From: Desulfosarcinaceae bacterium
Lineage (GTDB): Bacteria > Desulfobacterota > Desulfobacteria > Desulfobacterales > Desulfosarcinaceae
DNA length: 64,000 nucleotides
Reading direction: 5' to 3'
Assembly (NCBI GenBank): GCA_030066015.1
Contig: JASJCL010000012.1
Span: forward strand, 1-64,000
Of the stretch, positions 1 through 64,000 are shown one piece after another (the stretch's first letter is position 1; the number at the start of each line of letters is the position of its first letter). The notes under the pieces are model-generated. The model searched no databases and was not told where the DNA came from. It saw only the letters and a list, made by a program, of their open reading frames with translations. Made by a program: the position numbers and the translations under genes.

Positions 1-115
1 GGACTTCGTCCACCCCGCTCAACAAAATTCTAAAGCGTCGCCGCGCTTCGACCGATATCAGGAGTAAGAGACAGTAATTCATACTGTGCTCCTTCATACT
101 TCCTCCTTCTCTCTC

Positions 116-150
116 TAAGGGATGGCCCCACAGCCCAGGGCCATCCCTTA
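116..150. terminator. Perfect 13-bp hairpin, likely terminator
   Basis: The arms at 116-128 and 138-150 are exact reverse complements with a 9-nt loop. On the plus strand the stem is followed by a short T run (about 153-157), so it fits best as a plus-strand terminator for a gene ending near the window start. It also lies just beyond the stop of the minus-strand Slp gene and could end that transcript. Bases 1-77 are open in two plus-strand frames (stops at 65-67 and 75-77), so the tail of an upstream gene may lie there, but I cannot choose a frame. Confidence 0.55.
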
Positions 151-170
151 CCTTTTTGGGCAGCGTCATT

Positions 171-662
171 TTAGAAGTGGGTGCCGACACCGATACCGAA
201 TTGAAAACGTGGTTCACGATAAACCGGTTCCGCGGGCCATAGTTTCAGCTCGATTAGGTCCAGTTCGGGGTATCGGTATACGGTTTTGCCCAAAGGGCGC
301 GCAGCAACGCCACGGATCTTGGCCACTATGGTGACGAGCCGCTCCGCAGCGTAGACTGCCGGATCCAAAAACTCGTCTGCCTGGACCAAGTAGCGCCCCT
401 CGGAGGTTTTTCTGGCATTGGGGCGTTGGCCAATCTCCAGCGGCAGCTGCAGGAGGACGAGTTCCGTGCCACGGTCGAGCGGCCTTGTGGCGATAATTTT
501 TCCGCCGATCAGGACCACCTCGCCAGCCAGACGCGCCGGGTCTCGGAGCAGCTCGCTGAACGGAATCTCCAAGGTTACCTGGTCCCTCGCCTGCTGGGAT
601 ATCGCTGGTGCGCAGCCGATAATTAGGGCGATCAATGACAATGTAACTAGATAGGGCCGCAT
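171..662 (-). CDS. Slp-family outer-membrane lipoprotein
   Basis: This 163-residue protein starts with a short lipoprotein signal peptide ending in the lipobox LIIGC, with the lipidated Cys at about residue 17. The body matches the Slp/YeaY family in length and pattern: an N-terminal segment of the type FSELLRDPARLAGEVVLIGG, an ELVLLQLPL strand and a C-terminal TVYRYPELDL block. Family members are starvation-inducible outer-membrane lipoproteins of unknown biochemical role. The gene lies 132 bp downstream of the ABC importer genes on the same strand and may be the last gene of that train. The function in this context is not known. Confidence 0.8.
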   Translation of the reverse strand: MRPYLVTLSLIALIIGCAPAISQQARDQVTLEIPFSELLRDPARLAGEVVLIGGKIIATRPLDRGTELVLLQLPLEIGQRPNARKTSEGRYLVQADEFLDPAVYAAERLVTIVAKIRGVAARPLGKTVYRYPELDLIELKLWPAEPVYREPRFQFGIGVGTHF

Positions 663-794
663 CTCGCTTACCTCATCTGGGCGTTTCTACCATGGGTGCA
701 ACTGTCCGCATGCGTTGCCGGTGGTACGCTGTCTTTGAATAATATAAACCGCAGGTCCGATGGAGGCAATTCGGAGGGGGCGGCGCAAAATGCC

Positions 795-1823
795 TCAGGG
801 TAGGATGGCATCCAGACTGGCGACCTCCCCCAAGGGGACCTGAAGCGCGAATCGATCGGCCACAAGACCCTCAATATCGGCGGCGGCGGTCAAACCAAAG
901 CGATGCATGAGATTGCCAATATATTGAAGTTCTTCCTCAATTGGGGTGTATTGGTTGAAAACGATTCGATTTTCAGGGGTGTTCATGGCATATCGGATCA
1001 GCTCCGGGTCTTGATGCCAATATCGAGACAACACTCGGGATACCGTTTGGGGGTGTCGCTTTGCCCACAGGCCCGATCGGACAGCACCGCTGACCAATTG
1101 CTGCACCTGCTGGGGATGTTCATCGATGAGACGACCCTTGACCAGCATGAGGTTGCAAATGAACCCTGGCCAGACCGACTCCACATAGTGCACCAGCCTG
1201 GCATCACCACTCATGAGGGTCTGGGCGGCGAAGGGCTCGCCCACATAGTAGGCATCCAGCGCACCCGAGCTGAGCGCGGCGGCCATGTCGGGCGGATTCA
1301 TCTCGACGATGTTGATCTGATTCTCCAAGCCCGCCTCGGCCATCTCTCTCAGCAGGCACAGGTTGTGGCCCGAGAACCGCATGGGCACTGCCACTGTCTT
1401 ACCGACGAGATCTGCGAGGCCATTCACCGCCAGCCCTTTTTGGGCAACCAGGGTACTCTCATGTCGGTTGCCGATATAAACCACCCTGACATCCACACCC
1501 TGTTGACGTAGCACCACGGCCAGAGGCGCGATCATGAAGGCGGCTTGAATGTCATCGTTCCGCAACGCCTCGGCCATCTCGGCAAAAGAGGCAAACTTGA
1601 TCGCCTTGAATTGAATTCCATCGCCCTCGCGGGTCACATGATCGAGTAGCGGTGCGGCCAAGTTGGTGACCACCGGCATGTACCCCAAGCGTATCACCTG
1701 ACGCTGCGGTCGTTCGGTGTTGAGTCGCCAATGCAAGGCACTGATCAGCAGGAGCCACGCCAAGGCAAATCCGAACAGCCGCCAGAGCAGCGGCAATCGG
1801 CTCCACAGCATCCTAAACGGCAT
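795..1823 (-). CDS. ABC transporter substrate-binding protein, nitrate/sulfonate/taurine (SsuA/NMT1-like) type
   Basis: The protein has 342 residues. A hydrophobic N-terminal segment (about residues 10-27) is followed by a periplasmic-binding fold beginning RLGYMPVVTNLAAPLL and continuing through AFMIAPLAVVLRQQGVDV and ALDAYYVGEPFAAQ, typical of the SsuA/TauA/NrtA/ThiY superfamily. The start overlaps the ATPase gene end by 11 bp, which indicates translational coupling. With the adjacent ATPase and permease it forms a complete importer. The substrate cannot be read from sequence. A sulfonate or small oxyanion is suggested by the family and by the TSUP permease next door. No lipobox is obvious, so the N-terminus may stay membrane-anchored or be cleaved. 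Confidence 0.88.
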   Translation of the reverse strand: MPFRMLWSRLPLLWRLFGFALAWLLLISALHWRLNTERPQRQVIRLGYMPVVTNLAAPLLDHVTREGDGIQFKAIKFASFAEMAEALRNDDIQAAFMIAPLAVVLRQQGVDVRVVYIGNRHESTLVAQKGLAVNGLADLVGKTVAVPMRFSGHNLCLLREMAEAGLENQINIVEMNPPDMAAALSSGALDAYYVGEPFAAQTLMSGDARLVHYVESVWPGFICNLMLVKGRLIDEHPQQVQQLVSGAVRSGLWAKRHPQTVSRVLSRYWHQDPELIRYAMNTPENRIVFNQYTPIEEELQYIGNLMHRFGLTAAADIEGLVADRFALQVPLGEVASLDAILP

Positions 1824-2610
1824 AAGGGACCCCCAGCATCAGATAGATCTCGCTGCGCAGTTGGTTCAACGCTGGCTGGCGTTCGAAATCCCGTGGACGG
1901 TCGAAGCCGAGCGTCCGATCCATCTCTACCTTGGCCGGACGTCCGCTCAGAATGACGATCCGGTCGCCCATGATCAGGGCATCATCGATGTCGTGGGTAA
2001 CAAGAATTGTCGTCTTGCGAATGAACTCGTGCATGTTGACGACCTCTTCACGCATCTTCATATGGGTGAGAAAGTCCAGCCCGCTGAAGGGTTCATCCAT
2101 GAAGAGCGTATCCGGATTGACCGCCAGAGCGCGGGCCAACTCGGCCCGACGCTGCATTCCGCCGGATAATTGACGGGGATAGTGATCCTCGAAGCCCTCC
2201 AACTCGACCATTTCGATCTGCTCTTGGACGCGGGCCCGACGCGCCCGGGGATCCTTGAGGTGTCGGATACCCAGCTCCACGTTCTCCCGTACGGTCAACC
2301 ATGGCAATAGACCGCTGTGTTGAAAAACGAAGATATGGTCTGCCTGGGGGCCGTCCACGAGGCGGCCATTGATCTCAACACTGCCATCGGTGGGACCATC
2401 GAATCCGGCCGTAATTCGCAGCAAGGTCGACTTTCCGCAACCGGAAGGTCCCAAAAGACAGACCATCTCGCCATCACTGACGGATAGGTTAATATCGTCG
2501 AGTACGGGTATCTGGTCACCGTACCCGATACCTGCCTCATCGCTGGATCGCGGCTGGTGGCGTCGGTTGGGATAGGATTTATAGAGATGTCGGATTTCGA
2601 TGTTGCCCAT
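1813..2610 (-). CDS. ABC transporter ATP-binding protein, SsuB/TauB-like
   Basis: The 265-residue ATPase shows Walker A GPSGCGKST, signature LSGGMQRRAELARAL, Walker B LFMDEPFSGLD and the switch-His region ILVTHDIDDAL. These are the hallmarks of the nitrate/sulfonate/taurine importer ATPase family. An upstream in-frame extension to 2817 was rejected because it overlaps the permease and has no family similarity. The chosen ATG at 2610 begins MGNIEIRHLYKSY, six bases after the permease stop. The 3' end overlaps the binding-protein gene. Confidence 0.93.
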   Translation of the reverse strand: MGNIEIRHLYKSYPNRRHQPRSSDEAGIGYGDQIPVLDDINLSVSDGEMVCLLGPSGCGKSTLLRITAGFDGPTDGSVEINGRLVDGPQADHIFVFQHSGLLPWLTVRENVELGIRHLKDPRARRARVQEQIEMVELEGFEDHYPRQLSGGMQRRAELARALAVNPDTLFMDEPFSGLDFLTHMKMREEVVNMHEFIRKTTILVTHDIDDALIMGDRIVILSGRPAKVEMDRTLGFDRPRDFERQPALNQLRSEIYLMLGVPYAV

Positions 2611-2615
2611 GGGAA

Positions 2616-3407
2616 TCAGGTATCCATCCGGTTCCAACTCGCGGCTCCCAGGTGCCCGAGGATCCGCATGATGGTGTCCAATGACAGACCAATGAGGCCG
2701 ATGACAATCATCCCCCCCATAACGTAGTCCATCCGCAGGGCATTGCGACTGTCCAGAATGAGGTAGCCCAGGCCGGACTGCACGGCAATCATCTCCGCAG
2801 CGACCACTACCAGCCATGCAATGGTCACCGAGAGCCTCAGCGCAGTGACGATGTCGGGAACAATGGCGGGAAAGATGATCTTGCGCAAAATCTCGCCGCG
2901 ATTGAAATTGAAATTGGCGGCAACCTGGAAGTAGATCGGATTGATGGCGTTGACGGCAATTGTGGTGGACACCACGATGGGGAAAAAACTCGACAAGAAA
3001 ATAAGAAATATCGCAGGCTTATCTCCAATACCAAACCAAAGCATTGAGAGGGGGATCCACGCCAGGGGTGATATGGGACGCAGAAACTGAATCAAGGGAT
3101 TGATAAACAGGTTGGCACTTTGAAGGCGCCCGAGCAGGATGCCTAAGGGAATGCCGAAAAAGATGGCCAAATAAAACCCGGCCGTGACGCGGTAAAGACT
3201 TGCGACGGCATGTTGCAGCAGAACGCCGCCCGCCATCAGTTCTCCCAATACGGCCATCACCCGCAGGGGACCTGGAAAAACCTGATGATCCCAGCCGCTA
3301 AAGCGAGCCGACAGATCCCACACCAAGACCAGGCCGGCAAATCCCAGGAGCGGGAACAGGAGGCGTCGCCGGTATGAATTCGGTGCTTGGATTTGCGAGA
3401 ATGTCAT
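2616..3407 (-). CDS. ABC transporter permease, SsuC/TauC-like
   Basis: This is a 263-residue integral membrane protein with about six predicted helices and the conserved permease EAA-type loop (ANFNFNRGEILRKIIFPAIVPDIV), as in SsuC/TauC/NrtB. The ATG at 3407 was chosen because an AGGGA sits about nine bases upstream. An in-frame ATG at 3416 is directly abutted by that motif and is less likely. A longer extension to 3632 overlaps the TSUP gene and is not credible. The gene lies between the TSUP permease (23 bp upstream) and the ATPase (5 bp downstream). Confidence 0.9.
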   Translation of the reverse strand: MTFSQIQAPNSYRRRLLFPLLGFAGLVLVWDLSARFSGWDHQVFPGPLRVMAVLGELMAGGVLLQHAVASLYRVTAGFYLAIFFGIPLGILLGRLQSANLFINPLIQFLRPISPLAWIPLSMLWFGIGDKPAIFLIFLSSFFPIVVSTTIAVNAINPIYFQVAANFNFNRGEILRKIIFPAIVPDIVTALRLSVTIAWLVVVAAEMIAVQSGLGYLILDSRNALRMDYVMGGMIVIGLIGLSLDTIMRILGHLGAASWNRMDT

Positions 3408-3430
3408 GCCATCCATTCCCTGCGCTGGGG

Positions 3431-4189
3431 TCAATAGGAATTGTAGATGAGGTGGATGCCAATGAGGGTCAGCAGGAACACAAAGACCTCCTTGAGGCGT
3501 CGTTCTTGAATGCGCTCCATCAGCCGGGGGCCCAATTGCCCTCCTACAAGGACACCCGGTAGGGCCCACAACAATACGCCCGGATGGGATTTGGCCCCTA
3601 ATATCCAGTGAATCAACGCCCCCAGTAGGCAAGTCCCAAATATGGTGGTGATACTGGTAGCCACCGCTGTATGCATGCGCAGGTTAAGGCGGCTGCGCAA
3701 AAGGGGAATGAGCCACTCCCCAATGCTGACGCTGAGCATACCGCTGGCCACGGCCATGGCCGATACCACGACGGCATAGGATTTGGCCTGTTGGATAGGG
3801 ATGCGCGGCAGCCCGGCGGCCGCATATTCCTGATGGGCGGATACGAACAGAAAGGCTGTCGTCAGCGTCAGCATCCCAAGAAATAACTCCAGGTGATCGG
3901 CCGTCAAGCGAGTGGTCGCCCACCCGCCTGCGGCAAGACCGGGAACCGCCACCATCAACAAAAAGAGCGCCAGGCGCATATCGATTTGCCTTTTGCGAGC
4001 ATAGGCCACGGTGCCGGACGCCATCCCGACGCTCTGGATTAGCAAGGAGGTGTAGACTGCCGCATCGGGCCGAAGCTTCATCACGATCAACAAAAAGGGC
4101 ATCCACAAGATGCCACCGCCTATCCCCACCGAAGAGGCCGCCGTGGCGATGAGGATACCCACTGGAAATGCCAACCAAGCTTCACTCAC
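3431..4189 (-). CDS. TauE/SafE (TSUP) family anion permease
   Basis: The 252-residue polytopic membrane protein has about eight hydrophobic segments and the TSUP-type glycine-rich helices SSVGIGGGILWMPFL and GGQLGPRLMERI in two repeat halves. Characterised TSUP members export or import sulfite, sulfoacetate, taurine-related anions or other organic anions. I place the start at the GTG at 4189, which overlaps the stop of the upstream HAMP gene and puts the first helix right after the N-terminus. Longer starts would run inside the HAMP gene. The overlap couples it to the chemosensory cluster, while downstream it is followed closely by the ABC importer. Its substrate may be the same anion or a product of its metabolism. 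Confidence 0.82.
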   Translation of the reverse strand: MSEAWLAFPVGILIATAASSVGIGGGILWMPFLLIVMKLRPDAAVYTSLLIQSVGMASGTVAYARKRQIDMRLALFLLMVAVPGLAAGGWATTRLTADHLELFLGMLTLTTAFLFVSAHQEYAAAGLPRIPIQQAKSYAVVVSAMAVASGMLSVSIGEWLIPLLRSRLNLRMHTAVATSITTIFGTCLLGALIHWILGAKSHPGVLLWALPGVLVGGQLGPRLMERIQERRLKEVFVFLLTLIGIHLIYNSY

Positions 4190-4811
4190 TTGGACCGCTA
4201 TCCACGGTATAAAAATTAAAGTATTCGACCATTTCAGCCATGGTGTCGATCTCACTCTGCAGCGCCGTGAAGGTCGCCTGCAATCGACGATGCGTCTCCC
4301 CGGTCGAGACAGCACTGGACACTTCGGCCGAGGCCGAATCGAGGTGGCTTTGGACAGAGGCGCACAAATTGCGTGACATCAGCGTGATCTCTTGGAGATT
4401 GCTGGACATTTCATTTATAACATCGCCCAGTTGGGACAATTCATTATGGGAATGTATCTGGATAGTGCGTCGAAGGTCCCCTCGTGAGATAGCCTGTGAT
4501 ACCCCGATCATGTGCTGCAATGGTTCGGTAATATGTTTGATGAACATGGTCAGCACAATGATGATCACAAAAAGGATGATCGCTACCATTAAGAGCGCCT
4601 TACTGCGCAGGTGCTGAATAGGGGCTAAGGCGTCTTCGGCGGAGAGCTGTCCCCCTGCATAAGCGGCCAAATTTGCGTGGAGATCGCCACTGAGGCGGCC
4701 ACTCCCGGTTTCAGCGACAAATTCGAGCCCAACGAGAAGCGCAGCGAACCCGATCAGCAGAAAGTAGGTGATCATCGAGCGCTGAAGCGAGTATTTTGAA
4801 TTGGCGGTCAT
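4182..4811 (-). CDS. HAMP-domain membrane protein without a signalling hairpin (HAMP protein 1)
   Basis: The 209-residue protein has a transmembrane helix at about 14-33, a short periplasmic segment of about 40 residues, a second helix at about 72-92 and a HAMP domain (KHITEPLQHMIGVSQAISRGDLRRTI). A helical cytoplasmic tail follows, ending near EYFNFYTVDSGPSE. It has no methyl-accepting signalling hairpin, kinase or cyclase domain. A second protein of the same layout lies in the same cluster (12282-12914). Either it modulates the neighbouring receptor, forming mixed arrays, or it is a remnant of a shortened chemoreceptor. The stop overlaps the TSUP start. No known family name is assigned. Confidence 0.75.
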   Translation of the reverse strand: MTANSKYSLQRSMITYFLLIGFAALLVGLEFVAETGSGRLSGDLHANLAAYAGGQLSAEDALAPIQHLRSKALLMVAIILFVIIIVLTMFIKHITEPLQHMIGVSQAISRGDLRRTIQIHSHNELSQLGDVINEMSSNLQEITLMSRNLCASVQSHLDSASAEVSSAVSTGETHRRLQATFTALQSEIDTMAEMVEYFNFYTVDSGPSE

Positions 4812-4866
4812 CGGTACCGGTCACTCTGGCTTAGGGTGGCGGCCGGGGCAACGGGCGCAGGAGGCG

Positions 4867-5811
4867 TCAGATGACGGCGGCGAGAGGCATCCTTTTGCGC
4901 ACTTCCTGGGCCAGTTGGGTGTAGGCCTGGCCAGCTTTACTGTCGGGATCGTAGTGCATCACCGGTTTGCCCATGATCTGGGCCTCTTTGACCTTGTTGT
5001 CGTAGGGGATCCGGCCGACGAAGGTCTGCGTTGGGTACATGCCCTGGATCTTCTGGGAAATCATGTTGGACGCATCGCTGGCATCATCAAACATGGTGAT
5101 GAGTACCTGGGCTTGGATCCAGGGATTGGTCTTGCCACGGATCATCTTAATCAATCGCAAAATCTGGTCCACCCCGTGGGTGGATAGGAAGTCGCACTGA
5201 CAGGGGATGATTACATGGCCGGCGGCGGTGAGAGCGTTGAGGGTAAACAGGTCCACGGATGGCGGTGTGTCGATAAGGATGTGGTCATATTGGTCGGTAA
5301 TTGATTGCAGTCGATCAATCAGCATGTACTCAAAATTTTCGGCATGAAAATATTTTTTATTGAGCAGAATCATTCCCTTGTTGGAAGGCAGCAGTGCCAG
5401 GCGGGGGACCCTCGTGGGACGCACCGACGCGTCAAGGGAGGGTTCTCTGTCCTGGACCACATCGTAAAAAGAGCGCCCCTCGCGAACGCCGAGACTCAAG
5501 CTCAAATTGGCCTGAATGTCGAAATCCACCAGCAGTACTTTATGGCCGGTGGCCGCCAGTGCGGCACCTAAATTCAAGGTGGTGGAGGTTTTGGCAACCC
5601 CCCCTTTCTGATTGCTGACGGCGATGATGTTGGCACGTTTGGCGGCCTTTGCGCCAGCAAAATCCAGGAATTCAATCTGTTGCACCGAGACGGGCCGGTA
5701 GGCGGAGAAGATGTTGCCGCAGCGGGTACAGCGGGCCAAGAAACGGTTGCCTTTGACCTTTTCATCGGCGACGCTGTAGCGGGTTTCACAATGTTGACAG
5801 ACGACAATCAT
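4867..5811 (-). CDS. ParA/MinD-type ATPase with N-terminal zinc ribbon, chemosensory-cluster positioning protein
   Basis: The 314-residue protein starts with an MJ0042-type zinc ribbon (Cys5, Cys8, Cys28, Cys31). A ParA ATPase follows, with deviant Walker A KGGVAKTST (about 68-76), the A' motif VLLVDFDIQ and Walker B HILIDTPPS. The start at 5811 has a strong AAGGAG six bases upstream, so the longer reading to 5865 is rejected. ParA homologues encoded in che clusters (ParC of Vibrio, PpfA of Rhodobacter) position chemoreceptor arrays, which is the likely role here. The zinc ribbon matches the layout at the N-terminus of the CheB at 16732-17967, where the first two cysteines are also at 5 and 8. 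Confidence 0.88.
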   Translation of the reverse strand: MIVVCQHCETRYSVADEKVKGNRFLARCTRCGNIFSAYRPVSVQQIEFLDFAGAKAAKRANIIAVSNQKGGVAKTSTTLNLGAALAATGHKVLLVDFDIQANLSLSLGVREGRSFYDVVQDREPSLDASVRPTRVPRLALLPSNKGMILLNKKYFHAENFEYMLIDRLQSITDQYDHILIDTPPSVDLFTLNALTAAGHVIIPCQCDFLSTHGVDQILRLIKMIRGKTNPWIQAQVLITMFDDASDASNMISQKIQGMYPTQTFVGRIPYDNKVKEAQIMGKPVMHYDPDSKAGQAYTQLAQEVRKRMPLAAVI

Positions 5812-5888
5812 TCCGGACTCCTTGTTCACCGGACCGACCGCATCCAGCCGGTAGTTGAAAGACACAGCCGGCGGCTGTGCAAAACGTG

Positions 5889-6968
5889 TCAGACCATCAG
5901 CGCAGTGATCGCATCGGGCAGCTGCGGCTCTTCAAGAACCACGTCGGCCACGCCCAAGCCAATGGCGTTATCCGTCAGGTTGGGGTAGACACAGGTATCT
6001 ACTGCCTGTGCCATGGAGACGCCTGAGGCGTGCTGGATCTGAGCAAGACCACTGGCACCGTCATTCCCTGTACCGGTAAGCAGAACCCCCACTGTATTTT
6101 GGTGAAAGACATTGGCCGCTGACGTAAACAGGGCGTTGAGCGGTTCAACTGCAGGGCTCTTGGCGACCAGACAGGGCAGGCCCTCCTGGTTGGTGCCGAT
6201 TTCCAGGCCAGCCCCAAGCGGGCTTATGTAGCAGGTGCCCGCCTGGAGGACATCTCCGTCACGACCCACCGCCACATGCCAGGGCACTTGTTCGTCAAAC
6301 TTCTGAACGAAGGCATCGATCACCTTGGGGGCGATCTCCTGGACGACGACCACCGCCGTCGGCAGTTCGGGCGGCAACTGAGAGATGAGGCGGATGACGG
6401 TGTTGGGTCCGCCCAGGGTCGTCCCCAGTGTTACCAAGTAGTCTAATGGCAGGTCGTCTGCCGGCTTTTTCGGCTGTGCTACCGGCATTGATGGCAATTG
6501 TACCCGACGAATATTGTGCATGTTGACCGCGCTGGCCATCTTGACACGATCAAGGAGTTTCTGCCGGGCCTGGTCGATATCGGCGGACACGGCACCCGAT
6601 GGTTTGGGGACGAAGTCGACCACTCCCAAACGTAAGGCTTCAAAGGTGATTGCACCGTCGCCGGCCAGGGAACTCAAGACGACGATGGGCACCGGTGTCT
6701 CAATCATTAAATGACGGATGGTGGTCAAACCGTCCATGCGCGGCATGTCGATATCCAGAGTGATCACATCGGGTCGAAGCGACTCCACCTTGGCCAGGCC
6801 TTCCAGGCCGTCTCGCGCCGTTTCGACCACTTCGATGTCGTCATCTGAGGAGAGAATGTCAGCGACCGCCCGGCGCATGAAGGCCGCATCATCCACCACG
6901 AGAGCTCTTATTTTGGTTTTCGTCGTGTCTTGTTGTGTCATATCCGTCGTACTGGGGGTTGGTAGCAC
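5889..6968 (-). CDS. CheB-like receiver protein with degenerate methylesterase domain
   Basis: The protein has 359 residues. The receiver domain (about 20-125) keeps the acidic pocket (VVDD), phospho-acceptor Asp72 (TLDIDMP) and the conserved Lys (PKP). The C-terminal domain aligns with CheB methylesterase, but the GASTGG nucleophile motif reads GTTLGG (Thr184 in place of Ser) and the catalytic-His motif QHM reads QEI (Glu211). Only the Asp of LTGTGNDGA (Asp303) remains. It is therefore probably not an active esterase or deamidase and may act as a phospho-regulated adaptor. The GTG start overlaps the upstream stop by one base (TAGTG). An internal ATG at 6941 is an alternative. Neither has a clear Shine-Dalgarno sequence, which fits coupled translation. 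Confidence 0.85.
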   Translation of the reverse strand: MLPTPSTTDMTQQDTTKTKIRALVVDDAAFMRRAVADILSSDDDIEVVETARDGLEGLAKVESLRPDVITLDIDMPRMDGLTTIRHLMIETPVPIVVLSSLAGDGAITFEALRLGVVDFVPKPSGAVSADIDQARQKLLDRVKMASAVNMHNIRRVQLPSMPVAQPKKPADDLPLDYLVTLGTTLGGPNTVIRLISQLPPELPTAVVVVQEIAPKVIDAFVQKFDEQVPWHVAVGRDGDVLQAGTCYISPLGAGLEIGTNQEGLPCLVAKSPAVEPLNALFTSAANVFHQNTVGVLLTGTGNDGASGLAQIQHASGVSMAQAVDTCVYPNLTDNAIGLGVADVVLEEPQLPDAITALMV

Positions 6969-8422
6969 TATTGTAGAAGATGGTTGCTGATGTCGGTTGG
7001 TGACGCCACATTATGGGCCAAGGCGCTGTCGCGGAGCGTTTCCAACGTGTCCGCGACGACGGCCAATTGCGGATCCGCCACAACGATCTGACCGCCATTG
7101 TCACGCACCGTCCGCACCCCATCCAGGGTCCCGATCTCGGCACCGGATAAGAAGGCAACGCTGAGACGTTCGCCAAATGCAGCGGCTGCCGAACTCAGGA
7201 TCTTATCGATGGGGTTTGTATCCATGAGGCCGCCATTTACTTCGTCCGTCTCTTGCACCAAAACAGGCTGGTGGTCCGCTTCGGTAAAGGACATGGCGCG
7301 GCCGTTGGTGCTCAAATAGCAGTGACCGCTCATCAGCGGTGTTTGGGTCTCCAGAGGTAGCACAGGGAGTGGACAGCGGGCGTTAAAGTAGGCGGCGAGG
7401 GTATCCGTCAACGCCGGTGGCAAAGATTGGAGGACCACCACAGCTGCGGTGCAATCCGCTTTTAGCTGCGCCAGGCAGGCGGTCAGGTCGCCGAAGCCGC
7501 CCGGCCCAACGTTGACAAGGTGCAGACGATCGCACGCCGGACCGTGATTGACGAGCGCGGATCTCTCGCCCAACAAGGACGGTGTCCGCATCCGGCGAAA
7601 ACGCTCGATACGGGCAGCCGCCGAACGGTGTATGCGCTCAACAATTTTCTGCTGCTGAACGAGGATATTGCCGCTCTTTGTGGGCTTGCTCATGAAATCC
7701 ACGGCGCCCAGGTTCAAAAAATGGATGATGGTCTGGTGAGCGGCGTTGCCCAGATTGCTCATGATCACCACCGGGCAGGGGTTTTTAATCATGATGTGTT
7801 TCAAGGCCGTGCTACCGTTCATCACCGGCATGTTGATATCCAGGGAGATGATGTCGGGTTTCAGGGATTCTAGCTGGGCCAACGCCTCCTCCCCGTTTTT
7901 CGCGGTCCCCACCACCTCGATGTTCTCATCCGCATTGAGCATGCTGACGAGAATTTTGCACATGATGGACGAGTCCTCCACCACCAGTACCCGCAGTTGA
8001 TCGTGAGATTCGTCCTGGATTAGGCGCGCGGCGATCTCCTCACCACTCTGGCTGTCACGCTCATCCGCTTGGTGGGCAGCCTCCATCAACAGGTACTGAT
8101 AGCCTTGCTCAATCGTACGGTCGATGGTGGTGTCTTCCGCAACGGTCTCGAAGCTGCCGCTTTGCCAGCCCATAATGGCGTAGAAGGCGTCTTCCCCTTT
8201 GAGGGACTGTGTTTCGGCGTGAACGATGGCCCCCGCGTCGATGTAGATCATGCCTTGCTGATCATCCTGCGTCACCTGGATTCCCAGGCTCACGGCGGAC
8301 AGGCAGCAAATCTGGATCAGATCCGCGAGTTGAATGTTTTTCAAGGTGCCAGCAAAACCGACGCCTTGCTTTGTCCCGTTCTGGGCGGTGGTCAATTTCG
8401 TTCTACTTTCGCTTTCAGACAC
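6968..8422 (-). CDS. PATAN (DUF4388)-receiver-CheB-like fusion with dead catalytic centre
   Basis: This is a 484-residue, three-domain protein. Residues 20-125 resemble the PATAN/DUF4388 domain (FAGTLKNIQLADLIQICCLS, then an AIVHAET strand). Residues 143-260 are a receiver domain with phospho-acceptor Asp195 (SLDINMP). Residues 298-480 are a CheB-methylesterase-like fold in which the nucleophile motif is GPGGFG and the His site is QSL (Ser333), and the LTGMGxDG motif is rewritten as LSGAEIGTLDG. All three catalytic residues appear lost. The GTG start has no clear ribosome-binding site. It is translationally coupled to the next CheB-like gene. PATAN domains are thought to mediate protein interactions in bacterial signalling. 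The function of this fusion is unknown. Confidence 0.82.
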   Translation of the reverse strand: MSESESRTKLTTAQNGTKQGVGFAGTLKNIQLADLIQICCLSAVSLGIQVTQDDQQGMIYIDAGAIVHAETQSLKGEDAFYAIMGWQSGSFETVAEDTTIDRTIEQGYQYLLMEAAHQADERDSQSGEEIAARLIQDESHDQLRVLVVEDSSIMCKILVSMLNADENIEVVGTAKNGEEALAQLESLKPDIISLDINMPVMNGSTALKHIMIKNPCPVVIMSNLGNAAHQTIIHFLNLGAVDFMSKPTKSGNILVQQQKIVERIHRSAAARIERFRRMRTPSLLGERSALVNHGPACDRLHLVNVGPGGFGDLTACLAQLKADCTAAVVVLQSLPPALTDTLAAYFNARCPLPVLPLETQTPLMSGHCYLSTNGRAMSFTEADHQPVLVQETDEVNGGLMDTNPIDKILSSAAAAFGERLSVAFLSGAEIGTLDGVRTVRDNGGQIVVADPQLAVVADTLETLRDSALAHNVASPTDISNHLLQ

Positions 8423-8480
8423 TATTGAAGTCGGTCGCAGAGGGCGCCTAGTTGGGAAGACTTCCCGGGAGTACGGACCT

Positions 8481-11400
8481 CTATTGGGGTGTCTGTTTGA
8501 ACTGACATCGGGCCTGCTTGTGGGTGCTCAGTTTGATCAGTTCGTATACATCTAGTATCAGGGAGATTTGGCCGTCGCCGAGGATGGTCGCCCCAGAAAA
8601 GCCACTATTCTCCTGCAAGTAATCTTCAAGGGGTTTGATGACGACTTCCTCCTGACCCAGCATATGGTCTACAATGAGGCCGACCCGCTTCTGGCCAGTG
8701 TTGACGATCACCACGAAAAACTTTTCCGCCATTTCGGTACAGGTATCCATGCTGAAGACATCCCGCAGGCGGATCAGCGGAATGGTTTCTTCGCGCAGAT
8801 ACATCACGTCGACACCCTCGATAACCGAGACCTCTTCCTTAAAGACCCGCAAGGTTTCGTCGACCACCGACAAGGGGATGGTGAACAGCTCATTGGTTAC
8901 CCGTACCAGTAGGGCCGGAATGATGGCCAGGGTCAACGGGATCTTGATGCGGATGCTGGTGGACTGCCCCGGCATGGTATCCACTTCCAGGGTGCCGTTG
9001 AGCTTCTCGATATTCTTCTTGACCACATCCATGCCGACACCCCGGCCAGAGGTGTGGGTGACAGTATCGGCTGTGGAGAAGCCGGGGACCAGAATAAGAT
9101 TGATAATTTCCCGTTGGCTCAACTGGGATGCAGCACTCTCGCCAATTAGGCCCTTTTCGATCGCCTTGTTCCGGATCCGCTCGAGATCCACGCCCCGGCC
9201 GTCATCTTCGATTTCGATGACCACATGGTTGCTCTCATGGTACGCATTGAGCGTCAGCGTGCCCTTTTCAGGTTTGCCCATACGACGGCGCTCGGCGGTG
9301 GTTTCCAGACCATGGTCGACGGCGTTGCGAATGATATGCACCAGTGGGTCGGCGATGCGTTCGATGACCATCTTGTCGAGTTCAGTGTCCTCGCCCCGTA
9401 TCTGCAGCTCCACTTTTTTACCGCAACTGCGGGTCAAGTCGTGAACCAGACGGGGGTAGCGGTTGAAGAGTTGTGCGATGGGCAGCATACGAACCCGCAT
9501 GACCCCCTCCTGCAGTTCGTTGGCCACGCGTCCGAGGGCGACGGTCGCCTCGCTAATCCGGAAGGTCAGCCCGCTGACCTGTTTGTAATCGCGTTTGTCC
9601 AATCGCTTAGATTGTTTGAGATAGTGCTGCAGCTCACGCATCTCGTTGCACAGCTGGGAGAAAAATGCCCGGTTGACCACGAGCTCACCCACCTGGTTCA
9701 TTAGGGCGTCTATCTTGCCGGCGTCAACACGGATACTCTGGCGCAACACACGTTTTGATGCGGCCTCCTTTTTGGCAGGCCTGGGGGTAGGTGTGGGCGA
9801 TAGGTTATCGGCTGCACCCATGTCATCTGACGGTGCTGAATTTTTCTTCTCGGTATCGATGTCAGTGGAGTGCGGCGGATCGCTGACAACTGGCGCATCC
9901 TCCTCCGCATCGGATTCCGGTGGTTGGGCATCTTTTTCTGCCGCGGGGGCGTCAACGGGTGCCGGAATCCCATCCGGCTGTTCGGAAACAAGCGTCTCCT
10001 CGAGTGCGGCCGCTTCCGCCACCGCGACGGGAGGTTCGGTCTCTTCTGTTGGCCCAGCCGCTTCCAACGCGGAAAACAGCTCCCCTTCAATGGCATCAGG
10101 AAAGTGATCTCCTGAGGCGGCTTGGACCGGCAGCATGGCGTCGAAGGCAGAGCCAAGCTGCTCCAAGAGCTCATTCTCACGGGGAGGGGTTGTGTTAGAA
10201 TCCTCGCTCGCCATCTGCCCGGCGGATTCAAGGCCCTCCCACAAGCTGGCCAGTTCAGTGGCTTGGGGGAAGTAGCTGGCAACAGACTTGATGAAGGGCA
10301 CCACTTTTTCTACCAGCCAGGTACTGCACAGGAGCGAGGCACCGCCGTTGACAGCGGCCACTTGGGCGTTCAGGTGGATCTCCCAATCTGTGTACACCTG
10401 TTGCAGCTCCGTATAGCCCATGTAATTGGCGGAGGAGTTCAATCCATCCAATTGATCCTGACATTGTCTGAGGACCGATTCGCTGAGTTCCTCCGCCGCT
10501 TGGGTCAGATCGACGAGTAGTTGCAGTTGATCCTGCAACTGCTGGAGAAAGATATTGAGGAGCTCAGTGTCATTTTCTTCGATATAATGGGCCGACGCCG
10601 CTGATGATTCGCTCGAGCCGCTTGCATCCGAGAAATGATGTTCCGGATTGTCTTCCTCGTCTTGGGGTTCGATCGCTGCGGAGGCCTCATTACCCACCGC
10701 CAATCGTGAGAGCAATTCTTCACTCGTGTGAATGCTGCGCCCGTCTTTGGCCATCGCGGAAATCATGGCGCGAATTTGATCCCCGGCCGTCATGAGCACC
10801 TCGCTGATCCCATCGTCCACCGGACGATGTCCCTGGCGCAGGTGATCGAGAAAACTTTCCAACTTGTGGGAGAGCTCTGTAATCCCGGTTAGACCGATGT
10901 AATCGGCCGAGCCTTTGATCGTATGCACACACCGGAAAATATCATTGAGCAGATCGGCATGCTCGTCTGACTGTGCCAATGCCAGGATACACGCCTCCAT
11001 CTCTTCCAGATGCTCTTGGGCTTCTTCGAAAAAATCGGCCAGGATAGCTTCATCCATACTATCTTGATTGGCGGCTTCTTCAGCCGAACCAGCGGCCGTA
11101 TCGTCCACGAGCAGATCGGCATCCAAGTCAAGGGAGAGCTCCGGCTCCTCGCCGTCCGCTTCGGTGGCCAGTTGCCCGTCCGTTGTGGAATCCGACGCCC
11201 CGGGATCATCGAGCAGTTCGTTGAGCGAACCATCTGAGAATAGCTGGGCTTCGGCGTCGTCAGGATCGACATCTTCCGCGGCGACTTCTTCCGGCGGTGT
11301 TTCGAAGGTTGGCGTTTCAAGATATTGGCTGAGATCTCTTGCCTGATTCGGGATCAGATCCAGAACGGTGACCAGCTGAGGCTTTAGATAGGTCTGCCAA

Positions 11401-12158
11401 TACGCCCGGATGCTGATCGCATCTGCGTCCTCTTGGGCGATGCCCGCTTTGAGTTCCCCCAAATCATCAGCCCAGGCGTCATAGCGTTGGCATAGCGGGG
11501 TGTACCCCATGTAGTTGGCGGATGCTTTCAGACTGTCCAGCTGGGTGAGAGCGGCCTCAATCAGTTCCTGAGAGAGGGTCTGGTGGCGACACGGTCCCTC
11601 GCGGAGACCCTTAAGCCCCTCCTCGAGCTGATCGAGGAAGATGGCCAGTAACTCTTCATCGGTCTCATTTTCAATTTCCGCCTGCTCGGACACTGTATCA
11701 CAAAGACTCTCGGAGGCGTCCGCCTCATGCGTGGCGGCGCCATCCAATGCCGACGGCTGTGAAACACCGTCGGCCACCCCCTGGTTGACCGCAGCATCGA
11801 GACGCGCCACAAGGTCGTCGATCTCGGTATTCTCGGTCTGGTCCTCTTCTACATCGGCTACCAGGGAGACGATGCGATCACGACCCTCGATAAGCAGGTC
11901 CACGACATGCTGATCCACCACGCATTTGTCCTGGCGCATCAGATCGAGCAGGTTCTCCAGCCGATGGGATAGCTCCGCAATTCGCCCCATCCCAAGGTAG
12001 TCCGAAGAGCCTTTGATGGTGTGAATCGAGCGGAAGATCTCGTCCAGCAGCTCCTTATTCTCAGAGTCATCCTCCAAGAGGAGCAGATTACGCTCCATCT
12101 CTTCCAGATGCTCGCTGGTCTCCGCCAAGAAATCTTGAAGCAGTGACAGGTCGGTCAT
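8481..12158 (-). CDS. cheA: CheA histidine kinase with four HPt-type domains
   Basis: The 1225-residue kinase is about twice usual CheA length. Numbered from the ATG at 12158 (AAGGAG six bases upstream), it carries HPt-1 with His46 (IHTIKGSS), an HPt-like domain with Asp207 at the His position (LDSLKASANYMG), HPt-3 with His412 (VHTIKGSA), and an HPt-like domain with Asp571 (LDGLNSSANYMG). A long acidic linker follows. Then come the dimerisation domain, the HATPase with N box HIIRNAVDHGLE, G1 DDGRGVD, F FSTA and G2 GRGVGMDVV, and a CheW-like regulatory domain (about 1085-1215). There is no receiver domain and no obvious P2. The [His-HPt, Asp-HPt] pair is duplicated. It should phosphorylate the cluster's CheY and CheB-type receivers. 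Confidence 0.95.
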   Translation of the reverse strand: MTDLSLLQDFLAETSEHLEEMERNLLLLEDDSENKELLDEIFRSIHTIKGSSDYLGMGRIAELSHRLENLLDLMRQDKCVVDQHVVDLLIEGRDRIVSLVADVEEDQTENTEIDDLVARLDAAVNQGVADGVSQPSALDGAATHEADASESLCDTVSEQAEIENETDEELLAIFLDQLEEGLKGLREGPCRHQTLSQELIEAALTQLDSLKASANYMGYTPLCQRYDAWADDLGELKAGIAQEDADAISIRAYWQTYLKPQLVTVLDLIPNQARDLSQYLETPTFETPPEEVAAEDVDPDDAEAQLFSDGSLNELLDDPGASDSTTDGQLATEADGEEPELSLDLDADLLVDDTAAGSAEEAANQDSMDEAILADFFEEAQEHLEEMEACILALAQSDEHADLLNDIFRCVHTIKGSADYIGLTGITELSHKLESFLDHLRQGHRPVDDGISEVLMTAGDQIRAMISAMAKDGRSIHTSEELLSRLAVGNEASAAIEPQDEEDNPEHHFSDASGSSESSAASAHYIEENDTELLNIFLQQLQDQLQLLVDLTQAAEELSESVLRQCQDQLDGLNSSANYMGYTELQQVYTDWEIHLNAQVAAVNGGASLLCSTWLVEKVVPFIKSVASYFPQATELASLWEGLESAGQMASEDSNTTPPRENELLEQLGSAFDAMLPVQAASGDHFPDAIEGELFSALEAAGPTEETEPPVAVAEAAALEETLVSEQPDGIPAPVDAPAAEKDAQPPESDAEEDAPVVSDPPHSTDIDTEKKNSAPSDDMGAADNLSPTPTPRPAKKEAASKRVLRQSIRVDAGKIDALMNQVGELVVNRAFFSQLCNEMRELQHYLKQSKRLDKRDYKQVSGLTFRISEATVALGRVANELQEGVMRVRMLPIAQLFNRYPRLVHDLTRSCGKKVELQIRGEDTELDKMVIERIADPLVHIIRNAVDHGLETTAERRRMGKPEKGTLTLNAYHESNHVVIEIEDDGRGVDLERIRNKAIEKGLIGESAASQLSQREIINLILVPGFSTADTVTHTSGRGVGMDVVKKNIEKLNGTLEVDTMPGQSTSIRIKIPLTLAIIPALLVRVTNELFTIPLSVVDETLRVFKEEVSVIEGVDVMYLREETIPLIRLRDVFSMDTCTEMAEKFFVVIVNTGQKRVGLIVDHMLGQEEVVIKPLEDYLQENSGFSGATILGDGQISLILDVYELIKLSTHKQARCQFKQTPQ

Positions 12159-12281
12159 AACCGTCTCCTTAATGACCATTCAACTCAGGGCATAAACGTT
12201 TGTCTCGAAAAAACGCATCAGCGACCGCAAGCGCTTTGAATTTCATCAAAAGGCGGCGTTGCTGAACCAAAGCGATACCCG

Positions 12282-12914
12282 CTATTCAGCATCATTGGCG
12301 GCAAACGCTTTCTGCTCCTCAAGACAAACATCGTATAAATAATAACTTCGCACCAGCTCCTGGATCTCTTTCAATTGCGCAGAAGCGTTCCCGATCTCAG
12401 CCTCGATGGCTGCATGGGCCTGCTTTTGGGAAGCAGTGTCCAGGCTGCGCAATTGTGCCAGGTGTTCCGATGTGCTTTGCAGTCCTTGCAAGCTAGCGCC
12501 GGCCTGATTCCAGACCATTAGAAGGCCCTCTTGCTGGTTTACGGAAAAACTATTGATTTCATCGGCTAGGCAGTCGAGTTCGGTCCCTGTTTCGGCGTCC
12601 AGGGTCTGGTCCAAATGCCCCTCGGACATGGCCGCCACGACGCCGGCCATGTCCTCCAGGGGTGTCAGGAGGCGCCGTTCTACGTACCACCAAAGGCCAA
12701 TGCTACCGACAAACAGGAGCCCCCCTAAACAAATGGCCAACGGCTGCGGTAGATGATTTTCGCCGTCAACCGAAGCGGCGGCGTAAGCCGCTGAAGATCT
12801 CTCCGCTTTGCCAGGGCTCTGGAGAGAAGCGCTCAGCAGCAGAACCAGTATGGCAGCCAGCATCGTAAGGGCTCCCAAACCCACCCGCAATTTATTCTTT
12901 AGCGGTCGTTTCAT
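12282..12914 (-). CDS. HAMP-domain membrane protein without a signalling hairpin (HAMP protein 2)
   Basis: The 210-residue protein has helix 1 at about 11-29, a short periplasmic part of about 30 residues, helix 2 at about 58-76, then a HAMP-like segment (RRLLTPLEDMAGVVAAMSEGHLDQTL) and a helical C-terminus. It lacks any effector domain. Length and layout closely match the HAMP protein at 4182-4811, although identity looks low. It lies between cheY (156 bp upstream) and cheA (123 bp downstream). Two such proteins bracketing the kinase core suggest a structural or sensory role with the receptor array, but I know no characterised equivalent. Confidence 0.72.
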   Translation of the reverse strand: MKRPLKNKLRVGLGALTMLAAILVLLLSASLQSPGKAERSSAAYAAASVDGENHLPQPLAICLGGLLFVGSIGLWWYVERRLLTPLEDMAGVVAAMSEGHLDQTLDAETGTELDCLADEINSFSVNQQEGLLMVWNQAGASLQGLQSTSEHLAQLRSLDTASQKQAHAAIEAEIGNASAQLKEIQELVRSYYLYDVCLEEQKAFAANDAE

Positions 12915-13070
12915 CGTTCTGCAACCATATGCGTTTGCCCATGCTTTGGGACCACTTGTCTAGCAGATTGACGTGATCGATTCTGAGGAGAGTTCACGCG
13001 TCCCCGCACAGCCGAGCCGGGCTGACCTTTGATTGATGCGAATGCGGCAATCCAATAAATCCGCCCGTCC

Positions 13071-13424
13071 TCAGAGCTTGGCAATTATAGATAGGATCTG
13101 CTTGGCCTCGTGCTTATTGACATAGCCAAGGGCACCGATTCGGGCCACATCCTGGCTGTATTTCTCTTCATCCAAATTGGATAGAAAAACGATCTGGGCC
13201 TGACCGTCATACCGCCGAATCTCGTCGGCCGCTGCAAACCCATCCATACCGCGCATGGTGATGTCCATCGTCACCACGTCCGGCCGAAGCTCCTTGTAGA
13301 GGCTGACGGCATCGGCACCATTCTTGGCCTCGCCGATGATCGTATGCCCGCCGTCAGCCAGCGTCTGTTTGATCATTTTTCGCATGATGGAAGAGTCATC
13401 TACGATCAAAATGCGTTTCCCCAT
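13071..13424 (-). CDS. CheY-like single-domain response regulator
   Basis: The 117-residue stand-alone receiver has Asp9/Asp10, phospho-acceptor Asp54 (VTMDITM), Ser82 at the Thr/Ser switch position (FLSN) and Lys104 (YVNK). It has no output domain, so it acts by binding a target such as a motor switch or other effector after phosphorylation by CheA. AGGGGA upstream of the ATG supports the start. No flagellar or pilus gene lies in the window, so the output (flagella, type IV pili or another process) is not evident. Confidence 0.92.
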   Translation of the reverse strand: MGKRILIVDDSSIMRKMIKQTLADGGHTIIGEAKNGADAVSLYKELRPDVVTMDITMRGMDGFAAADEIRRYDGQAQIVFLSNLDEEKYSQDVARIGALGYVNKHEAKQILSIIAKL

Positions 13425-13490
13425 CGGGTTCCCCTATTCACGTCTTTCAAAGTCAACGACTAATTTGATGAATGCCTAGCCCGGTTTGGG

Positions 13491-14006
13491 TCAGGCGATC
13501 TTCAACTCATTGAGTTTCTTGATCTCGTCAACCATCAGGATGCGGTTGAAATCCAGCAGCACCAGAAGACGATCTTCAATCTTGCAGACCCCCCGCAGAT
13601 ACTGGCTTTTCAAACCGGCCACGACAATATCCGGGGCCGGTTTGATCCAATCCATGGACACTTTGAGCACCTTGGTGACCCGGTCCACGATGAACCCCGT
13701 AATGCGACCGTCTATATTCAGGATGATGATCCAGATATCCTCCTCGGCCGCTTTCAGATTAGTCAAATTCAGACGCTTGCGCAGGTCGATGATGGGGATG
13801 ATATTGCCGCGTAGATTGATGACACCCTCGATAAAATCCGGAGAATCCGGGATTGGCGTGATGGGCGCTTCCCGGATGATCTCCTGGACCATTAGAATGT
13901 CGACGCCGAAGAGCGCTTCTCCGATCCTAAATCCGACCAGCTGGTTGAGGGACGCCCCCTCACCATCCAAGGCTTCGTTCGAGTTGATATAGACCTGTTG
14001 TTCCAT
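13491..14006 (-). CDS. cheW: CheW coupling protein
   Basis: The 171-residue CheW-domain protein has the typical blocks FRIGEALFGVDILMVQEIIR, VINLRGNIIPIIDLRKRL and LLVLLDFNRIL. CheW links chemoreceptor tips to the CheA regulatory domain in arrays. The start is supported by GAGGAG about ten bases upstream. It lies directly between the chemoreceptor and cheY genes. Confidence 0.95.
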   Translation of the reverse strand: MEQQVYINSNEALDGEGASLNQLVGFRIGEALFGVDILMVQEIIREAPITPIPDSPDFIEGVINLRGNIIPIIDLRKRLNLTNLKAAEEDIWIIILNIDGRITGFIVDRVTKVLKVSMDWIKPAPDIVVAGLKSQYLRGVCKIEDRLLVLLDFNRILMVDEIKKLNELKIA

Positions 14007-14063
14007 ACTGATAACTCTCCTCTAACGCTGCAGTTTCCGGATACGGCGCGCTAGGTTAAACGC

Positions 14064-16646
14064 TTACTGCAACTTGAACTGGGCCACCTGTTGGTTGAGG
14101 GATTCAGACAGCTGCCGCAATTCATCGGTAATACCCACAACGGTGCCAGCGCCTTCCACCGTCTGTTTGGCGGACTCGGCCGATTTGGTGGTGATATCAA
14201 TGAGGCGCTTGGAACGCCCAGCCTGGGTGTCGGTCATCTCTTTCATCTGGTCGGTTCTATCGACGATGCCCATCATTTCGGCATTGATCTGAGTGGCACT
14301 CTTGTTCGCCTTGACCACCTGATCGGAAATCTCGTTGGCTTTCTCCACGAGAGTTGCCAGCGCATTCTGAGCAGCCTCGCGCCGTTCACCCTGCTGTCCG
14401 GCCATGGTACCAATCTCCTGGGCCAGGGTGTTCAGCTCGGTAATCATCTGGTTGACGTTTTCGGTGTTCTCCGCCAGCAGTGCACTGGCGCTAGAGATGT
14501 CCTCAATGGCCTTCATGTTGACCTTACCGCCCTCGGCAATCTTTTGGAGGGCGTGTTGGGACTGATCGGTCAGCTGCGTACCTTCAGATACCCGGACGGC
14601 TGAGTCTTTAATCAGCTGGGTAATCTCCTTGGCGGCTTCAGAAGATCGCTGCGCCAACTTACCGACTTCGTCGGCGACCACAGCGAAACCCTTACCATGG
14701 GCACCGGCGCGGGCAGCCTCGATGGCGGCGTTTAGGGAAAGCAAGTTGGTCTGTTCGGCGATGTCGGTGATCACCGTGATAATCTCCGAGATCTGGTCTG
14801 AAGAATCGGCAATGGCGCGCATACCTTGCACCGTTGCATCCACGGAGGTGGCGCCCTCCTCGGCGGCTTCAAGCACCTGCTGACCATATGTGATTGATTG
14901 TCCGGCAACCTGGGTCATTTCGGCCACGGCGGTGGCCATCCGGTCCATCGCCTCGGTAACCGAGTCCACCATCTCGCCCTGTTTGGCAGCGGTCTGCACC
15001 ACCTTGGCGCCGGTTTCACCCATGCGCTGCACACGGCCGGCGGCCTCGCGGGCCTCCTCGATCTGAGCGGTTGATGAGTCGGCCACCGACTCCATACCGT
15101 TGGTCAGTACAGTGACACTCTTGCCGGAAGTCTCGGCAGCGCTCTTCTGGGAAGCTGCTGAGTTCGCCACCTCGCTGGCGGTGCCCCCCATCTCTTCCAC
15201 CGTTTTCTGCATGAGGCGCATCTGTTTTTCCTGGTGTTCGGCGCGATCCCTGTTGGCCATGGCGCGCTGGGACACTTCTCCGGCGTGTTCATTCACATTG
15301 GTCGCCGCGCTGGCCACCAAGGTGAACGTATCACGCAGCTGACCCATCATATGGTTGAAGGCCCCGGCCATGGTGCCCAGTTCGTCCTTACTGGCCACGG
15401 GAACCTTCAAGGTCAGATCGCGGTTAGAGGCCACCTGGTTGATGACGTTGGCGATATTGACGATGGGGTCCGCAATGCCCCTGGCCACGAATAACCAAAT
15501 CAAGGTCGCCAGGAGGAGGGCGACGGTAATGGCACCCATCAGCACCATGTTACTGCGACCGCCCATCTTTTCGATATGGGCGGCCCCCTCCAGGAACTCT
15601 TCCGTGTAGGAACCGGCACCGATGATCCAGTCCCACGGCGCAAAATAGAGGATGCGCGCGATTTTCTCCCGGGCGACCGGGTCACCGGGGTTTTGCCATG
15701 GGTAGGTCACCTCGGTGAATTCGCCCGGCTTCAACACCTTGGCCTTTTTAACAATCTCCTGAATGAAGAGACGGCCGTCGGCGTCTTTGGCGCCCATGAT
15801 GTTCTCACCATCGCGCTTCCCGTTTTGGGAGATGACGTAATGGCCCTGGCTATCCAATACGTAAACGTAGCCGGTCTTCCCGACCTTCACGTTCATGATC
15901 GCTTGTCGGAGACTGGTAACACTCTCCTGGGGAATCCCCACGTACAGCACACCGATGATATTATTGGACAAATCGTAGATCGGCTCATAGGCAGTAAGGT
16001 ACCATGCATTCACCACGTAGGCGCGGCCGAGGAAGGTCTGGCCTTTCATGATCGTGGACACAACGGGATTGGCGCTGCCGTCGGGGTTGATGCTGGGAAT
16101 ATAAGTGCCGATGGCACGTGTGCCGTCCAATTTTTCCACATTGGTGGCAATACGGAGGATATCACCGGCTTCGTTCATGCGTTGAAAGACGGTGCAGGTA
16201 ACCTTACCGGCCATCCGCTTGATATTGTCAACGATGGGAACTTCGCTGCGCATGTCTGAGACTTGGCCGAACCAGTTATTCCCAACCTGCATTTTGGGGA
16301 GTCTGTACGGGGTGACCTTTTTCGTGTACTGGTTCACCGCGCTCCAGGTGACCTGACCGTCGGCAATTGAGATCCCACCATTGTTGATCACGTCTTCTCG
16401 AACCACGTTCAGATAGTTCTGAAGCGACTCGACCAGCAGGTCGTTCTGCGTTTCAATCATCCGATAGACGCCCTCGGCGATATGGTCGAGGTCGGTTCTG
16501 GCAAGCTTGGTGCTCTCCTGAATGGACACATTCAGGGTCGATTTGTTCTGGCTCAGAACAAAGATCCCAAACAAAAGCAGCGGCGCAACTGTCAGGAGAA
16601 TACCAATCGTGAGAAGTTTGGGTTTGAGTTTTAAAGCCTTAAACAT
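14064..16646 (-). CDS. Methyl-accepting chemoreceptor with large periplasmic Cache domain
   Basis: The protein has 860 residues. Helix 1 is at about 10-33. A periplasmic region of about 330 residues looks like a Cache_3-Cache_2 double sensor (ending [20 protein letters not shown]). Helix 2 lies at about 368-388. HAMP and the signalling hairpin follow, with the conserved tip around residue 640 ([20 protein letters not shown]). The C-terminus ends in AQFKLQ, without the NWETF-type CheR/CheB tether. The ATG at 16646 has GGAGG upstream, so the reading starting at 16661 is rejected. This is the only full receptor in the cluster and presumably its input. Double Cache domains typically bind small organic ligands. 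Confidence 0.95.
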
Positions 16647-16731
16647 GGTGATTTCCTCCAATCGACGAATTGACGTGGTACCTCATTAAGTTAGGTTTAC
16701 GTTTTCCAGGATATGCGCAAAAATCTTGATT

Positions 16732-17967
16732 TCAGGCACATTGCTTGATCTGTGGTGAGATAAAATGGTTAATGGCCTCGCCGAGCAATTGGACAGGGGC
16801 CAAATGGATATTTTCAAAACGTTCGATCGCACTCAATGACCGCTCTTTGTAGAGACAGGTCTGCGGTGTTTGGACGATAACGCTGCCGCCAACCCGCATG
16901 ATTTCGCCGATGCCTTCGATCCCGTCTTGACCCATGCCCGTTAGCAGCACTCCGACGGTCTGCGATCCCATTCGTTCGGCAATGGAAATAAAGGCTTGGT
17001 CGATGGCCGCTTGGCGTTCCGGGAAAGGCGCCGGTGACACCTCGAAACGATAGCCGTTGTCCTCGGCAGTCAGGTTTACATATTGATTGCCGTTGGCCAG
17101 ATAGAAGACGCCGCCCATGACCCGTCCCCCGTCGGCGGCACGGAGAATCGGCATGGCACAGTATTCGTCGAGATAATCGACAAAGGCGTCGATGTGGGCG
17201 TCCTCGGCGTGCAACAACCCCAGATAGGCCACCGGCAATTCCGGTTGCAACTGGGGGATGATCTTGAGAAATGCGCTGTATCCGCCTTCGGATGCTCCCA
17301 ATCCAATGACCCCTTCGCAGTGCCCCGCATCATGACCATGGCAGGCCGCTGAGCTGGCCGGCCGGCGCAGATACCGCACGGCGTCCATTTCGGTGGCGGC
17401 AGCCGCTTTTATCTTTTCAATGATGGATTTTTCCTGAGTTTCGATTTGCCGCGGATCGCGATTGGACGGTTTCTGCAGAAAATCGACCGCCCCGTATCGA
17501 AGGGCGTCGAAGGACTCTTTGGCCCCCTCTTTCGTGAGGGTGCTGAACATGACCACCGGGCAGGGGCACTGGATCATGATGTGCTTGAGCGTGGTCAAAC
17601 CGTCCATCTGCGGCATGTTGATGTCCAGCGTGACAACGTCCGGCCGTAGTTTGGGGATCGCCGCGATCGCCTCAATGCCGTTTTTGGCCTCTCCGACGAC
17701 CTGCAGTTCCGAGTCCGCTTCAAACATGCGCCGGATCGCTTTACGGATGAAACCCGAATCATCCACGATCAGTATCTTCAGCGGCCTTTTCTGGCCGTCA
17801 TCGGTGGAAGGCGCCATGTGGGCCGGCATGCAGCGGCAAGGTTTATCATCCCCACTGGGAATCAGCAGAATTTCGCTGCATTTATGACAACGGAAGGCTT
17901 TTGCGGACTGATCCGGAAGGGTATCCAGTTGGTGCTGTTCACCGCACTCTTCACAAAATAGGATCAT
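16732..17967 (-). CDS. cheB: CheB methylesterase with N-terminal zinc ribbon; catalytic triad retained
   Basis: The 411-residue protein begins with a zinc ribbon (Cys5, Cys8, Cys27, Cys30). A receiver domain follows, with phospho-acceptor Asp115 (TLDINMP) and Lys in QKPS. The methylesterase domain keeps nucleophile Ser226 (GLGASEGG, with Glu in place of the usual Thr), His253 (LLHAEDAH) and Asp348 (LLTGMGQDG), so it is the only CheB here likely to be active. The ATG at 17967 has GGGAG eight bases upstream and is preferred over a GTG at 17973. It is the first gene of the chemosensory train. No CheR methyltransferase accompanies it. Confidence 0.9.
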   Translation of the reverse strand: MILFCEECGEQHQLDTLPDQSAKAFRCHKCSEILLIPSGDDKPCRCMPAHMAPSTDDGQKRPLKILIVDDSGFIRKAIRRMFEADSELQVVGEAKNGIEAIAAIPKLRPDVVTLDINMPQMDGLTTLKHIMIQCPCPVVMFSTLTKEGAKESFDALRYGAVDFLQKPSNRDPRQIETQEKSIIEKIKAAAATEMDAVRYLRRPASSAACHGHDAGHCEGVIGLGASEGGYSAFLKIIPQLQPELPVAYLGLLHAEDAHIDAFVDYLDEYCAMPILRAADGGRVMGGVFYLANGNQYVNLTAEDNGYRFEVSPAPFPERQAAIDQAFISIAERMGSQTVGVLLTGMGQDGIEGIGEIMRVGGSVIVQTPQTCLYKERSLSAIERFENIHLAPVQLLGEAINHFISPQIKQCA

Positions 17968-18422
17968 GTTCACTGCTCCCAGATGTACTCAGATTGAGAT
18001 GTCGTCGAAATCAGGTCGATGGGCAGAGAGCCTTTGTCCTGATATTGGCGTTCTATTCAAGAACTTGAGACGTTTACCCATATGGTTGTCTGTCCTTCGG
18101 TCAGACGGCCGCTTGACCAAACGGCCCGCATGGTTACGGCACAGAGGTCACTGCCGCTTACTTGAACAGCATGACGGCAGCTTTCTACGGCAGCTCACTT
18201 AGCAATTAATCTGAACGACGAATGATGTGGTTATTCACCACCTGCGGCAAGACAACGGCGTAAGCGCTTTGCAGTGTTCAAATGATCGGTTTAAGAGGAG
18301 AATTCTTTAGGCGATTTCGGGCAATCCGGGAGAATGCCCCAGTTGGGATAGGGGTTTCTCACAGGTTTGCAGCACATTGGCGTGAGGGTAGAGGGGGGGT
18401 AATGGGGGAACGAGAGGTTGTG
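17968..18422. other. Gene-free stretch upstream of the chemosensory train
   Basis: About 455 bp separate the barrel gene stop from the first chemosensory gene. No convincing coding frame or known RNA is visible. The promoter of the chemosensory genes should lie here, on the minus strand, but I see no clear sigma70, sigma28 or sigma54 box. Confidence 0.4.
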
Positions 18423-19484
18423 TTAAAAGGTATAATCGATACCGAACAAAACGCTTTCAGAGGTCCAATTAACGCTATTGAGGCGGGTTTCGTCCACCTC
18501 TCCATTTGACAGGTAAACCCGATCGGTTCCCGCGTCTGTGGTCCAGTCCTGGTAACCAACGGTCAGGTTCACCCCCCACTGGTTGGCAAACTGGCAACGC
18601 CATTTGGCAGCCATAACGATACCTGTACCGGCGGTTTCATGTTCGAAACTCTCCGGGTGGGCCAGATCGGACCGCAAGTTCCAATCCGCTGAGGCAGAGT
18701 AATACGCCCAGTGATACTCTATCCCCAGACCAAACATCATGGTCATTACGGGCCGATTCAAAACCACCGTGTAGTCGGCATCCAGCCCCAGCCAAGGGCC
18801 TCGCCACCGAGTTTCGTAGGTGCTGTTGAGGCCATCGAAAGGACCGACGTCCGGCGGGTTGAGACGGAGGGCCGGATCGGGCTCGGAAACGGTCTGGTTG
18901 CCATCCGTCATCACCAGATTCTGTTCATGATAGGAGTAGCCCAGTAACGGGGTGAGGGCGATTCGGTTTTTCCACAATTTAAATCGATATCCCGCAGCAA
19001 TGGAGAAGTCGCTGACATCACCATCATCCGCGCTGTTGTTTGACCGTGACCACTCTTCCGTTCGGTCGGGCCCTTTGTAGTCAGAGTCTTGATTGTCGCC
19101 GTCGTAGATGGTGCCGGTCTGATAGGAAAATCGAATAAGGTAATGGTCGGCAAAGATCGTTTCGTTGGAGAAGCGCCATAAGAATATATCCAGATCTCGC
19201 CAGGTCAGTTCCGAAAGCACGTTGACGATCACGTCCTCCTGTCGCGTGTAATCGAACAGCTTTCCGGCGATACTCCAATCCAAACGGTCCCGGCGATACC
19301 CGGTGTCGATCATGAAGCGGCTTTGCACATTCTCCGTGTCGACCAACTGGGCAGACGGAGAATCCATCCCGACGCTTTGCGAGGCGGCATGAAGATGGTC
19401 CGGTGGCATGAGAAGGGCCCAGATAAAGCACCAGGGAATCCAGAATGCAGGGGAAAAGCAACTCCGACATTTCGTCATGTGCAT
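18423..19484 (-). CDS. Outer-membrane beta-barrel protein, uncharacterised
   Basis: The 353-residue protein has a signal peptide (about 1-34, ending HLHAASQS), alternating aromatic/polar amphipathic strands throughout, many Tyr/Trp residues and a terminal Phe (FGIDYTF), the usual outer-membrane barrel signature. Blocks such as LSELTWRDLDIFLW and RGPWLGLDADY suggest a 10- to 12-strand barrel reminiscent of omptin-like or Protochlamydia-type outer-membrane proteins, but I cannot see protease residues with confidence. AAGGA six bases upstream supports the ATG. It is monocistronic between intergenic gaps. Its role is unknown. Confidence 0.75.
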   Translation of the reverse strand: MHMTKCRSCFSPAFWIPWCFIWALLMPPDHLHAASQSVGMDSPSAQLVDTENVQSRFMIDTGYRRDRLDWSIAGKLFDYTRQEDVIVNVLSELTWRDLDIFLWRFSNETIFADHYLIRFSYQTGTIYDGDNQDSDYKGPDRTEEWSRSNNSADDGDVSDFSIAAGYRFKLWKNRIALTPLLGYSYHEQNLVMTDGNQTVSEPDPALRLNPPDVGPFDGLNSTYETRWRGPWLGLDADYTVVLNRPVMTMMFGLGIEYHWAYYSASADWNLRSDLAHPESFEHETAGTGIVMAAKWRCQFANQWGVNLTVGYQDWTTDAGTDRVYLSNGEVDETRLNSVNWTSESVLFGIDYTF

Positions 19485-19778
19485 CGGTTTTCCTTAATAC
19501 TCAGAGCGATGAGCGCAACAGCGATCAGAGGAAGCAGCCCTTGCGGGAGAGGGTCCTCGCAGAAGGCGTCTCCGGCGACCTTGGGATATGTTGACGCATG
19601 TGGTTGGGCGGGGATGAAGCGCAATGCAAGTGGGCAGCATAGAGGATACCGCACCAAATGTCCAAAAGAAATAACGGGCTTCGCTGATCCGCGCAGGTGG
19701 CGGACGTGGGTCGCTGACGGGACGCAAAAAGGGGGATTCACGGCAGATGGATCCGGGTGCGGTGGTCGTTGGCAACGG

Positions 19779-19985
19779 TTATTTTTTAATCTCGCTGAGC
19801 TTCCCGTGCCAAGCGCACTTATCACAATAACTTTCGGGATCGCGGCTCATGTCGGGCAGATCGGCGGGATCCAGGTCGGGCTCAAAGGAGACCTCACCAT
19901 CCCTGCATTCAAACTCCACGATATCGAAGGCGTCTTCCGGATTCTTGACGTAAAAGCGTTCGCATCCACAAATGGGACAGGACAT
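19779..19985 (-). CDS. Small zinc-ribbon protein, unknown function
   Basis: The 68-residue protein has CPICGC at the N-terminus and CDKC near the C-terminus, giving a two-knuckle zinc or iron site. A strongly acidic middle separates the knuckles. The start at 19985 has AAGGAG upstream, so the longer reading to 20060 is rejected. It is 99 bp downstream of rubrerythrin on the same strand, so it may be co-transcribed and linked to oxidative-stress or metal handling. No characterised family is recognised. Confidence 0.75.
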   Translation of the reverse strand: MSCPICGCERFYVKNPEDAFDIVEFECRDGEVSFEPDLDPADLPDMSRDPESYCDKCAWHGKLSEIKK

Positions 19986-20084
19986 GGATTCTCCTTGTTG
20001 ATGGCGCGTGGCTAGGACGCAGCGGTGGGCCTGCCGCCTCAGTGGAAGCGGCAGGGCCACAGCTCACGATGTGGGTTTGCCAAT

Positions 20085-20579
20085 CTAGTCGACCTTGAAA
20101 AACGCCTTCGCTTTGGCTTTGCACACTGGGCAGATATCCGGCACATCATCCTCACAGGTGTATCCGCATACCGAGCACACATAATAGGTCACATCGGCCT
20201 GCTGATCTAAATTTTCGAAGGCTTTCTGATAGAGATCGGCGTGAACTTTCTCCACCTCGTTGGCATAGGTGAAGGATCGCACGGCGGCCTTATTACCCTC
20301 TTCCTCGGCAGCCGTGATCATGTCCGGATACATGTCGGTGAACTCAAACGTCTCCCCGCTGATGGCGGCTTTGAGATTTTCAGCGGTGCCGTTGATGCCG
20401 CCGGCGACTTTCAGGTGGCTGTGGGCGTGCACGGTCTCCGCTGCAGCGGCGGCGCGGAACAGTCGGGCGGCCTGAGCATAGCCTTCTGCATCGGCTTTTT
20501 CGGCGAAAGCGAGATATTTGCGATTGGCTTGGGACTCTCCGGCGAATGCATCCATCAAGTTCTTGTCGGTCTTACTCAA
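20085..20579 (-). CDS. rbr: Rubrerythrin
   Basis: The 164-residue protein has an N-terminal ferritin-like diiron domain (Glu ligands in AFAGES, AAAETVHAHSH and AANEVEKVHADLY-type helices) and a C-terminal rubredoxin knuckle pair (CSVCGYTC and CPVCKAKA). It reduces hydrogen peroxide in anaerobes. The start codon is TTG, supported by a strong AAGGAGG five bases upstream and by the expected N-terminus SKTDKNLMDAFAGES. It marks an anaerobic or microaerobic lifestyle. Confidence 0.95.
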   Translation of the reverse strand: MSKTDKNLMDAFAGESQANRKYLAFAEKADAEGYAQAARLFRAAAAAETVHAHSHLKVAGGINGTAENLKAAISGETFEFTDMYPDMITAAEEEGNKAAVRSFTYANEVEKVHADLYQKAFENLDQQADVTYYVCSVCGYTCEDDVPDICPVCKAKAKAFFKVD

Positions 20580-21047
20580 TTGATCCTCCTTCTTGTTTCG
20601 TTAACATTATCGGTTGGATGGGTGATGGTAAGCGGTGGCAACACAAGGGAAAAACAACCACAATTGTCATCAACAAGTATGCCAACCATGATTCGCCGCT
20701 GTCAATCGTTTATCTGGCTGTATTTCCAATTAGTTGCAAAACTCACGGTGAAGATCCTGCGTAACGAAGGATGAGGAGTGCGATACACCCGCATTCCACT
20801 CTGCCGTGGTTCATCGTGGTGGCAAGCCGCATTGGGCAATGGTTTTAACTGTCTCTGGTTGTCTCACACCTCCAAGTGGAACATTCCGCACGCATGAGAC
20901 ACCCGCCAACAGGGCGGTCAGCGTCGATCACAAGCGCGGAGAAAATCGATTTCATTCCACAGGCGACGATGGTAAAAAACCGAAGCGTTCCAAATGGGTG
21001 CCATCCGTTCCGCCCTGCCACTTGAAGGGAGCAACCGAGAAGCAACC
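20580..21047. other. Intergenic region between rubrerythrin and lnt
   Basis: This 468-bp region separates two divergent genes and should hold both promoters. No coding frame with plausible protein content or known RNA structure was seen, and no clear promoter boxes could be assigned. Confidence 0.4.
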
Positions 21048-22658
21048 ATGTATATCTCAAGAACACAGCTGGGTGGAAAGTGGGGCTTGGCGATTCTGGC
21101 CGGTTTGATGATGACGGCCTGCTTTCCGCGTCTGGAATGGGATCTTCTCGCGTGGGTCGCTTGGGTGCCCCTGCTCATGGCCATCCGCAACAGCCCTGGC
21201 TGGGAAAGCTTCCGCTTGGGTTTCGGCTGCGGGATGGTTCACTATTTGAGCCTGCTGTATTGGTTGGTTCACACCATGCACCACTACGGCCATCTGCCAC
21301 TATGGCAGTGTGTGCCGATCCTTGGGTTGATGGCCGCCTACCTCGCGCTCTATACTGGCTTACTGACCCTTTGGCTAAGCGCGCAACCGGGCAACGTGAC
21401 CACGATACTTCTATTTCCGGCAGCCGGCGTGGCCTTGGAATATGCACGGGCCTATATTCTGACGGGATTCCCCTGGGAGTTCCAGGGCTACTCCCAATTC
21501 CGCCACCTGCACCTCATCCAGATTGCCGATAGTCTTGGTGTCTATGGCGTCTCGGCGCTGGTTTTCTTGATCAACGGCGCCATCGCCTTCGGGCTCTTGA
21601 AGCTGATGCGCCAGACCTGGCGAAACGCAAGTGTGACCGCCACCGCGGCCTGGCAGGGGATCGGCCTTGCGGGTCTGGCGATGGTGCTCACATGGGGGTA
21701 TGGCCATGTCCGACTGGCGGCCATATCAGCGGCAGCTGCGCAAAGCCCCCGTGCCGGGATCGCCGTCATCCAAGGCAATATCGATCAGGCTCAGAAATGG
21801 GACCCCGCCTACCAGCAGGCGACCATCGAAACCTACCAGCGGCTCTCGGCGCAGGCGGTCGCCGATGGGGCCGAGCTGGTCATTTGGCCTGAAACGGCGG
21901 CGCCCTTCTACCTGTTCCGCGACAAAGCGCTGACCCATCAAATTTTGACCGGAATTCGCATGGCGGACGCCGACTTTCTGATCGGCAGTCCGGCCTATGC
22001 CCACGAAAATGGAAGGACGCGGTTGCACAACAGCGTCTACTTGATCGATAAGAACGCGCGTCTGAAGGGCACCTACGCCAAAGTCCACCTGGTGCCGTTT
22101 GGCGAATATGTTCCTCTCAAGCGTTGGCTGCCATTTCTTGGCAAACTGGTGGCCGAGGTAGGCGATTTCAAACCCGGGCGCAAGGGGACGACGCTGAATT
22201 GGGGGGACCACAAACTTGGCCCATTGATCTGCTATGAGATTATCTTTCCCCACCTGGCGCGGGCCATGGCGGTGGGCGGTGCCAACTTGCTGGTAAGCCA
22301 GACCAACGACGCCTGGTTCGGCCGCACCAGCGCGGCCCATCAGCACTTCTCCATGGGCGTCTTTCGGGCGATCGAGAATCGGCGCAGCCTGGTGCGGGCC
22401 GCCAATACCGGTATCAGCGGCCACATTGACCCCACTGGTGCAATTCGGGACCAGACGGAATTGTTCACGAATGCGGCCCGCACCTACCCGGTGAGCCTGC
22501 TGGACGTCAGCGCGCCATATTCCCGCATCGGCGATCTTTTCGCACAGATATGTCTGGCCCTGGTGGGGTCAGGTCTGGTATGGCGCCTTTGGGAGCAGCG
22601 TCGGCGAGATTCTGGCACCACAGCAAGGGGCGCGCAGCCGGCCGGTTCCCGTCAATAA
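21048..22658 (+). CDS. lnt: Apolipoprotein N-acyltransferase
   Basis: The 536-residue protein has about six to eight N-terminal membrane helices followed by a periplasmic nitrilase-like domain. It carries the Lnt triad Glu282 (VIWPETAAPF), Lys345 (YAKVHLVPFGEY) and Cys395 (LICYEIIFP). It adds the third acyl chain to lipoprotein N-termini in the inner membrane. The ATG at 21048 starts directly before the first hydrophobic helix. An in-frame ATG at 20994 adds an implausible polar extension. prfB follows after 40 bp and is probably co-transcribed. Confidence 0.95.
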   Translation: MYISRTQLGGKWGLAILAGLMMTACFPRLEWDLLAWVAWVPLLMAIRNSPGWESFRLGFGCGMVHYLSLLYWLVHTMHHYGHLPLWQCVPILGLMAAYLALYTGLLTLWLSAQPGNVTTILLFPAAGVALEYARAYILTGFPWEFQGYSQFRHLHLIQIADSLGVYGVSALVFLINGAIAFGLLKLMRQTWRNASVTATAAWQGIGLAGLAMVLTWGYGHVRLAAISAAAAQSPRAGIAVIQGNIDQAQKWDPAYQQATIETYQRLSAQAVADGAELVIWPETAAPFYLFRDKALTHQILTGIRMADADFLIGSPAYAHENGRTRLHNSVYLIDKNARLKGTYAKVHLVPFGEYVPLKRWLPFLGKLVAEVGDFKPGRKGTTLNWGDHKLGPLICYEIIFPHLARAMAVGGANLLVSQTNDAWFGRTSAAHQHFSMGVFRAIENRRSLVRAANTGISGHIDPTGAIRDQTELFTNAARTYPVSLLDVSAPYSRIGDLFAQICLALVGSGLVWRLWEQRRRDSGTTARGAQPAGSRQ

Positions 22659-22698
22659 CCAAGAAACGCCGGCTCACAGCCGGAACAGGAGGCAACCA

Positions 22699-23812
22699 AT
22701 GACGACCGAACTCAAGACCCAGCTCAAGTCTCTGCAGGAACGACTGGAACAAGTCAAGGACTGTCTTTGACCTGGATGAAGCCGTAAATCGTCTGAAGGA
22801 GTTGGAGCATACGATTGCCAGGGATGGATTCTGGGACAATCCTGAGGCGACCAAGGGCGTCCTGCGGGAACGCGCCCTGCTCTCCGAACAGATCGAGACC
22901 TTCCAATCCCTGGCGGGTGACCTGGAGGAGAATACCCTGCTCTTGGAGATGGCCGAGGAGGAGGGGGATGAAGCGACGCTGACCGAAGTGGTCGATCAGG
23001 TGAGCCATTTGGACGAGCGGTTGGAGACCTTTTCACTGGGCTTAATGCTCGACGGAGAGACCGATCCCAACAACGCCATCATCTCCATTAATGCCGGCGC
23101 CGGCGGCACGGAAGCTCAGGATTGGGCCGAGATGCTTTTTCGCATGTACCAGCGATGGGTGGAGCGCCGCGGGTACAAGATCGAGGTGATCGACTACCAA
23201 CCGGGCGATGAGGCGGGCATCAAGAGCGTCACTTTCACTGCCGGCGGGGACTACGCCTTCGGCTACCTGAAGGCGGAATCAGGGGTTCACCGTCTGGTGC
23301 GAATCTCACCCTTCAACGCCAGCGGCAAGCGCCACACCTCCTTTGCGTCGGTCTTCGTCTATCCCGAACTGGACCATGAAATCGAGGTGGAGGTGGATGA
23401 AAAAGACCTGCGCGTGGATGTCTATCGGGCCAGCGGGGCCGGCGGCCAGCACGTCAACAAGACCAGCAGTGCCGTGCGCATCACCCACCTGCCCACCGGC
23501 ATTGTGGTCCAGTGCCAGCAGGAGAAGTCTCAGCACCGCAACCGCGATCTGGCCATGAAGGTGCTCAAGGCCCGGCTCTACCAGGTGGAGGTCCAAAAAC
23601 AGGAGGAGAAGATGCAGGCGATCCATGACGCCAAAGAGGAGATCGCCTGGGGCAGCCAGATCCGCTCTTATGTGCTGCACCCCTACCAGATGGTCAAGGA
23701 CCACCGCATCGGCATGGACGTTGGCAATGTCAACGCCGTCCTGGACGGCGATCTTGACCCCTTCATCAAGGGTGTCCTGCTGGCACGCAGTTCGGCGCGC
23801 TCGAAAGCCTAA
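22699..23812 (+). CDS. prfB: Peptide chain release factor 2 (programmed +1 frameshift)
   Basis: Translation begins at ATG 22699 (CAGGAGG upstream), reads 23 codons, meets an in-frame UGA at 22768-22770 within CTT TGA C, and must shift +1 by skipping T22768 to continue in the frame ending at 23812. The product is 370 residues. It carries the stop-reading SPF motif (203-205) and the peptidyl-hydrolysis GGQ motif (248-250), both almost exactly where E. coli RF2 has them. An AAGGA just upstream of the slip site can act as the stimulatory internal Shine-Dalgarno. RF2 levels are thus autoregulated by UGA recognition. Confidence 0.97.
22756..22771 (+). promoter_or_regulatory. RF2 programmed +1 frameshift site
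   Basis: An internal Shine-Dalgarno-like AAGGA, a four-base spacer, then CTT-TGA-C form the classical prfB autoregulatory slip site. P-site tRNA-Leu shifts from CUU to UUU when RF2 is limiting at the slow UGA. Confidence 0.93.
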
Positions 23813-23842
23813 CCCTCGGGGCCTACTCGGGATGAAACGAGA

Positions 23843-23876
23843 ACCGCCGGCCTGCGAGACGCAGCGGGCCGGCGGT
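23843..23876. terminator. Hairpin between convergent prfB and gltA-like genes
   Basis: A perfect 10-bp GC-rich stem (23843-23852 with 23867-23876) encloses a smaller 4-bp TGCG/CGCA stem. It lies 30 bp after the prfB stop and 26 bp beyond the stop of the opposing gene. No T tract follows on either strand, so it may end transcription with help or protect the 3' end. Confidence 0.5.
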
Positions 23877-23902
23877 GATGTCGGAAGATTTCAATAGGGG
23901 GG

Positions 23903-25312
23903 TTACCATCCCCAGGTCAAAAAATTGTGGATCGAATCGGCCGCCTGTCGGCCGGCCCCCATTGCCAGGATCACTGTGGCAGCACCGGTGACGATGTCAC
24001 CCCCCGCCCAGACGCCCCGCATGGATGTCTTGCCGCTTTCCGGATCGGCGTCAATGTAACCCCACTTGTTGAGGCGCAGCTTGGGTGTGTCCGCGGTGAG
24101 CAGCGGATTGGCGCCCGATCCCACCGCAACGATGGCCAAGTCGCAGTCGATGTCGAACTCCGACCCCTCGATCACCACCGGACGCCGGCGCCCGGAGTCG
24201 TCCGGCTCGCCCAAGGCCATCTGCTGACAGGTCATGCCGGTGAGGCGCCCTCTCGCGTCCCCCATGTAGCGGGTGGGGGCCGTCAGCAGATGGAACTCGA
24301 TCCCCTCCTCTTCGGCGTGATGAATCTCGGCCAACCGGGCCGGCATCTCCTCGCGTGAGCGACGATAGACGATGCGCACCCGATCGGCGCCCAACCGCAT
24401 GGCGGTGCGGGCGGCGTCCATGGCGACGTTCCCGGCGCCCAAGACCACGACATCCCTGCCGATGGGGATGGGGGTGTCCACCTCCGGGAACTTGTAGGCC
24501 TTCATCAGGTTCGCGCGCGTCAGGTATTCGTTGGCCGAGAGAATGCCGGTATAGTTCTCACCGGGGATATTCAAAAAGCGCGGCAGCCCGGCGCCCACAC
24601 CAAGATAGATCGCATCGTAGCCCTGCTCGAAGAGCTCGTCGAGCGATACGGTGCGACCCACTACCTGGTTGCACGCCACCTTGGCCCCCAGTCGCTCGAT
24701 GAAGTTGACCTCCTGGGCGACGATCTCTTTGGGCAAGCGAAACTCGGGGATGCCGTAAACCAAGACCCCACCAGGTTTGTGGAAGGCCTCCAAGATGGTC
24801 ACCTGGTGGCCTTTGACCACCAGATCGCCGGCCACAGTGAGGCTGGAGGGACCCGAGCCCACCACGGCCACTCGCTTCCCCGTATCGGCGGCCTTGGGCG
24901 GCAGCTCGCCGGTCCCGAATTCGCGCTCGTAGTCGGCGCAGAAGCGCTCGAGGTTGCCAATGGCCACCGGATCGCCCTTCTTGCCCAAAATACAAAGCTC
25001 TTCGCACTGGATCTCCTGGGGACAAACCCGTCCACAGACGGCCGGCAGGGCGTTTTTGCTCCACAGATTGCGGGTGGCTGCGGTGATGTCGCCCTCGGCC
25101 AACAGATTGATAAACCCTGGGATGTCGACGCTGACCGGGCATCCGGCGACGCAGGCCGGTTTCTTGCACTGCAGGCATCGGCCGGCCTCCTGCATGGCCA
25201 TCTCGGGGGTATACCCCGTGGGCACTTCCAGAAAATTGCGCCGGCGAACTTCAGGATCCTGTTCCGGCATCGGGGTCCGACCGGGAGCCTTCGACTTCTT
25301 CTTCACTGACAT
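23903..25312 (-). CDS. NADPH-dependent glutamate synthase small-subunit-like flavoprotein (GltA/NfnB-type)
   Basis: The 469-residue protein has an N-terminal Fe-S helical domain (CLQCKKPACVAGCPV and CGRVCPQEIQCEELC) followed by FAD- and NAD(P)-binding Rossmann folds (VAVVGSGPSSLTVAGDL, VVVLGAGNVAMDAA). This is typical of GltD-like or NfnB subunits. The ATG at 25312 has GGAGGAG upstream, so the longer reading to 25447 is rejected. The gene lies 192 bp downstream of the partner subunit at 25505. The pair matches NADH-dependent ferredoxin:NADP oxidoreductase (Nfn) or sulfide dehydrogenase, used by anaerobes to balance NADPH, NADH and ferredoxin by electron bifurcation. Confidence 0.9.
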   Translation of the reverse strand: MSVKKKSKAPGRTPMPEQDPEVRRRNFLEVPTGYTPEMAMQEAGRCLQCKKPACVAGCPVSVDIPGFINLLAEGDITAATRNLWSKNALPAVCGRVCPQEIQCEELCILGKKGDPVAIGNLERFCADYEREFGTGELPPKAADTGKRVAVVGSGPSSLTVAGDLVVKGHQVTILEAFHKPGGVLVYGIPEFRLPKEIVAQEVNFIERLGAKVACNQVVGRTVSLDELFEQGYDAIYLGVGAGLPRFLNIPGENYTGILSANEYLTRANLMKAYKFPEVDTPIPIGRDVVVLGAGNVAMDAARTAMRLGADRVRIVYRRSREEMPARLAEIHHAEEEGIEFHLLTAPTRYMGDARGRLTGMTCQQMALGEPDDSGRRRPVVIEGSEFDIDCDLAIVAVGSGANPLLTADTPKLRLNKWGYIDADPESGKTSMRGVWAGGDIVTGAATVILAMGAGRQAADSIHNFLTWGW

Positions 25313-25504
25313 TTTCTCCTCCTGACCGCCGGCATCGCCAAACCGCACACCGCGACGCCCGCGGATCGTCCTTCGTATCACCCATTGTCTGTCCAGAAAT
25401 GGTGAATCTCGCCCCAGTGCAATGCGGGTTTTGGATTCAGTGCCCACCGCCGTAATCGGGTGAGGTCTCCCAGCGATGGGGGTGGCTTCTGGGCAGGCAC
25501 GACC

Positions 25505-26350
25505 TTATTCAGCGGTGCTGGTATCGTGCAATCGGCAGTAATCCTCGTAGCAGGCCTTTTCATCCTCGCAATAGGCCTGAAGGCGCAGCATCAGCTCATC
25601 GTAATCCACTTGATGGCCGTCGAATTCCGGTCCGTCTACGCAGGCAAATCGCGTCTCTCCCCCAACGGAGACACGGCAGCCGCCGCACATGCCGGTACCG
25701 TCCACCATAATGGGATTGAGGCTCACCAGGGTGGGCACAGCATATTCGGCCGTGAGCTTGGAAACGAACTTCATCATGGGCACCGGCCCGATAGCCACCA
25801 CCTGATCGACTTGTCCGCCATCGAGGATATCCTTGAGTTCCTCGGTGACAAAGCCCTCTCGGCCATATGAACCATCATCGGTGCAGATGCGCAGATCGTG
25901 GGATGCCGCCCTCATCTGCTCTTCCAGGATGAGCAGCTCCTTGGTGCGCGCCCCGATAATGCAGATCACATGGTTGCCGGCCGCCTTCATGGCCCGTGTG
26001 ATGGGGTGCAGCACGGCCACCCCTGTGCCACCGCCGACACAGACGACGGTGCCCACCTTCTCCACGTGGGTAGGCTTGCCCAAGGGACCGATGACATCCT
26101 GGTAGCCGTCGCCGACCTTCAGGTCTCGAAACAGGGCTGTCGAGCGACCCACCACCATGTAGATGATGGTGATGGTCCCCTTCTCGGCATCGGTCTCCGC
26201 CATGGTCAAGGGGATGCGTTCGCCATCCTCATTGGCCTTCAGTATCACAAATTGGCCCGGTTGGGCCTTGGCCGCGATGAGCGGCGCCTCGATTTCGTTG
26301 AGGATGACGGTCCCCTCGGCCATCTCCTCCCGTCGGACTATCGTGAACAT
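25505..26350 (-). CDS. Sulfide dehydrogenase/Nfn FAD-NAD-binding subunit (NfnA/SudB-type)
   Basis: The 281-residue protein has a ferredoxin-reductase-like fold. It has a FAD-binding barrel (PGQFVILKANEDGERIPLTM), an NAD-binding motif (VVCVGGGTGVAVLHPI) and a C-terminal 2Fe-2S cluster region (MCGGCRVSVGGETRFACVDGPEFDG). It resembles the dihydroorotate-dehydrogenase electron-transfer subunit and NfnA. GGGAGG upstream of ATG 26350 supports the start. It is first in the two-gene unit, and its promoter should lie in the AT-rich region at 26460-26560. The final residues are Cys-rich beyond the usual NfnA end. Confidence 0.9.
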   Translation of the reverse strand: MFTIVRREEMAEGTVILNEIEAPLIAAKAQPGQFVILKANEDGERIPLTMAETDAEKGTITIIYMVVGRSTALFRDLKVGDGYQDVIGPLGKPTHVEKVGTVVCVGGGTGVAVLHPITRAMKAAGNHVICIIGARTKELLILEEQMRAASHDLRICTDDGSYGREGFVTEELKDILDGGQVDQVVAIGPVPMMKFVSKLTAEYAVPTLVSLNPIMVDGTGMCGGCRVSVGGETRFACVDGPEFDGHQVDYDELMLRLQAYCEDEKACYEDYCRLHDTSTAE

Positions 26351-26500
26351 ACCCTACCTCCCTTTTGCACACTCCCGGCGAATCGTGGGGTGCGTGCCGA
26401 ATGATGACACAGTTGCCCCTAAGCATACCCCTGATGGTAAAGCAAGCGAAAACCCAGAACTATGTAGCGAATTTTAAATATCAGCATTTAAAGTGAATAT

Positions 26501-26519
26501 TAGCTCAAATATTGAGCTA
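26501..26519. promoter_or_regulatory. Operator-like palindrome upstream of the Nfn-type genes
   Basis: Perfect 7-bp arms TAGCTCA/TGAGCTA flank AATAT within an AT-rich stretch, about 150 bp upstream of the nfnA-like start and 215 bp upstream of tatD. Size and symmetry fit a dimeric repressor or activator site. The regulator is unknown. Confidence 0.45.
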
Positions 26520-26612
26520 TTTAATGCATAATATTTCAATATAGAAGAAGGGCTCTCCAGAATTGCCTTCTCCGGCCGACGATGGTATTTTGGCGGGCCA
26601 TCTTCAAAAGAC

Positions 26613-26647
26613 GCGGACAGTTCCCCGCAAAGCGGACAGTTCCCCGC
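26613..26647 (+). repeat. Two direct copies of a 16-bp GCGGACAGTTCCCCGC element
   Basis: Identical copies at 26613-26628 and 26632-26647 are separated by AAA (period 19). Their ends are complementary (GCGG/CCGC), so each could form a small stem. They lie about 90 bp upstream of tatD. They could be a dispersed genomic repeat or a transposon-associated scar. No transposase is nearby. Confidence 0.7.
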
Positions 26648-26733
26648 GATGGAGAATGGATGGTTCCACCACCGAATTCAGGGGATGTCAACCCCATTTT
26701 CACTTGGACGCTGACTGAAATTAAGGATCAGCG

Positions 26734-27567
26734 ATGCGAATTTTCGACAGCCACTGCCACTTGGATGACGATCTCTTCCGTGGAGATTGGGCAGCGGTGA
26801 TGGATCGAGCAGCCGCCAACGAAGTGAAGGCAATGATGATTGTCGGCGTTGGTCTGGGGAGTTCGGAAAGGGCTGTTGCGCTGGCCAGCGACCCGCGCCA
26901 CCCCCATCTGTTCGCCAGCGTGGGCATCCACCCCCACGACGCCAGCCAATGCGATGACGCGCTGTTGGCGGAGCTGATACGCCTGAGCCATCATCCCGCG
27001 GTGGTCGCCTGGGGGGAAACCGGCCTAGACTTCAACCGCATGTTCTCTCCCCGCGACGACCAGGAGCGCTGCTTCGTACGTCAGCTGGAGATTGCCGACG
27101 AGCTGGATCTGCCCCTGATTTTTCACGAGCGAGACAGCGGCGGCCGCTTCCGAGAATTGCTTCAGGCCACCCCCGCCCGCAACCGCCGGGGAGTGGTGCA
27201 CTGCTTCAGCGGATCCCGCGCCGAGATGCAGGCCTATTTAGCGATGGGTCTTCACATTGGAATTACGGGCATCCTCACCATAAAGGGTCGGGGCAAGCAG
27301 CTGCGCGAGCTGGTCGGGGAGATCCCCATTGACCGACTCCTCATTGAAACCGACGCCCCCTATCTCACGCCCACCCCGGAACGCAACAAATACCGCCGCA
27401 ACGAGCCCGCCTTCGTGCGCAGGGTGCTGGTGCGCCTGGCCGAAGTGCTGGCGATTGATGTCGAACCACTGGCCGACAGGATCTGGCGCAACACCTGCGC
27501 GCTATACGGGGTTGCGGACGGGGCTGCTGCATCTGACCGGGATACGGACCAGCCGGCGCATGGATGA
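26734..27567 (+). CDS. tatD: TatD-family metal-dependent hydrolase/DNase
   Basis: The 277-residue TIM-barrel hydrolase has the metal ligands of the TatD family: HCHLD at the N-terminus, the catalytic Glu in WGETGLDF, His in LIFHERD and HCFSGS, and Asp in LIETDAPYLTP. TatD proteins are 3'-5' exonucleases or DNases acting in DNA repair or turnover. AAGGA upstream supports the start. It is convergent with the downstream VWA gene. Confidence 0.93.
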   Translation: MRIFDSHCHLDDDLFRGDWAAVMDRAAANEVKAMMIVGVGLGSSERAVALASDPRHPHLFASVGIHPHDASQCDDALLAELIRLSHHPAVVAWGETGLDFNRMFSPRDDQERCFVRQLEIADELDLPLIFHERDSGGRFRELLQATPARNRRGVVHCFSGSRAEMQAYLAMGLHIGITGILTIKGRGKQLRELVGEIPIDRLLIETDAPYLTPTPERNKYRRNEPAFVRRVLVRLAEVLAIDVEPLADRIWRNTCALYGVADGAAASDRDTDQPAHG

Positions 27568-27613
27568 AAGCGACGCTGGCGCCGCACCCATGACCATCTC
27601 TGAAGAAGCGACC

Positions 27614-28807
27614 TTAGTTCTTGGACATGAGGTGGTTAACGGCCTTCTCTAGCCCGTCGATAGACAGTTCGAACATGGGGAAGATTTCGCCGATGACGCT
27701 GATGGTCTGGGTGTAGGGCCACAAACGGGCGGGGACGGGGTTGAGCCAGGCACTGTGGCGGAAGGTCTCTGATAGCCCTTTGAGGATCTCCAAACTGGGC
27801 CGCCCGCTGCGCTCCTCGATGTGGATCGAACCGTCTGCAGCCATCAGCTCGTAAGGTGCCATACTAGCGTCCCCCACCACGATCAGCCGGGTCTCGGGAT
27901 CCAGGCGGGTCAGCTCTCTTATCGACTTAGGCTGGCGATAACGGGCCGGATCGGCCCAGAGGGTGTCATAGATGGTGTTGTGGAAGAAGTAGGTCTTGAG
28001 CTCCTTGAACTGGGCCCGGCTGTAGTCGAAGAGGGTCTGAACGAGGGTCACATAGGGGTCCATGGACCAGCCCCCGTTGTCGATGGCCAGGATCACCTTG
28101 AGGCGGTCTTTGAGACTGCGATCGAAGACAATCTCGATCTCGCCGCCGTTCTTCATGGTCTGGTAGATACTCTCATCCACGTTGACCTGATCCTTGGGTC
28201 CCGACGGGATCAAGTTGCGAAGTCGCTTGAGCGCCTCGCCCACCATGGCCTGGGTGAGGGGACCGGAGAGGGAGTAATCCTTGTAGCGCCGCTCCATGGC
28301 AACCTTGACGGCGCTTTTGTTGCGCGACACCCCGCCCACCCGCATTCCCTCGGGATGGTAACCGGCGTGGCCCACCGGAGAGGTGCCCCCCGTGCCGATC
28401 CAGCGGTTGCCCCCATCGTGACGACCGTCCTGATCCTTGAGACGTGCCTTGAAATACTCGATCAGTTCCTCCGGGCTGAGGCGCTGTAGCTCGGCTTCCG
28501 ACATCCCCAAGGCATCGGCCAGTTCCTTGGGATGTTGGAGCCATTGCTCCAGCATGGCCCGGGCGATGGCGTCCAGCTCGAAGGCCTCCACTTCGGGTAG
28601 TTCGGCGCCTTCAAAGTGGTGGGCGAAGATCTGATCGAAGCGATCAAAGTAGCGTTCCGATTTGATCAGAATGGAGCGTGCGGCGGTATAGAAATCCGCC
28701 AATGAGGTGACCAGCCCCCTCTTGAGCGCTCGCTGGAGGGTCAAAAAAGCGGTGGGGCTGACCGGAATTTGGGCATCGCGGAGCTGGTAGAAAAAAGGGA
28801 CAAACAT
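27614..28807 (-). CDS. VWA-domain protein, CoxE-like (COG3825-type)
   Basis: The 397-residue protein has an N-terminal helical region beginning FVPFFYQLRDAQIPVS and a C-terminal von Willebrand A fold. The metal-site loop reads AIDNGGWSM rather than the usual DxSxS, so it may not form a standard MIDAS. The gene follows a MoxR AAA ATPase by 22 bp, the usual pairing in which the ATPase and VWA protein form a chaperone-like unit for protein maturation or metal insertion. GGGAG just upstream supports the ATG. The client protein is unknown, and no oxidoreductase lies adjacent. Confidence 0.85.
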   Translation of the reverse strand: MFVPFFYQLRDAQIPVSPTAFLTLQRALKRGLVTSLADFYTAARSILIKSERYFDRFDQIFAHHFEGAELPEVEAFELDAIARAMLEQWLQHPKELADALGMSEAELQRLSPEELIEYFKARLKDQDGRHDGGNRWIGTGGTSPVGHAGYHPEGMRVGGVSRNKSAVKVAMERRYKDYSLSGPLTQAMVGEALKRLRNLIPSGPKDQVNVDESIYQTMKNGGEIEIVFDRSLKDRLKVILAIDNGGWSMDPYVTLVQTLFDYSRAQFKELKTYFFHNTIYDTLWADPARYRQPKSIRELTRLDPETRLIVVGDASMAPYELMAADGSIHIEERSGRPSLEILKGLSETFRHSAWLNPVPARLWPYTQTISVIGEIFPMFELSIDGLEKAVNHLMSKN

Positions 28808-28829
28808 GTGCGCTCCCCAAATAAAGGGG

Positions 28830-29693
28830 TTAGAAGAGGCGTCGACGACGCACCGTTTGGTTGGCCCGCTCTAAGTCGCCGCTCTTCTTGAAGAGAACCC
28901 CCAGGTAGGGCAGCTCCCCTTTGACCAGCCGCTTGGGCTTGAAGTCCGGATCGACCGTCAGCGCCCGGATCCAGTTGATCAGTTCCCGCGTGGCCGGTTT
29001 CTTCTCCACGGCGTCGATGTCGCGCAACTGGTAGAAGGCGGTGATGGCGTTCTCCATGAGGGTTTCGTCCAGATCCTTGAAGTGGACCCGGATGATGCGT
29101 CGCATCATGGCCGGATCGGGAAAGGCGATGTGGTGGAAATTGCAGCGGCCCAGGAAGGGGTCCGAGAGATCTTTCTTGGCATTGGAAGTGATGATCACCA
29201 CCGGTCGTTGCCGGGCTTTGACCGTTTTATCGATTTCGATAATGTCGAAGGTCATCTGATCGAGGACGTCGAGCATGTCGTCCTGAAAATCGGTGTCCGC
29301 CTTGTCGATCTCATCAATGAGGAGCACGGTGCGCCGGTCGGCGGTGAAGGCCTGGCCGATCTTGCCCATGCGAATGTAGGCCTCGATATCGCTCACATCC
29401 CGCTGAGAGTCGCCGAAACGGCTGTCGTTTAAACGGGTCAGGGTGTCGTATTGATAGAGGGCCTCCACCAATTTCATGCTCGACTTGACGTTGAGGACGA
29501 TAAGCGGCATTTGCAGGCTTTCGGCGATGGCATAGGCCAGCATGGTCTTGCCGGTGCCCGGCTCGCCCTTGAGCAGCAACGGCATCTCCAACGCCATGGA
29601 GATGTTGACGATCTTGGCCAGTTCGTCGTCGAGAACATATTGGGAGGCCCCGTTAAAGGTGGCGCAATCCGCATCCATTTCAGTGTTAACCAT
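28830..29693 (-). CDS. MoxR-family AAA+ ATPase
   Basis: The 287-residue AAA+ ATPase has Walker A GEPGTGKT, Walker B VLLIDEIDKAD, sensor-1 VIITSNAKKDLSDPFLGRC with the arginine finger, and a C-terminal lid domain. It is first in a two-gene unit with the VWA protein, and GAGGGG upstream supports the ATG. MoxR ATPases act as chaperones that remodel or activate partner complexes. Confidence 0.93.
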   Translation of the reverse strand: MVNTEMDADCATFNGASQYVLDDELAKIVNISMALEMPLLLKGEPGTGKTMLAYAIAESLQMPLIVLNVKSSMKLVEALYQYDTLTRLNDSRFGDSQRDVSDIEAYIRMGKIGQAFTADRRTVLLIDEIDKADTDFQDDMLDVLDQMTFDIIEIDKTVKARQRPVVIITSNAKKDLSDPFLGRCNFHHIAFPDPAMMRRIIRVHFKDLDETLMENAITAFYQLRDIDAVEKKPATRELINWIRALTVDPDFKPKRLVKGELPYLGVLFKKSGDLERANQTVRRRRLF

Positions 29694-29858
29694 TATCCCC
29701 TCATCAGTTCGTGATAAAGCGTCTAATCAGACGGGTCCGATTCGCCGGTATAAGGCGCAGGCGCTTCGCAACCAATTCGTCAAGGCCGTCGGTGCCAGCA
29801 TTGGAGGACGGATCAGGTCCCGGGTGGGTGACCCCTCCACTGGCAAACCCGCCCCCCG

Positions 29859-30938
29859 TCACGCGTCGCCGTGGGCTTCGCGCACCTGTTTGGACAGATC
29901 GCGGGTCAGTTCCAGAACCCTTAGGGCACGGGCGCGGTCCAGCGAACCGGTGCCGCAGGCCGGCGTAATCAGTGACTGCTGATACAATCGTTCGGGGTTC
30001 AGTCCCAGATCCGCCAGCTGTGCCATGCGGTCCTGCCAGCCCGCGTGCAGGGTGTCCACCGTCTCGGCGTCGATCTCCTCTGGTTTGAGGGTGGGCACAA
30101 CCCCCAAAGCGAGAATGCCACCCTTCTCCACGAAGGTCCGCACCTGATCGGCGTAGAGCAGAAACCGGTCGAAATAGGCATAGGCGTCGAAATTGACGAT
30201 ATCCACCCCAGCGTCAATCACCAGGGACCAATCGGTGTTGGCGCAAACATGGATCCCGGCCAACCCTCCCCGGCTGTGAATGGCGGCCACCACCTCGGCC
30301 AGTGCGGCGACGGTCGCCTCCTTGCTGATGCTGATCAACTCCGAGCTGCCATAGCCCGCCAGGGCCGGCTCATCGATGAAAACGATCACCGGGCAACCGT
30401 GCTCGCCCAAGGCCAGTGCCTGCCAGCCCGCCTTGAGGGCCAGAAACTTGATCGCCGCATCGCACAGCTGATCGTTGTAGAAAATCGCACGCCCTTCCTG
30501 GTCCTTCACCCCCGTACAGAAGGTGATGGGGCCGGTGATCTGTCCTTTGACCGCCAGCGGCGGTTTGGCTAGGCTGCGCAGATGGGTCTGGAGGGCGAAA
30601 AAGCCTCCGGCGATCTCGGGTGTCAGGGCGAACTCGGAGGCAGCCAAGTCCCCCCCACCTTCGGTGAGTAGCAGGTAGCTTTCAAAAAAGGCCAGCAGCT
30701 CCTCATCGAACCGAGCCGCGCCGGTATCCACGTAAAGCAGGTCATCGCAGGTACGCACCCCGGGCAGCCCTGGAATGAACTGGGGAACCATCCCCTCCTG
30801 GGGGTGGGCGGGCAGCTGTACCCAAAGGGGTAGGTCGGGGGTATGCTGCATGACCCACTGGAGCGCCTCCGCATGATCGGTAAGCGGCAAACTGCCAATT
30901 AGGAGGGGACGGCTGTCGGGGGAGAAGGATGTCGTCAT
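29859..30938 (-). CDS. MetE/UROD-superfamily protein, short methionine-synthase-like
   Basis: The 359-residue TIM-barrel protein is related to the C-terminal catalytic half of cobalamin-independent methionine synthase and to uroporphyrinogen-decarboxylase-like methyltransferases. Candidate zinc ligands are His and Cys in GIHVCANTDW and Cys in ITPACGTG. The MetE Glu ligand position appears to be Asp or to have moved. The N-terminal MetE domain is absent. Such core-MetE proteins in anaerobes are thought to use corrinoid proteins or other methyl donors. AAGGAG upstream supports the start. No corrinoid protein gene is adjacent. Confidence 0.78.
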   Translation of the reverse strand: MTTSFSPDSRPLLIGSLPLTDHAEALQWVMQHTPDLPLWVQLPAHPQEGMVPQFIPGLPGVRTCDDLLYVDTGAARFDEELLAFFESYLLLTEGGGDLAASEFALTPEIAGGFFALQTHLRSLAKPPLAVKGQITGPITFCTGVKDQEGRAIFYNDQLCDAAIKFLALKAGWQALALGEHGCPVIVFIDEPALAGYGSSELISISKEATVAALAEVVAAIHSRGGLAGIHVCANTDWSLVIDAGVDIVNFDAYAYFDRFLLYADQVRTFVEKGGILALGVVPTLKPEEIDAETVDTLHAGWQDRMAQLADLGLNPERLYQQSLITPACGTGSLDRARALRVLELTRDLSKQVREAHGDA

Positions 30939-31183
30939 GGACCCTCATCTCCTTACTGCACTGAGGTTTATCACTGGGTGCGCTGGCCTGGGAGGGCGCC
31001 AGATGCCCGCCATCCGCCCGGCCGCAGGTGCAAAACTCATTATCATGGGACCTAAGAAGAAACAAGCTGCGGCTGATCCAGAGGGCCTTTGATGGGCCGG
31101 GAAACCAAATTGACAGGCTGTCAGATGCGGTGATATGGTTGGCATCGCTAATTTTGCTGCCATCAACAAAGAGAGTTGTCACC

Positions 31184-31594
31184 ATGGGTGAGCTTATATC
31201 GCTGGCCAAAAAGCGCCAAGACTCTGACCAGGAAAAGGCTAGCCAGGAGCGGCAACGCAAAATCCAGGCGGTCCGACGGGTATTGCAATGTACCCAATGT
31301 GCGGCCAAGTGCGAGAAATGCGGTGCCGGCATCGCCACCGATGAGGTGGATGAAGGCAGACAACTGCGCATCCCCTATCAGCTCTGTGAAGACTGCGGCG
31401 ACGAATACCTGGACTATATCGAACGGCTCAAGGGCAAAGGCGATGCAGAGCAGTACTGGCACAACGACGCATGGATGCGCATCTGGCGGGCCTGGATCGA
31501 CTACCAGGGGGCGATCGATCAATACCTGAAAACCAAGGAATTTGAGCGTCTGCTCACTGAGTTGCGCACCAGTCAAGACCGTTCCAGCGAGTAA
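31184..31594 (+). CDS. Small Cys-rich zinc-binding protein, unknown function
   Basis: The 136-residue protein has a charged N-terminal helix and a zinc-binding core with four Cys pairs or singles ([12 protein letters not shown] and CEDCG), then a helical C-terminus rich in Trp, Tyr and acidic residues. The ATG at 31184 is preferred over 31028 because the upstream part lacks coding character. It lies 53 bp upstream of tatA on the same strand. No characterised family is recognised. Confidence 0.7.
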
Positions 31595-31647
31595 AACCAC
31601 AGCGATCAACGGCAGACAATAAAGGACGACGCACGGAGGAGGGGAAT

Positions 31648-31839
31648 ATGTTTGGAATCGGAATGCCGGAGTTGATCATAATTCTGGTCATTATCCTGAT
31701 CATCTTTGGGGCCGGCAAACTGCCCGAAATCGGTGGCGGCATGGGCAAAGCGATCCGTAATTTCCGCAACGCCACCAAAGATAGCGAGAGCAAGAAACCG
31801 GACGAGATCGATTCCGATGACTCCTCAGGCACCGCCTGA
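31648..31839 (+). CDS. tatA: TatA/E-type twin-arginine translocase subunit
   Basis: The 63-residue protein has one N-terminal membrane helix (residues 7-21), the [10 protein letters not shown] hinge, an amphipathic helix ([13 protein letters not shown]) and an acidic tail. TatA subunits form the pore of the Tat exporter for folded proteins. GGAGGAGG lies just upstream. No tatB or tatC is next to it. Confidence 0.93.
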
Positions 31840-31863
31840 TCAGTTTCGCCAATTTGCCCCAGC

Positions 31864-31889
31864 GGCGGCCGCTGTGCGGTCGCCGTTTT
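31864..31889 (+). terminator. Rho-independent terminator after tatA
   Basis: A 9-bp GC-rich stem with one G-U pair (31864-31872 with 31876-31884) and a 3-nt loop is followed by G and TTTT, 25 bp after the tatA stop. Confidence 0.75.
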
Positions 31890-32512
31890 ATATTGGTGCA
31901 ACGCCCGCCGCAGAATAAGCGCATTTTCGGTAAGCGCCCCTTCAATGTACGCCCATCAGCTACCCCGGCACGACGCTGACAGAACGCCATCCGGGATGAA
32001 GGCCGCCCCCGCCACCCCCATGGTGGCCTGGGCGTACATCCCCGCCGACACCCGCAAAACTTGACAGCTTCGGACATGGTGTGGTTTACTGGTGCCATTA
32101 CCATCCCCCGCTTTAACGTCCACATTTCCACAGCTTAAAATCGATCGCCGCCGGATACGTCTGGTGTTCGAAGGCGAGTATCCCCCGCAACCATAAAGAT
32201 CGGGGCGCGTTTCAACGGCCGGATCGGGCGCCAGTGATCACCGGGACCCAGATTAACGACCCGCCAAGGGTCCCCGAGACGGCCCTGCCTGCGGGTATGC
32301 GTAGGTTTGATGATACCGCTGTGATGGACCGGCCCACTGCAGTTGCTTCCCGGTGCATCTGTGGTCTGCGACGATGCGCACTACGACGCCGCGGGCGACG
32401 CTCTCTGATGAGGGGCTGCGCAGCAGCGTGCATTGCGCCTGCATGCAGGCATCGTCGACGGGGTGATGGAAGCGATGGGTGCATTTACTGCTGAGAAGAG
32501 AAGGAGGATACC
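31890..32512. other. Gene-free stretch before the FG-GAP lipoprotein gene
   Basis: These roughly 620 bp have no convincing coding frame. A perfect TTGACA at 32061-32066 is followed 18 bp later by a weak TTTACT, a possible promoter about 430 bp ahead of the FG-GAP gene. I see no RNA element. Confidence 0.35.
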
Positions 32513-33979
32513 GTGGATCTGAGGGGTAATGACGCGAGGGACAAGCGACGACGACGGCAACGGACCCGTCTGCTCCGGCTGGGGGTGGCATGGGCCATTG
32601 TCGCGATGTGGTGCGCAGGCTGCAGCTCGGGAGATGGGGAGACACCGACCAACAGGGAGGCTGTACCCGTATTGACCGAGAGCAGATTCGGTACATCCGG
32701 CGGATTCGTGGATGTGGATGGAGACGGCATCGAGGACCTCGTCATCGGTGCGCCGGAAGCGTCGGGATCCCCCAAAAAGGGGGCCATTTTGGCCTACCTG
32801 GGCACCGCCGACGGCATATCGACGACGGCCGCCTGGGAGATAATGGGTGAAGAGAGCGGCGACAACTTCGGCTTCTCGTTTGCCAACCTGGGTGACGTGG
32901 ACGGTGACGGGAGTGCCGATTTCGCCGCCGGGGCGCTCTATGCGGCGGGCGCAACTCCTTTCAGCGGGAACGTGACCGTGTATCAGGGGGGAGATAGCGC
33001 GCCAGCCGTGTTGGGTCGGCTCAACGGCACCCAACCCCACGGCCGATTCGGCTACGCCGTCGCCGGCGGAGACCTGAACGCCGACGGCTACAGCGATGTC
33101 ATCGTGTCCGCCCTGCATGCCAGTGGCGATGCCTTTCAATCCGGCATCGTTTACGTCTACTTGGGCGGATCCGACCTCTCCTCCACCCCGAGCGCAGTGA
33201 TCAAGGGCGACCACCCCAATCACGGGCTGGGTTTCAGCTTGGAAACGGGGGATATCAATGGAGATGGCACTGCCGACCTTTTTGTCGGCGCTCACGATGC
33301 CGTCTTCATTTACTACGGCGGGACCGACTTTATCGATCGTCTGGGAGCGGACACCACACCGGATGTCACCATTTACGGAACATCGGAGACCGGTGGTCGA
33401 CACTCGGGCTCCGGATTCGGCGACAGCATCGCCTTTATCGGCGATGTCAACAACGATGGCGTTGGTGATGTGGCGATTGCCAATCCGAATCGCACTTGGC
33501 CGGACGTCTATGACAACATCGGTAGCGTCTATCTCTTCGCGGGTAGTGCGGATCTTCCCCCCTCTTTCTACGAGAGCGATCCAAATCATCGCCTGGCCAA
33601 GATCACCGGAGATGCCGCCGGCGATCGGTTCGGGTCCGCCCTGGCCGTGATCAAAGATGTCAACGACGGCGGTTTGCCGGACTTGCTCGTCAGCGCTCCG
33701 TGGGCGTCCGGTGGTCCGTCCGACAGCATGCCGGTTGCCGGAAAAGTCTACCTCTTCCATACAGAAGCGGTGATGGCCGGCAGCGCCGACAACCTCGATG
33801 TTGCGGATGCCGCCGGCGTCTACACCATGGAGACCCCATTTGGCGAGTTCGGCAAAGTGCTCGGTGCCTGCAGCGATGGAAATTTCTTCACAAGTGCGCC
33901 GCAATCCAACCAGAACAGCGGAATGGCCTATGCCTATGACCTGAGGGCGGGCAGCAGTACCGAAATTGGCAACCACTGA
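32513..33979 (+). CDS. FG-GAP repeat (integrin-alpha-like) surface lipoprotein
   Basis: The 488-residue protein starts at GTG (AAGGAGG five bases upstream). After an Arg-rich start and hydrophobic helix comes a probable lipidation Cys37 (WCAGCSSG, an imperfect lipobox). The rest is a series of six to seven FG-GAP repeats, with calcium-binding loops of DxDxDG type (DVDGDGIEDLVIGAPE, DVDGDGSADF, DLNADGYSDV, DINGDGTADLF, DVNNDGVGDV). This indicates an extracellular beta-propeller. A dihaem cytochrome gene follows after 20 bp, so the two probably act together at the cell surface. The function is otherwise unknown. Confidence 0.85.
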   Translation: MDLRGNDARDKRRRRQRTRLLRLGVAWAIVAMWCAGCSSGDGETPTNREAVPVLTESRFGTSGGFVDVDGDGIEDLVIGAPEASGSPKKGAILAYLGTADGISTTAAWEIMGEESGDNFGFSFANLGDVDGDGSADFAAGALYAAGATPFSGNVTVYQGGDSAPAVLGRLNGTQPHGRFGYAVAGGDLNADGYSDVIVSALHASGDAFQSGIVYVYLGGSDLSSTPSAVIKGDHPNHGLGFSLETGDINGDGTADLFVGAHDAVFIYYGGTDFIDRLGADTTPDVTIYGTSETGGRHSGSGFGDSIAFIGDVNNDGVGDVAIANPNRTWPDVYDNIGSVYLFAGSADLPPSFYESDPNHRLAKITGDAAGDRFGSALAVIKDVNDGGLPDLLVSAPWASGGPSDSMPVAGKVYLFHTEAVMAGSADNLDVADAAGVYTMETPFGEFGKVLGACSDGNFFTSAPQSNQNSGMAYAYDLRAGSSTEIGNH

Positions 33980-33999
33980 ATGGCCCGGGGAGAAGAAAA

Positions 34000-34941
34000 A
34001 TGAGACCCTATCAGATAGCTGTTTGTGTCACGATCCTCGTCGTTCTGTCCTTTATCGGGATCAGCACCGGTGATACCCCATTCACCCCACGGGGCCAGCG
34101 CTGGGAACCGGCGCCCGAGGGCCACATCATCGGCAAAGACAATGGTGTGCTGACGGGCGACAGCGGAGCGCTGGCAGACCATTTTCAAGGCGAAGACTGC
34201 GCCATTTGTCACACCCCCGGAGGGAAGGCCGGGGCGTATGTCTTTTCGATTTCTGGGACGGTGTTCAAGGACAAGCTGGGGATTGAACCCCTCGTCGGGG
34301 CGGAGGTCATCATAAGGGATGTCGAGGGCAAGGTCATCAGCCTGACGTCCAATGAGGCCGGCAATTTCTTCACCTATGCCCCCATCGCCCACGATCCAGC
34401 CGCCGGAAGCGACCCAGATACACCGCGCAATTGGCGCTATAAGTCATGGGTCAAGTACGGGGAGTCGGTCAGACCCATGGTGACCCTGGCCTATGTGGGC
34501 GCCATGGCGCACTATATCCCGCGGATGAGCTGCAACATGCACCATGGGCGCATGGGCACGCGCGGCACCGTTTCCGCAGGGACCTTCGACACCCTCGCCG
34601 CCTATCCCGATCAAAACATCAGCTTCGCGGCACACGTCATGCCCATTTTGAAAAACCGCTGCAAGGCCTGCCACATGCCGGCGGCGACCAATCCCTTCAC
34701 CACATATGGCGACGAACGGTTCGACTACAGCGGCGGCCTCGATTTGTCGGCCTATGCCAAAGCACCCGGCTCCTCAAGAGGGATTACCGACACCATCAAC
34801 CTGGCCCAGCCGGCCCAGAGTCCGTTGCTGATAAGATCGTTACCCGGCAGTCTCCACTCTGGCGGGTCTTTCTGGGAGATCGGCGACCCCGAGTATGAAA
34901 CCATCCGGCTGTGGATCGCGGAGGGGGCATCGGACAATTAG
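34000..34941 (+). CDS. Secreted dihaem c-type cytochrome with carboxypeptidase-regulatory-like segment
   Basis: The 313-residue protein has a signal peptide (about 1-24). The first haem motif is CAICH at 67-71 and the second is CKACH at 221-225. Between them is a beta-rich segment of carboxypeptidase-regulatory type (AEVIIRDVEGKVISLTSNEAGNFF). The C-terminus resembles cytochrome domains in planctomycete-type PSCyt proteins (PLLIRSLPGSLHSGG, then EYETIRLWIAEGA). GGGGAG upstream supports the start. Paired with the FG-GAP lipoprotein, it may carry electrons at the outer surface. Confidence 0.82.
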   Translation: MRPYQIAVCVTILVVLSFIGISTGDTPFTPRGQRWEPAPEGHIIGKDNGVLTGDSGALADHFQGEDCAICHTPGGKAGAYVFSISGTVFKDKLGIEPLVGAEVIIRDVEGKVISLTSNEAGNFFTYAPIAHDPAAGSDPDTPRNWRYKSWVKYGESVRPMVTLAYVGAMAHYIPRMSCNMHHGRMGTRGTVSAGTFDTLAAYPDQNISFAAHVMPILKNRCKACHMPAATNPFTTYGDERFDYSGGLDLSAYAKAPGSSRGITDTINLAQPAQSPLLIRSLPGSLHSGGSFWEIGDPEYETIRLWIAEGASDN

Positions 34942-35059
34942 CGGACGATCATAGCGCTCCAGTCGGTTCAGCGGGGAAGGGATCCAATGGGGATCGGTGC
35001 GGGCATTCGAGCGGAATGGATGGGCGCCGGCATTGCGTATTCCTGAGATACATATGGGA

Positions 35060-35092
35060 AGGGCCTCCCATCCGTCGGCGATGGGAGGCCCT
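35060..35092. terminator. Perfect 13-bp hairpin between convergent genes
   Basis: Arms 35060-35072 and 35080-35092 are exact reverse complements with a 7-nt loop, midway between the cytochrome (plus) and ssb (minus) stops. There is no T tract, so it would act as a bidirectional 3'-end structure. Confidence 0.6.
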
Positions 35093-35171
35093 ACTAGTCA
35101 AACCGGCCGCGGCTTGAGGCCCTGCAGCTGATGAGGGGAAGATCCGGGGATCTCGCCCCGATGACGTCAGG

Positions 35172-35624
35172 TCAGAAGGGGATATCGTCATCCTGGGGGT
35201 CGCCATAGCCCGGATCGGGATAGCCCTGGTCCTGTACCGGCCGGCCGCCGCCCTGACCTGGGGCACCCCCCTGACGAGCAGCGCCGCCACTGCCGCTGCC
35301 GCCCAGAAACTGGACCGTGTTGGCGATGATTTCGGTGGTGTAACGCGTCACGCCATCCTGTTCCCACGAGCGGGTTTGAAGCTTGCCCTCCACGTAGACC
35401 TGCCGCCCTTTTGAGAGATATTCACCACAGATCTCCGCCAGTCGCCGCCACACCACGATGCGGTGCCACTCCGTGTTCTCTTTTTTCTCTCCGGTGTTGC
35501 GATCCGTCCAGGACTCCGAGGTCGCCACGGTGAAATTGGCCACCGCCGTACCATCCTGGGTGTAACGCACCTCCGGATCGCGGCCGAGGTTACCGATGAT
35601 GATCACTTTGTTGATGCCTGCCAT
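35172..35624 (-). CDS. ssb: Single-stranded DNA-binding protein
   Basis: The 150-residue protein has an OB fold beginning [22 protein letters not shown], a Gly/Gln-rich linker and the acidic tip DDDIPF that recruits replication and repair partners. The ATG at 35624 with AAAGGA upstream is preferred over an in-frame ATG at 35642. It coats ssDNA in replication, recombination and repair. Confidence 0.97.
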
Positions 35625-35794
35625 GAACCTATCCTTTCTCAATCAGGGACCGGACCGGGCGTTGGGAAGACCCGTTGCAACATAGGGAAACGGGTTCAGT
35701 TGGGTCGTCGCCACAGCGCCGAAGCGGCCGTCGGATGTCGGGTTGGGTGGGGTTTGCGTGATGCAGCAGATCAGCTGACCTGCTCAGGATTATC

Positions 35795-36922
35795 TCAATC
35801 CTCCGGGCTTGTCAATTTTCCCTTCAGATAGCGGCTGAGTAGGCGCCCCAGGATCGGCTCCTTTGCAGTGATGGCCCCGTGTGGGCAAACTTCAATACAG
35901 CAATAGCAGCGGATGCACCCCTCCGTATCGATCTGGATTCCGCGGGTATCGTGCCGGATCACTTTGGCGGGACAAAGCTCCCAGCAGGCGCGGCAGAGCT
36001 TGCAGAGTCGATTGTCCGGGACGGGCCGTTGGATCAAGTGGCGCCGCATCCACCGCCGGAGGCGAGGAGGGCCCATGGTGAGGGGTCCCAGGCGGGGTAG
36101 TCGGAAATCATGGCAGATCGATACATCCCCGTGGATGTGCACCTGACCGTCAAAGACGCCCAAGGCCTCGGCCTGTCGGCAGGTGGCCAGCTGATGCGGT
36201 TCCAGATTCAGCAGAAGGCAGATCGCCTTGTCCACCGCAAAAGGGCTTTGCCCGCCAATGAGGAGGCCGAACTCACGTGGTTCACCGCGGGGGCCGGGGC
36301 CCTGGCCCTCCAGGGCCAAAATGGCGTCAACGATGGTAAAGGCGGGCCGGACGGCGTCGCAGACGCGCACCAGCAGTCGCGCGAATTGTTGCCGATCGAT
36401 CCCGGTGCGCAGATGCCAGCGGGCTTTCTCCATCCCCACCACGCAGCCAAACATGTTCTTCACCCCGAGCGTGAGCAGCATCTGGGTATGGGTTTTGAGC
36501 TTGGCCAGGTTGAGGACCACGTCGGCCCGCATCACCGCTTCGGCGATGGGCACGTGGCCGAAGGGATCGCCGATATCGACGGGCACCGTCGCCTCGAGGT
36601 TCTTTGTGCGAACCGGCAACCCTTCGAGAACCGGCGCATAGCCGCCCTTGCGCAGTACACGGTCGGCGGCGACTGCAGCTGGACTGTCGGCTACCGTCAC
36701 TGCAGCGCCCAGGTCGGATGCGACCTCGGCCACGGCACCCACCACCAAAGGATGTGTGGTGACCGCCTGCTCGGGCACCGCCGGCAGCAGCAGATTGGGC
36801 TTGATCAGCACCCGCTTTCCAGGGCCGATGCTTCCCGCAGGGAGCTGGTCTAGAAAGGTGGCGGCGATTTCCTTGAGGCGGGGGCCTTCGTAGGCGGCCG
36901 GGGTGATCCAGACATGGGTCAT
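35795..36922 (-). CDS. DUF362 domain protein with C-terminal 2[4Fe-4S] ferredoxin domain
   Basis: The 375-residue protein has a DUF362 domain at about 1-290 (VLIKPNLLLPAVPEQAVTTHP, KLKTHTQMLLTLGVKNMFG) and a ferredoxin-like end with CKLCRACWELCP and CIRCYCCIEVCP. Such fusions are common in anaerobes and are presumed redox proteins. The substrate is unknown. No strong ribosome-binding site is visible. It stands alone between ssb and the methyltransferase. Confidence 0.85.
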   Translation of the reverse strand: MTHVWITPAAYEGPRLKEIAATFLDQLPAGSIGPGKRVLIKPNLLLPAVPEQAVTTHPLVVGAVAEVASDLGAAVTVADSPAAVAADRVLRKGGYAPVLEGLPVRTKNLEATVPVDIGDPFGHVPIAEAVMRADVVLNLAKLKTHTQMLLTLGVKNMFGCVVGMEKARWHLRTGIDRQQFARLLVRVCDAVRPAFTIVDAILALEGQGPGPRGEPREFGLLIGGQSPFAVDKAICLLLNLEPHQLATCRQAEALGVFDGQVHIHGDVSICHDFRLPRLGPLTMGPPRLRRWMRRHLIQRPVPDNRLCKLCRACWELCPAKVIRHDTRGIQIDTEGCIRCYCCIEVCPHGAITAKEPILGRLLSRYLKGKLTSPED

Positions 36923-37060
36923 GGAGAATTATCCAGCGTCGCGGCGTGATGGTTGGTCGGCTGTGGGCATGCGCTGCTTGGTGTTGCAATCCATGGAGGC
37001 TCAGCTTAATATTCCGCCCCACACCATAGCAAGCCCATTCACCAAAGTACAGCCATCACC

Positions 37061-38254
37061 ATGACGCAGGCAGCCGCATTCCAAAAACGGATCAAACGGC
37101 GCGTGACCGCCCGAGAGCACACCTTCTTCGCCGTGACGGCACCTGGTGTGGAGCGTCTCTGTGCACAGGAACTCGCCCATCTGTCGGCGGCACCCGCCGC
37201 CATAGAGCCGATCGCCGGTGGGGTGCGCTTCCGCAGTCGGTTAACCACCCTTTATCTGGCCAACCGCCACCTGCGCACGGCCACCCGCATCCTCATGCGC
37301 CTGACCGAATTCAAAGCCACCCGGTTCGACCAGATCTACGCCAGGCTCAAAGACTTTCCATGGGAACTCTATCTCTACGGCGACCAGGTTTTCCATATCC
37401 ATGTCCGCACACGGCATTCACGCCTCTACCATCGGAGGGCGATCGCCGACCAGGTGGAACATTCCCTGCAAGAACGTCTGGCGGTCCACGGCGTGTCCAC
37501 ACCCGGTCCACCAATACCACAGCGCATTCACGTCCGCCTTGACCAAGATCGGGTCACGCTCTCACTGGACAGCAGCGGTGAGGCCCTTTACAAGCGTGGC
37601 TACAAAACCCAGGGCGCCCGTGCACCGCTGCGGGAAACCCTGGCCGCGGCGGTCCTGATGTGGGCCGGTTTCCAGCCCGGGCGCCCCCTGGTGGACCCCC
37701 TCTGCGGCGGCGGCACCTTCTCTATAGAGGCCGCCCTGATGACACTGGGTATCCCACCCGGCACGCGGCGCACCTTCGCCTTTGAGACCTGGCCGGCCTT
37801 CCGGCCCGGCCACTGGGACTACCTGCGGCGGACGAACGGATCCGCCGAGACGCGGCCCGACCACCCCCAAATCTTCGCTTCGGATCGCAAGCGCACGGTC
37901 TGTTTGGCCCTGCGATCCGAGTTAGAGCGAAACGGGCTGGCGACTGCGATCGCGGTGACCTGTCAAGAACTCACAACCCTGACGCCCGAGCGGCTGCCCT
38001 TGCGGTCAACCGCCCCATCCAGGGGCATCATCGTCCTCAATCCGCCCTATGGGATCCGCTTGGGCAGTCGCACCGCGGCAAAACGCGAGATCGCCGCCAT
38101 GGGCCGTCACCTGAGGGCTCACTGGAAGGGCTGGCGGGTGGCTGTCCTGCTGCCGGAAAAGGCCCTGGCACGCCATTTCGGCCGTGCCCTCACCTTGCGC
38201 CCCCTATCCCACGGCGGCCTGCGATTGACCCTGATGATCGGACAATTGCGCTAA
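37061..38254 (+). CDS. THUMP-domain class I RNA methyltransferase (RlmL/Trm-type)
   Basis: The 397-residue protein has an N-terminal ferredoxin-like/THUMP region (HIHVRTRHSRLYHRRAIADQ, RIHVRLDQDRVTLSLDSSG) and a SAM-binding methyltransferase domain (PLVDPLCGGGTFSIEAAL and the catalytic NPPYG). It matches the N-terminal half of RlmL, the 23S rRNA m2G2445 methyltransferase, and related UPF0020 enzymes. It lacks the second RlmK half. No strong ribosome-binding site is visible ahead of the ATG. Confidence 0.88.
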   Translation: MTQAAAFQKRIKRRVTAREHTFFAVTAPGVERLCAQELAHLSAAPAAIEPIAGGVRFRSRLTTLYLANRHLRTATRILMRLTEFKATRFDQIYARLKDFPWELYLYGDQVFHIHVRTRHSRLYHRRAIADQVEHSLQERLAVHGVSTPGPPIPQRIHVRLDQDRVTLSLDSSGEALYKRGYKTQGARAPLRETLAAAVLMWAGFQPGRPLVDPLCGGGTFSIEAALMTLGIPPGTRRTFAFETWPAFRPGHWDYLRRTNGSAETRPDHPQIFASDRKRTVCLALRSELERNGLATAIAVTCQELTTLTPERLPLRSTAPSRGIIVLNPPYGIRLGSRTAAKREIAAMGRHLRAHWKGWRVAVLLPEKALARHFGRALTLRPLSHGGLRLTLMIGQLR

Positions 38255-38380
38255 CCGCAATCATTTACCGCCATCTTTGCCTATGCTAAAATAGTCCGGA
38301 TGCTGAACCTGCCAGCGCAGCCGCACCCGAGCGTCCCACCCTAATCCGAATTCGGCACTCGAGCAGAGGAGGAAAAACGG

Positions 38381-39964
38381 ATGGCCTTTGACTGGAACTT
38401 CCCCTATCCATCCCAACGCATGCCTGTATTCGCGCCCAACGTCGTCGCGACCTCCCATCCTTTGGCGGCGCAGGCCGGATTGCGCATGCTTCTCAAGGGC
38501 GGCAATGCGGTGGACGCCGCTGTGGCCACGGCCATCACGTTGACCGTGGTGGAACCGACCAGCAACGGCATTGGCGGCGATGCCTTCGCCCTGGTGTGGG
38601 ACGGCAGCCAGCTGCACGGTATCAATGGCTCCGGTAGCTCGCCGGCGGCCTGGACCACCAACCACTTTCAACATCTGGACGCCATGCCCGAGTTGGGGTG
38701 GGACGCGGTCACCGTGCCGGGAGCGGTGGACACCTGGGTCCGCCTGTCGGAGCGTTTCGGAAAACTGCCCTTCCGGGAGCTCTTCGATCCAGCCATCGAC
38801 TACGCTCAAAATGGCTATTGCGTCAGCCCCATTACGGCCGTCCGCTGGCAAGAGGCCATCTCCCGTTATGCCGACTATCCCGATTTTGGCGCCACCTTCC
38901 TGGTGGGTGGCAGATCCCCAGCCGCCGGCGAGATCTTTCGCTGCCCGGCCCAGGCGCGCACCCTGGAAGCGATTGCCGTCTCCGATGGAGAGGCGTTCTA
39001 CAATGGCGCCATCGCTGAAAAGATCGTCCGATATGCCAGGGAAACCGGCGGCAGCCTCGCGATGGAAGACCTGGAACAGCACCGCTCCCAATGGGTGGCG
39101 CCGCTCACCATGGATTTTGCCGGTTGCCAGTTCCACGAGATCCCCCCCAATGGGCAAGGCTTGGTGGTCCTCATCGCCCTGGGGATTCTCGAACATTTGG
39201 AAATCAATCGCTATCCGGTGGACAGCGTGGACAGCGTCCACCTGCAGATCGAGGCCATCAAGGCGGCGTTTGCCGAAGCCCACCGCCATATCTGCGATCC
39301 CGACCATTCAACGGCAGCCTTGGACCGACTGCTCATGGATCACTACCTTCAGGAGCGGGCCGATGCCATCGATCCCTATCGGGCAACCAGCCCCTCCCCA
39401 TCCACGATCGGCGACCGGGGCACCGTCTATCTGGCCGCCGCCGGCGCCAACGGCTTGATGGTTTCCATGATCCAGTCCAACTACCTGGGCTTCGGCTCCG
39501 GTCTGGTGGTTCCTGGCACCGGTATCAGCCTCCACAACCGCGGCAATGGATTCGTCACCGATCCCGATCATCCCAACGCCGCCGGCCCCCGCAAACGCCC
39601 CTTCCACACCATAATCCCGGGCTTCGTTACCTGCGGAGACCAACCCCTGATGAGCTTTGGGGTCATGGGTGCCCACATGCAGCCCCAAGGACAGGTGCAA
39701 TTGGCGGTGCGCATGTTCTGCCATAACCAAAACCCCCAGACCGCCTGTGACGCTCCCCGCTGGTACGTGGAGCGGGATGGACAGGTGGCCCTCGAGCCCG
39801 GCTTCGACCCGGGCCTCGGCGCGGCGCTGACCGACCGGGGTCACCGGCTCATGCCGGCGACTGAGGAGCCGCTCTTCGGTGGTGCCCAAGTGATCTTCCG
39901 CCTGAAGGACGGCTACTGCGCCGCTTCGGATCCGCGTAAGGACGGATCGGCGGTGGGTTTCTAA
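38381..39964 (+). CDS. ggt: Gamma-glutamyltransferase family protein
   Basis: This 527-residue Ntn-hydrolase has conserved N-terminal motifs (VVATSHPLAAQAGLRMLLKGGNAVDAAVA, GIGGDAF) and the autocleavage site around Thr348 (DRGTVYLAAAG). The usual TTH is TVY here, with the nucleophile Thr kept. No signal peptide is seen, so it may be cytoplasmic, unlike periplasmic GGT of E. coli. Strong GAGGAGG upstream. It cleaves gamma-glutamyl bonds of glutathione or related compounds. Members of this branch are often of unknown specificity. Confidence 0.9.
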   Translation: MAFDWNFPYPSQRMPVFAPNVVATSHPLAAQAGLRMLLKGGNAVDAAVATAITLTVVEPTSNGIGGDAFALVWDGSQLHGINGSGSSPAAWTTNHFQHLDAMPELGWDAVTVPGAVDTWVRLSERFGKLPFRELFDPAIDYAQNGYCVSPITAVRWQEAISRYADYPDFGATFLVGGRSPAAGEIFRCPAQARTLEAIAVSDGEAFYNGAIAEKIVRYARETGGSLAMEDLEQHRSQWVAPLTMDFAGCQFHEIPPNGQGLVVLIALGILEHLEINRYPVDSVDSVHLQIEAIKAAFAEAHRHICDPDHSTAALDRLLMDHYLQERADAIDPYRATSPSPSTIGDRGTVYLAAAGANGLMVSMIQSNYLGFGSGLVVPGTGISLHNRGNGFVTDPDHPNAAGPRKRPFHTIIPGFVTCGDQPLMSFGVMGAHMQPQGQVQLAVRMFCHNQNPQTACDAPRWYVERDGQVALEPGFDPGLGAALTDRGHRLMPATEEPLFGGAQVIFRLKDGYCAASDPRKDGSAVGF

Positions 39965-40021
39965 GCCGCCCCAAAAAGAGAGACCCAACGATGGACAACC
40001 CAATTGGAAGAGGAGATTCGG

Positions 40022-40477
40022 ATGGACGCAAGTACCTATGATCGAATTATGCAGCAGGCGATACAGAGTGAAATCGACGCCCAGAAATTCTATGCCGACG
40101 TGGCTGCCAAAGTGGAAGATGCCACCCTCAAGGAGATGTTCACCAGCTTTGTGGATGAAGAGAGACGCCATGAGAAGATCCTGGAGGGTTTTCGCACAAA
40201 AGGCGCCGGCCACCTGCATTTCAAGGATGCGCCCGATTTCAAGGTGGCCGAAACCATCGAATCCCCCAGCCCCTCCGTGGACATGAAACCGGCCGACGCC
40301 CTGGCCCTGGCGGTGAAGAACGAAGAAGCCGCCATGAAGCACTACAGCGAACTGGCAGCCGCCTGCAGCGACCCCGAACAGGCGGCCCTCTTCGAGGAAC
40401 TGGCCACCATGGAGCGGGATCACAAGCACAAGATGGAAACCGCTTTCATGGATGTGGGCTACCCCGAGGTGTGGTAA
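40022..40477 (+). CDS. Ferritin-like diiron protein (rubrerythrin-like, no rubredoxin domain)
   Basis: The 151-residue four-helix protein has repeated Glu-x2-His type ligands (AIQSEIDAQKFY, VDEERRHEKIL, AVKNEEAAMKHY, ATMERDHKHKME), typical of erythrin or ferritin-like domains of the rubrerythrin group. It lacks the rubredoxin knuckles seen in the rubrerythrin at 20085. GAGGAG six bases upstream fixes the start at 40022. It probably binds two irons and handles peroxide or stores iron. Confidence 0.9.
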   Translation: MDASTYDRIMQQAIQSEIDAQKFYADVAAKVEDATLKEMFTSFVDEERRHEKILEGFRTKGAGHLHFKDAPDFKVAETIESPSPSVDMKPADALALAVKNEEAAMKHYSELAAACSDPEQAALFEELATMERDHKHKMETAFMDVGYPEVW

Positions 40478-40618
40478 GCTTGGCGCCGGCTTGTCGACGC
40501 GCAGCACCGTCCGCCGACATCTGCCTGGCCACGTCTTGCGCCTCACCGAACCAGCGCAGGTGATCGGCGCATGGTACCGCCGTGATGACGTCCCTTCAAA
40601 GTTACGTCACTACGTGAA

Positions 40619-40797
40619 GAGGTCTCTGCGAGATGAGGTCTCTGCGAGATGAGGTCTCTGCGAGATGAGGTCTCTGCGAGATGAGGTCTCTGCGAGATGA
40701 GGTCTCCGCGAGATGAGGTCTCCGCGAGATGAGGTCTCTGCGAGATGAGGTCTCTCCGAGATGAGGTCTCTGCGAGATTGGGTCTCTAATTGAGACC
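40619..40797 (+). repeat. Tandem array of a 16-bp hairpin unit, ten copies
   Basis: Ten head-to-tail copies of GAGGTCTCTGCGAGAT (40619-40778) are followed by a decayed copy that ends in the inverted repeat GGTCTC-TAATT-GAGACC (40781-40797). Copies 6 and 7 read CGC, and copy 9 TCC, at the three central bases. All changes fall in the loop of the internal inverted repeat TCTC-NNN-GAGA, whose stem is unchanged in all ten copies. There are no spacers, so it is not a CRISPR. It lies 114 bp upstream of the OleA-like gene. Confidence 0.95.
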
Positions 40798-40910
40798 GCC
40801 TCATGGTGAGGCCCCGAGATGAGACTTTTCCTGCCCGTCCCAAGGCAGCATCGCCCGGCATGCGGACCATTGCAGGGTCGGGTTCTTCTGAGAAAGGAAT
40901 CGAACGATTT

Positions 40911-41930
40911 ATGACGATGCCCCAGGTAGTCATCAATGCCGTGGCCTATGCCATTCCTGAGGAGATCATCACATCCGCCGAGATCGAATCCCAATTGGCC
41001 CCCACCATGGCGCGTCTGCAGATCGGCACCGGACTACTGGAAGGTCTCACCGGTATCCGCGAGCGACGCTTCTGGCCGCGCGGCACCATGCCCAGCGAGG
41101 TGGCCACCGAGGCCGCCCGCAGGGTGATCGCGAAAAGCGGTATCGATCCGGGAACCCTAGGCTGCCTCATCTCCACCTCGGTCTGCAAAGACTATATCGA
41201 GCCCTCGGTGGCCAGCCTGGTGCACGGCAACCTGGGCTTGCCCAGCACCTGCATGAACTTTGACATCGGCAACGCCTGCCTGGGGTTTTTAAATGGCATC
41301 TCCACCATCGCCCGGATGATCCGCGCCGGAGAGATCGACCACGGCATCGTCGTCGACGGGGAGGATGCGCGCACGGCGGTGGAAACCACTATCCAGCGGC
41401 TGGGCAACCCTGAAACCACCGCCGAAGCGTTCCGGGACAACTTCGCCACCCTCACCCTGGGATCCGGAGCGGTGGCCATGATCCTCAGCCGTCGGGAACT
41501 GGCGCCTGACGGGCATCTGATCAACGGAGCGGTCACCCGTGCCGCCACTGAGCACAGCCGGCTGTGTCTCGGGCAACCCGACTACATGGTGGCCGACGCC
41601 GGCAAAGTACTATTCCACGGGGTCGAGCTCGCCCACGAGACGTGGCAGGTCGCCGGGCGGACACTGCCGAACTGGTCCGATACCGAGATCGACTTGTACG
41701 TGCCCCACCAGGTCAGCCAGCGCAATATGGATGCCCTCTACAAACGGCTGGCGGTCACGGCGCCAAAATTTCACCTCAACTTCTTTACGCTGGGGAATAT
41801 TGGGCCGGCGGCCCTGCCCATCACCTTGGCACAAGCCGAGGAGGAGGGCCGAACCTTCCCCGGCGCCCACGTTGCCCTCCTGGGAATCGGCAGCGGTCTG
41901 AACTGCGCCATGATGAGTGTTTCCTGGTGA
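40911..41930 (+). CDS. OleA-like thiolase (head-to-head acyl condensation), FabH superfamily
   Basis: The 339-residue protein has the Cys-His-Asn triad Cys123 (GNACLGFLNG), His266 (VPHQVS) and Asn296 (LGNIGPAALP). It also has Glu97 in KDYIEPSVAS, the position equivalent to Glu117 of Xanthomonas OleA, which distinguishes OleA from FabH. The end ALLGIGSGLNCAM is also OleA-like. OleA condenses two fatty acyl-CoAs to a beta-keto acid in long-chain olefin and ketone synthesis. No oleB, oleC or oleD lies in the window. A KASIII (FabH-like) role remains possible. The ATG at 40911 is favoured. AAGGA is about 12 bases upstream, and ATG 40917 is an alternative. Confidence 0.82.
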   Translation: MTMPQVVINAVAYAIPEEIITSAEIESQLAPTMARLQIGTGLLEGLTGIRERRFWPRGTMPSEVATEAARRVIAKSGIDPGTLGCLISTSVCKDYIEPSVASLVHGNLGLPSTCMNFDIGNACLGFLNGISTIARMIRAGEIDHGIVVDGEDARTAVETTIQRLGNPETTAEAFRDNFATLTLGSGAVAMILSRRELAPDGHLINGAVTRAATEHSRLCLGQPDYMVADAGKVLFHGVELAHETWQVAGRTLPNWSDTEIDLYVPHQVSQRNMDALYKRLAVTAPKFHLNFFTLGNIGPAALPITLAQAEEEGRTFPGAHVALLGIGSGLNCAMMSVSW

Positions 41931-42024
41931 GCGCCATCCCGAGCGACAGGTTTACAACGCAGCGAGAGGCCCCAGCCCAGTGCGGCCTCAATCGAGCGAC
42001 GATTTCGCGCAGCAATGAGGTTCC

Positions 42025-43800
42025 ATGAAAGCGGTCAGCCATAGATCAGCGACAGAACGCCACCACCGCGGGGATGATGCCGGCACCTGCGAACCCGGCC
42101 ACCCCGACGCCCACGAACGGGGAGCCCGCATCCTACTGGCCGGCTTCAGGGCCTACAGCTGCCGCTTCGCACGTCTCACCGCCCGCGCCCGCCGGCATTT
42201 CCTCGCCCAGGACGCCGAGGGGATGAAGCGTGACTACCTCGAGCGCCTCGACCTATATGGCACCATGGTCGGACGGATGGCCGGGGTACTGAACCGTTGG
42301 ATGGGCAGCGCTAAAAACGGTTGCGCAGATTGGCAGGCGATCAAAGAGCGCTATGCCGCAGCCGTCGCGACCTACCCCGATCGAGAGATCGCCGAAACCT
42401 TTTTCAATTCCATTACCCGGCGCCGCTACCCCATTGTGGGCGTTGCGCCGACCATGGAGTTCATCGACACTTCCGAGCCGACGGAAGCCGGCCCTTTGGC
42501 GCCCATCCATCAGGTGGTCCTCTCTGCCAGGGCCGTGGCTGGGGTGGACAGCCTGCTGGCCGCTTTTCAACTTCACGCGACCCCAGCAGACCGGCAACGG
42601 GACGCCGAGCGGATTGTGGCGATGCTGACGAAGGGCGGTCCCTCGGATTTGCTGGCCGGTGCGCGTATCGAGATGATGGCCGAACCCTTTTTCCGCGACC
42701 TGGGCGCCTATCTCGTGGGGCGGATGCGCAAACCGGGTCAAATCGCGCGCCCGCTGATACTGGCCTTGCGCTGCCGCAAGGGCATTCCCTACGTGGACGC
42801 CCTTCTCCAGCGGGAGAATCAGGTCCGTATTCTCTTCAGCTACACCCGATCCCATTTCTTCGTGAAAACCCACTCTCCCAGCGCTCTGGTGCGTTTCATC
42901 AGAACCCTGATGCCCCGCAAGCGATTGGCCGAGTTGTATATCGCTCTGGGCTACCACAAGCATGGTAAGACCGAAATCTACCGTGAACTCAGCGCCCACC
43001 TGGCGGTCTGCGGGGCCGAACAATTTGACTTTTCTCCCGGCCAACGCGGAATGGTCATGATCGCGTTCAACATGCCCAGCGACGATCAGGTTTACAAGGT
43101 GATCCGCGACCGCTTCGACCGCCCCAAGAGCACCACCCGCACCGAGGTGATGGGAAAGTACGACTACGTCTTCAAACACGACCGTGCCGGTCGCCTGGTG
43201 GACGTCCAGACCTTTGAAGGTCTCACGGTGGATGCCTGCTGCTTCAGCGCGGCGCTGCTGGCCGAATTTGAGACGGAAGCCACGGCCGCGGTTGCCTTCG
43301 CAGGCGATCAAGTCGTGCTGAAACACGTTTACGTGGAGCGACGCGTCACACCGCTGGATCTGTTCATTCGACATCAGCCCGATGCGGCCGCAGCCGCCAT
43401 CGATGATTATGGCCGGGCCATCAAAGACCTGGCCCGGATCAATGTCTTCCCCGGCGACATGCTGCTGAAAAACTTCGGCGTCACCCGATTGGGCAGGGTC
43501 GTTTTCTACGACTACGATGAACTCTGCCCGCTCACCGACTGCCGCTTCCGCCGCTTGCCGCCCCCCAACGACGATCTGCAGGCCTTCTCCGCCGAGCCGT
43601 GGTTCATGGTGGAGGAGCAGGATGTCTTTCCGGAAGAGTTTCGTTTCTTCCTGGGAATGCCAACGGAGATCAAGGCCCACTTCCTGGAACGCCACGCCGA
43701 TCTGCTCTCCCCAGCTTTCTGGCGCGAAACCCAGGACCGAATTCTCGCCGGCGAGTGGATCCACATTGCGCCCTATAACAGTGATGGCCGCCTCGAATGA
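42025..43800 (+). CDS. aceK: Isocitrate dehydrogenase kinase/phosphatase
   Basis: The 591-residue protein (E. coli AceK is 578) has an N-terminal regulatory region and a C-terminal kinase fold with the catalytic block FPGDMLLKNFGV and metal-binding Asp in VVFYDYDE. AceK phosphorylates and dephosphorylates isocitrate dehydrogenase and so partitions isocitrate between the TCA cycle and the glyoxylate shunt. It precedes malate synthase and isocitrate lyase, the reverse of the E. coli aceBAK order. GAGG upstream supports the ATG. Confidence 0.95.
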   Translation: MKAVSHRSATERHHRGDDAGTCEPGHPDAHERGARILLAGFRAYSCRFARLTARARRHFLAQDAEGMKRDYLERLDLYGTMVGRMAGVLNRWMGSAKNGCADWQAIKERYAAAVATYPDREIAETFFNSITRRRYPIVGVAPTMEFIDTSEPTEAGPLAPIHQVVLSARAVAGVDSLLAAFQLHATPADRQRDAERIVAMLTKGGPSDLLAGARIEMMAEPFFRDLGAYLVGRMRKPGQIARPLILALRCRKGIPYVDALLQRENQVRILFSYTRSHFFVKTHSPSALVRFIRTLMPRKRLAELYIALGYHKHGKTEIYRELSAHLAVCGAEQFDFSPGQRGMVMIAFNMPSDDQVYKVIRDRFDRPKSTTRTEVMGKYDYVFKHDRAGRLVDVQTFEGLTVDACCFSAALLAEFETEATAAVAFAGDQVVLKHVYVERRVTPLDLFIRHQPDAAAAAIDDYGRAIKDLARINVFPGDMLLKNFGVTRLGRVVFYDYDELCPLTDCRFRRLPPPNDDLQAFSAEPWFMVEEQDVFPEEFRFFLGMPTEIKAHFLERHADLLSPAFWRETQDRILAGEWIHIAPYNSDGRLE

Positions 43801-44089
43801 CCCTTGGTCGCGGCAGTGCCCGATACCGCCTGGCTTGCCAACCCAAGGGGAGATGATTACTCTTGCATCTGTCCACAAGCGACCCGTTCCGCTTACCCCC
43901 CGCGAGGGAACGCGCTTACTCCCACATGCCAGATTGTCCTCTCCGCGGGCATAGATCCAAGCGAACCACCCCTTGCGATACGCGCCCGTCAGCGGGCATC
44001 AGCGCTACGATCCACCTATGCCGCGGCCTCACCGATTCGGATCGCGTCAGGCAGGCGACGACCGAATAAAAATGAAGGAGGTGCTCTCA

Positions 44090-45682
44090 ATGACGGCTCT
44101 ACCAGAAGGTGTTGTGATAACGGCCCCCCTACCGACAGCTTTCCAGGAGATTCTCACGACGGATGCCCTCGCGTTGCTAGCGGATCTGGCGCGTCGTTTC
44201 GACGGGCGTCGCCGGGAGCTTCTGGCGCGTCGCCAAGCCGTCCAGGCCCGCATCGACGCCGGCGAGATGCCCGACTTCCTGCCTGCCACTGCCGAGATTC
44301 GCAGCGGGGACTGGCGGGTAGCCCCGGTGCCGGACGACCTTCAGGACCGACGGGTGGAGATTACGGGCCCGGTGGACCGCAAGATGGTGATCAACGCCCT
44401 CAATTCGGGCGCGTCAACCTACATGGCCGATTTCGAGGATTCCCACGCTCCCACATGGGAAGCCACCGTCCAGGGTCAGATCAATCTGCGCGACGCTGTC
44501 CGGGGCGACATCAGCCTGACCACAGCGGCCGGCAAACACTACCAGCTGGCGGATAAAACCGCTGTCCTCATCGCCCGCCCGCGCGGCTGGCACTTGGTGG
44601 AGAAACATCTCCTGGTGGACGGCGAACCGGTGTCGGCCAGCCTCTTCGACTTCGGCCTCTACCTTTTCCATAACGCTCGCTCCCTAATGGCGAAGGGCAG
44701 CGGGCCCTACTTTTACCTGCCCAAGATGGAAAGCCACCTCGAGGCCCGTCTGTGGAACGAGGTCTTCGTTCGTGCCCAGGACCTCATGGGCCTGCCCCAA
44801 GGCACCATCAAAGCAACGGTCCTCATCGAGACGATTCTGGCCGCTTTTGAAACAGAGGAGATTCTCTTCGAGCTGCGTGAGCACATGGCCGGCCTCAATT
44901 GCGGCCGCTGGGACTATATCTTCAGTTTCATCAAGCGCTTTCGCAACGTCCCCGGCTACATCTTCCCGGACCGTGCCCAGATCACCATGACCAGCCCCTG
45001 TATGCGTGCCTACGCGCTGCGCGTGATCCAGACATGCCACCGCCGGGGGGCTCACGCCATCGGCGGCATGGCGGCCCAAATCCCCATCAAGGAGGATCCG
45101 GAGCGCAATCGGATCGCCTTGGACAAGGTCAGGGAAGACAAGACCCGTGAGGCCCGGGACGGTCACGACGGCACGTGGGTAGCCCACCCCGGATTGGTGG
45201 CCATCGCCCGGGATGAGTTCGACAAGGTGATGCCGACGGCCAACCAGGTCGACCGTCTGCGGGATGACGTGGTGATCAACGCCGCCGATCTCTTGGAGTG
45301 CCCGCAAGGCACCATCACCGATGGCGGGTTGCGCACCAATATTAGTGTCGGCATCCAGTACATGGCCCACTGGTTGAGCGGCAACGGCTGCGTCCCGCTC
45401 TACCACCTTATGGAGGACGCCGCCACGGCGGAGATCTCGCGAACCCAGGTGTGGCAGTGGGTCCACCACCCCGAGGGCGCATTGGAGGACGGCCGTGAGA
45501 TCACGATGGAATTGGTTCGAGAGGTGATGGCCGAAGAGTTGACGAAGATCAAAGCCGCTGTTGGCCCAGACGCTTTCGACCGGGGGAACTTCCCGGCAGC
45601 CGGCCGTCTTTTCGAGGAGATCATCGCCGACGACGAGTTGGCCGAATTCCTCACCCTGCAAGCTTATGAACAATTGGACTGA
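44090..45682 (+). CDS. aceB: Malate synthase A
   Basis: The 530-residue enzyme matches the malate synthase signature (REHMAGLNCGRWDYIF), with MADFEDSHAPTW and ARPRGWHL active-site blocks. It condenses glyoxylate and acetyl-CoA to malate in the glyoxylate bypass. The ATG at 44090 has AGGAGG eight bases upstream, so longer starts at 43973 or 44072 are rejected. It is part of the aceK-aceB-aceA group. Confidence 0.97.
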   Translation: MTALPEGVVITAPLPTAFQEILTTDALALLADLARRFDGRRRELLARRQAVQARIDAGEMPDFLPATAEIRSGDWRVAPVPDDLQDRRVEITGPVDRKMVINALNSGASTYMADFEDSHAPTWEATVQGQINLRDAVRGDISLTTAAGKHYQLADKTAVLIARPRGWHLVEKHLLVDGEPVSASLFDFGLYLFHNARSLMAKGSGPYFYLPKMESHLEARLWNEVFVRAQDLMGLPQGTIKATVLIETILAAFETEEILFELREHMAGLNCGRWDYIFSFIKRFRNVPGYIFPDRAQITMTSPCMRAYALRVIQTCHRRGAHAIGGMAAQIPIKEDPERNRIALDKVREDKTREARDGHDGTWVAHPGLVAIARDEFDKVMPTANQVDRLRDDVVINAADLLECPQGTITDGGLRTNISVGIQYMAHWLSGNGCVPLYHLMEDAATAEISRTQVWQWVHHPEGALEDGREITMELVREVMAEELTKIKAAVGPDAFDRGNFPAAGRLFEEIIADDELAEFLTLQAYEQLD

Positions 45683-45727
45683 GGGGGGGCGACCGCCGGC
45701 CGCCTTTCCGGAAAGGATGGGGTTACC

Positions 45728-47065
45728 ATGAAGACCATCGCCGAACGTGCCAAAGAGTTGTGTGACCGCCTCTCCTGCCACGAGATCGTCACCGACGAGG
45801 TGGCAGCGCTCAAAACAGAGTGGGAGAACGACCCTCGTTGGAAGGGGATCACACGCCCTTACTCGGCCGAAGAGGTGCTCAAACTGCGCGGTACCCTCAA
45901 GATCGACTACACCTTGGCCCGCGCCGGGGCAAAGCGTCTCTGGATGCTGCTCAACGAAGAACCATATGTGGCCGCCCTGGGCGCCCTCACCGGCAACCAA
46001 GCGGTCCAGCAAGTGGAGGCCGGGCTGAAGGCGATCTACCTGAGCGGTTGGCAGGTGGCGGCAGATAACAACTTGGCTGGCGAAATGTACCCCGACCAGA
46101 GCCTCTACCCTTCCAACAGCGTTCCCGCCGTTGTGCGCCGCATCAACAAGGCGTTGCGACGGGCCGACCAGATCCAGGTTCTCGACGGCCGCAAGGGCGG
46201 TCCCTACTGGTACGCCCCCATTGTGGCAGACGCCGAGGCCGGTTTCGGCGGGCCCCTCAACGCTTTTGAACTGATGCGCGAGATGATCGATGCCGGTGCC
46301 GGCGGTGTCCATTTCGAGGACCAGCTATCCTCTGCCAAGAAGTGCGGCCACCTGGGGGGCAAGGTGTTGGTGCCCACCCAGGAGTTCATTACCAAACTGA
46401 TCGCCGCCCGACTGGCCGCCGACATCTGCGGGGTGCCCACCTTGCTGGTCGCGCGCACCGATGCCGAAGCCGCCCGACTGCTGACCAGCGACATCGATCT
46501 CCGCGATAAACCCTTTCTGCTCGACCAGGAGCGTTCTTCCGAAGGCTTCTACTACATAAAGAACGGCATTGAGACGGCCATCGCCCGCGGTCTGGCCTAT
46601 GCACCTTACGCTGATGTGGTCTGGTGCGAAACCTCACGTCCCAATCTGGAGGAGGCCCGCCGATTTGCCGAGGGCATTCATAGCCAGTTTCCAGGCAAAT
46701 TGTTGGCCTACAACTGCTCCCCGTCATTCAACTGGGAGGCCAATCTTGCGCCGGAAGTGATCGCCAATTTTCAAAAAGAGCTGGGCACCATGGGGTATAA
46801 GTTTCAATTCGTCACGCTGGCCGGATTCCACGTCCTCAATCTGGGCATGTTCGACCTCGCCTCCAGCTACCGAAAAGAGGGGATGGCGGCCTACAGTCGC
46901 TTCCAGCAGCGGGAGTTTGACCATGGCAAGGAGGACGGTTACATGGCCATCACGCACCAGAAGTTCGTGGGGACGGGTTATTTCGACCGGGTGATGAACG
47001 CCGTCAGCCTCGGGGAATCTTCGGTCAAAGCGATGGCCGATTCCACCGAAAGCGCCCAATTCTGA
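45728..47065 (+). CDS. aceA: Isocitrate lyase
   Basis: The 445-residue enzyme has the catalytic KKCGHLGGK motif, the upstream metal-site block [11 protein letters not shown], and NCSPSFNW near the C-terminus. It cleaves isocitrate to succinate and glyoxylate. It lies 45 bp after aceB on the same strand, so the shunt enzymes are probably co-transcribed. Confidence 0.97.
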
Positions 47066-47067
47066 GC

Positions 47068-47096
47068 CCCCGGCATACGGCCAAAGACCGCCGGGG
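47068..47096 (+). terminator. Hairpin after aceA
   Basis: A 7-bp GC-only stem (47068-47074 with 47090-47096) with a 15-nt loop begins 2 bp after the aceA stop. No T tract follows, so termination is uncertain. Confidence 0.4.
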
Positions 47097-47137
47097 TCGC
47101 GTCTCAAGCCCCGGCCCGGGCGGTCGATATAGCCAAT

Positions 47138-48286
47138 ATGCCGGGTCCAATATATCACCTCATTTTCGACAGTCGCCAGATTTCGCCGAACCGACACCCC
47201 GCCCTCAAAGCGCGCATGCGGGATCGGCTCGGACTGGATGACGCCGCCCTCCAGCGCCTCTTCTGCGGCCGGCCAACGGTGATCCGGCGCAACCTCAGCG
47301 CATCGCGCGCCAGGAAGTATGCCCAGCGTTTCAAAGCGCTGGGGGCACCGTTGCGCATGGTACCGCTGCACCCCCCTGCGGCAGGACCAGAAACCCATCT
47401 CAGCGACAGTCTGGTTGTCTGTCCCAATTGTAAACACCGTCAGCCCCTGGCGGAGGAGTGCCAGCGCTGCGGTCTGATCTTCCGCAAATACCGACCTGGC
47501 AAACCGGCTCCGCAAACGGAACCGGCGACGGCAATTCCATCGGCTGAATCCCGACGAACGGACGACCCCGCCGAGGCGGAGACAACACGAAAATCGTCAG
47601 CGGGTGCAGCGACATCTCTGACCCGGATGATGCAGTTGTACGCCACCCTGTGCACCTGGATGACCCGCTTGCAGAACCATCCCCGACTGGGCCGTGCCGC
47701 CGATCACCGCGCGACGCCGCCCTATCTCCAGACCCTCGTCAGTCAAACAGGACGAACCATCGTATACGCCCTGGTCGCCCTTATCCTTTTGGTGGTGGGC
47801 ATGTGGTTTGCCCGCGGCCTGTGGCTACTCTATGCCGCCACCCAGGTGGGCGAACGCTTCATTGCCAAGTTTCCGGCCAAAGCGCAGGCCATTGTCACGG
47901 TGCTGGATCAGCACACCCTGATGCTCCCCGTGGCGACCATACTGGTGACGCTGCTCGTATGCGTCGTAATCGCCACGACAACCCAGTTCCTCCATCTGGC
48001 ACGCTACCTCTATCACCATCGTCCCTGGTGGTGGCGCCTCTTGTGCTGGTACCTGCCGATAACGGCCGTTGGCGGCGCGGCCATGTGCCACCTTGGCCTT
48101 GTCCCCAGCACCAGGCTCGGGGCCGGTTTGGCCCTGCTGCCCACCCTCTGTTTGGCACCGGCCGTGTTCGACCTCGGCCAGGCTCTCATCTGCGAGGCCG
48201 GCGACATCCTGGCCCGCCTGCGCGCATTGCTGCACCTGCCCCTGCATCAGCTGCGCACCCGCATTGCCACTCACCTGAAAGGGTGA
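47138..48286 (+). CDS. Membrane protein with N-terminal alpha/beta domain and zinc ribbon
   Basis: The 382-residue protein begins with a small domain of about 65 residues (LDDAALQRLFCGRPTVIRRNLS, ARKYAQRFKALGAPLRMV). A similar domain precedes DUF805 or RDD-type membrane regions in other proteins. Next is a zinc ribbon (CPNCKHRQPLAEECQRCGLIF), then about four membrane helices from residue 205. The soluble cytoplasmic N-terminus with the ribbon may sense or bind a partner. No characterised function is known. There is no clear ribosome-binding site. Confidence 0.7.
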   Translation: MPGPIYHLIFDSRQISPNRHPALKARMRDRLGLDDAALQRLFCGRPTVIRRNLSASRARKYAQRFKALGAPLRMVPLHPPAAGPETHLSDSLVVCPNCKHRQPLAEECQRCGLIFRKYRPGKPAPQTEPATAIPSAESRRTDDPAEAETTRKSSAGAATSLTRMMQLYATLCTWMTRLQNHPRLGRAADHRATPPYLQTLVSQTGRTIVYALVALILLVVGMWFARGLWLLYAATQVGERFIAKFPAKAQAIVTVLDQHTLMLPVATILVTLLVCVVIATTTQFLHLARYLYHHRPWWWRLLCWYLPITAVGGAAMCHLGLVPSTRLGAGLALLPTLCLAPAVFDLGQALICEAGDILARLRALLHLPLHQLRTRIATHLKG

Positions 48287-48338
48287 TAATCTTCCCACGC
48301 CCTGCGCGTCCGGCAACCCAAAAAACAAGGAGGTAGAG

Positions 48339-48818
48339 ATGGCAAGCAACGCCGTTCAGGACACTTACGCCGACAACGACAGCCACTGTTACGGCTGCGG
48401 CCGTCTGAATCCCCACGGCCTGCAGATCAAGACCCGCTGGGAGGGGGAGCAGACGGTCTGCCGCTTCACACCCAAGCCCTACCACACGGCCATACCCGGC
48501 TACGTGTACGGCGGTCTGATCGCCTCTCTCATCGACTGTCACGGTACCGGCAGCGCCGCCGCTGCCGCTTACCGCAAGGCGGGTCGCGATATGGGCAGCG
48601 ACCCCAAGCTGCGTTACGTGACCGCCTCTCTGCACGTGGAATATCAGCGTCCGACGCCCATCGGCACACCGCTCGAATTGCGCGGCGATATCGAGGAGAT
48701 CGGCCGATCGGACGACTTCGGCCCGAAAAAGGTCGTCGTGGCCATCACCCTTTTCGCCGATGGGCAGGCCTGCGCCACTGGCCGGGTGGTGGCCGTCAAG
48801 GTCCCCGAAAATTGGTAG
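48339..48818 (+). CDS. Hotdog-fold thioesterase (PaaI/4HBT-like)
   Basis: The 159-residue protein has the hotdog-fold block YVYGGLIASLIDCHGTGSAAAAAY and RYVTASLHVEYQRPTPIG, typical of acyl-CoA thioesterases. An N-terminal CYGCG motif precedes it. AAGGAGG upstream fixes the start. It probably hydrolyses an acyl-CoA. The stop overlaps the next gene start. Confidence 0.85.
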   Translation: MASNAVQDTYADNDSHCYGCGRLNPHGLQIKTRWEGEQTVCRFTPKPYHTAIPGYVYGGLIASLIDCHGTGSAAAAAYRKAGRDMGSDPKLRYVTASLHVEYQRPTPIGTPLELRGDIEEIGRSDDFGPKKVVVAITLFADGQACATGRVVAVKVPENW

Positions 48819-49876
48819 ACGCGGCAGCGGCGGCGCAACCGCCCCACAACCGGAGCGGTGGGCTACGCTGGGGATGGTGGGGGCGGTTCCTGGCCCTTGT
48901 GTTGCTGGTACTGCTGTTGGCCGGCAACCGCTGGCCTTACGCCCCTCGCAGCTTCTACGCCGCCTGGGATCAGGGCCACATTCTGGCATTCGCCCTGTGG
49001 ACCGCTCTGTTGATCGGGCACATCCCGAGGCTGAGCCAGCGGTCGCCCCTATACCAGCTGACGGTCGCGCTCTGTTTCGCCCTGATCTTCGGATTGGCCA
49101 CCGAAACCCTTCAGGCCTTGGGCGGCAATGGCCCCCCCGATCTTCTCGACATGGGCCGCAATCTCATCGGCGCGCTCACCGGATGGGCGTTTTTTACTTC
49201 CGGTCTACAGGCCTGCCCGCCCCATCACCGCCGACGCGTTCGCCTGGCAGTGGGTCTCCTGATCGCGACCAGCCTCCTGCCCCTGGGCCGAGCCCTGGTG
49301 GATGAGCATCAGGCACGCCGAGCCTTCCCTGTTCTGGCGGCCTTTGACGGACCCTTCGAAAGTGACCGCTGGTCGGGTAGCGCCCGCTTCGACATTGTGC
49401 GGCCACCCTTCGCACCTGAAACGCCCCTATTGCGCATCGACTTTCAGACCACCCACTATTCTGGCGTTGCCCTCGACCATTTTCCTGGGGATTGGCGCGG
49501 ATATGAGGCCCTGGAGTTCCGTCTCTACAACCCCGATACCGCCCCCCTGATCCTCGTCTGCCGGATCAACGACAAGGACCACAACCTGGCGGGATATCGC
49601 TACGATGATCGCTTCAACCGCCAACTCACCCTGCCGAGCGGTTGGTCCCGCATCCGCCTCCCCATTGCGCAGATCGCCGCCGCGCCGCAAGCACGGACCA
49701 TGAGGATAGAGGAGATCCTGCAGGTGGGGCTCTTCACCGTTGCCCTGCAAACTCCCCGGACGGCCTATCTGGACCGCATGCGCCTCGTCTCCGGAGAGCT
49801 CGCCAAACCGCTGCAAGATGTGTCCAAGCCTCCCCAACCCGGGAATCTCGTTGACAAGGCGGCTTCTAAATTTTAA
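48812..49876 (+). CDS. VanZ-like membrane protein with C-terminal beta-sandwich domain
   Basis: The 354-residue protein has an N-terminal VanZ-like region of four helices (AWDQGHILAFALWTALLIG, GLATETLQALGGNGPPDLLDMGRNLIGAL) and a second part of about 180 residues resembling a carbohydrate-binding or CIA30-like beta sandwich (PLLRIDFQTTHYSGVALDHF). The assumed start is TTG at 48812, which overlaps the thioesterase stop by 7 bp. Another non-ATG start downstream is possible. Function unknown. Confidence 0.75.
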   Translation: MVDAAAAAQPPHNRSGGLRWGWWGRFLALVLLVLLLAGNRWPYAPRSFYAAWDQGHILAFALWTALLIGHIPRLSQRSPLYQLTVALCFALIFGLATETLQALGGNGPPDLLDMGRNLIGALTGWAFFTSGLQACPPHHRRRVRLAVGLLIATSLLPLGRALVDEHQARRAFPVLAAFDGPFESDRWSGSARFDIVRPPFAPETPLLRIDFQTTHYSGVALDHFPGDWRGYEALEFRLYNPDTAPLILVCRINDKDHNLAGYRYDDRFNRQLTLPSGWSRIRLPIAQIAAAPQARTMRIEEILQVGLFTVALQTPRTAYLDRMRLVSGELAKPLQDVSKPPQPGNLVDKAASKF

Positions 49877-49967
49877 ATAAATTCAGTTGGCTGTCAGATT
49901 TAAGCCATCGTCCTGAATCTTCAAACAATGGCGCCCGCCGAAGTGCCACCAACAAGGAAACGGCCCC

Positions 49968-51650
49968 ATGTCGGAAGACACCCAGAAGGTCATCTACTCG
50001 ATGATTCGCGTCAGCAAGTTTCACCAGCAAAAGCCCATCCTCAAAGAGATCTCCCTGAGTTATTTCTATGGCGCCAAGATTGGCGTTCTGGGGCTCAACG
50101 GGGCCGGAAAGAGCAGTTTACTGCGCATACTGGCGGGCGTCGATCGAGATTTCAGCGGGGAAGCCAACCTCTCCAAAGGGTTCACCGTGGGCTTGCTGGA
50201 GCAGGAGCCCTTGGTGGCGGAGACCAAAACCGTCCGAGCGGTGGTGGCCGAAGGGGTGGGAGCAGTGATGGCCCTGGTGGAAGAGTTCAACGAGATCAAC
50301 GCCAAATTCGCCGAGCCCATGTCCGATGAGGAGATGGACCGACTCATCACCCGCCAGGGAGAGGTCCAGGAGCTTCTCGACAAACACGACGCCTGGGATA
50401 TCGAGGCCCGTCTGGAAATGGCCATGGACGCACTGCGCTGTCCTCCCGGGGATACGCCCGTTCAGGTCCTCTCTGGTGGTGAACGGCGGCGGGTGGCGCT
50501 TTGTCGCCTGCTCCTGCAGAAACCCGACATCCTGCTCCTGGACGAGCCCACCAACCACCTGGACGCCGAATCGGTGGCCTGGTTGGAACACCATCTCCAG
50601 CAATATGCCGGTACCGTCATCGCGGTCACCCACGATCGCTATTTTCTGGACAATGTGGCCGGCTGGATTTTAGAGCTGGACCGTGGCCACGGCATTCCCT
50701 GGAAGGGGAACTACTCCTCCTGGTTGGCGCAAAAGCAGATCCGCCTGGCCCAAGCGGAGAAAAAGGAGAGCGAGCGGCAGCGCACCCTTCAGCGCGAGCT
50801 GGAATGGATCCGAATGTCGCCCAAAGGGCGCCGGGCCAAGTCCAAGGCCCGCATTCGGTCGTATGAAACACTGCTGGGGCAGGAGAGCGAACGCCTTGAC
50901 CGCGACCTGCAGATCTATATCCCCCCGGGACCGCGCCTGGGCGATCTGGTGATCCAGGCGGTCGGGCTCACCAAAGCCTTTGGTGATCGCTTGTTGATGG
51001 AAGATCTTGCCTTTAACCTGCCCCCCGGTGGCATCGTCGGCGTCGTCGGTCCCAACGGAGCGGGAAAAACCACTCTCTTCCGAATGATCACTGGAGAAGC
51101 GCAGCCCGATGCGGGCAGCTTCAAGATCGGCCCGACGGTCCAAATGGCCCACGTAGACCAGAGCCGCGGCGAACTCCAGGCGGATCGGACGATATGGGAA
51201 ACCATTTCAGGGGGACATGATACCATCCGCCTGGGTGACCGGGAAGTCAACTCGCGGGCCTACGTGGCGCGGTTCAACTTTTCCGGCAGCGATCAGCAAA
51301 AAAAGGCGGGCCTGCTGTCGGGCGGCGAACGCAACCGGGTCCACCTGGCCCTGATGCTCAAGAGCGGGGCCAATCTCCTGCTGCTGGACGAGCCCACCAA
51401 CGACCTGGACGTGAACACGCTGCGGGCGCTGGAGACCGCCCTGGAGCACTTTGCCGGCTGCGCGGTGGTGATCAGCCACGACCGCTGGTTTTTGGACCGC
51501 ATCGCCACTCACATTCTGGCATTTGAGGGAGAGAGCCGGGTGGTCTGGTTCGAGGGCAACTACTCTGATTATGCGGCCGACCGCCGCAATCGGCTGGGCA
51601 AGGATGCTGAGATACCGAGGCGGATCAAGTACCGCCGATTGACACGCTGA
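49968..51650 (+). CDS. ettA: ABC-F ATPase, EttA-like translational throttle
   Basis: The 560-residue protein (EttA is 555) has two ABC domains: Walker A GLNGAGKSS with LSGGERRRVALCRLL and LLLDEPTNHLD, then Walker A GPNGAGKTT with LSGGERNRVHLALM and LLLDEPTNDLD. They are joined by a linker with the EttA arm (WIRMSPKGRRAKSKARI). EttA binds the ribosomal E site and gates the first peptide bond according to energy state. AAGGAA lies upstream. Confidence 0.93.
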   Translation: MSEDTQKVIYSMIRVSKFHQQKPILKEISLSYFYGAKIGVLGLNGAGKSSLLRILAGVDRDFSGEANLSKGFTVGLLEQEPLVAETKTVRAVVAEGVGAVMALVEEFNEINAKFAEPMSDEEMDRLITRQGEVQELLDKHDAWDIEARLEMAMDALRCPPGDTPVQVLSGGERRRVALCRLLLQKPDILLLDEPTNHLDAESVAWLEHHLQQYAGTVIAVTHDRYFLDNVAGWILELDRGHGIPWKGNYSSWLAQKQIRLAQAEKKESERQRTLQRELEWIRMSPKGRRAKSKARIRSYETLLGQESERLDRDLQIYIPPGPRLGDLVIQAVGLTKAFGDRLLMEDLAFNLPPGGIVGVVGPNGAGKTTLFRMITGEAQPDAGSFKIGPTVQMAHVDQSRGELQADRTIWETISGGHDTIRLGDREVNSRAYVARFNFSGSDQQKKAGLLSGGERNRVHLALMLKSGANLLLLDEPTNDLDVNTLRALETALEHFAGCAVVISHDRWFLDRIATHILAFEGESRVVWFEGNYSDYAADRRNRLGKDAEIPRRIKYRRLTR

Positions 51651-51715
51651 TGCGCTGAGGCGACGAACGATCCCAACTGGGGTGGCCTCAGCGGCTGAGC
51701 AGATGAGAGCGAGGC

Positions 51716-53047
51716 ATGCGTATTTTCAGCGGCCATATGCTTCAATTGAAGCGCTTTCTGACCGACGGCATCTGGCATTCACCGCCGGCGTCGTCAGGTG
51801 CGCTAGCGATTTATGGGCGACCCATCCTGCGCATGGCCGTTCTCACCGCCCGCGGGGCCCGTGACAACCGCTGCGCGCTGCGGGCTTCGGCGTTGACCCT
51901 CTACACCCTGCTCTCCCTGGTGCCGGTGGCTGCCATGGCCTTCGGTATCGCCAAGGGCTTCGGTTTCGAGCAGCGCCTTCAGACCGTATTGATGGCGCGC
52001 TTCGCCGGCCAGGAGGAAGTTCTCCAGTATGTGATCAGCTTCGCGCATTCACTGCTCGAAAATACCCGCGGCGGCGTGGTGGCCGGCATCGGCGTTGCGG
52101 CCCTATTCTGGGCGGTGGTCAAGGTATTGGGCCACATCGAGAGCGCCCTGAACCACATCTGGAAGGTGCCATCGCGCACTTGGGAGCGACGCCTGGGAGA
52201 CTATCTGGCCGTCATGCTGATCGGCCCCCTGCTCCTGATCACGGCCAGCAGTGCGACCGTCTTTCTGCAGGCCCAGGTTACCGCCATGGCCGATCGCTTC
52301 GACCTACTGCGCATGGTGGGTCCCGCCCTCGCCCTGGCCATCAAACTGGGGCCCTACCTCCTTATGTGGCTGCTGTTCACGCTGATCTACGTGGTGATGC
52401 CCAACACCCATGTGCCGCTCATTTCCGGGTTGGTGGCCGGTATCCTGGCCGGGACGACCTACCAACTGCTGCAGCTGGCGTATATCGATTTGCAGCTCAT
52501 GGTCTCCAATTACAATGCCGTCTACGGCAGCTTCGCCGCCCTGCCCCTCTTCCTGGTCTGGCTGCAGCTCAGCTGGCTGATCGTGTTGGTGGGGGCCGAA
52601 GCGGCCTACGCCCACCAGCATCACGGGCATCATCACGGATGGAACCCCGCGGTGGAACTCTCCCACCGCGACCGGCAACTCATCGCTGTGCGCCTCTGCC
52701 GGGCCGTTGTGGCCGCCTTCTCCGAGGGCGGTCCGGCACCCGAAGCGAATCAACTTGCCACACGTCTGGAGATCTCGCCGGCGGCGGTGCAGGCGCTCCT
52801 GGATGTTCTGGCGGCCAACCGCATCGTGAGCCGCGTCGCCGACACCGACGGCGCAGCGGCCGGCTATCTACCCGCCCGCGACCCGGCCACCCTCACCCTG
52901 GCCCACGTGTTGGCGGCTGTGGATCTCGGCACCAATGGGCAAGCGCAACTGTTGCGGCCGGAGGAAGGCCGCAGCCAAGCGGCCCTCGACACCTACCTGG
53001 CGGCCCAAACCGCCGCGCCGGCCAATATGCTTATCAAGGACATCTGA
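51716..53047 (+). CDS. YihY/BrkB-family membrane protein
   Basis: The 443-residue protein has about six membrane helices with the YihY blocks ALRASALTLYTLLSLVP, HIESALNHIWKVP and NAVYGSFAALPLFLVWLQLSW. A His-rich loop (AHQHHGHHHGW) and a winged-helix-like C-terminus (QLATRLEISPAAVQALLDVL) follow. The old annotation as ribonuclease BN is wrong for this family, whose role is unclear. It ends 8 bp from the opposing selenoprotein gene. Confidence 0.88.
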   Translation: MRIFSGHMLQLKRFLTDGIWHSPPASSGALAIYGRPILRMAVLTARGARDNRCALRASALTLYTLLSLVPVAAMAFGIAKGFGFEQRLQTVLMARFAGQEEVLQYVISFAHSLLENTRGGVVAGIGVAALFWAVVKVLGHIESALNHIWKVPSRTWERRLGDYLAVMLIGPLLLITASSATVFLQAQVTAMADRFDLLRMVGPALALAIKLGPYLLMWLLFTLIYVVMPNTHVPLISGLVAGILAGTTYQLLQLAYIDLQLMVSNYNAVYGSFAALPLFLVWLQLSWLIVLVGAEAAYAHQHHGHHHGWNPAVELSHRDRQLIAVRLCRAVVAAFSEGGPAPEANQLATRLEISPAAVQALLDVLAANRIVSRVADTDGAAAGYLPARDPATLTLAHVLAAVDLGTNGQAQLLRPEEGRSQAALDTYLAAQTAAPANMLIKDI

Positions 53048-53055
53048 ACCGCGCT

Positions 53056-53703
53056 TCAGCCCATCTGGGCGACGATATCCAGGGTTTCGGTAGGATCGGG
53101 CCGCTGGGTATAATCGGCGTTGAGGTCTGCGTGGCGGATGATGCCGTCGCGATCGATGACATAGCGGGCCGGTATGGGCAGGGTCCATGAGTCATCGCCA
53201 TTGTGCGCCGGCACATCGATGCCGAACTGCTGGTAGAGCGCCTTGAGATCTTCGGGCAGTGCGTGGCGCAGGCCGAATTGGGCCGCCACCGTATTGCCGG
53301 GGTCGCTGAGGATCTCCACCACCAATTTCTTCTCTTCGGCAAATGCGCGGTTGTGTTCGACCAATTGCGGCGAGATGAGCATCAGTGTCGCGCCGGCTTC
53401 AGCAAATTGGGGTGCTGCCTTGGAAAGAGCTTCCAGCTCTAAGTTGCAATACGGTCACCAACGGCCACGATAAAAACCGAGCACCAGTGTTCCCTTGGCG
53501 AGGGTATCCGCGAGGGACACGGCGGTGCCGGTTTGATTGGTAAGGGTGAATTGAGGGGCCGCATCCCCGCTCTTGAGGGCCTTTTCGACGAGGCCCGAGC
53601 TTCGAAGATCCTCTGTGGCCCGGTGCATCACGGCGAGCGCCTCGGGCGGGGCCTTCTTTTCAAATGCGGCTTTGTATTTGTCCAATCGCTCCTGGAGTTT
53701 CAT
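53056..53703 (-). CDS. Peroxiredoxin-like selenoprotein with Sec at the peroxidatic position
   Basis: Reading from ATG 53703 (AGGAG upstream), the frame meets a single UGA at 53455-53457 after GFYRGRW and then continues without interruption to 53056 (PYCNLELEAL onward). The UGA, codon 83, replaces the Cys of the family motif FYRGxWCPYCN, so it almost surely encodes selenocysteine, with Cys86 as resolving partner (UxxC). The full product is 215 residues with a typical AhpC/TSA (PrxL) fold, including a C-terminal DRDGIIRHADLNADY strand. A bacterial SECIS-like hairpin follows the UGA. It likely reduces peroxides in the cytoplasm. A frameshift or nonsense pseudogene is unlikely because the frame is intact on both sides. 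Confidence 0.9.
53426..53440 (-). promoter_or_regulatory. Candidate bacterial SECIS apical hairpin
   Basis: Directly downstream of the UGA the mRNA reads AGAGCT-GGA-AGCTCT, a perfect 6-bp stem with a G-containing loop. The loop is at nucleotides 24-26 counted from the U of UGA, within the distance SelB needs. Loop sequence differs from E. coli fdhF, as is common among bSECIS elements. Confidence 0.7.
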
Positions 53704-53912
53704 GATGTCTCCTTTGCGGTTAGGGGGAAGATCGGTCGCGGCCCCAATTTGGGCAGGCCTGTGGCGGGTGGATCGGATCATTTGCCATCCAGTCCTCCAT
53801 ATCATAAGCGCAGGTGAGCGAATGTCGAACGGGGAAAACGCGGCGGTCGCGACTGTTTCGGTGGGGGGGAATCATCGCGCATTCATGGCTGCGCACTTGA
53901 TCGCATCGCCCC

Positions 53913-54302
53913 TCATCCAAAAGGAGAAGGCGGCGATGGTGCATTGACCGCTCTGTAATGGCAATAGACCCCGATTCCCCAGCCGATGAGCGACCATTGA
54001 AACCACCAGGGGCCTGGAACGAGGCTGTTGATTCCGATCAGCAGCAGATTCACGCCCAAATAGGCGCTGAAATGGATCCGGAGGGCGTGCCTTCTGCGGT
54101 CGCGCCGTCGGCGCTGCCGACGTTCGGCCTGCTCGGCCGCGATCGCCTGCTCGAGGGTCGCCTCGTCGATATCGAAGGCCCGGCCGATCTCTTGTAATTC
54201 CCGGTAGGCAATCGTGGACGTATCTTTCAGCTGAAAGGCATGCCGCATGATACGGTGCACGTCCTCAGAACTGTATCGCTTGGGCAGGCTCTCCGTGGGC
54301 AT
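53913..54302 (-). CDS. 2TM-domain protein
   Basis: The 129-residue protein has an acidic/helical N-terminus (SSEDVHRIMRHAFQLKDT), a SHOCT- or DUF1707-like helical segment (YRELQEIGRAFDIDEATLEQAI), an Arg-rich stretch, and two close membrane helices (about 73-92 and 99-116), matching the 2TM domain. The ATG at 54302 has AGGAG upstream, so the longer reading to 54425 is rejected. Function unknown. Confidence 0.75.
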   Translation of the reverse strand: MPTESLPKRYSSEDVHRIMRHAFQLKDTSTIAYRELQEIGRAFDIDEATLEQAIAAEQAERRQRRRRDRRRHALRIHFSAYLGVNLLLIGINSLVPGPWWFQWSLIGWGIGVYCHYRAVNAPSPPSPFG

Positions 54303-54508
54303 GGCGGGGATGCTCCTGGTGATGGTTGCAGGCGGGTCGACCCGAGCGGGTCGCTTCCCCACAGGCGCAATGGCTGACCCTGCACCCAACGAAGAAGCCC
54401 CCGTTGCGTGCCGCAGCCGCCCCAATTTAGCAGAAGGTCATGGGAGCGGCAACTGCCGGTGCTGCAGTGGCAGGGGCCGCCCGCCGGAAGCGCAGCAGCG
54501 GCACAGCC

Positions 54509-55699
54509 CTATACTGCCACCATCTCCGCACGGATCACCTCCCCCAAAATCGCCACGGCCCGCTCCAGGGAGTGGGGGTCGGCCATGGTAAAGTTTAGCC
54601 GCATCGTGCCCAGCCCTTGAGACGGCTCGGTGTAGAAAAATTTGCCGGGGACAAAGGCGGTACCGTGCTGCACGGCCCGATGATAAACCCTTTCCATATC
54701 GAGGCCCTCGGGTCCCTCGGACCAGACGAACATGCCGCCCTCGGGGCGTGACCAGTTGAAGCCGGCTGGGAAGTGGCGTTCCAAGGCGTCGAGCAGCGCC
54801 CGTTGCCGCGGTCGATAGAGGTTTAGGATTCGGGGCAGATGCTTTTCGAGGTGTCCGCCATCGAGGTAGATGGCGGCCAGGGCCTGACCCAGAGTGGAAG
54901 TGTGCAGGTCAACGCCCTGCTTGACCTTCACGAGGGCCTCCCGGAGGCGTCGGGGTGCCGCCACGAAGCCGATGCGCAAGCCCGGTGCGAATAGCTTGCT
55001 GAGCGTAGAGATGTAGGCCACATGGTCGGGTGCGAAACACTTTATCGGGGGCTGCGGCTCCCCGCGGTAGCGCAGCCCGCTGTAAGGATCGTCCTCGATG
55101 AGCAGCACGTCGTACCTCTGTATGAGCGCCGCGATCCGTTTGCGGCGCGCCAGCGAGAGGGTCCGACCGGTGGGGTTCTGAAAGGTGGGCACCAAATAGA
55201 CGAGCTTCACCGGTTCCCGGCAGAGCTGCGCTTCCAGCGCCTCAGGGATGACGCCGTCATCATCCGTGGCCAGCGAACAATAGCGGGGACCATAGGGACT
55301 GAACGCCTGGAGCGCCCCCAGATAGGTGGGCGCCTCCACCGCCACCGCATCACCGCGGCCGATGCAGACTTTTCCGAGTGCGTCGAGCACTCCCTGGGAT
55401 CCACTGGCGATGAGGATGTGATCCGCGGCGGCCGCTATCCCCTGGGCAGCCAGGTGGGGGACCAGGGCCTCCCGCAGAGGACCGAAGCCCTCGGTCGCCT
55501 CATATTGTAAGGCACCGGCACCATAGGTTGCGAGCGCCTGGTGGGTCAGCCGCTCGATGAGGTCCAGGGGGAAACTCTCTGGAGCCGGGATGCCGCCGGC
55601 CAGAGAGATCATCCCCGGCTGGTTGACCACTTTGAGAATCTCTCGAATGGCGTTGGTGCCAAGATCGGCCATTCTCGGTGCCAGCCACTGCTTCTCCAT
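54509..55699 (-). CDS. PLP-dependent aminotransferase, LysN/2-aminoadipate type
   Basis: The 396-residue fold-type I aminotransferase has the PLP lysine in STLSKLFAPGLRIGF, the substrate block FQNPTGRTLSLARR, and DDPYSGLRY. It resembles LysN/Aro8-like enzymes and the aminotransferase part of MocR regulators. It is divergent from the MocR gene at 55818 with an operator-like palindrome between, so it is probably the regulator's target. GGAGGGG upstream supports the ATG. Confidence 0.92.
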   Translation of the reverse strand: MEKQWLAPRMADLGTNAIREILKVVNQPGMISLAGGIPAPESFPLDLIERLTHQALATYGAGALQYEATEGFGPLREALVPHLAAQGIAAAADHILIASGSQGVLDALGKVCIGRGDAVAVEAPTYLGALQAFSPYGPRYCSLATDDDGVIPEALEAQLCREPVKLVYLVPTFQNPTGRTLSLARRKRIAALIQRYDVLLIEDDPYSGLRYRGEPQPPIKCFAPDHVAYISTLSKLFAPGLRIGFVAAPRRLREALVKVKQGVDLHTSTLGQALAAIYLDGGHLEKHLPRILNLYRPRQRALLDALERHFPAGFNWSRPEGGMFVWSEGPEGLDMERVYHRAVQHGTAFVPGKFFYTEPSQGLGTMRLNFTMADPHSLERAVAILGEVIRAEMVAV

Positions 55700-55721
55700 C
55701 TACCCCTCCATGCGTGCGTGA

Positions 55722-55743
55722 TGCAATTCACTTCTCGATTGCA
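55722..55743. promoter_or_regulatory. Operator-like inverted repeat between aminotransferase and MocR gene
   Basis: TGCAAT-N10-ATTGCA lies in the 118-bp divergent promoter region, 22 bp ahead of the aminotransferase start. It fits a MocR/GntR dimer site. MocR proteins commonly bind such sites upstream of a divergent target. Confidence 0.5.
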
Positions 55744-55817
55744 CTCTATCGAGGGGCTTGCTACAAGAACAGTCACAGAAATGATGTGTGGGCACCATAA
55801 CAGATAGAGAGGTCGCT

Positions 55818-57293
55818 ATGCCGACCCGCGTAAGCCCGCCGGATCGACCGCTGGCCAGAGCGTTCCGCTACGTGCGTCTGGCGGACGAACTCGAGGGCAA
55901 GATCCGCAGTGGCGTCTATCGGGTGGGAGAGAAACTGCCCTCCATCCGAAAATTGCGCGCCCGCACCGGCCTGAGCATCTCCACCGTTTACCAGAGCTAT
56001 ATCGAATTGGAAAAACGCGGTCTGGTGGAACCGCGGGTAAAGTCCGGCTACTTTGTCAAGGTACGCCGCGATCACTTACTGGCGACCCCGAAAACGCGCT
56101 CAACGCGTGTGGCGCCCACCCGGGTGGCCATCAACGACCTGACCCGCACCATCCTCTCCACCCTCAACGATCCGGGCATGGTTCAATTCGGTGGCGGCGC
56201 CCCGTCGCCGGAGCTGCTGCCCCACCGTCAACTGCTGCAGACCATCAAGGGGAACGGGTCGCGGCACTTGACGGCGGCCCTGACCCAATATCTGCCGGTG
56301 GAGGGGTTGGCGGACTTGCGCCGCCAGATCGCCCAGCGGATGCTGGGCTGCCGTCAGGCGTCCGTTCTGGATGAGCTGACCGTCACCAGCGGCTGTATGG
56401 AAGCCGTCAGCCTCTGCCTGCGGTCCGTGGCCAAACCCGGCGACACGGTCATCGTGGAATCCCCCACCTTCCATTGTCTCCTGCAGCTCATTGAGGATCT
56501 GGGGATGTTCGCCCTGGAACTGCCGGCCGACCCCCGCAGCGGTATCGACCTGAAGGAGATGGAAAGGGCAATCTCCCGCCATCGGGTGGCAGCCTGCATC
56601 TTCATCAGCAACTTTCAGAACCCGCTGGGCTACGCTCAGCCGCCGGCTGAGAAACAAGCCCTCGTTCAACTTCTGAACGATGCGGAGATCCCCATCATCG
56701 AAGATGATATCTACGGAGAGATGTACTTCGGTGAGAAACGACCGGCGACGTTGAAGCAGTTCGACCGCAAGGGGCTGGTGCTCTATTGTGCCAGCTTTTC
56801 CAAAACCCTCTCACCGGGGCTGCGAGTGGGCTGGACTCTGGCTGGCCGCTATACCGCGGCCGTTCAGCGCCTCAAGATCAACACCAGCATCACCACCGCC
56901 ACCTTGAATCAATTCATGCTGTCCGAATTCCTCAAAACCGGCGCCTACGACCGCCACCTGAGACGCCTGCGCATGGCCCTGAAGACCCAGGTCAGCAATG
57001 CGGCGATGGCCATTGGCCGACATTTTCCTGCCGACACTCGTCTGACATCGCCGGCAGGGGGGCTGCTATTGTGGGTGGAATTGCCCGAAGGCGCAGACAG
57101 CCTGAGAATCTTCAATGCCGCCCGCCAGAAGCGGATCACCTTCCTGCCGGGCGTGATCAATTCCGCCGATCCCGAACGCTACCGCAGTTGTCTGCGCATC
57201 AGCTGCGCCCAGCCATGGAGCGACACCCACGAGGCGGCCATGGCAACACTGGGACGCCTGGTAAAGGCGGATATCGATGACCATGGTCACTGA
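55818..57293 (+). CDS. MocR-type transcriptional regulator (GntR HTH-aminotransferase fusion)
   Basis: The 491-residue protein has an N-terminal winged helix (GVYRVGEKLPSIRKLRARTGLSIS) and a C-terminal aminotransferase-like PLP domain with NFQNPLGYAQP and the PLP lysine in ASFSKTLSPGLRVGW. The ATG at 55818 has GAGAGG five bases upstream. An in-frame ATG at 55788 is less likely. It probably controls the divergent aminotransferase in response to an amino acid or PLP. Its 3' end overlaps the opposing peptidase gene by 7 bp. Confidence 0.93.
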   Translation: MPTRVSPPDRPLARAFRYVRLADELEGKIRSGVYRVGEKLPSIRKLRARTGLSISTVYQSYIELEKRGLVEPRVKSGYFVKVRRDHLLATPKTRSTRVAPTRVAINDLTRTILSTLNDPGMVQFGGGAPSPELLPHRQLLQTIKGNGSRHLTAALTQYLPVEGLADLRRQIAQRMLGCRQASVLDELTVTSGCMEAVSLCLRSVAKPGDTVIVESPTFHCLLQLIEDLGMFALELPADPRSGIDLKEMERAISRHRVAACIFISNFQNPLGYAQPPAEKQALVQLLNDAEIPIIEDDIYGEMYFGEKRPATLKQFDRKGLVLYCASFSKTLSPGLRVGWTLAGRYTAAVQRLKINTSITTATLNQFMLSEFLKTGAYDRHLRRLRMALKTQVSNAAMAIGRHFPADTRLTSPAGGLLLWVELPEGADSLRIFNAARQKRITFLPGVINSADPERYRSCLRISCAQPWSDTHEAAMATLGRLVKADIDDHGH

Positions 57294-58678
57294 GCACAGG
57301 CGGCTTCGACGTCCGATATGGTTTTCGGGATGGGGGGACCGAGGACCCTGGCCGCCGTTGCGGTGATGTGGAGGTCGTCTTCGATGCGGATCCCGCCGAA
57401 GTCCACATACGCGTCGAGACGATCGTAGCGGATGTGTTCCGAAAAACGACCCTCCTTCCGCCACTGGGCGATAAGGGCCGGGATGAAGTAAAGCCCGGGT
57501 TCCACGGTCACCACGAACCCCTCCGCCAGCTCGCGCCCCAATCGCAGGGCGCTGAGACCGAACTGATCGCTGCGCGGCACTGCGTTGGAATACCCCACGC
57601 GATCCTCGCCCAGATTCTCCATGTCATGCACATCAAGTCCCAGCATGTGTCCGAGCCCATGGGGCATGAAGAGGGCGTGGGCGCCTTTGGCAACGATCTC
57701 GACGGGATCCCCGCGCATCAGTCCCAGGCCCACCATGCCGGTGGCGATCCGTTCCATCGCCGCCAGATGGACCTCCCGGAAGGCGATTCCCGGGCGCAGC
57801 AACTCGATGGCCCGCAACTGCGCATCCAAGACGATGGTGTAGATTTCCGCCTGTTTCTGGCTGAAACGGCCGGAAACGGGAAATGTGCGCGTAATGTCGC
57901 TGGCATAATGGCGCCGCGAGACCGCACCGCTGTCATTGAGGACCAGCTGTCCGTTCTGCAGGGTTTGGTGATGGTGGGGATTGTGGAGAACCTCGCCGGA
58001 ACTGGTGAGGATGGGGGCAAAAGCCAGTTCGGCGGCGCCGGCGGCATAGCATCGGCCGCGAAGACGCGCGGCGATCTTATACTCGGGACACCCCGGTCGG
58101 ACGGCCGCCATGGCGTCGATATGCATCTCGCGCGTGACGGCGAGGGCGGCCTCGATCTCGGCGATCTCTGCCGCTGTCTTCGTCGAGCGCTGGGCGATAA
58201 TGATGGCCAGAAGGGGCTCTGAAACCTGCATCTCAACCGCTTCGGGCGAAAGATCGAAGAGCCGGGCCAGGATCAACCGGTGGCGGTCCCGATAAGGGGG
58301 CAGCACATGGATAGGCCGTCCGGCAACCCGGGCTTGCTCGAGTTTGGGGGCCAGCGCCGCCAGTGGCTGCACGGTGTTCACCGCGACGGCCTCGGCCTGC
58401 TCCGCTAACGGGGTCTGGGGCCCCGTCCACACCTGAGCGACAGAATCGAGGTCGTCACCAAAGAGAATTTCCCCCCCGGCGTCGACGTCGATGAGGGCCG
58501 CCAGGTCGGGCCGATCGAGGCCCCAATAATAGAGAAAGCAGCTGTCCTGTCTGAAGGGGTAGCAATTGTCGGCAAAGTTCACCGGACTTTCGCTGTTGCC
58601 TAAAAAGAGAATCAGGCCGGCGTCCATACGCCGGCGCAGGTCCTCGCGGCGCTGGCGATAGACCTTGGCTGCAAACAT
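57287..58678 (-). CDS. pepP: Xaa-Pro aminopeptidase (M24B)
   Basis: The 463-residue pita-bread metallopeptidase shows the five-ligand pattern: Asp in LNDSGAVS, Asp in SDITRTFPVSG, His in HGLGHMLGLDVHD, Glu in VTVEPGLYF and Glu in GIRIEDDL. It removes N-terminal residues ahead of proline. The ATG at 58678 with GGAGG upstream is preferred over a GTG at 58708. It lies 49 bp upstream of the dppF stop region on the same strand side and may work with the peptide importer to use imported peptides. Confidence 0.92.
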   Translation of the reverse strand: MFAAKVYRQRREDLRRRMDAGLILFLGNSESPVNFADNCYPFRQDSCFLYYWGLDRPDLAALIDVDAGGEILFGDDLDSVAQVWTGPQTPLAEQAEAVAVNTVQPLAALAPKLEQARVAGRPIHVLPPYRDRHRLILARLFDLSPEAVEMQVSEPLLAIIIAQRSTKTAAEIAEIEAALAVTREMHIDAMAAVRPGCPEYKIAARLRGRCYAAGAAELAFAPILTSSGEVLHNPHHHQTLQNGQLVLNDSGAVSRRHYASDITRTFPVSGRFSQKQAEIYTIVLDAQLRAIELLRPGIAFREVHLAAMERIATGMVGLGLMRGDPVEIVAKGAHALFMPHGLGHMLGLDVHDMENLGEDRVGYSNAVPRSDQFGLSALRLGRELAEGFVVTVEPGLYFIPALIAQWRKEGRFSEHIRYDRLDAYVDFGGIRIEDDLHITATAARVLGPPIPKTISDVEAACAQ

Positions 58679-58726
58679 GGCGCCTCCGATTGGCGTTGGG
58701 GTTGACACGGCCTAATCGCTGAATCG

Positions 58727-59731
58727 CTATGGCTGGGCCACATGGCAGGCCACCTGGGCGTCCCCCACGCGGCGCACTTCAGGCACCTCCTTCGGGCAGC
58801 GACCGATCACCTCTGGGCAGCGGGGATGAAACGGGCAGCCTGGTGGCGGGGCGATGGGGGAGGGCAGTTCCCCCTTTAGCATGATGCGCTCCTTGGCGCG
58901 AAACGGATCGGCGATGGGCGTAGCGGAAAGCAGGGCTTTGGTATAAGGGTGACGCGGCCGCATGAAGACCGTGTCACGCGCCGCAAATTCCACCGCTTTC
59001 CCCAGATACATCACCATCACCTCGTCGGCGATGTGTTTGACCACGGAGAGGTCGTGGCTGATGAAGAGATAGGCCAGGTTGTACCGCGCCTGAAGATCGG
59101 CGAGGAGATTGAGAATCTGGGCTTGGATGGACACGTCCAGGGCGGAGACCGGTTCGTCTAAAACGATGATCTCGGGTTGCAGCATGAGCGCCCGGGCAAT
59201 GGCGATGCGCTGACGCTGGCCGCCGGAGAACATGTGGGGGTAGCGGTCGTAATGCTCGGGGCGCAGGCCCACCTGCTCGAGCATCTCATATGCGGCGCGC
59301 CGCCGGACATCCTTGGACTGATCGGTGTTCACCAGCAGGGGTTCTTCCAATGCCATGCCGATCTTCTGGCGGGGATTCAGCGACCCGTATGGATCCTGAA
59401 AGACGATCTGCACCTTGCGCTGGTCGTGGCTGCCGGCGCTCCCGTTATGGCCATGAAAGGAGAAGCGGCCGGAGGTGGGGGCTTCGATCTTGGTGACCAG
59501 CCGTGCCAGCGTGGATTTACCGCAGCCCGACTCGCCCACCACGGCCAGCGTTTTCCCCCGGTAAAGGGAGAAGCTGGCCTCGCTGAGGGCTCGCAAAATG
59601 GCGGGTTTGCGGAATCCACCACGGTGGATCTCGTAGAAGCGCGAGAGCTTGTCGGCCTGGAAGACCAATTCATTCGTGTGGCGATCCGCATTCACGCGGC
59701 TGTCTTCATTCATGGAGCGATTGTCCGTCAT
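58727..59731 (-). CDS. dppF: Oligopeptide/dipeptide ABC transporter ATP-binding protein (DppF/OppF type)
   Basis: The 334-residue ATPase has Walker [10 protein letters not shown], signature [15 protein letters not shown], Walker [13 protein letters not shown] and the C-terminal Opp/Dpp extension with Cys-rich GCPFHPRCP. That extension may bind a 4Fe-4S cluster as in related ATPases. The ATG overlaps the upstream dppD stop by four bases (ATGA), so the two are translated together. Confidence 0.94.
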
Positions 59732-60732
59732 GAGACCACCTCCCGGCCCGCTGAGGTCAAATCGATGTTCTGGCCCTCATCCAGGGGGTAGTGGCACAGG
59801 GCACGGCCGAGATGTTCGGGTGCCTCGTTGGGAATTACCGTCCGGCAGTAGTCGGTGGCGTAGGAACACCGCGGTGAAAAGAGGCACCCCTTGGGTTTGT
59901 CGAACTGGCCCGGTACGACCCCTGGAATGGAGGGCAGATGGCGCGTGGTGGCCCGTTCCGGCAGGGCCGCCAGCAAAGCGGCCGTGTAGGGGTGGTGGGG
60001 ATTGTCAAACAGCTCCTTGATCGTCTGCTTCTCCACCTGCTGACCCGCGTATTGTACGGCCACCCGCTGGGCGGTTTCGGCCACCACCCCCATGTCGTGG
60101 GTAATGAGGATGAGGGCCATGCCGGTTTTCTCCTGGAGTTTGAGCAGTAGCTCGAGGATTTGGGCCTGGATGGTCACGTCCAGGGCCGTGGTGGGTTCGT
60201 CGGCGATGAGCAGGCGGGGGTTGCAGGCGATGGCCATGGCGATCATGACCCGTTGGTTCATGCCGCCGGACATTTGATGGGGAAAGACGGACAAGCGTTT
60301 CCGGGGCTCAGGGATCCCTACCTGGTCGAGCAGCTCCACGGCTCGCTCACGCCGGGCCCGGCGGTCCATGGAGAGATGGGTCTTGAGGGCTTCGGTGAGC
60401 TGAAACCCCACCGTAAAGCAAGGATTGAGGCTGGTCATGGGCTCCTGGAAGATCATGGCGATCTCCTTGCCGATCACCCGCCGGCGTGACTTGATAGAGA
60501 TGCTGAGCAGGTCGCGTCCGTCGAATCTGAGGGTGTCGGCGGTGACCTTGGCCGTCCAGGGCAGCAGCCCCATGAGGGCCAGCATGGCCACCGACTTGCC
60601 CGACCCGGATTCCCCCACAATGGAGACCACGTCCTCGGGATTGACGTTCAAAGAGAAGCGATCGACCGCAGTGAACATTCCGCTGGCAGTCTGAAAGGCG
60701 ACGGTTAGATCTTTGATTTCAAGTAGCGCCAT
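59728..60732 (-). CDS. dppD: Oligopeptide/dipeptide ABC transporter ATP-binding protein (DppD/OppD type)
   Basis: The 334-residue ATPase has Walker [10 protein letters not shown], signature [15 protein letters not shown], Walker [13 protein letters not shown] and the C-terminal [13 protein letters not shown] extension. The ATG at 60732 has GGAGT upstream, so the longer reading to 60855 is rejected because it runs into dppC. It pairs with DppF. Confidence 0.94.
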
Positions 60733-60746
60733 TTTACTCCACTGAA

Positions 60747-61664
60747 TTACGATCGTTTGAGTTTGGGATCGAGGGCGTCCCGCAGACCGTCCCCCATGAG
60801 GTTGATGGCCACCACGGTGGTAAGGATGGCCAAGCCCGGAAAGGTCACCACCCACCAGGCCCGCAGTATAAATTCACGCGCCTCGGCCAGCATGGTACCC
60901 CACTCCGGTGTCGGGGGCTGGGCGCCCAGTCCGAGAAATCCAAGGGCGGCGGCGTCAAGAATGGCCGAAGAGAAACTCAGGGCGGCTTGAACGATGAGGG
61001 GCGCCATGCAGTTGGGCAGTATGGTGACGAACATCAGCCGCAGACGCTTGACGCCGATCACCCGCGCGGCAGTGACGTAGTCGCGCGACATCTCGCTCAT
61101 CACCGCCGCCCGGGTTAACCGCACGTAGTGGGGCTGTTGGACGATGGCGATCGCGATCATGGCGTTGGTCAAGCTGGGCCCCAGAATGGCCACCAGCACC
61201 AGGGCCAGAAGCAGGCTGGGAAAGGCCAAAAAGATGTCCATGAGACGCATGATGATCGTATCCACCCGACCGCGGAAATAGCCGGCCGTCACACCCAAAA
61301 GGATCCCCACAGAAAGCGCGATGGACACCACGATGCAGCCGATGAAAAGGGAATAGCGCGAACCGTGAATCAGCCGCGAAAGGATATCGCGCCCCACTGC
61401 ATCGGTTCCGAGTATAAACGCCGTCGACCCCCCCTCTTCCCAGAAGGGGGGCTGCAGAAAGGCGTCCCGATATTGCTGGTTGGGCGCATGGGGAGCGAGG
61501 ACGTCGGCGAAGATGGCCACAAGGATGACGGCGATGAAGAAGATCAGCCCCATGACGGCGCCGCGGTTCTCGGTGAAATAGGACCAGAACTCCTTGAGCA
61601 GGGCGATGCGCCCCCCTTGACGGGTATCGAGCTTCTCCGTGTTTTCTGCGACTGTGTCCGTCAT
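60747..61664 (-). CDS. dppC: Dipeptide ABC transporter permease (DppC type)
   Basis: The 305-residue permease has an OppC-type N-terminal extension, six helices and the EAA loop ([26 protein letters not shown]). [21 protein letters not shown] is the DppC signature region. The ATG at 61664 lies 2 bp after the dppB stop. A longer reading to 61811 overlaps dppB and is rejected. Confidence 0.94.
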
Positions 61665-61666
61665 AG

Positions 61667-62677
61667 CTAATCCGTATGTCTGATCTGAGGGTTGATAAGG
61701 CCGTAGAGCAGATCCACGAAGAGGTTCACCGACATGACAATGGCGGCGATGAGCAACAGCCCCCCCTGGACCGAGGGGTAGTCGCGCCGCGAGATGGAAT
61801 CCACCATCCACTTGCCGATGCCGGGCCAGGAGAAGATGGTTTCGGTCAGAATGGCGCCGGCGAAGAGCACCCCTACCTGCAGGCCGATGACGGTGACCAC
61901 CGGTATGAGGGCGTTGCGCAGGGCGTGCAGCCCGATCACCCGCCCGGGGCCGAGGCCCTTGGCTTTGGCAGTGCGCACGTAGTCTTCGCCGAGCACTTCG
62001 AGCATGGCGGAGCGGGTTTGGCGCGCAATCACGGCCATGGGAATGGTGGAGAGGACGATGGAGGGGAGAATCATGTGCCGAACGGCGGAAAGAAAGGCCC
62101 CCTTCTCGCCGGAAAGCAAACTGTCAATGAGCATGAAACCCGTCACCGGTTCGAAGAAGAAGAGCAATGAGATGCGGCCGGAAACGGGTGTCCAGCGCAG
62201 AATACCCGAAAAGAGGATGATCAGCAGCAGTCCCCACCAGAAGATGGGCATGGAGTAGCCGGTGAGAGCAGTGCCCATCACCGTATGATCAAAAACAGAG
62301 CCCCGTCGGACCGCAGCGATAATCCCGGCGGGTAGCCCGAAGAGCACGGCCAGAAAGATGGCGCACAGCGACAATTCGGCGGTGGCCGGAAAGAGGGTCA
62401 TGAACTCTTCGATGACGGGCCGTCTGGTGATGATGGACTTGCCCAAGTCGCCGCCGGCGATCTGCTTCAAATAGGATCCGTACTGCACCAGAATGGGTCG
62501 GTCGAAGCCGAACTCTTTCATCAGACGAGCGTGGCGCTCTTCGGTCATGCCGCGTTCTCCCGCCATGAGCAAAACAGGATCGCCGGGCAGCAGGCGGATG
62601 AAAACAAAGGCGATCAGGGTAACCCCGAAGAAGGTTGGCAACAAGACGCCCAGTTTGCGCAAGATAAAGGTAATCAT
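61667..62677 (-). CDS. dppB: Dipeptide ABC transporter permease (DppB type)
   Basis: The 336-residue permease has the DppB N-terminus (RKLGVLLPTFFGVTLIAFVFIRLLPGDP) and the EAA loop (RTAKAKGLGPGRVIGLHALRNALIPVV). It partners DppC in the membrane channel. It follows dppA by about 90 bp that contain a strong hairpin. Confidence 0.94.
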   Translation of the reverse strand: MITFILRKLGVLLPTFFGVTLIAFVFIRLLPGDPVLLMAGERGMTEERHARLMKEFGFDRPILVQYGSYLKQIAGGDLGKSIITRRPVIEEFMTLFPATAELSLCAIFLAVLFGLPAGIIAAVRRGSVFDHTVMGTALTGYSMPIFWWGLLLIILFSGILRWTPVSGRISLLFFFEPVTGFMLIDSLLSGEKGAFLSAVRHMILPSIVLSTIPMAVIARQTRSAMLEVLGEDYVRTAKAKGLGPGRVIGLHALRNALIPVVTVIGLQVGVLFAGAILTETIFSWPGIGKWMVDSISRRDYPSVQGGLLLIAAIVMSVNLFVDLLYGLINPQIRHTD

Positions 62678-62702
62678 GGGAATCGCATCTCAGTTGAGCT
62701 TG

Positions 62703-62741
62703 GATCACCGACGGGGCGAGGAAATCACCCCGCCGGTGATC
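62703..62741 (-). terminator. Strong intercistronic hairpin between dppA and dppB
   Basis: Outer arms GATCACCG/CGGTGATC (62703-62710, 62734-62741) and inner arms CGGGG/CCCCG (62712-62716, 62728-62732) are separated by one mismatch, with an 11-nt loop. Such structures after the binding-protein gene often partly terminate or stabilise the upstream message. This would let DppA be made in excess over the permease. Confidence 0.6.
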
Positions 62742-62765
62742 TGTCGGTTTACGTTAGGATGTCCT

Positions 62766-64000
62766 TTATTTTAGGTCTACGCCATAGAAAATATGGCCGC
62801 CGAAAGGATCGATGCGGTAGTCGACCACCTCCTTGCGCACCGGCTCGAAGACAATACTGTGGGCAATGGTGGCCCAGGGCGCCTGCTCCTTGAAGACCAC
62901 CTGAGCCTGCTTGTAGAGGTTGGTCCGTTCGGCCGGATCGGAAACCCGTTTGGCCTTCTGAATGAGGGCTTCGAACTCGTCGTGGCAGAAGTTGGCCCGG
63001 TTGGAGCCCCCCACGCCGTCGCAGCCCAGGAGAACGGCCAGGAAGTTATCCGGGTCGCCGTTGTCGCCGGTCCAACCAAGGAGTACGGCCCCGTCGCGGT
63101 CCTTGTCCTTGGAGCGCTTGAGATACTCGCCCCACTCGTAAGAGACGATCTCAGCCTTTACGCCGATCTTCTCGAAGTCGGCCTGGATTACCTCGGCCAT
63201 GCGGCGGGCGTTGGGGTTGTAGGGCCGCTGCACGGGCATGGCCCAGATCTTCATCGACAGGTTCTGCAGGCCGGCCTCGGCCAGCATCTTCTTGGCGCCT
63301 TCCGGATCGTAAGGGTCGTCGACGATGTCGTCGTTGTAAGACCAGATCGTTGGTGGGATGGGGTTTTTGGCCACCTTGCCGGCACCCTGGAAGACGGCAT
63401 CCAAAATGGCCTGTTTGTTAATGGCCATGTTGAGGGCCTTGCGCACCTTGGGATTATCGAACGGGGCCATCATGGTGTTGTAGGCCAAATAGCCCACGTT
63501 GAGGCCCTCTTGGCTAAGCAGATTGATCTCCTTGTCGGTCTTCATGGCTTCGAGGTCCGCCGGGTTGGGGTAGGGCATCACGTGGCACTCGCCGGCTTTG
63601 AGCTTTTGGTAGCGCACCGAGGCGTCCGGCGTGATGGCGAAGACCAAGTTGTCAATGGGCGCCTTGCCGGCCCAGTAGTCGGGGTGGGCCTTGTAGCGGA
63701 TAACGGCGTCCTTCTGATAGGCCACCAGTTGGAAGGGACCGGTACCGGCAGGATGCAGGTCGATCTTCTCGGGAGTGCCGGCTTTCATCAGCATGTCGGC
63801 CTGCTCTTTGGAGAAGATGGAAGCAAAGTCCATGGCCAGGTTGGCGATCATGGGCGCCTCGGGACGCGTCAAAACGAACTTGACGGTGTAGTCATCCACC
63901 TTGACGATCTCTTTGAGCAGATCGGGCATAGACATCCCCTCGAAGTATTCGTAGGCACCGGGGGTGACCTTGTGGAAGGGATGGTTCTTGTCCAACTGCC
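62766..64000 (-). CDS. dppA: Dipeptide ABC transporter substrate-binding protein (DppA type), 5' end outside window
   Basis: The C-terminal 411 or so residues of a DppA/OppA-family (SBP_bac_5) protein are visible, including GTGPFQLVAYQKDAVIRYKA, LNMAINKQAILDAV and the C-terminal VLLGWTGDNGDPDNF block. The reading frame is open to the window edge, so signal peptide and start lie beyond 64000. It delivers peptides to the DppBC channel and is first in the dpp gene order. Confidence 0.95.
   Translation of the reverse strand, partial: QLDKNHPFHKVTPGAYEYFEGMSMPDLLKEIVKVDDYTVKFVLTRPEAPMIANLAMDFASIFSKEQADMLMKAGTPEKIDLHPAGTGPFQLVAYQKDAVIRYKAHPDYWAGKAPIDNLVFAITPDASVRYQKLKAGECHVMPYPNPADLEAMKTDKEINLLSQEGLNVGYLAYNTMMAPFDNPKVRKALNMAINKQAILDAVFQGAGKVAKNPIPPTIWSYNDDIVDDPYDPEGAKKMLAEAGLQNLSMKIWAMPVQRPYNPNARRMAEVIQADFEKIGVKAEIVSYEWGEYLKRSKDKDRDGAVLLGWTGDNGDPDNFLAVLLGCDGVGGSNRANFCHDEFEALIQKAKRVSDPAERTNLYKQAQVVFKEQAPWATIAHSIVFEPVRKEVVDYRIDPFGGHIFYGVDLK

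Follow-up and report, generated by a model that had tools for sequence, protein, structure and literature searches.

We report that an internal UGA codon in a peroxiredoxin-like gene of a bacterium of the Desulfosarcinaceae almost certainly codes for selenocysteine (Sec) in the reactive site of a redox enzyme. The gene was found in a stretch of 64,000 nucleotides, referred to below as the window, and the explanation that best accounts for the evidence as a whole, which we consider very likely, is a selenoprotein of the peroxiredoxin fold with Sec at residue 83 and Cys at residue 86, decoded via a SECIS hairpin within the coding sequence. Comparison with related genes and genomes establishes the reading frame, the UGA at the site, the constraint on the hairpin, the presence of the Sec-decoding machinery and the predicted fold.

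The frame of 215 codons (Table 1) contains one internal stop, the TGA at codon 83, in the translated context FYRGRW-U-PYCNLEL, and Cys86 is the sole cysteine of the protein. The protein matches the Pfam family AhpC-TSA (PF00578) at 8.2e-30, with 103.7 bits against a gathering score of 26, and the family Redoxin at 5e-21; many homologues align with it from residue 1, and no export signal was seen in it by eye. An earlier note made from the letters of this DNA gave the correct coordinates of the gene but left its strand unstated. Its observations of a single in-frame UGA with the frame intact on both sides, and of a good start with AGGAG, agree with ours: the relatives keep the frame, and a ribosome-binding site containing AGGAG lies 5 bases before the ATG. 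Within the 64-kb window no tRNA genes were found, nor any Rfam match at gathering score. The same part of the window holds divergent ORFs at 54509-55699 (minus strand) and 55788-57293 (plus strand) that by eye resemble PLP-dependent aminotransferases, the latter with a GntR-like N-terminus of the MocR type.

Table 1. Positions of the gene and its elements in the window.
Feature	Position	Strand	Basis
Sec-containing peroxiredoxin-like protein, CDS (215 aa and terminal TGA)	53056..53703	minus	Pfam match
In-frame UGA, codon 83, predicted to be read as selenocysteine	53455..53457	minus	codon alignment of homologues
Cys86, UxxC partner of Sec83	53446..53448	minus	translation and homologue alignment
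Putative SECIS hairpin AGAGCU-GGA-AGCUCU, within the CDS	53426..53440	minus	stem codons fixed where the site is TGA, free where it is Cys
Ribosome-binding site AAAGGAG, ATG 5 bases on	53709..53715	minus	direct reading
Front ORF piece, 116 aa, upstream ATG to UGA	53455..53805	minus	standard ORF calling
Rear ORF piece, 108 aa	53056..53382	minus	standard ORF calling

Standard ORF calling splits the gene into the front and rear pieces listed in Table 1, as would be expected if translation truly ended at the UGA, whether in a pseudogene, through a sequencing error or because two distinct genes are present. Wherever gene callers treat every UGA as a stop, annotation of such genes will probably yield two broken pieces. 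Searches of the order (389 genomes) and of the phylum (395 genomes) both returned many full-length homologues, 37-61% identical to the window protein, with exactly one in-frame TGA; the matches listed from the sampled genomes of the order represent at least 73 family groups. The main set was restricted to tblastn matches with E <=1e-20 extending to residue 150 and spanning codon 83, which dropped the fragment L179, the distant match L180 and a DsbA-like match in L173 (L numbers designate loci); L260 and L261 duplicate L177 and L147 and were omitted. The codon itself decided whether a gene was classed as a TGA or a Cys form. The homologues covering the site comprise the order-search matches above 140 bits, a few weaker rows, 80 loci from the genome_contigs collection, two loci from the genome of L076 and the phylum matches. 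Among these 182 homologues (window gene included), which are no census because other fragments and weaker order-search matches were left out, codon 83 is TGA in 93, TGC or TGT in 88, TAA in one and nothing else in any. The alignment with Cys-bearing homologues that the earlier note had proposed as a check thus finds Cys at codon 83 in 88 of the 182.

The TGA homologues are spread over many family groups, and none of the 93 has a second stop in the aligned stretch. Cys is found at position 86 in all 93 of them and in all 88 Cys homologues, and the rear half of the protein is conserved in frame. TGA stands at the aligned codon 83 in each of the 30 loci that were read first, among them that of the window, and TGC or TGT in each of the 80 genome_contigs relatives, a set that leans to Cys because the peptide search patterns held WCPYCNLE. 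Close relatives with a shifted frame, named beforehand as evidence that would speak against the selenocysteine reading, did not turn up; the relatives instead keep the frame and carry TGA at the same codon.

Decay of the gene does occur in the family, for example in L150, with a TAA and a mismatched hairpin, and in the partial L177, with extra stops. A real stop is nevertheless difficult to reconcile with 93 homologues from many family groups that have TGA at this very codon and no other stop where they align, with the in-frame conservation of the rear half and with the extra constraint on the hairpin codons described below. As far as comparison of sequences can decide, the real-stop explanation is already largely refuted, and we consider it extremely improbable.

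Several individual loci deserve comment. The 93 TGA genes include the window gene (L104), its paralogue L147 and L175. L147 lies in the same genome (contig C56, 4781-4149), is 48% identical to the window gene and likewise has a UGA at the site and a hairpin; L175 comes from a metagenome-assembled genome titled Acidobacteriota that spans 10.7 Mb and is perhaps mixed. The TGA homologue L177 (876-496) matches from residue 82 on and may be a broken copy or the product of a frameshift in the assembly, since further stops lie just upstream of the site. In L150 (1226-594) the Sec site is TAA, and a C-A mismatch occurs in the hairpin. A reading of UAA as Sec in that genome was considered and rejected: its tRNA-Sec has the anticodon TCA, and the hairpin is not unusually stable (z 0.09). 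The tRNA-Sec anticodon and the mismatched, unstabilised hairpin make gene decay or an assembly or sequence error the probable origin of this TAA. L171 contains two neighbouring copies of the Cys form (822-1454 and 2111-2743) in a genome that has selA.

The hairpin noted earlier downstream of the UGA, with a stem of 6 bp, is present; it has a GGA loop and, counted from the U of the UGA, extends from 17 to 31 nt downstream, with the loop starting at 23 nt. The bSECISearch paper is said to use a distance rule of 16-37 nt to the loop. Taken by itself, the window hairpin is undistinguished: 85 of 200 dinucleotide shuffles fold at least as well (z -0.13), it matches none of the Rfam SECIS families, and the 101 bases surrounding the UGA, compared with Rfam at permissive settings, yielded only a chance snoRNA match (E 9.1). 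Because the hairpin of this single sequence is no better than shuffles, the case rests on comparative evidence. For bacterial SECIS elements, the portion of the source consulted (PMC1088965) describes a stem-loop that directly follows the UGA and carries a G in its small apical loop. The window gene shows both a stem-loop directly behind its UGA and a G in the small apical loop.

The comparative evidence consists primarily of codon choice. Across the TGA genes, which are related and hence do not provide independent trials, Glu89 is GAG in all 92 genes having Glu (38.9 expected from the codon use of the same genes), Leu90 is CTG in 90 of 93 (37.5 expected) and Ala92 is GCT in 79 of 84 (11.8 expected). 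The Cys relatives have no such excess: GAG in 30 of 87 (37.2 expected), CTG in 26 of 85 (36.5) and GCT in 9 of 84 (11.4). A folding test, in which the stretch from about +13 to +43 was compared with synonymous recodings that keep the protein and use the gene's own codon use, separates the two forms in the same way. For the TGA genes (n=69) the mean folding energy was -9.0 kcal/mol versus -4.35 kcal/mol after recoding (mean z -2.19), with 67% of the genes at p <=0.05, whereas for the Cys genes (n=87) it was -5.11 versus -5.14 kcal/mol (z 0.02), with 6% at p <=0.05.

Two layouts of the hairpin could be distinguished among 89 of the 93 TGA genes, four genes with repeated 48-base stretches being omitted. 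In the common layout (GAGCU-GGA-AGCUC; 78 distinct sequences) the seven pairs are formed in 92.9% of cells, compared with 38-54% when the arms are slid. The second layout, in 11 sequences picked by eye after the sequences had been seen (L158, L160, L163, L169, L170, L240, L241, L245, L251, L257 and L262), consists of GAGCUGC, a 7-nt loop starting with GG or AG, and GCAGCUY, with the 3' arm shifted downstream; its pairing is formed in 97.4% of cells, compared with 13-44% when slid, and the exact 3' arm GCAGCUY is found in 8 of the 11. The distant TGA homologue L247 has neither the GAG-CTG codons nor the common hairpin and fits neither layout well. Compensatory double-sided change was found in one of 546 cells of the common layout (in L121), which 33 of 500 shuffles equal, and in none of the second layout, where 500 of 500 shuffles reach the observed values. 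These covariation statistics are weak because the stem hardly varies, and the codon constraint is therefore used as support.

The genome that contains the window (5.73 Mb in 155 contigs, 96.6% complete) has all the components expected of a Sec-decoding organism, as the earlier note had supposed. Each of them exceeds its curated cut-off: tRNA-Sec with 73.4 bits (cut-off 47), selB with 363.1 (242.25), selA with 607.8 (267.9) and selD with 370.3 (125). ARAGORN calls the same tRNA gene tRNA-Sec with anticodon TCA (UCA). Absence of selAB and tRNA-Sec had been set beforehand as a result that would count against the selenoprotein, and all were looked for and are present. Of 14 well-known genomes used as controls, 5 exceed the cut-off for tRNA-Sec, 2 that for selB, 1 that for selA and 2 that for selD; judged by these numbers, the tRNA-Sec cut-off is the loosest of the four. 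Co-occurrence of the gene with selA says little, because a profile search places selA over its cut-off in 357 of the 389 genomes of the order. The selD gene of the window's genome (L018 / L182, contig C94, 14023-14946) has one in-frame TGA, so that its selenophosphate synthetase is probably itself a selenoprotein.

The same data bear on whether, through suppression or an altered genetic code, the UGA specifies one of the standard amino acids (Trp or Cys). The inserted residue cannot be read from the sequence alone, and of the 89 homologues that lack TGA, 88 have Cys at the position and one has the TAA. This explanation is opposed by the gene's own terminal stop, which is also UGA, by the presence of tRNA-Sec with anticodon TCA together with SelA, SelB and SelD, and by a hairpin of the known bacterial type after the UGA, whose constraint is absent from the Cys relatives. 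We regard reading as Trp or Cys as highly implausible, and insertion of Sec at codon 83 as next to certain on the genomic evidence.

The predicted model of the protein (pLDDT 95.0, pTM 0.91) has a peroxiredoxin fold following a helical N-terminal extension of ~40 residues. Structurally it is most similar to AhpE, with Z 21.9 and an rmsd of 1.4 over 151 residues, and to Bcp proteins; Foldseek ranks 5epf first. In a sequence alignment to 5epf, residues 83-86 fall on TPGC, with Sec83 on the Thr and Cys86 on the Cys, which we take to be the peroxidatic Cys of that protein. In the model the helix 84-95 starts right after residue 83, and in the protein's own Cys relatives codon 83 is the first Cys of a CxxC motif. 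The earlier note's placement of the UGA exactly at the peroxidatic Cys therefore has to be corrected, as it lies three residues upstream, aligned with the Thr of TxxC in 5epf; the UxxC redox centre that the note proposed is retained in the form of Sec83 and Cys86. Given this alignment and the predicted model, the window protein combines a UxxC centre of thioredoxin-like layout with a peroxiredoxin fold.

A protein of the TxxU type, in other words a canonical peroxiredoxin whose peroxidatic residue is Sec, would account for the matches to Pfam AhpC-TSA and Redoxin and for the fold. It does not account for the active site: where such proteins have PxxxTxxC/U, the window protein reads RGRW-U-PYC, with Arg79 in place of Pro, Sec83 in place of Thr and Cys86 in the last place of the motif. 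Moreover, TxxU proteins form a separate class in the parts of the published classifications consulted. We judge the TxxU assignment to be very unlikely and retain the UxxC centre.

By established bacterial mechanism, as outlined in the sources consulted in part, SelB carrying Sec-tRNA binds the mRNA hairpin and the UGA is decoded. In the window gene SelB would accordingly insert Sec at codon 83, while the terminal UGA of the gene would still end translation. Sec83, placed just before the N-terminus of the active-site helix, is the likely attacking nucleophile, and Cys86 would resolve it as an intramolecular Se-S bond. Because the protein has no other Cys (and 75 of the 93 TGA genes likewise show none where they align), such an internal bond is the natural oxidised state, and we consider this selenium-sulfur chemistry to be quite probable; the bond would presumably be reduced again by thioredoxin or a similar donor. 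The genome contains a dissimilatory sulfite reductase gene (dsrA, 595.2 bits), and the enzyme would most likely serve to reduce hydroperoxides or protein disulfides in a bacterium bearing that reductase. Taken together with the 73 family groups of the order and the near-universal selA, dsrA points to an order of sulfate reducers such as Desulfobacterales. In 22 regions of 4.5 to 15 kb (around the window gene, its own paralogue and 20 others; crude ORF call), no gene family is found next to the gene in more than four, and consequently no operon partner or substrate can be named from the neighbourhood.

The two possible substrates are difficult to separate. The same Sec protein may act in thiol-disulfide exchange, as thioredoxin-like proteins do, instead of peroxide reduction. 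The CxxC/UxxC layout resembles that of thioredoxin and ResA, and the ResA profile matches all 36 members of set A1, which includes Cys relatives, at E 0.001 or better, with the window protein itself at 36 bits, far under the cut-off of 170. The published name 'Prx-like thiol:disulfide oxidoreductase', in the portions of the literature consulted, points in the same direction. On the other side, the top-listed folds are peroxidases, and Cys86 occupies the place of the peroxidatic Cys of peroxiredoxins. We give thiol-disulfide exchange a little less than an even chance, and peroxide rather than disulfide as the main substrate is evenly balanced in our estimation.

The relationship between the Sec and Cys forms was investigated with two trees, the first containing 154 of the 157 main-set homologues and six SelL-related rows, the second reduced to 66 rows by thinning above 62% likeness with all 11 second-layout genes kept. 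A single clade of the 49 TGA rows in the 66-row tree is rejected (p-AU 0.002, in an AU test run after the first tree had suggested the answer). All 11 second-layout genes fall into a single starred group, whose 28 rows also include 14 Cys forms and three other TGA forms. The 66-row tree requires at least eight changes between TGA and Cys, a count that includes many weak branches, the starred branches forcing only two for the Cys group; the first, larger tree requires four. The trees thus suggest that Cys and Sec replaced one another more than once, and gains cannot be separated from losses because the tree is unrooted. A more far-reaching interpretation, to which we assign about an even probability, is that the genes form a separate, wide-spread selenoprotein subfamily lacking an NCBIfam model, that several switches between Cys and Sec took place, and that independent Sec lineages built the two hairpins from the same codons of the active-site helix. 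If true, this would provide a natural series showing the origin of SECIS elements within protein-coding DNA.

The window protein scores under the cut-off of all seven NCBIfam models that it touches at E 0.001 (release 20.0). One of these is NF040769 (SelL_rel_redox, SelL-related redox protein), to which it is homologous over positions 2-170 of the 173 of the profile. The members of that family come from the same order of bacteria and likewise have UxxC, as FLRH[FY]G-U-PFC in the nine members read; the window protein, however, reaches 44 bits against a cut-off of 120, and six NF040769 members form a separate group on a long branch of the tree. Among the 20 SelL_rel_redox matches L196-L215, 18 have one in-frame TGA with scores of 88 to 118 against the same cut-off, and NCBI naming may miss these because they lie below the curated 120 bits. 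For the Cys relatives of the window protein, the name 'peroxiredoxin-like family protein' is carried by 15 of the 25 plasmid matches listed.

Another peroxiredoxin-like selenoprotein, assigned to cd02970, comes presumably from an Olavius symbiont. It resembles the window protein in having Sec first in the motif, and differs in that the motif is UxxS and was placed under PF13911 in 2022, according to the part of the source consulted, whereas the window protein has UxxC. PF13911 (AhpC-TSA_2) has no match to the window protein at E 0.001; it matches 9 of the 36 members of set A1, the best at 1.8e-5. The Sec peroxiredoxins, in the published tables consulted in part, also belong to PF00578 with Sec at the active site, in the motif PxxxTxxU. 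Their Sec is at the peroxidatic position, three residues downstream of that of the window protein.

Prx-like UxxC selenoproteins have been in print since 2005, and the class that the window protein most resembles is the Prx-like thiol:disulfide oxidoreductase (PF00578, UxxC/UxxU), referred to as 'Prx-like' in the Sargasso Sea set and 'Prx-like 1' in the GOS set and represented by WP_010940744.1 (PMC13188914, PMC9312934, PMC1088965, PMC1794560, PMC2398784, each consulted in part). Both have a UxxC replacing TxxU and, by the tables of 2008 to 2026, the domain PF00578, the likeness being one of published description, and the window protein indeed has the two attributes of the class, PF00578 above the gathering score and the UxxC motif. 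Its Cys relatives in set A1 are 45-54% identical to it over the full length and have the same motif, FYRGxW-C-PYCN, and differ in that Cys replaces Sec and no constrained hairpin follows the site. On sequence grounds, then, the window gene is a real selenoprotein gene of a known kind, and its product probably belongs to a subfamily that has no public model of its own. With 93 TGA and 88 Cys versions of one protein, this family is a good system for finding out what Sec adds to UxxC, and the same set is useful for the study of SECIS gain and loss under protein-coding constraint.
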